Shown here: piece after piece, positions 1 to 16,314 of the stretch
How the letters are laid out: each line of letters begins with the position of its first letter
How positions within the stretch are numbered: the first letter of the stretch is position 1
Source of the DNA: Bryobacterales bacterium
GTDB taxonomy: Bacteria; Acidobacteriota; Terriglobia; Bryobacterales; Bryobacteraceae
DNA length: 16,314 nucleotides
NCBI GenBank assembly: GCA_003132905.1
Contig: PKZC01000314.1
Span: 22,424-38,737, forward strand
Direction: 5' to 3'
Program-made: the position numbers and the translations under genes
The notes under the pieces: model-generated
Databases searched by the model: none
What the model was told of the DNA's origin: nothing
Seen by the model: the letters and a program-made list of their open reading frames with translations, nothing else

Positions 1-1
1 G

Positions 2-205
2 CTGGGCTCCGGTTGCGGGATTCTCACGTCCAAGATCGTTCGCAAAGGGCAGGTAGTGTGGGGAACTCCCGCGCGGCCTCTGAAAGATCACTTGGAGCAA
101 CTCGCGAATCTGGCCCGATTGCCCGAACTGCGTAAAGAGGTTGCGGAGATAGAAAAGCGATTGGACCGGAAGCCCAACCCGTTGGACAATCTGGAAAACG
201 GCTGA
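2..205 (+). CDS. lpxD: UDP-3-O-acylglucosamine N-acyltransferase LpxD, C-terminal fragment
   Basis: An open frame enters from the left edge and gives 67 residues before a TGA at 203-205. It begins with the last hexapeptide-repeat turns (GSGCGILTSKIVRKG), then VVWGTPARPLKDHLEQLA, then a charged helix (LARLPELRKEVAEIEKRLD). The 'WGTPARP' exit from a left-handed beta helix, followed by a helical tail with 'RLPEL', is typical of LpxD, which N-acylates UDP-3-O-acyl-glucosamine in lipid A synthesis on the cytoplasmic side of the inner membrane. The catalytic histidine and acyl-carrier-protein site lie outside the window. Other left-handed beta-helix acyltransferases (LpxA, sugar acetyltransferases) are less likely because of the helical tail. 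Its stop is 1 bp from the stop of the convergent gene at 207. Confidence 0.8.
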   Translation: MGSGCGILTSKIVRKGQVVWGTPARPLKDHLEQLANLARLPELRKEVAEIEKRLDRKPNPLDNLENG

Positions 206-206
206 A

Positions 207-539
207 CTATCCGGCGCTGGCCGCTCGTGCCGCGGCTTTGCGCTGGGTGCCCACAGAGCGCTCGAGCAGCGTATTCGTGTCCGCCACCAAGCGTTGTACT
301 TGCGCCATGTACTGTCGCGCTTCGAATTGTCCCGCCGGCAAAGTCATCTCCAGGTAGTAAGCGATGGCTTCGATGGAACTCAGCGGTTGACGCAATTCAT
401 GAACCAGTTCGCGTAACCGCTCTTCGGGAGAAACTATCGACACCGGCGTTGCTTTATAGCCAGGCGCTTCGGTGTACGAAGGAGTTTCCGTGCGGAAGGA
501 AGTTTCAGCAAGAGCAACAGCCGACATCGTGTTTGGCAT
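207..539 (-). CDS. Stand-alone histidine-kinase DHp (HisKA) domain protein
   Basis: This is a 110-residue protein. After a low-complexity N-terminus (about residues 1-36, rich in T, E, A, P) comes a HisKA-type H-box, LRELVHELRQPLSSIEAI. His47 is the predicted phospho-acceptor, Glu48 follows it, and Pro52 is the conserved helix-kinking proline. The second DHp helix runs from about residue 73 to 95 (ARQYMAQVQRLVADTN). The chain then ends; the N, G1 and G2 boxes of a HATPase_c domain are absent, and no sensor or membrane segment is present. It cannot be an autonomous kinase. It could be a phosphotransfer protein (as Spo0B is in function), a dimerising regulator of another kinase, or a remnant. 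The start at 539 has AAAGGGA immediately upstream with almost no spacing. The second Met (codon at 527) sits about 12 nt from the same motif, so the start is uncertain. Confidence 0.65.
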   Translation of the reverse strand: MPNTMSAVALAETSFRTETPSYTEAPGYKATPVSIVSPEERLRELVHELRQPLSSIEAIAYYLEMTLPAGQFEARQYMAQVQRLVADTNTLLERSVGTQRKAAARAASAG

Positions 540-702
540 TCCCTTTCGAAACGCTCACAGACCACCCCAGATCCAGTGAGCGATAACCATTCAACAAATG
601 GGGGAAACCGTTTTATACCGCTAAAGTCCGGCACGCGTCAAGAGAATTTGAGAAAAACTTTGTCTGAGTTTTTGGATGGTGATTTGGCGCACTCTCCAGC
701 CG
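540..702. other. 163-bp intergenic region
   Basis: This is the longest gap in the window, between ybaK and the DHp gene. Apart from the weak hairpin at 653-673 I see only a TATAAA on the minus strand (complement of 611-616) that could be part of a promoter for the DHp gene, without a matching -35. No convincing gene or RNA is visible. Confidence 0.4.
653..673 (-). terminator. Weak A/T-rich hairpin downstream of ybaK
   Basis: There is a perfect 7-bp inverted repeat, AAAAACT (653-659) and AGTTTTT (667-673), with a 7-nt loop. It lies 30 bp beyond the ybaK stop in the 163-bp gap between ybaK and the DHp gene. Read on the minus strand, the 3' arm ends in TTTTT, as in an intrinsic terminator, but the stem has only one G:C pair, so it would be weak. 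Function is inferred from position. Confidence 0.3.
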
Positions 703-1188
703 TTAGGAACTTCTCAGTTTCTCTCTCGCGATGGCCACCACGGTGGCGTGAGTAACACGCAGATAATCGTCCGGCGCGATCAGAATCTGCGTGCCTCGTG
801 CTCCGGCGGAGATGGAGACCACATCGAACAGCTGGATGGTTTCATCGGCATAGACCGGATAGTTTCGCTTGCCGCCCAGTGCCGTTACGCCTCCTCGAAT
901 GTAGCCGGTGAGTTGTTGCACCTCGCGCAACGGAACCAGTTCCACGCGCCTGTCACCGGTCACTCTCGCCAGCGCTTTGCCATCCAGTTCCATGTTGCCG
1001 GGGACGATGGTGAGGTAAACACCGCCGCGATCCCCGCGCGCTACCAGCGTTTTGAAAACCTGCTCGGCGGGAAGCCCGATCTTCGATGCCACGGTTTCAG
1101 CGCTCAGATCCTCTGGATCCACTTCATATTCGCGCAGCGTGTAGGATATGCCGAGATCGTCGAGAATGCGTGTGCAATTTGTTTTCAT
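703..1188 (-). CDS. ybaK: YbaK/EbsC-family aminoacyl-tRNA deacylase
   Basis: This 161-residue protein has the usual single-domain length of YbaK, which hydrolyses mischarged tRNA (Cys-tRNA-Pro in the founding member) in trans. Family landmarks are visible in order: the N-terminal TRILDDLGISYTLREYEVD; QVFKTLV with the conserved Lys46 needed for deacylation; the LTGYIRGGVTALGGKRNYPV loop (residues 93-112), matching the canonical TGYVRGG…G.K; and SAGARGTQILIAPDDYLRVT near the C-terminus. The family also contains ProX and EbsC, whose substrates differ; the sequence alone does not separate these. It is divergent from yebC with a 106-bp shared upstream region. The start at 1188 is preceded by GAAGAG about 6-7 nt upstream, a modest ribosome-binding site. 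Confidence 0.88.
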   Translation of the reverse strand: MKTNCTRILDDLGISYTLREYEVDPEDLSAETVASKIGLPAEQVFKTLVARGDRGGVYLTIVPGNMELDGKALARVTGDRRVELVPLREVQQLTGYIRGGVTALGGKRNYPVYADETIQLFDVVSISAGARGTQILIAPDDYLRVTHATVVAIAREKLRSS

Positions 1189-1294
1189 CGGAGCTCTTCA
1201 TCGCGGGTCCGGCCGCATGGGCCACGCATGATATTCTAATGTGTTAGGCTCCCCGGCTACCGACGAAGCAACGCGCGAGCCAAAGGAATTAACC

Positions 1295-2041
1295 ATGTCA
1301 GGACATTCCAAATGGGCGACCATCAAGCACAAAAAGGCCGCCACCGATGCCAAGCGCGGGAAAGCGTTTACCCGCATTATCAAAGAGATCATGATTGCCG
1401 CCCGCGGCGGTGGTGGCGACCCCGACATGAACCCCCGTTTGCGCAAGGCCGTCACTGATGCCAAGGCCGCCAGCATGCCCGCCGACAACATTAAGCGCGC
1501 CATCATGCGCGGCACGGGTGAACTGGAAGGCGGACAGATCGATGAAATAACGTTCGAAGGTTACGGCCCCGGCGGCGCAGCCGTGCTGGTGCTGGTGGCC
1601 ACCGACAACCGCAACCGGACGGTTAGCGAGATTCGCCACATGTTCTCCAAGAATGGAGGCAACTTGGGCGAAGTGGGCAGCGTCGCCTGGATGTTCGAGC
1701 GCAAGGGCCAAATCATGATCGAAAAGGACAAGGCCGGTGAAGACCAGCTCATGAATCTGGTGCTCGAAGCCGGCGCCGAGGATATGCGCGACGATGGCGA
1801 AGATTGGGAAGTGATCTCCGCCCCGGAAGCGCACGAAGCGGTGCTCGAGTCCATCAAAAAGGCGGGCATCACACCGGCTTCCGAAGAAATCGCGATGATC
1901 CCCAAGAACCTGACCAAGCTGGAAGGCAAGAACGCAGCGGCCATGCTGCGGCTGAGTGAGGCGTTGGAAGAACACGACGACGTACAAAACGTTTATTCCA
2001 ATTTCGACGTCGACGAAAAAGAGCTGGAAGCTTTGGCGTAG
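1295..2041 (+). CDS. yebC: YebC/PmpR-family protein (transcription/translation regulator)
   Basis: The N-terminus MSGHSKWATIKHKKAATDAK is the near-invariant start of the YebC/TACO1 family and fixes the ATG at 1295. AAAGGAA (1282-1288) lies 6 nt upstream. An in-frame GTG at 1241 would add 18 unconserved residues and is rejected. The 248-residue product has the normal family length and conserved blocks such as GRG-like 'AARGGGGDPDMNPRLR' and 'YGPGGAAVLV'. Family members have been described as transcriptional regulators (PmpR) and, more recently, as factors that relieve ribosome stalling on difficult sequences; which applies here cannot be told from sequence. It is followed by ruvC after 90 bp. 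yebC–ruvC adjacency is common in bacteria and supports the call. Confidence 0.95.
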   Translation: MSGHSKWATIKHKKAATDAKRGKAFTRIIKEIMIAARGGGGDPDMNPRLRKAVTDAKAASMPADNIKRAIMRGTGELEGGQIDEITFEGYGPGGAAVLVLVATDNRNRTVSEIRHMFSKNGGNLGEVGSVAWMFERKGQIMIEKDKAGEDQLMNLVLEAGAEDMRDDGEDWEVISAPEAHEAVLESIKKAGITPASEEIAMIPKNLTKLEGKNAAAMLRLSEALEEHDDVQNVYSNFDVDEKELEALA

Positions 2042-2131
2042 GAGCACACAGCGCGAGACGAGTTCCATATGAAAGAAATCATTACGGCTCGCTGCGTTGT
2101 GCGCGATTCTGCATAGGAGCCAGGGCATTGC

Positions 2132-2629
2132 ATGCGCATTCTGGGTATTGACTGCGGCACTCAACGCACCGGCTACGGCCTGATAGAGAGCGATGGCCGC
2201 TCGCACCGTTTGATCGCGGCGGGTTCTATTGATACCAGCCCCAGGCAGCCGCTGGAAATTCGACTGCTCGTGATTGCAAAGGGCCTGCGCGACGTCATTC
2301 AAGCGCACACGCCCGAATCGGCGGCCGTGGAAGAAGTGTTTTACGCTCAAAACGTCAAGACCGCGCTGAAGCTGTCGCACGCCCGAGGCGTGGTGCTGCT
2401 CACCATGGCCGAAGCCGGACTTTCGGTGGGCGAATACTCGCCGCTCGAGATCAAAACCAGCGTGGTGGGCTACGGCCGGGCCGAGAAACAGCAAGTAAAA
2501 CTGATGGTGCACTCGCTGCTGGCGCTTGAAACGCATATCGAGTCTGAAGATGCGTGCGATGCAATCGCGGTCGCCATCTGCCACGCTAACCGCACGTCCA
2601 CCGAACTTCGCCTCAGAGCCTCGCGATGA
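2132..2629 (+). CDS. ruvC: Holliday-junction resolvase RuvC
   Basis: This 165-residue protein has the usual RuvC length. All four acidic catalytic positions of the RNase H-like fold are visible: Asp7 in RILGIDCGT, Glu67 in [11 protein letters not shown], and Asp140 and Asp143 in [16 protein letters not shown]. The [10 protein letters not shown] segment (residues 113-122) fits the DNA-binding region. RuvC cuts Holliday junctions symmetrically as part of RuvABC. ruvA and ruvB are not in this window, so they must lie elsewhere or outside. AGGAG (2115-2119) and CAGGG (2121-2125) precede the start; the second has better spacing. The stop overlaps the next gene's start in ATGA (2626-2629), indicating translational coupling. 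Confidence 0.96.
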
Positions 2630-3258
2630 GAATCCTGGCGTTAGCACTCGCATTTTCTACCCTGGCCTGCGCCGCGCCCCGGCTCTTCTATTCGAAATAC
2701 TTCAAAGGCAGCTCGCCCGAATATGTGGCCATCACTGTGGAGCGCGACGGCCAGGTTACTTATCAGGAAGCGAAAGAAGACGACAACCCCATCAAGATCC
2801 AGCTGGACCGTGCATCCGTTCAGGCGATGTTCGATCTCGCCGAAAAGCTCGGCCGTTTCCAGCGTCCCATTGAATCCGGACTGAAGATCGCAAACCTGGG
2901 CCTCAAAACATTTCGCTTCGAGGATGACGCCGAGCGCCACGAAATCCAATTCAACTATTCGGAAGACGTGAATGCTCAGATGCTCCTGGATCGTTTTGAG
3001 CGCATCACTGAAACCGAGCAACACTTCGCGAATCTCGATCGCACTGCGCATTTCGAAAAGCTGGGCGTCAACGACGTGCTGCTCCAAATGCAGGTCACCT
3101 GGGAACGGAACCGGCTGGTGGATCCGCAGCAGTTTCTGCCTCTGTTAGACCGCATCGCCAAGAATGAAAGCTACCTGCATATCTCACGGGAACGCGCCGC
3201 GTCCATCGCCGACGCCATCCGAAAACCGGCGCTGACGTCCGAGGAGAAGCCTCAGTGA
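2626..3258 (+). CDS. Secreted or lipid-anchored protein of unknown function
   Basis: I do not recognise this 210-residue family. The N-terminus [20 protein letters not shown] is a signal peptide, with likely cleavage around residue 16-17. TLAC at 12-15 is an imperfect lipobox, so a lipoprotein is possible but not favoured. The mature part has a beta-rich start ([20 protein letters not shown], about 30-49), a probable alpha/beta middle, and a helical end with many charged residues (about 120-205). The pattern '[14 protein letters not shown]' resembles small extracytoplasmic proteins common in Acidobacteriota, but no catalytic motif stands out. It is coupled to ruvC by a 4-bp overlap and to the thioredoxin gene by a GTGA overlap, so it is co-translated; with the next gene it may form an envelope-function pair. 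Confidence 0.75.
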
Positions 3259-4565
3259 AGCGCGCGATGACCAAATATGCTGTGCTGATTCTCATCGCGG
3301 CCGCCCCTGCTTATTTGCTGGCGCAAAGCCTATCCCAGGAAGAACAACAGAGCCTGCAGAGAGCGCTCAGCGAGGCCGGCAACAGTCCCAACGAGCTGGT
3401 GCACGCCATCGAGAATCATTTGAGGAAGTTCCCCAATTCGCCCCGGCGAGCGGAGTTGGAACGCGCGCTGGTGAAGACCGCCATCGATCTGGATGACGAT
3501 CAGGCGCTCATCGAGTTCGGCGAAAAGGTTCTAAGCCGCGATCCCGACAACGTCCAGGTGCTGGAGCACGTGGCTACTGCTTTGTTGCATCAGGGCGACA
3601 AGCCCAACGCTCAACGCGCGCTCGATCACGCGCGCCATCTGGCGGATCTCATTCAACTCGCTTACGCCGACGAGAAGTTCCAACCTGGTGGCGGACCCGA
3701 TGAAGTGAAGCGCAAGGACGACTTTGACCGCGGCCGTGCGCGAGCGCTATTGCTGCAGGCGCGCGCCAATGGATTGCTCGGCCACAACAACGAGGCTGTT
3801 CAATTGGCGCAGACGAGTTACAAGAATTTCCCGAGCGTGGAAGCCGCGCGAGAAGCAGCCCGTTGGCTGGCGGCGGCAGGCAAGGATCAGGAGGCGCTGC
3901 AGTACCTGGCGGATGCCTTCACCATCGGCGGTTTGCATTCGGCCGGCGTGGATAGCGAAAACGACCGTGCGAAAATGGGCGAGTTGTATCGCAAACTCCA
4001 CGGTTCCGAGACCGGCCTTGGCGATCTGGTGCTAAAAGCTTACGATTCCACATCTAGTCAACTGGCGGCGCGCCGCGCCGAATTGCGCGAACTCGATCCG
4101 AACTCGGAGCTGAAAAATCCGATCCAATTTACGCTTACCGGCCTGGAAGGCGACAAACTTCCACTCTCGTCCCTGCTGGGCAAAGTAGTGGTCCTCGACT
4201 TCTGGGCTACCTGGTGCGCCCCCTGCCGCGAGCAGCATCCGCTCTACGAACAAGTGAAAGCGAAATTTAAGGACTCCGGCGACGTGGTATTTCTTGCCGT
4301 GGATACGGACGAAGATCACACGCTGGTGAAGCCGTTCCTCAACCAGATCAAGTGGAACCAAAAAGTCTATTTCGAGGATGGCTTGCAGAGCTTACTCCAA
4401 GTTTCTTCCATCCCAACCACCGTTATCCTGGGCAAGAATGGCGAAGTATTCACTCGCATGGTGGGATACCTTCCAGACCGGTTCGTCGACATGCTGACGG
4501 AGCGTGTGAACGACGCTCTCGGCAAAGAGCACGCGCAGCCGCAGCTAAAATCAAGCCATCAATGA
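3255..4565 (+). CDS. Secreted TPR–thioredoxin fusion (TlpA/ResA-like)
   Basis: This is a 436-residue protein. The signal peptide (about 1-23, [17 protein letters not shown]) is followed by a helical TPR-like solenoid (about 30-285; for example [38 protein letters not shown]). Then comes a C-terminal thioredoxin fold (about 288-420) with [20 protein letters not shown]. The redox pair is Cys321 and Cys324, and the cis-proline is Pro387 in SSIPTTVIL. This is the TlpA/ResA/DsbE class that acts outside the cytoplasm, reducing disulfides for example in c-type cytochrome maturation; the TPR part could select protein partners. GTG at 3255 is chosen as the start because AGGAG (3242-3246) lies 8 nt upstream and it overlaps the previous stop (GTGA); an ATG at 3267 would be 20 nt away. 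The stop overlaps deoB in ATGA. Confidence 0.88.
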
Positions 4566-5737
4566 AATCCCCTGCGTTCCCTCGCGTCACCTGGATTGTG
4601 CTGGATAGCGTGGGTGCCGGCGAGATGCCGGACGCCGCTGCTTATGGAGACGCGGGCAGCGATACATTGGGCCACATCGCCCGCGCGCGAGAGTTGCACC
4701 TGCCGAATATGGCTCAGCTTGGTCTGGGCAATCTGAAGCGCTTGCCGCACGTTGGTCCGGTGGATCGGCCCACGGCGGCATTTGGTAAGTGCGCGCTCGC
4801 ATCGCCGGGAAAAGACACCACTACCGGCCATTGGGAAATGGTTGGCATTCATCTGGCAAAACCCTTCCCCCTGTTCCCGCATGGATTTCCGCCCGAGATG
4901 CTGCAGGAATTCGAGCAGCGCATCGGACGCGGCACGCTGGGCAACTGCGCCGCATCCGGCACCGAGATCATCCAGCAGTTGGGCGAAGAACACGTCCGTA
5001 CCGGCAAGCCGATTGTCTACACGTCGGCCGACAGCGTGTTCCAAGTGGCCGCGCACGAAGAAGTGATCCCGCTCTGGGAGCTGTATAAAATCTGCGAAAC
5101 CGCGCGCGAGATGCTATGCGGGCCTTTGGAGGTTGGACGCGTCATCGCCCGTCCATTCACCGGCGAGCCGGGCTCATTTACGCGCACGTCCAATCGCAAA
5201 GACTACGCGGTCCCGCCGCCACGCGGCATGCTGCTGGATCAACTGCAGGACCATAAGGTGGAAGTCTTCAGCATCGGCAAAATCTTCGACGTGTTCCTCG
5301 GACGCGGCATTGGCGACTACGAGAAGACCAAGAACAACGCCGATGGCATGGCCAAGACGCTGGCGGCACTCGACGACTTCAGCACCGGGCTCCTCTTTGT
5401 GAACCTGGTCGATTTCGATCAGCTGTACGGCCATCGCAACGATGTGGAGGGCTACGCCAAGGCGCTCGAAGAATTCGATGCCTGGCTTCCCTCTCTTTAT
5501 CGAAAGCTGTCCGCGCAGGATCTTCTGATCATCACTGCCGACCACGGGTGCGATCCAACCACCCCATCCACAGATCACAGCCGCGAGTATGTCCCGCTCT
5601 TGGCTTACCGGCCACGTAAGCCGGAAGCGATCGACTTGGGTCTGCGTTCCACGCTTTCCGACATCGGCCAAACCGTGGCCGAAAACTTCGGCGCAAAGAT
5701 CGGCGAAGGAACCAGCTTCCTCGGTTCGCTATCCTAG
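4562..5737 (+). CDS. deoB: Phosphopentomutase DeoB
   Basis: The product is 391 residues, normal for DeoB, which interconverts (deoxy)ribose 1- and 5-phosphate in nucleoside salvage. It belongs to the alkaline-phosphatase superfamily and needs two metal ions. Visible landmarks are [20 protein letters not shown] with metal ligand Asp15, GSDTLGHIA, the active-site threonine cluster [15 protein letters not shown] (Thr86-88), [14 protein letters not shown], and the C-terminal metal motif [20 protein letters not shown]. The start is the ATG at 4562, whose ATGA overlaps the previous stop; an upstream in-frame extension to 4352 lies wholly inside the thioredoxin gene and is not conserved. No clear Shine-Dalgarno is present, so initiation probably depends on coupling. 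tpiA follows after 11 bp, joining salvage-derived pentose to triose metabolism. Confidence 0.95.
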
Positions 5738-5748
5738 TTCCAACCCTT

Positions 5749-6498
5749 ATGCGACGCCCCATCATGGCCGGCAATTGGAAGATGTACAAGACGCCGTCGG
5801 AGACCACCGCATTCTTTGAGAAATTCCGTCCTTTGGTAGCGGACGCCACGCACGCTGAAATCGTTGTCTGTCCGCCCTTCGTGAATCTTCCAGCCGCCGC
5901 GGACTCGTCGCAAGGCACGCGTATCCAGCTGGGTGGACAGAACATGCACTGGGCCAAGGAAGGTGCATTCACCGGCGAAGTCTCCGCCGCCATGCTCCGC
6001 GCCACGGGCTGCCAGTGGGTGATCGTCGCGCACAGCGAGCGCCGTGAATATTTCGGTGAGACCGAAGAGACTGCGTTCAAGAAAGTATGTGCCGCTCTCG
6101 ATGCCGGATTGACGCCCATCTATTGCGTCGGCGAGCGGCTGCACGAACGCGAAGGCGACAAGACGCATCAGGTGCTCGAAGACCAGCTGGCCGGCTGCGT
6201 CGGAAAACTCACGCCGGAACAATTCCGCGGCATCGTCATCGCGTACGAACCTTGTTGGGCCATTGGAACCGGAAGGGTGGCTACGCCCGAAATCGCCGCC
6301 GACGCGCATGCCTTCATCCGCCTGGAACTTCGCGATGAGTTCGGCCCGGATGCCGCCGATGCGTGCCGTATCCTATACGGCGGCAGCGTGAAACCCGACA
6401 ATGTCCGCGGCCTGATGGCGCAAGATGAAATCGACGGAGCGTTAGTGGGCGGTGCAAGCCTGGACCCGGCATCGTTCGCCGCCATCGTCAACTTTTGA
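5749..6498 (+). CDS. tpiA: Triosephosphate isomerase
   Basis: This is a 249-residue TIM-barrel enzyme of standard length that interconverts dihydroxyacetone phosphate and glyceraldehyde 3-phosphate. Catalytic residues are all present: Asn9 and Lys11 in MAGNWKMYK, His95 in VIVAHSERREYFGE, and the base Glu167 in IAYEPCWAIGTG. Loop 6 follows (residues 168-178) with Arg where Lys is often seen (GTGRVAT), a known tolerated variant. The phosphate-binding ILYGGSVKPDN and ALVGGASLDP close the barrel. It sits 11 bp after deoB, with no obvious Shine-Dalgarno, and 3 bp before the next gene. deoB–tpiA linkage is unusual; tpiA is more often beside gap/pgk or secG. Confidence 0.97.
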   Translation: MRRPIMAGNWKMYKTPSETTAFFEKFRPLVADATHAEIVVCPPFVNLPAAADSSQGTRIQLGGQNMHWAKEGAFTGEVSAAMLRATGCQWVIVAHSERREYFGETEETAFKKVCAALDAGLTPIYCVGERLHEREGDKTHQVLEDQLAGCVGKLTPEQFRGIVIAYEPCWAIGTGRVATPEIAADAHAFIRLELRDEFGPDAADACRILYGGSVKPDNVRGLMAQDEIDGALVGGASLDPASFAAIVNF

Positions 6499-6501
6499 AC
6501 C

Positions 6502-7800
6502 ATGCGTCTCATTGTTCTGCTTCTGATTCCGGTCTTATTCGGCGCAGAGCCGGCCAAGCTGCCCGAACCATTTCGATCCATTTCCGATCTTGCCTCAGCC
6601 GCGCCTCCCGAATTCACAGCCGATGCCCTGCTTCGCATAGTCGAATCGGGCAAACTGGCCGATCGCAACGCTCGCCGCGAACTGGTGGAACACGCCTTCC
6701 AGTTGTCCGCCTCCGCGAAATTCCCAGTGCGGATGGAGGGCGTGCAAGGCACCACCACCGACACCGCGTCCGGTTCCCTTAGCCAGGCCCATACACTCAA
6801 ACTCGACGTACTGTCGCTCGAAAGCCGCGCGGTGCGAGATATGTTGCCCATCGACATAGCCAAGGCGCGCGAACTGTTTGGGCAGATCGTCAAGCCCGCG
6901 CTTGCGCCGCTCACCTGCGATGATGCCTTGGTTTACGATCCGTCCGAGTTCTACCAAGCCTTGAGCGTCGTTGTAAATGGCACGTTCACAGCCAAGGAAA
7001 AAGCCAAAGAGGAGCACTTCAATTTATTGGTCGATAGCCTGGGCCAGGTGACATCGCCGTCACAACTGGCCCCGCTCGCCGGGACACTGGAAAGCGCGGG
7101 CGTCACCGCAGCGCAACGCCAAATCCTATGGGCGCGCTTCAACGGCTTGCTCGAAAGCATGCAGCCGGACGACCGGTCTTTCGCCGCTTCCCTGCCCGCT
7201 CTTTCGGCGCTCAGCACGCCCGGCATTCAGTCCGCGCTCGAAAAATATCGCCAGAAGAGCCACGGCTGTACCACCGAGCAGGGCAAGAAGCCCACCACGC
7301 CCAAGCTAGAACCCTATTGGCAATCGGCTACCGCGAAGCAATTACTCGAAGCCGGAAAGAAGCTGCGCTTTGCATCGAGCAGCCAGTTGTTCACGGAGGC
7401 CGATCGCGCGACGCCCGAATGGCAGCAGCAGCTTTCCGACTATTTGAATCTCATCGCCGAGTGGTCGCAAGATCAAGGGGAATCGGACGCGGCGTTCTAT
7501 CACGAGAAGTGCCTGGTCTATACGGCGCTGCTCGATCTGGTGGCGCCGGGTCCCCAGCACGACAAGATCCTCGCCGACTACGTCGATTTCATCAGTAACT
7601 CCAACCTCTACCAGCAGAGCCCGGCCGAATGGTTCGTGGAACCGCACACGCTACTCGATCGCTCGCAAAGCAATGCCGCGCAGCATTTGAAGGTGCTGGA
7701 GGCTTACCAGGGGTCAGGCAACCCGGTTCTGGCGCTCGAAGTGGCGCTGGAAAAGACCTTCAGCGGCAATCTACCTAGCTGGGCAATAAGCGCCAAATAG
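6502..7800 (+). CDS. Secreted protein of unknown function (432 residues)
   Basis: I do not recognise this family. MRLIVLLLIPVLFGA is a short, strongly hydrophobic signal peptide with likely cleavage after residue 15. The remainder looks almost entirely alpha-helical, with helix pairs suggestive of a TPR-like or other solenoid fold (for example ADALLRIVESGKLADRNARR near 40-59 and LEAYQGSGNPVLALEVALEK near the end), but no clean TPR consensus. Four cysteines (in LTCDD, HGCTT, EKCLV and none elsewhere conserved) do not form a known motif. It starts 3 bp after the tpiA stop without a clear ribosome-binding site and ends the plus-strand run that began at yebC. A periplasmic role is inferred only from the signal peptide. 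Confidence 0.72.
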   Translation: MRLIVLLLIPVLFGAEPAKLPEPFRSISDLASAAPPEFTADALLRIVESGKLADRNARRELVEHAFQLSASAKFPVRMEGVQGTTTDTASGSLSQAHTLKLDVLSLESRAVRDMLPIDIAKARELFGQIVKPALAPLTCDDALVYDPSEFYQALSVVVNGTFTAKEKAKEEHFNLLVDSLGQVTSPSQLAPLAGTLESAGVTAAQRQILWARFNGLLESMQPDDRSFAASLPALSALSTPGIQSALEKYRQKSHGCTTEQGKKPTTPKLEPYWQSATAKQLLEAGKKLRFASSSQLFTEADRATPEWQQQLSDYLNLIAEWSQDQGESDAAFYHEKCLVYTALLDLVAPGPQHDKILADYVDFISNSNLYQQSPAEWFVEPHTLLDRSQSNAAQHLKVLEAYQGSGNPVLALEVALEKTFSGNLPSWAISAK

Positions 7801-7871
7801 AAGCGCGTCGGGCGTTCCCCTTATCTCGCGTGAGCCGGAAAAAGTCGATAGTACGCTGTTACCCAAATTCA

Positions 7872-8237
7872 ATGGAATCGCAGCAGCCAAAACGATCGAG
7901 CACGCCCTTTGAGTATTTCCTCTATGCGGCCATCGTCGCAGAAACTGGCCTGGCGGCGATCATCTACAAGGTTATCTTTCGCGATCCTGACATGGCGCAC
8001 TTGCGCATCTATTTCGCGATCTTTTACTTTGCGTTTCTGGCGTGGGCCATCGCGCAGCTGAATTTGCTGCATCGCGATCGCAATCCGCCGGCCCCTCCGC
8101 AGGAAGAGCCCGAGCAGATCGTGGACGAAAACACTCGTCCTGTCTTTGGACTTACCGGACTGCAATTAGCGATTGTAGTACTGGTTTTCGCTACGGCGAT
8201 AGCGACGTTTAGCTGTGCACTGCGCCTGCTGCGTTAG
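7872..8237 (+). CDS. Small membrane protein with three predicted transmembrane helices
   Basis: This is a 121-residue protein of unknown function when started at ATG 7872. Predicted transmembrane helices are at about 13-36 (FEYFLYAAIVAETGLAAIIY), 44-66 (LRIYFAIFYFAFLAWAIAQL) and 95-118 (LTGLQLAIVVLVFATAIATF). A proline- and acid-rich loop (NPPAPPQEEPEQIVDE) lies between helices 2 and 3. An in-frame GTG at 7830 would add 14 basic residues; neither start has a clear Shine-Dalgarno, and I prefer the ATG because the extension is not hydrophobic or otherwise meaningful. Its TAG (8235-8237) overlaps the TAA of convergent rpsP (8234-8236), an unusually tight tail-to-tail arrangement with no room for a terminator between the genes. 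Confidence 0.6.
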   Translation: MESQQPKRSSTPFEYFLYAAIVAETGLAAIIYKVIFRDPDMAHLRIYFAIFYFAFLAWAIAQLNLLHRDRNPPAPPQEEPEQIVDENTRPVFGLTGLQLAIVVLVFATAIATFSCALRLLR

Positions 8238-8494
8238 ACCGCGGCTGGCTCTGGCGCCGGTGCGGGATTCTTCTTCATCAACCAGCTCACCCTGTCGGAC
8301 GGCTGCGCGCCGTTCTTCATCCAATACGCGATCCGTTCGTGGTCCAGTTTCACCACTTGAGGCTGGCTCACCGGATTGTACAGGCCCACCACTTCCACCG
8401 AGCGGCTATTGCGAGCGCGCTCCTTGTCGATCACCACAACGCGGTACGACGGCTTTTTCTTGGCGCCAAAACGCGCCATGCGAATCATTAGCAT
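8234..8494 (-). CDS. rpsP: 30S ribosomal protein S16
   Basis: This 86-residue basic protein carries the S16 signature at the N-terminus (IRMARFGAKKKPSYRVVVID) and the SVEVVGLYNP block, with LDHERIAYWMKNGAQPSDRV as the C-terminal core. It ends in an Ala/Pro-rich tail (PAPAPEPAAV). S16 is an early-assembling small-subunit protein needed for 30S folding. AGGAGG lies just upstream of the ATG at 8494; the third codon (ATG, Met3) has slightly better spacing, so the protein may begin MIRMARFG. It follows ffh by 46 bp on the same strand. The usual downstream partners (KH-domain protein, rimM, trmD, rplS) are missing: a convergent gene begins immediately, overlapping by 3 nt. Confidence 0.96.
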   Translation of the reverse strand: MLMIRMARFGAKKKPSYRVVVIDKERARNSRSVEVVGLYNPVSQPQVVKLDHERIAYWMKNGAQPSDRVSWLMKKNPAPAPEPAAV

Positions 8495-8550
8495 GCTTCC
8501 TCCTACTGTAGCAGCTTTCTGCTACTGCATCAGCTTTCTCCTACTGCATC
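8494..8550 (-). repeat. Three tandem copies of a 19-nt repeat between ffh and rpsP
   Basis: On the plus strand the copies are 8494-8512 (tgcttcctcctactgtagc), 8513-8531 (agctttctgctactgcatc) and 8532-8550 (agctttctcctactgcatc). The second and third differ at one base; the first differs from the third at four. Read in the gene direction, the first copy supplies the last codons and stop of ffh, and the last copy supplies the AGGAGG ribosome-binding site of rpsP. The simplest origin is tandem duplication of the ffh end, with the copy next to rpsP diverging to become its Shine-Dalgarno. Confidence 0.85.
8508..8525 (-). promoter_or_regulatory. 7-bp hairpin in the rpsP 5' leader
   Basis: In the transcript GUAGCAG and CUGCUAC form a perfect 7-bp stem (8519-8525 with 8508-8514) around an AAAG loop, four nucleotides before the AGGAGG of rpsP. 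It spans the junction of two repeat copies. It lacks a U-tract, so it is not a terminator. It could tune rpsP translation, protect a processed end, or be an incidental product of the repeat. Role inferred from position only. Confidence 0.45.
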
Positions 8551-9887
8551 ATCGGTAGCTTGAGTTTGCCCAGCCGTTTGCCCAAAAACCCGCCGCCGGT
8601 GATGCTTTTCATCATCTTACGGGCTTGCGCGTATTGCTTTAGCAAGGAGTTTACTTCCTGGACGCTGGTGCCGCTGCCCTTGGCGATCCGCCGACGGCGC
8701 GTCCCATTGATGATCATGTGATTCGCGCGTTCTTTGGCCGTCATCGAATCGATGATTGCCACGATGTGCGTAATCTCATTCTCATCCACCTTCACGTCTT
8801 TCAACTGCTTCATGGGCCCGATCTGCGGCATCATACCCAGCAATGATTCCAGCGGCCCGAGCTTGCGGATCTGCCGCAATTGATCCCGGAAATCCTCGAG
8901 CGTAAACTCGTTGTCCATGAGTTTGCGCTGCATTTCTTCGGCTTGCTTCTGATCGATGTTCTCTTCTACTTTTTCGATCAGCGACAGCACATCGCCCATG
9001 CCCAAAATCCGCTGCGCCACGCGATCCGGATGGAACGGCTCCAGAGCGTCGAATTTCTCGCCCACGCCCACAAACTTGAGCGGCTGATTGGTAATGGAGC
9101 GAATGGAAAGCGCCGCGCCGCCGCGTGCATCGCCGTCCATCTTGGTGAGAATGACGCCCGTGATGCCCAGGCGCTTGTGAAATTCATCGGCCGATTTCAC
9201 GGCATCCTGGCCTGTCATCGCATCGGCCACGAACAAAACTTCCGTCGGATTGAATTCGTCTTTCAATTGCTGCAATTCGAGCATCAGTTGCTCGTCGATG
9301 TGCAATCGTCCGGCGGTGTCAACCAGCACCACGTCGCGGCCCGTTTGCCGCGCTTCCCTCAGCGCCGAACGCGTCAGTTCCAGCGGTTTGGTCTCTTCCG
9401 GCGTGCCATCGTAAATCGGCAGCTTGATGTCGCGCGCAATCACGCTTAACTGCTGCCGCGCGGCCGGACGGTACACGTCCACCGAAACCATGATCGGATT
9501 GTGCCCGTTCTTCGACAGCCAGCGCGCCAGCTTGCCGGTAGTGGTGGTTTTGCCCGATCCCTGCAAACCCACGATCATGATCACCGTCGGCGGCTCGTTC
9601 GCCATCCGCAGCTTCGATTGATGGCTGCCCAGCGTCTTGATCAGCTCATCGCGGACGATCTTCACCACCTGCTGCGCCGGCGATAGCGCGGCCAGCACCT
9701 CTTCGCCCTGCGCCTTTTCCTTGATCGCTTCGATGAACTGCTTCACCACGCGGAAATGGACGTCGGCCTCGAGCAGCGCCACGCGAATCTCGCGCAACGC
9801 GGCGTCCATATTCTCGGCCGTCAATTTCCCTTCGCCGCGCAGGTTCTTGAACACCCGCTGCAGCTTGTCGGATAAGTTATCGAACAT
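8541..9887 (-). CDS. ffh: Signal recognition particle protein Ffh (SRP54 GTPase)
   Basis: The 448-residue protein has the full Ffh layout. The N domain occupies about 1-90. The G domain has P-loop GLQGSGKTTTTGKL (107-120), DVYRPAARQQL, DTAGR (190-194) and TKMDGDARGG (248-257). The methionine-rich M domain is at about 300-448, with the finger region LESLLGMMPQIGPMKQL and the RNA-binding helix-turn-helix RRRRIAKGSGTSVQEVN. It binds 4.5S RNA and signal sequences and docks with FtsY to deliver nascent membrane proteins. The ends carry MFDNLSDKLQ and KLKLPMMQ. It probably has its own promoter (see 9947-9952) and is cotranscribed with rpsP. No 4.5S RNA gene is visible nearby. Confidence 0.98.
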   Translation of the reverse strand: MFDNLSDKLQRVFKNLRGEGKLTAENMDAALREIRVALLEADVHFRVVKQFIEAIKEKAQGEEVLAALSPAQQVVKIVRDELIKTLGSHQSKLRMANEPPTVIMIVGLQGSGKTTTTGKLARWLSKNGHNPIMVSVDVYRPAARQQLSVIARDIKLPIYDGTPEETKPLELTRSALREARQTGRDVVLVDTAGRLHIDEQLMLELQQLKDEFNPTEVLFVADAMTGQDAVKSADEFHKRLGITGVILTKMDGDARGGAALSIRSITNQPLKFVGVGEKFDALEPFHPDRVAQRILGMGDVLSLIEKVEENIDQKQAEEMQRKLMDNEFTLEDFRDQLRQIRKLGPLESLLGMMPQIGPMKQLKDVKVDENEITHIVAIIDSMTAKERANHMIINGTRRRRIAKGSGTSVQEVNSLLKQYAQARKMMKSITGGGFLGKRLGKLKLPMMQ

Positions 9888-9946
9888 GATTTACTTTGAA
9901 CATGGACTACTTCGGAAGCGGAACGCCGAAACGGGCGGCTGCAATT

Positions 9947-9952
9947 ATTATA
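9947..9952 (-). promoter_or_regulatory. Predicted -10 element for ffh
   Basis: The minus strand carries a consensus TATAAT here, 59 bp upstream of the ffh ATG in the 89-bp gap after the nuclease–FtsK gene. No good -35 hexamer is found at 16-18 bp, so the promoter is supported mainly by the perfect -10. If real, ffh–rpsP can be expressed independently of the upstream three-gene cassette. Confidence 0.45.
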
Positions 9953-9976
9953 CGGCAGGTTCGCATGACAGCGGAC

Positions 9977-11830
9977 TTAACCGCGCGCAGCCGATACCGA
10001 TTCTCTGCGGAAAATCTGCGCTCGGTCCTCTGCAGACAAATAGGGCGATTGCAGCCGCACCGGATCGCCGATGCTCAGAAAGAACAGGTCACCGTTCCCC
10101 AGCAGCCGTTCGGCGCCCGACTGGTTAATGATCATGTTCGACTGCGTGTAATTGGCAACGCGCAGGCAAACACGCCCGCTCAGATTCATTTTGAGGGCGC
10201 CACCCACCGTCTTGCGGTCCGGATATTGCGTAGCAATAATCAAATGAATGCCAGCGGCGCGTGCCTTGGCGCCCAGGCGCGTGATGGCAGTCTCCAAGCT
10301 CTTTGTGGTGGCCCGATCGGCCAATAAATCGGCATATTCGTCGCAGACGCACACGATTCTCGGCAGCACATTGCGCGTCTTCGCCTGATATTCCGGCAGA
10401 TCGCTGGCCAGGTTTTGCTCAAACAACTTGTACCGCCGTTCCATCTCTTCGATGAGAGAATCAAGCACATCTAAAGCGGAATGCTCCGGCGGATAGACCA
10501 AGCCGCTCGGACCGTAAAGGAAGGGCGATTCCTTGAGTTCGGCAAACGCGGTCCGCTTAGGATCGATCAGCACCAGGCGCAGAGTCTCGGGTGTGTTAGA
10601 GAGCATCAGGCCGGCGATGGCCGAACGCAGCCATTCACTTTTCCCGCTGCCTGCGGTGCCAGCGACCAATAAATGCGGATTGTTCGATGACGCCAGATCG
10701 ACAAATTGCAAGCGCCCGTTCAGATCCATGCCCAGGGGCGCACGCGAGCAGCCACGGCCGTCAGCCCCGGGAAGTTGCTCGAGAATGGAGCTAAAAGATA
10801 CCGTCTGTGGATCGGGCCTGGCGATGTCAATCACCAGACGGCCCGAAGCGATGTGAATCATCGGCTCGGTAGGGGTTTTCAGGTGTATGCCTAATTCTTC
10901 CGATACCCCTCTCAATTGCCTCATTTTGAACTGGCGTCCAGGGATCATGAAATAACGCAAGAATCTTGGACCTGTGGAGAGTTCGCTCTTCCATTCCACC
11001 GGTACGCCATAATGTCCGAGCACGCGCACCAGTTGTTTGCCGAGGTTCACATGCTGTTCACTGGCGGTGGGCATGGGTGACGGCGTAGCCTGGGGCAACA
11101 CGTTGGCCAGCCGTCCGATCAATGAACGAAGAGCGGATTGTGCCTCCAATAACTCCGCGCTTTGATAGAACCGCTCAGCGAGCTCCGGTTCAAAGGTAAT
11201 GACAGCCAGGGCGCCGTCCGCGGATGTAAGACGGTTCGCTGACAGCATGGAATGATATAGGCACGCTTGCGCCAGATCCGCTTCAGGGCGGGGCCGGCCG
11301 AGCTTATACTCGAGCACGCACCAGCGTCCCGACTCCGGATTCTTCCAAAGCGCGTCGGCGATGCCCAACACCTGGACCGCAGCCGTCCAATGCGGCTCCT
11401 TCACTTCCCAGCGCAATTCCAACTCGGGCTGGCAAAGCCCGTCCGCTCCCAACCAGGACCGTTGCCGAGCGTCATAACGGATGGTCCCACGTTGCTCGGC
11501 TGCAGTAAGCAGGCTGCAGAGCCACGTGCAGACTCCTTGCACCGCCTCCCACAAATCCATCGCCTCCGCGCCGCATTCGCGCAATCCAGCCTGCATCTCG
11601 GTTAGCCGTGGACCGAGCAGTTTCTCATAAGCGTGAATGGCCAGACGAGCCGAATCGCCTAGTTCACCAGGCTCTAACGCCGCTCGCCAGCCATTCGGAC
11701 CCATCAGGCCTGCCAGCACCTGGTGGAATAACGTTCCGGTGACGGCGTTCGATGGCGACTCGGTGGCGGCATAATCGCCCACTGTTCGAAGCAGCTCACG
11801 ACGAATGTCGGAAATGGAAAGTTGCGCCAC
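9977..11830 (-). CDS. RecB-family PD-(D/E)XK nuclease fused to a soluble FtsK/SpoIIIE motor
   Basis: This is a 617-residue protein from GTG 11830, chosen because GAGG (11839-11842) lies 8 nt upstream and it begins 13 nt after the preceding stop; an ATG at 11932 would overlap the ATPase gene by 89 bp. N-terminal part (about 20-215) has RecB/Cas4 nuclease motifs: His36 in VTGTLFHQVL, PELELRWEV, Asp159 in LGIADALW, Glu174-Tyr-Lys176 in VLEYKLG and Gln188 in LAQACLY. Next is an FtsK alpha-like domain (about 260-355, LVRVLGHYGVPVEW), then the beta motor: Walker A GTAGSGKS (391-398), IDPK, Walker B IVCVCDEY with Asp497/Glu498, IIATQYPDRKTVGGALKMNL, and INQSGAERLLGNGDLFF. Membrane segments and the gamma domain that reads KOPS are absent. 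I infer a DNA pump that feeds or positions an attached nuclease; DNA polarity and target are unknown. Confidence 0.85.
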   Translation of the reverse strand: MAQLSISDIRRELLRTVGDYAATESPSNAVTGTLFHQVLAGLMGPNGWRAALEPGELGDSARLAIHAYEKLLGPRLTEMQAGLRECGAEAMDLWEAVQGVCTWLCSLLTAAEQRGTIRYDARQRSWLGADGLCQPELELRWEVKEPHWTAAVQVLGIADALWKNPESGRWCVLEYKLGRPRPEADLAQACLYHSMLSANRLTSADGALAVITFEPELAERFYQSAELLEAQSALRSLIGRLANVLPQATPSPMPTASEQHVNLGKQLVRVLGHYGVPVEWKSELSTGPRFLRYFMIPGRQFKMRQLRGVSEELGIHLKTPTEPMIHIASGRLVIDIARPDPQTVSFSSILEQLPGADGRGCSRAPLGMDLNGRLQFVDLASSNNPHLLVAGTAGSGKSEWLRSAIAGLMLSNTPETLRLVLIDPKRTAFAELKESPFLYGPSGLVYPPEHSALDVLDSLIEEMERRYKLFEQNLASDLPEYQAKTRNVLPRIVCVCDEYADLLADRATTKSLETAITRLGAKARAAGIHLIIATQYPDRKTVGGALKMNLSGRVCLRVANYTQSNMIINQSGAERLLGNGDLFFLSIGDPVRLQSPYLSAEDRAQIFRRESVSAARG

Positions 11831-11843
11831 GAACCGATCCTCG

Positions 11844-13667
11844 TTATCCGCCGTCGGAGGCGGCAACGGGTTGAAAAAGCGCTGGAGTGCGGCCGCCCAA
11901 AACGCCAAACTGCCGCGGATCACGACGCGCACACTCTTCCACCTCCCCAGCCCTCACCTCCAACGAACGAGCAGCATCTTCCAGTGTGACCATCTTCCGC
12001 TCAGCGAGCAAGGCCGCGAGCGCGGCCGTGATTCGATCCGAGCCTGGCGAGATCGGTTCAGTGGCATCGGCGCCAACCTCGGCCAGCAGCGGATCCAGCG
12101 CGGCCGGTAGATGTCCCGCGATCCACCGTTCCACTGCGCCGGGCGTAACCGATTCCCCGTGATGCGCCAGATCGCCGCTCTCGGCGTCTGAAAGCAGTCG
12201 GCGAAGCGCAGCCAGAGCTTCCATCGCCTCTTCGGAAACCGTCACCAGGCGCCCGCCTTGCGCCTCCATGTCAGCGATCCGTTGCCGAGCTACTTTGGCT
12301 TTGGTTGAAATTGTCAATCGCGCGTCTCGGAGCAGGAGTAACGTCTGTTTGGCTCCCGGATTCCATGCGCCAGAAACCTTTTTCAACCGGCTCGCCAGCG
12401 AAGTCATGTTGGTTTGGTTGACGATCGCGACGGCAATGCTCCCGCCGTCCGTTATGAAATCGATCGGGGAACGCTCTCCCGCAGCCGAACACTTCGATCC
12501 AGCCGCTCGGACGAACAGCGGTATCCCATTTCGGAGGATCGCGTCCGTTTCCGAAGGATCTTTTCGGGTAAAGCGCTCGTCGAGCATTTTCTGGAGCGCC
12601 GCATCGAGAGGCTCTACCGGCTCAGCCCGGCCATTCCGCCATAAATCGAACAGATCTTTGCAGCGTGAAATGATGGCTCGCGCCGCCGCAGCGTTGCCCT
12701 TGAAGATCTCCAGAATCCTCGCTTCGTCCAGTGGCCAGCAGCCGCCCTGCGCAGCTCGCTCGGCTGCAAGTTCCGGTATGGTGTCGAGCCGAGCTTCAAT
12801 AAGACGCTGCGCCTGTTCCCAAGACAGCGGATGAATCGGAGCGCGGCGACCAAGCATTTTCGACTGTGCCGCATTGTCGAGTATCTGCTCCATTCGCATT
12901 ACGAGGCCGGTCTGAAGACAGCAAATGGTGCTGCTGTTGCACGTCTCTTCTACCAGAGCGGAAACGAGCCTACCCACGGCATGAGGACCATCTCGATCCT
13001 CGGGGGAACTCATGACCGCCTCGATCTGATCCATACAATAGACGACCACACCAGGCCGAATTAGCTCACATAACGACAGAACAACGTGTCGCGAAGTGAC
13101 TTCTGAATCGTCATCAAATCCCGGGCTTGATAATTGCAAGGAATTCAGAACCTCGTCTGGCAAGCCCTCGCCGCGCAGCCAAGCGGCACAATCGCGAGTG
13201 TGCTTTCCTCGCAGAAGATTCTCCAGCACAATGCTCAGGTCGCGGTGGGAAAACATCTCCAAATCGCCGTTCCGTGGCTCAAGCAGACGATCCAGAACAC
13301 GGATACCATTCGCATCGGAGCGTAACAAAGCAAGCGCCATCGACCGACGTAAATGCCTCCAGATGCCCGCCGGAGAAGTCTCCATGCGAACGAACACGAA
13401 GAGATTCTCAGGTTTCGATTCCAGCCAACGCCGAACTCTTCCGATCAGATGCGTTTTCCCCGTACCCGCGTCGCCGAAAACCGTAAGCGCCGCAGAAAAT
13501 CCACCAGCGGCGACATCCTGAGCGAGTTTCTGGCAGGCTTCAAAAGCTTCTGAGTTGATCTCGGCTATATCCACTTGGGCATCATCCAACGGCTGCCCGA
13601 CTAAGTGTCCGAACGGGTTCGCAGAAGCACGTTCAGCGGATTGCAATGGCGACGTAGTAGGTTCCAT
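11844..13667 (-). CDS. P-loop (AAA/STAND-like) ATPase of the nuclease–FtsK cassette
   Basis: This is a 607-residue protein. The ATPase core (about 40-300) has Walker A VFGDAGTGKTHL (Gly65-Thr72), Walker B VVVYCMDQIE (Asp213, with Gln214 where a catalytic Glu is usual), and SSTICCLQTGL resembling a sensor-1 strand. A second half (about 375-500) has a possible degenerate alpha/beta nuclease-like fold around SPIDFITDGGSIAVAIVNQT, followed by QTLLLLRDARLTIS. A C-terminal winged-helix-like tail occupies about 540-600. The 'DQ.E' Walker B recalls STAND-type switches more than processive AAA+ machines, but the family is not one I can name. The start at 13667 overlaps the winged-helix gene by 35 bp and has no clear Shine-Dalgarno; TTG 13646 is an alternative. 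I infer a switch or loader for the downstream translocase. Confidence 0.8.
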   Translation of the reverse strand: MEPTTSPLQSAERASANPFGHLVGQPLDDAQVDIAEINSEAFEACQKLAQDVAAGGFSAALTVFGDAGTGKTHLIGRVRRWLESKPENLFVFVRMETSPAGIWRHLRRSMALALLRSDANGIRVLDRLLEPRNGDLEMFSHRDLSIVLENLLRGKHTRDCAAWLRGEGLPDEVLNSLQLSSPGFDDDSEVTSRHVVLSLCELIRPGVVVYCMDQIEAVMSSPEDRDGPHAVGRLVSALVEETCNSSTICCLQTGLVMRMEQILDNAAQSKMLGRRAPIHPLSWEQAQRLIEARLDTIPELAAERAAQGGCWPLDEARILEIFKGNAAAARAIISRCKDLFDLWRNGRAEPVEPLDAALQKMLDERFTRKDPSETDAILRNGIPLFVRAAGSKCSAAGERSPIDFITDGGSIAVAIVNQTNMTSLASRLKKVSGAWNPGAKQTLLLLRDARLTISTKAKVARQRIADMEAQGGRLVTVSEEAMEALAALRRLLSDAESGDLAHHGESVTPGAVERWIAGHLPAALDPLLAEVGADATEPISPGSDRITAALAALLAERKMVTLEDAARSLEVRAGEVEECARRDPRQFGVLGGRTPALFQPVAASDGG

Positions 13668-14436
13668 CTTGGCCGTCGATCAAAAGATTCTTGTCTTCCT
13701 CAGATAGATTGTACGGATCGGCATGTTGACTCAAAAATACTTGCTCTTTCCTGCGCAACTCCAGGGCTGCCGCGTCGAACTCCTGTTTCAACAGCTTCGG
13801 AAGATAATTCCGCAATCGCAGCGTCGATACAGGCACGCCCTTCACCGGTTCGAGCGACCGCACGGCATCCAGGATGAGCGCGGGGGCGTCAGACTCTGTG
13901 ATGGTTAGTTTATCACCGGGCAATGAATTCTCCGAAAAAAATGGCGCCGCATCAAATCCCGCCGCACGAAATTTTTTTTCTATGAAAGTACGTGCGGCAT
14001 TGAAATAAGCGTTACTGTCACCAGTGCGCACCAGTAGTTTCGCGCCGCTCGCGAAGGCCGGGACTTGTTGCAGTTGCTTGTCGGCCACCAAAGCCGAAAC
14101 AACATTTTCCAGTTTTTTGGCGGGAAATCCGGGCAGCTTCTTGGCCGCTACTTTGCTCAAATCTGTTTTCGAAAAGGCTCCGGAGGCAGCGGATAGAATC
14201 GCCTCCCGTGCCTTTTCCTCTGACGAAACACTCCAAAAGTATTCAGACTTGCGATAATCCGGCCAGCGATATACCTGACCCGCCTCGATCAGCGATTCAA
14301 TCGCCGCCTGGAAGCTCTCATCCTTGGCCTTCAAAAGCTTCGCAAGAGCTTTGAACGAGATCGGCTTCTTTGCCTGACGCACCGCGGCGACAACGCGCTC
14401 GCGAAGATCCTGCTGCGGAATTGCGGGTGCAGACAT
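13633..14436 (-). CDS. Multi-winged-helix protein, first gene of the nuclease–FtsK cassette
   Basis: This is a 267-residue basic protein (pattern seen, family not named). It appears to contain three winged-helix modules. wH1 (about 10-70) has KKPISFKALAKLLKA, then IESLIEAGQVYRWPD and a strand pair ending YFWSVS. wH2 (about 73-138) has EAILSAASGAFSKTDLSK, then VVSALVADKQLQQVP and AKLLVRTG. wH3 (about 185-267) has VPVSTLRLRNYLPKLLKQ, then ALELRRKEQVFLSQHADP, ending in the strand GTYYVAIAI. A linker (about 140-180) contains YFNAARTFIEKKF. Each helix-helix-wing repeat fits double-stranded DNA binding or a protein-bridging adaptor. Its stop lies 35 bp inside the ATPase gene, so the two are probably translationally coupled. 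No strong Shine-Dalgarno precedes the ATG. Confidence 0.75.
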   Translation of the reverse strand: MSAPAIPQQDLRERVVAAVRQAKKPISFKALAKLLKAKDESFQAAIESLIEAGQVYRWPDYRKSEYFWSVSSEEKAREAILSAASGAFSKTDLSKVAAKKLPGFPAKKLENVVSALVADKQLQQVPAFASGAKLLVRTGDSNAYFNAARTFIEKKFRAAGFDAAPFFSENSLPGDKLTITESDAPALILDAVRSLEPVKGVPVSTLRLRNYLPKLLKQEFDAAALELRRKEQVFLSQHADPYNLSEEDKNLLIDGQDGTYYVAIAIR

Positions 14437-14480
14437 GCTATAAGCTTACGTGAACCGCTCCGACGCGGTATAACAACAGC
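14437..14480. promoter_or_regulatory. 44-bp divergent control region with inverted repeats
   Basis: This gap separates the cassette (minus) from the SMP-30-like gene (plus). It contains a TAAGCTTA palindrome (14441-14448), a 5-bp inverted repeat ACCGC/GCGGT with a 6-nt spacer (14454-14458 and 14465-14469), and TATAAC (14469-14474). Two full promoters cannot fit without overlapping each other or the genes. The repeats are short enough to be chance; an operator for the winged-helix protein is a possibility only. Confidence 0.3.
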
Positions 14481-15491
14481 ATGTCCTCGACGACCCAATT
14501 GCTCCTCCTGTCGGCGCTCTCCCTCAACCAACTGATCGCACAGCCCAGAACTTTTCCCCAGCCTCCGCCTCCTAAAGAGGTCACCATCACGGCCATCCCG
14601 GGCATCATTGACGCCGGCGCGAAATGGAAACTGGTCTGGCAAGGCGATTCGAACGCCGACGGCATCGTGGGCTTCAAAGACGGGCTGCTCTTCGCGCAGG
14701 AGCAGACCAATCACGTCAACTTCCTCGACAAGAATGACAAGTTCTCCGTGTTTCTCTCGACCGGGCATGGGCCGGGCGCAGTCACAATCGATCCCAAAGG
14801 CCACATTATTGTGAACGAACGTACCTGTACCGATCCGGGCGGCCACATGGGTGGCAAGCCGGCCGATTGCAACGAGCCCACCGGCGTCGCGGCGCTCACT
14901 CCCGAACGCAAGGTTCTCGCGAACATGTATATGGGCATGGGGCTCGGCCGCGTCAACGACCTGATCGCCGACAAAAAAGGCGGCGTCTATTTCACCACCA
15001 ATACCGGCAGCGGCGTCTTCTACATCAAACCGGGCGGCGAAGTCATCGGCATCGGCGAAAAGATACGCAGCAACGGCATCAACCTGAGCCCCGACGAAAA
15101 GACGCTCTACGTCACCAACGGTCCGGTCATCATGGCTTACGATGTGCAGCCGGATGGATCCGTTAAAAACCAGCGCGAATTCGGCAAACTGGAAGGCGGC
15201 GGAAATGGCGACGGCATGGCGATCGATGCAATGGGCCGCATCTTCGATACAGCCAATGGCATTCAAGTTCTCGGCCCCGACGGAAAATATCTGGGCATGA
15301 TTCCGACGCCGCGCACGGTCATTAGCGTCGCGTTCTCCGGTCCCGGCAAGAAGACGCTGTACGCAGCTTGCATTGGCGCGCTGGATGCGAACGGCCAGGA
15401 GATCAAAACTCCCGACGGCGTGCGAAACACCGCGATGAGCATCTACAAAATTCAAACGCTGACGCAGGGATTCAAGGGCCGAGCGAAGTAA
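14481..15491 (+). CDS. Secreted SMP-30/gluconolactonase-like beta-propeller
   Basis: This is a 336-residue protein. The signal peptide (about 1-20, QLLLLSALSLNQLIA) is followed by a proline-rich stretch (residues 22-32) and a six-bladed propeller of the SMP-30/Gnl/LRE class. Blade patterns include GPGAVTIDPKGHIIVNE, VNDLIADKKGGVYFTTN, SNGINLSPDEKTLYVTN and GDGMAIDAMGRIFDT. Candidate metal ligands are Asn159 (RVND), Asn198 (SNGI) and Asp244 (GDGMAID). The Glu of the usual N-terminal 'EGP' ligand is replaced by Asp60 in SNADGIVG, so metal binding or substrate could differ. Family enzymes open sugar lactones; which substrate this one uses is unknown. It is divergent from the cassette by 44 bp and 22 bp from the next plus-strand gene. 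Confidence 0.82.
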   Translation: MSSTTQLLLLSALSLNQLIAQPRTFPQPPPPKEVTITAIPGIIDAGAKWKLVWQGDSNADGIVGFKDGLLFAQEQTNHVNFLDKNDKFSVFLSTGHGPGAVTIDPKGHIIVNERTCTDPGGHMGGKPADCNEPTGVAALTPERKVLANMYMGMGLGRVNDLIADKKGGVYFTTNTGSGVFYIKPGGEVIGIGEKIRSNGINLSPDEKTLYVTNGPVIMAYDVQPDGSVKNQREFGKLEGGGNGDGMAIDAMGRIFDTANGIQVLGPDGKYLGMIPTPRTVISVAFSGPGKKTLYAACIGALDANGQEIKTPDGVRNTAMSIYKIQTLTQGFKGRAK

Positions 15492-15513
15492 TCGCGTGCC
15501 ATACTGATGCCAT

Positions 15514-16023
15514 ATGCGTCGGATTGTTTTCGGCTTGCTTCTGGCAGCCACTTATCTCGTGGCCGATTCCGGAGCGGGCGTTCAATGGATCATGCCCCCG
15601 AGTTGGAAGGCGGATGCGCAGCGGCCCATGCGTCTGGCCACCTACACGGCCGCTCCTGGCGCTGAGTGCGGCGTTTACTTCTTCGGCGCCGGTCAAGGCG
15701 GCAGCGTCGACGCGAATCTGGACCGCTGGATTAGCCAGTTCCTGCAAGCGGATGGAAAACCATCGAAAGACGCCGCGAAAATCGCCAAACGGACCATTCA
15801 CGGCTTCCCAGTCACAACAGTGGATGTCGCGGGCGCTTACACCGGAATGGGCGGTCCAACGGCGCAAGGCGGGTCCGCTATGCCCGGCTATCGGATGCTG
15901 GGCGCGATCGTCGAAGGCCCGCAAGGGTCGATTTTCTTTAAGTTTACGGGGCCGGCCAAAACCATAGGCGCGAATCTCGCCGCGTTCGACAAAATGCTCG
16001 AATCGCTCGGCCCAGTGAGATAA
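15514..16023 (+). CDS. Conserved secreted protein of unknown function
   Basis: This is a 169-residue protein. The signal peptide (about 1-17, [17 protein letters not shown]) is followed by a compact domain with a distinctive order of motifs: [75 protein letters not shown] and [14 protein letters not shown] have the impression of a widespread extracytoplasmic family with this 'C.VYFFG.GQGG.V.AN..RW' core, but I cannot name it or give it an activity. Alternating strands and the final helix ([10 protein letters not shown]) suggest an alpha/beta fold like that of small lipocalin- or Mog1/PsbP-like domains, which is a guess. It lies 22 bp after the SMP-30-like gene and 16 bp before cysE, consistent with one transcript. 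Confidence 0.7.
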
Positions 16024-16039
16024 TCAAAGCATAAGCAGT

Positions 16040-16314
16040 ATGTTTCGGACCATACGGGAACAGATCGATACCGTTTTCCACGGCGATCCAGCCGCAAAGA
16101 GCGCGGTCGAGATCTTTTTCTGTTACCCGGGCTTTCATTCCATCCTGCTGCATCGCGCGGCCCACCGGCTCTACAAAGACGGATTCCCTTTTCTGGCTCG
16201 CCTGGTTTCGCAATTCAATCGCACTGTCACCGGCATTGAAATCCATCCCGGCGCGACAATCGGACGGCGCTGCTTCATCGATCACGGCATGGGCGTGGTG
16301 ATCGGCGAGACGGC
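16040..16314 (+). CDS. cysE: Serine O-acetyltransferase CysE/EpsC, N-terminal part
   Basis: An open frame from ATG 16040 runs off the right edge after 91 codons. [20 protein letters not shown], the helical [19 protein letters not shown] and the start of the hexapeptide beta helix [18 protein letters not shown] identify a serine acetyltransferase of the short (Bacillus/EpsC-like) type. Asp81 and His82 in [10 protein letters not shown] are the catalytic pair that activates serine for attack on acetyl-CoA, giving O-acetylserine for cysteine synthesis. The C-terminus, which carries the cysteine-feedback site and the tail that binds cysteine synthase, is outside the window. No clear Shine-Dalgarno is seen; the gene is 16 bp after the preceding stop. 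Confidence 0.93.

What the first reader, a model, noticed from the sequence alone, without database searches (positions are those of the whole stretch)
9977..14436. Three-gene cassette: winged-helix protein, P-loop ATPase, nuclease–FtsK fusion
Three minus-strand genes are packed with a 35-bp overlap and a 13-nt gap, so they are very probably made together. The parts form a plausible DNA-processing machine: a multi-winged-helix binder, a P-loop switch or loader, and a translocase carrying a nuclease. It differs from the systems I considered: BREX (no methylase, PglZ or BrxL), DISARM, DndFGH/Ssp (no phosphorothioation genes, much smaller translocase), HerA–DUF4297/SIR2 pairs, and Wadjet (no SMC). 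It may act in defence against foreign DNA, in plasmid exclusion, or in end resection or recombination like HerA–NurA. Function is inferred; the domain calls and gene order are seen directly.
Basis: partly seen in the sequence, partly recalled or inferred. Interest (0 to 1): 0.85.

Follow-up and report, generated by a model that had tools for sequence, protein, structure and literature searches.

The report
Orc/Cdc6–FtsK nuclease capture cassette
Three tightly packed genes encode a DNA-reading protein, a ring-type loader ATPase and a DNA pump joined to a nuclease; together they look like an untested example of an already predicted kind of bacterial machine for catching and cutting invading DNA.

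Summary
Gene 1 (267 aa) models as three tandem winged helices. Gene 2 (607 aa) is an Orc/Cdc6-type AAA+ ATPase with a C-terminal winged helix. Between the two lies an alpha/beta domain whose strand order resembles a restriction nuclease but whose catalytic (D/E)xK position is lost. Gene 3 (617 aa) joins an apparently intact PD-(D/E)XK nuclease to an FtsK-alpha domain and FtsK motor. The same order recurs in Planctomycetota, Myxococcota and Desulfobacterota; in Minicystis genes 2 and 3 are fused. This matches closely the Orc/CDC6-coupled "HerA/FtsK capture" neighbourhoods predicted by Rakesh, Aravind and Krishnan (PMC10853773). It is therefore a new member of a known, computationally predicted kind. 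PADLOC's 2023 models do not name it. Best reading: an ATP-driven machine that recognises DNA, loads on it, pumps it and cuts it, directed against invading DNA (defence is inferred). Distant relatives swap FtsK for HerA; single loci have a caspase-like or a GHKL-ATPase gene in place of gene 3, so genes 1 and 2 may be a general sensor platform. The window's neighbours (ffh, rpsP, ruvC, yebC) are housekeeping genes, so domestication remains a live rival.

The parts
13633..14436 (-). gene 1: 267 aa, three tandem winged-helix domains (about residues 8-68, 72-137, 181-266)
   Evidence: ORF; AlphaFold2 model, mean pLDDT 86.2; the best fold matches are winged-helix proteins
11844..13667 (-). gene 2: 607 aa, Orc/Cdc6-type AAA+ (about 13-346), alpha/beta nuclease-like domain without catalytic ExK (about 371-496), C-terminal winged helix (about 541-598)
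9977..11830 (-). gene 3: 617 aa, N-terminal PD-(D/E)XK nuclease of RecB/Cas4 look (H36, D159, E174, K176, Q188, Y192), FtsK-alpha, FtsK motor (Walker A to K397, Walker B D497-E498)
   Evidence: Pfam (on the longer 11932 frame); invariant columns in a 23-row alignment
14437..14480 (.). 44-bp spacer between gene 1 and the divergent SMP-30-like gene; presumed promoter region
   Evidence: ORF boundaries; no sigma-70-like site was reported there
8541..9887 (-). ffh (signal recognition particle GTPase), next gene downstream on the same strand; context, not part of the machine
   Evidence: SRP54 E 5.6e-73; 89-bp gap in which no terminator-like site was reported and a promoter-like site at 9971-9944 was

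Best explanation
The three genes encode an Orc/Cdc6-coupled FtsK capture machine that restricts invading DNA. Gene 1, with three winged helices, reads DNA. Gene 2, an Orc/Cdc6-type AAA+ ATPase with a non-catalytic nuclease-like domain and a C-terminal winged helix, assembles on that DNA in an ATP-dependent way and recruits gene 3. Gene 3 forms an FtsK-type hexameric pump on double-stranded DNA, and its N-terminal nuclease cuts the DNA as it is pumped. Shown: the genes, their domains (by profile or model), motif conservation, gene order, and the gene 2-gene 3 fusion in Minicystis. Inferred: complex formation, pumping, cleavage, the target and the defence role. How self DNA is spared is unknown; no methylase was found among the window proteins searched.
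For: Packing. Same order in loci found by gene 2: among the nine loci with a near-full-length gene 2 (L001-L007, L132, L133) gene 1 lies next door in 9 and gene 3 next door or fused in 8; L006 lacks it. Gene 2-gene 3 fusion, 1314 aa, in Minicystis rosea. Nuclease and motor residues invariant in a 23-row alignment. Cdc6/Orc and TnsC folds for gene 2. Patchy occurrence in sampled Myxococcota, Planctomycetota and Desulfobacterota (lower bounds). A D12 adenine methylase 44 bp upstream of gene 1 in L005, and AbiEi about 4 kb upstream in L004. Published prediction of anti-invader function for this architecture (PMC10853773 sections 22 and 26).
Against: The window is no defence island: 0 of 10 neighbouring window proteins matched PADLOC and those with Pfam names are housekeeping genes. 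Of 7 neighbours of near-full-length loci sent to PADLOC, 2 had hits (L005 methylase, L004 AbiEi). No experiment was found. The nuclease fold of the gene 2 insert rests on strand order alone: no profile link to gene 3's nuclease, and the domain was not folded or searched by itself. 39 of the last 40 listed gene 3 homologues (48-54% identical) could not be tied to a gene 1 or gene 2 hit, so gene 3 may also work without them.
Confidence: 0.6

Rival explanations
1. A domesticated genome-maintenance machine: an old capture system settled beside ffh-rpsP that now processes DNA ends or rescues chromosomes, in the manner of HerA-NurA.
For: Housekeeping neighbours on both sides and no PADLOC neighbour (0 of 10); 105 gene 2 hits at 50-98% identity; where a source gives a taxon for gene 1 or gene 2 hits it is Bryobacteraceae (1 of 111 and 4 of 120 hits named); the three genes diverge in step on shared contigs, r 0.87-0.92.
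Against: In the other phyla sampled the cassette is rare, and relatives exchange pump and partner genes, which is unusual for repair machines (my judgement). Linked genes diverging in step says nothing about function. Synteny in close relatives could not be checked, and most hits bear no taxon name.
Confidence: 0.22
2. A module of a mobile element, or a barrier to conjugation or plasmids rather than to phages: the pump intercepts DNA during transfer.
For: The published proposal names interception during segregation, transfer or packaging and calls these neighbourhoods mobile; L004 has AbiEi and, by eye, a recombinase-like gene.
Against: No tRNA in the window and no integrase or relaxase family among the 17 window proteins sent to Pfam; no match to gene 2 in 72,556 plasmid or 50,697 phage records; 11 viral-contig loci match only short stretches at 24-36% identity.
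Confidence: 0.1
3. A reduced DndFGH/SspFGH: gene 1 as DndG, gene 2 as DndF, gene 3 as the C-terminal part of DndH, acting with a DNA modification made elsewhere.
For: Gene 3's motor matches SspH at E 9.4e-58, profile positions 1471-1761 of 1766; DndG also has three winged helices (paper passage).
Against: Only the motor matches; gene 2 has no DndF/SspF hit and is of Orc/Cdc6 fold, whereas the paper describes DndF as a P-loop kinase; gene 3 lacks most DndH domains described there.
Confidence: 0.05

Closest known systems
Orc/CDC6-coupled HerA/FtsK capture neighbourhoods (Rakesh, Aravind, Krishnan 2024, PMC10853773 section 22)
   Same: Orc/Cdc6 AAA+ with a domain between the AAA+ core and the C-terminal winged helix; active nuclease; HerA/FtsK pump, one set with FtsK-alpha; in a subset a further protein with 2-4 winged helices; fused and split arrangements
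   Different: Main-text searches of that paper gave 0 for 'acidobacteria' and 'planctomycetes', 'recb', 'cas4' and 'bryobacter'. Whether its 'active REase' families include this one could not be told, because figures and supplements are not held
DndFGH / SspFGH
   Same: Triple winged-helix protein, P-loop protein, and FtsK-type motor with a nuclease
   Different: Different P-loop family for gene 2; gene 3 lacks the helicase-like, methylase-like and target-recognition parts described for DndH
BREX BrxC and BREX-related capture systems (PMC12839542, passages only)
   Different: No PglZ or methylase family among the window proteins searched
HerA-NurA
   Same: Hexameric pump feeding DNA to a nuclease
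   Different: Pump is FtsK-type with FtsK-alpha, nuclease is fused and of PDDEXK_1 type, and two further proteins are present
TnsC AAA+ regulators of Tn7-like elements
   Different: No transposase family among the window proteins searched

Membership tests
Orc/CDC6-coupled HerA/FtsK capture system | Orc/CDC6-family AAA+ ATPase | tested here: met
Orc/CDC6-coupled HerA/FtsK capture system | A domain placed between the AAA+ core and a C-terminal winged helix | tested here: met
   Model: AAA+ to about 346, alpha/beta domain 371-496, winged helix 541-598
Orc/CDC6-coupled HerA/FtsK capture system | That domain is an inactive restriction-endonuclease fold | tested here: inconclusive
   Strand order helix, three strands, helix, strand fits; at the places of ExK, E occurs in 1 of 67 rows and K in 0 of 67, while D403 is kept in 53 of 67; but no profile link to gene 3's nuclease (hhalign probability 0.1) and the domain alone was not folded or searched
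Orc/CDC6-coupled HerA/FtsK capture system | Active REase | tested here: met
   PDDEXK_1 25.1 bits, cut-off 22; H36, D159, E174, K176, Q188, Y192 invariant in 23 rows. Activity itself is inferred, and whether this is one of the paper's two families could not be tested
Orc/CDC6-coupled HerA/FtsK capture system | HerA/FtsK pump, in one set with FtsK-alpha | tested here: met
   FtsK_SpoIIIE E 1.6e-31; FtsK_alpha 20.2 bits, just under its 22.9 cut-off, and 46.3 and 37.2 bits in relatives L104 and L105
Orc/CDC6-coupled HerA/FtsK capture system | In a subset: protein with 2-4 winged helices related to DndG/SspB/FokI | tested here: inconclusive
   Three winged helices are met; specific kinship to DndG/SspB/FokI is not shown by the rows listed
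DndFGH / SspFGH | DndF/SspF-type P-loop protein | tested here: not met
   Gene 2's only PADLOC row at E up to 1 is Avs2, 15 bits; Orc/Cdc6 fold instead
DndFGH / SspFGH | DndH/SspH full-length architecture | tested here: not met
   Best row covers only profile positions 1471-1761 of 1766
BREX / BREX-related capture | PglZ (and, for BREX, a methylase) in the locus | tested here: not met
   None among the 17 window proteins sent to Pfam nor, in PADLOC, among 10 neighbours and the trio; the window is 16 kb, so genes further off are not covered
HerA-NurA | HerA pump with NurA nuclease | tested here: not met
   HerA central domain only E 0.27 in gene 3; its nuclease matches PDDEXK_1 and no NurA family is listed
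Any capture or defence system | Protection against phage, plasmid or conjugation | not testable with these tools
   Needs a bench test

The most novel reading that the evidence does not exclude
Genes 1 and 2 are a general DNA-sensing platform (winged-helix reader plus Orc/Cdc6 loader with a dead nuclease domain) onto which evolution docks interchangeable effectors: FtsK-nuclease as here, HerA-nuclease, or other effectors such as a caspase-like protease or a GHKL ATPase.
Probability: 0.3. Interest if true: 0.65.

Novelty: new member of a known kind. Interest (0 to 1): 0.42.

Why it matters
HerA/FtsK capture systems were proposed from sequence and structure comparison, and my paper searches found no experiment on the Orc/Cdc6 kind. 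This cassette is compact (three genes, 4.5 kb) and has intact-looking nuclease and motor residues, so it is a practical test case for whether a motor of the chromosome-segregation type can be turned into a DNA-capturing nuclease. Its housekeeping setting also makes it possible to ask whether such a system can be domesticated.

Tried and rejected
Rejected or limited: (a) a new category: the architecture is in print. (b) Reduced DndFGH: gene 2 is another family. (c) Phage or plasmid origin: no gene 2 match in plasmids or phages, only short matches in viral contigs. (d) A profile link between gene 2's insert and gene 3's nuclease: none. (e) DndG, SspB, BrxA or FokI among fold matches of gene 1: not in the rows listed, which excludes nothing. 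(f) Rfam: 0 matches at gathering score. (g) tRNA as insertion site: none found.

So whether the cassette is fixed beside ffh in its own group stays open. That the window is from Bryobacteraceae is itself an inference from the few named hits. All three large protein searches went to the cassette, so ffh could not serve as a yardstick. The gene 2 search scored only 7990 candidates and the gene 3 search 7996, those sharing most words. In the phylum searches only a few candidates per genome were scored (for example 4 of 99 for one genome), so counts are lower bounds.

Rows chosen or dropped: alignments used a hand-picked part of the hits (gene 2: 58 of 111 plus 8 locus proteins; gene 1: 54 of 120 listed plus 7; gene 3: 17 of 120 listed plus 5).

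Full report
Observation. Other window genes with Pfam names are an aminoacyl-tRNA editing protein, YebC, RuvC, a thioredoxin-like protein, a Metalloenzyme-family protein (deoB-like by eye), triosephosphate isomerase, ribosomal S16, SRP54 (ffh) and an SMP-30-like protein. None of 10 neighbouring window proteins matches PADLOC. ffh follows gene 3 on the same strand after 89 bp; no terminator-like site and one promoter-like site were reported in that gap. With 3 promoter-like sites found against 1.7 expected in the region, that site is no evidence by itself.

Relatives. Gene 2 has 111 hits, of which 105 are 50-98% identical and six 30-33%; gene 1 has 148 hits (120 listed); gene 3 has 1923 (120 listed). 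Few hits bear a taxon name; those that do for genes 1 and 2 (4 and 1) say Bryobacteraceae, and for gene 3 two say Bryobacteraceae and one Acidobacteriia/Terriglobia. The genome scan with a gene 2 alignment gave 13 loci: seven near full length (six planctomycete-labelled records and Minicystis rosea), two Desulfobacterales-type and four actinobacterial ones with partial matches. By BLAST from the window's own proteins, gene 1 was found beside gene 2 in 6 of the 7 (not L007) and gene 3 beside or fused in 6 of the 7 (not L006). Profiles trained partly on these loci raise gene 1 to 7 of 7. Two Desulfobacterota loci not used in training, L132 and L133, show the same order, gene 3 being cut by the contig end in L133. 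The loci were chosen by gene 2, so this tests adjacency of genes 1 and 3, not how often gene 3 stands alone.

Distribution. With gene 2 alignments, 26 of 188 sampled Myxococcota, 30 of 294 Planctomycetota and 38 of 247 Desulfobacterota genomes have a match at E 0.001 or better; many of these are short matches in the ATPase region. Apart from the genomes used as centres, near-full-length strong matches were seen in 0, 0 and 2 (G537, G547). The zero for Planctomycetota may be low: a gene 3 alignment found a strong second case, G447 (E 1.9e-175), at a contig edge, and L002, L003, L004, L006 and L007 come from further genomes found by the scan. With that gene 3 alignment 247 of 294 Planctomycetota match at 1e-40, but in the part of the list shown most matches cover only the motor half, as cellular FtsK would; matches reaching into the nuclease half are G001, G447, G389 and G469, and three more strong ones (G331, G388, G485) lie in fusion proteins. 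So in these samples the cassette is rare and patchy.

Modular relatives. In more distant relatives gene 2 is fused to FtsK (L101, L105, L107; in L101 and L105, the two scanned, no PDDEXK_1 was listed at E 0.01) or to HerA (L096, L097, L011, L013), or lies beside a PDDEXK-HerA protein (L093; L103 with HerA below cut-off) or a PDDEXK-FtsK one (L090, L091, L104; L135 by profile). In one Desulfobacterales locus the open frame that begins 3 bp after gene 2 encodes a caspase-domain protein (L008, Peptidase_C14 E 1.3e-35; an in-frame ATG lies 18 codons on), and in one planctomycete-phylum locus gene 2 is followed by a GHKL-type ATPase (L106, HATPase_c_3 E 2.1e-10). These are single cases. In many other gene 2-like loci I did not identify a partner (for example L009, L136, L137, L138, L098-L100). 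The capture-system paper's main text has 0 'caspase' and 0 'GHKL'.

Known systems. Rakesh, Aravind and Krishnan (PMC10853773; I read the abstract and outline, sections 22 and 26, and passages) describe neighbourhoods with an Orc/CDC6 ATPase, an inactive REase always placed between the AAA+ core and the C-terminal winged helix, an active REase, a HerA/FtsK pump (one set with FtsK-alpha) and, in a subset, a protein with 2-4 winged helices. The window's cassette meets these, except that the inactive REase fold and the DndG kinship stay inconclusive and the identity of the active REase family cannot be compared, because figures and supplements are not held. The 2026 BREX paper (PMC12839542, passages only) describes a related but richer system. 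Paper searches for experiments on this kind found none (listings only, apart from the two papers named); the library lacks most subscription journals and preprints.

Mechanism. I commit to recognition by gene 1, ATP-dependent loading by gene 2, and pumping with cleavage by gene 3, directed at invading DNA (confidence 0.6; class membership itself about 0.85). Shown are domains, motifs, order and fusion; the rest is inference. Against it stand the housekeeping surroundings and the absence of any test, which is why domestication keeps 0.22.

Noticed in passing
L008:5908-7026 (+): A caspase-domain protein with a peptidoglycan-binding domain follows a gene 2-like ATPase in a Desulfobacterales contig, in the place of the pump-nuclease.
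   Followed up: partly
L106:124-1950 (-): A GHKL-type (HATPase_c_3) protein overlaps the end of a gene 2-like ATPase by 4 bp, with a gene 1-like protein upstream (profile E 2e-6).
   Followed up: partly
L005:7008-7973 (+): In Minicystis rosea a D12-class adenine methylase lies 44 bp upstream of the gene 1 frame, a possible self-marking partner.
   Followed up: partly
L105:10378-11628 (+): A protein kinase follows a fused ATPase-FtsK gene; it resembles kinases of several defence systems in PADLOC (mad6 E 3.7e-41, PD-T4-6).
   Followed up: partly
   Followed up: partly
L006:3243-5114 (+): A gene 1-gene 2 pair whose gene 2 match ends early and which has no gene 3 next to it; possibly decayed or a variant.
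   Followed up: no
L132:10476-12885 (+): Downstream of a Desulfobacterota cassette, past an acyl-CoA dehydrogenase-like gene, lie proteins that look by eye like a nucleotidyltransferase toxin-antitoxin pair and ORF6N proteins.
   Followed up: no
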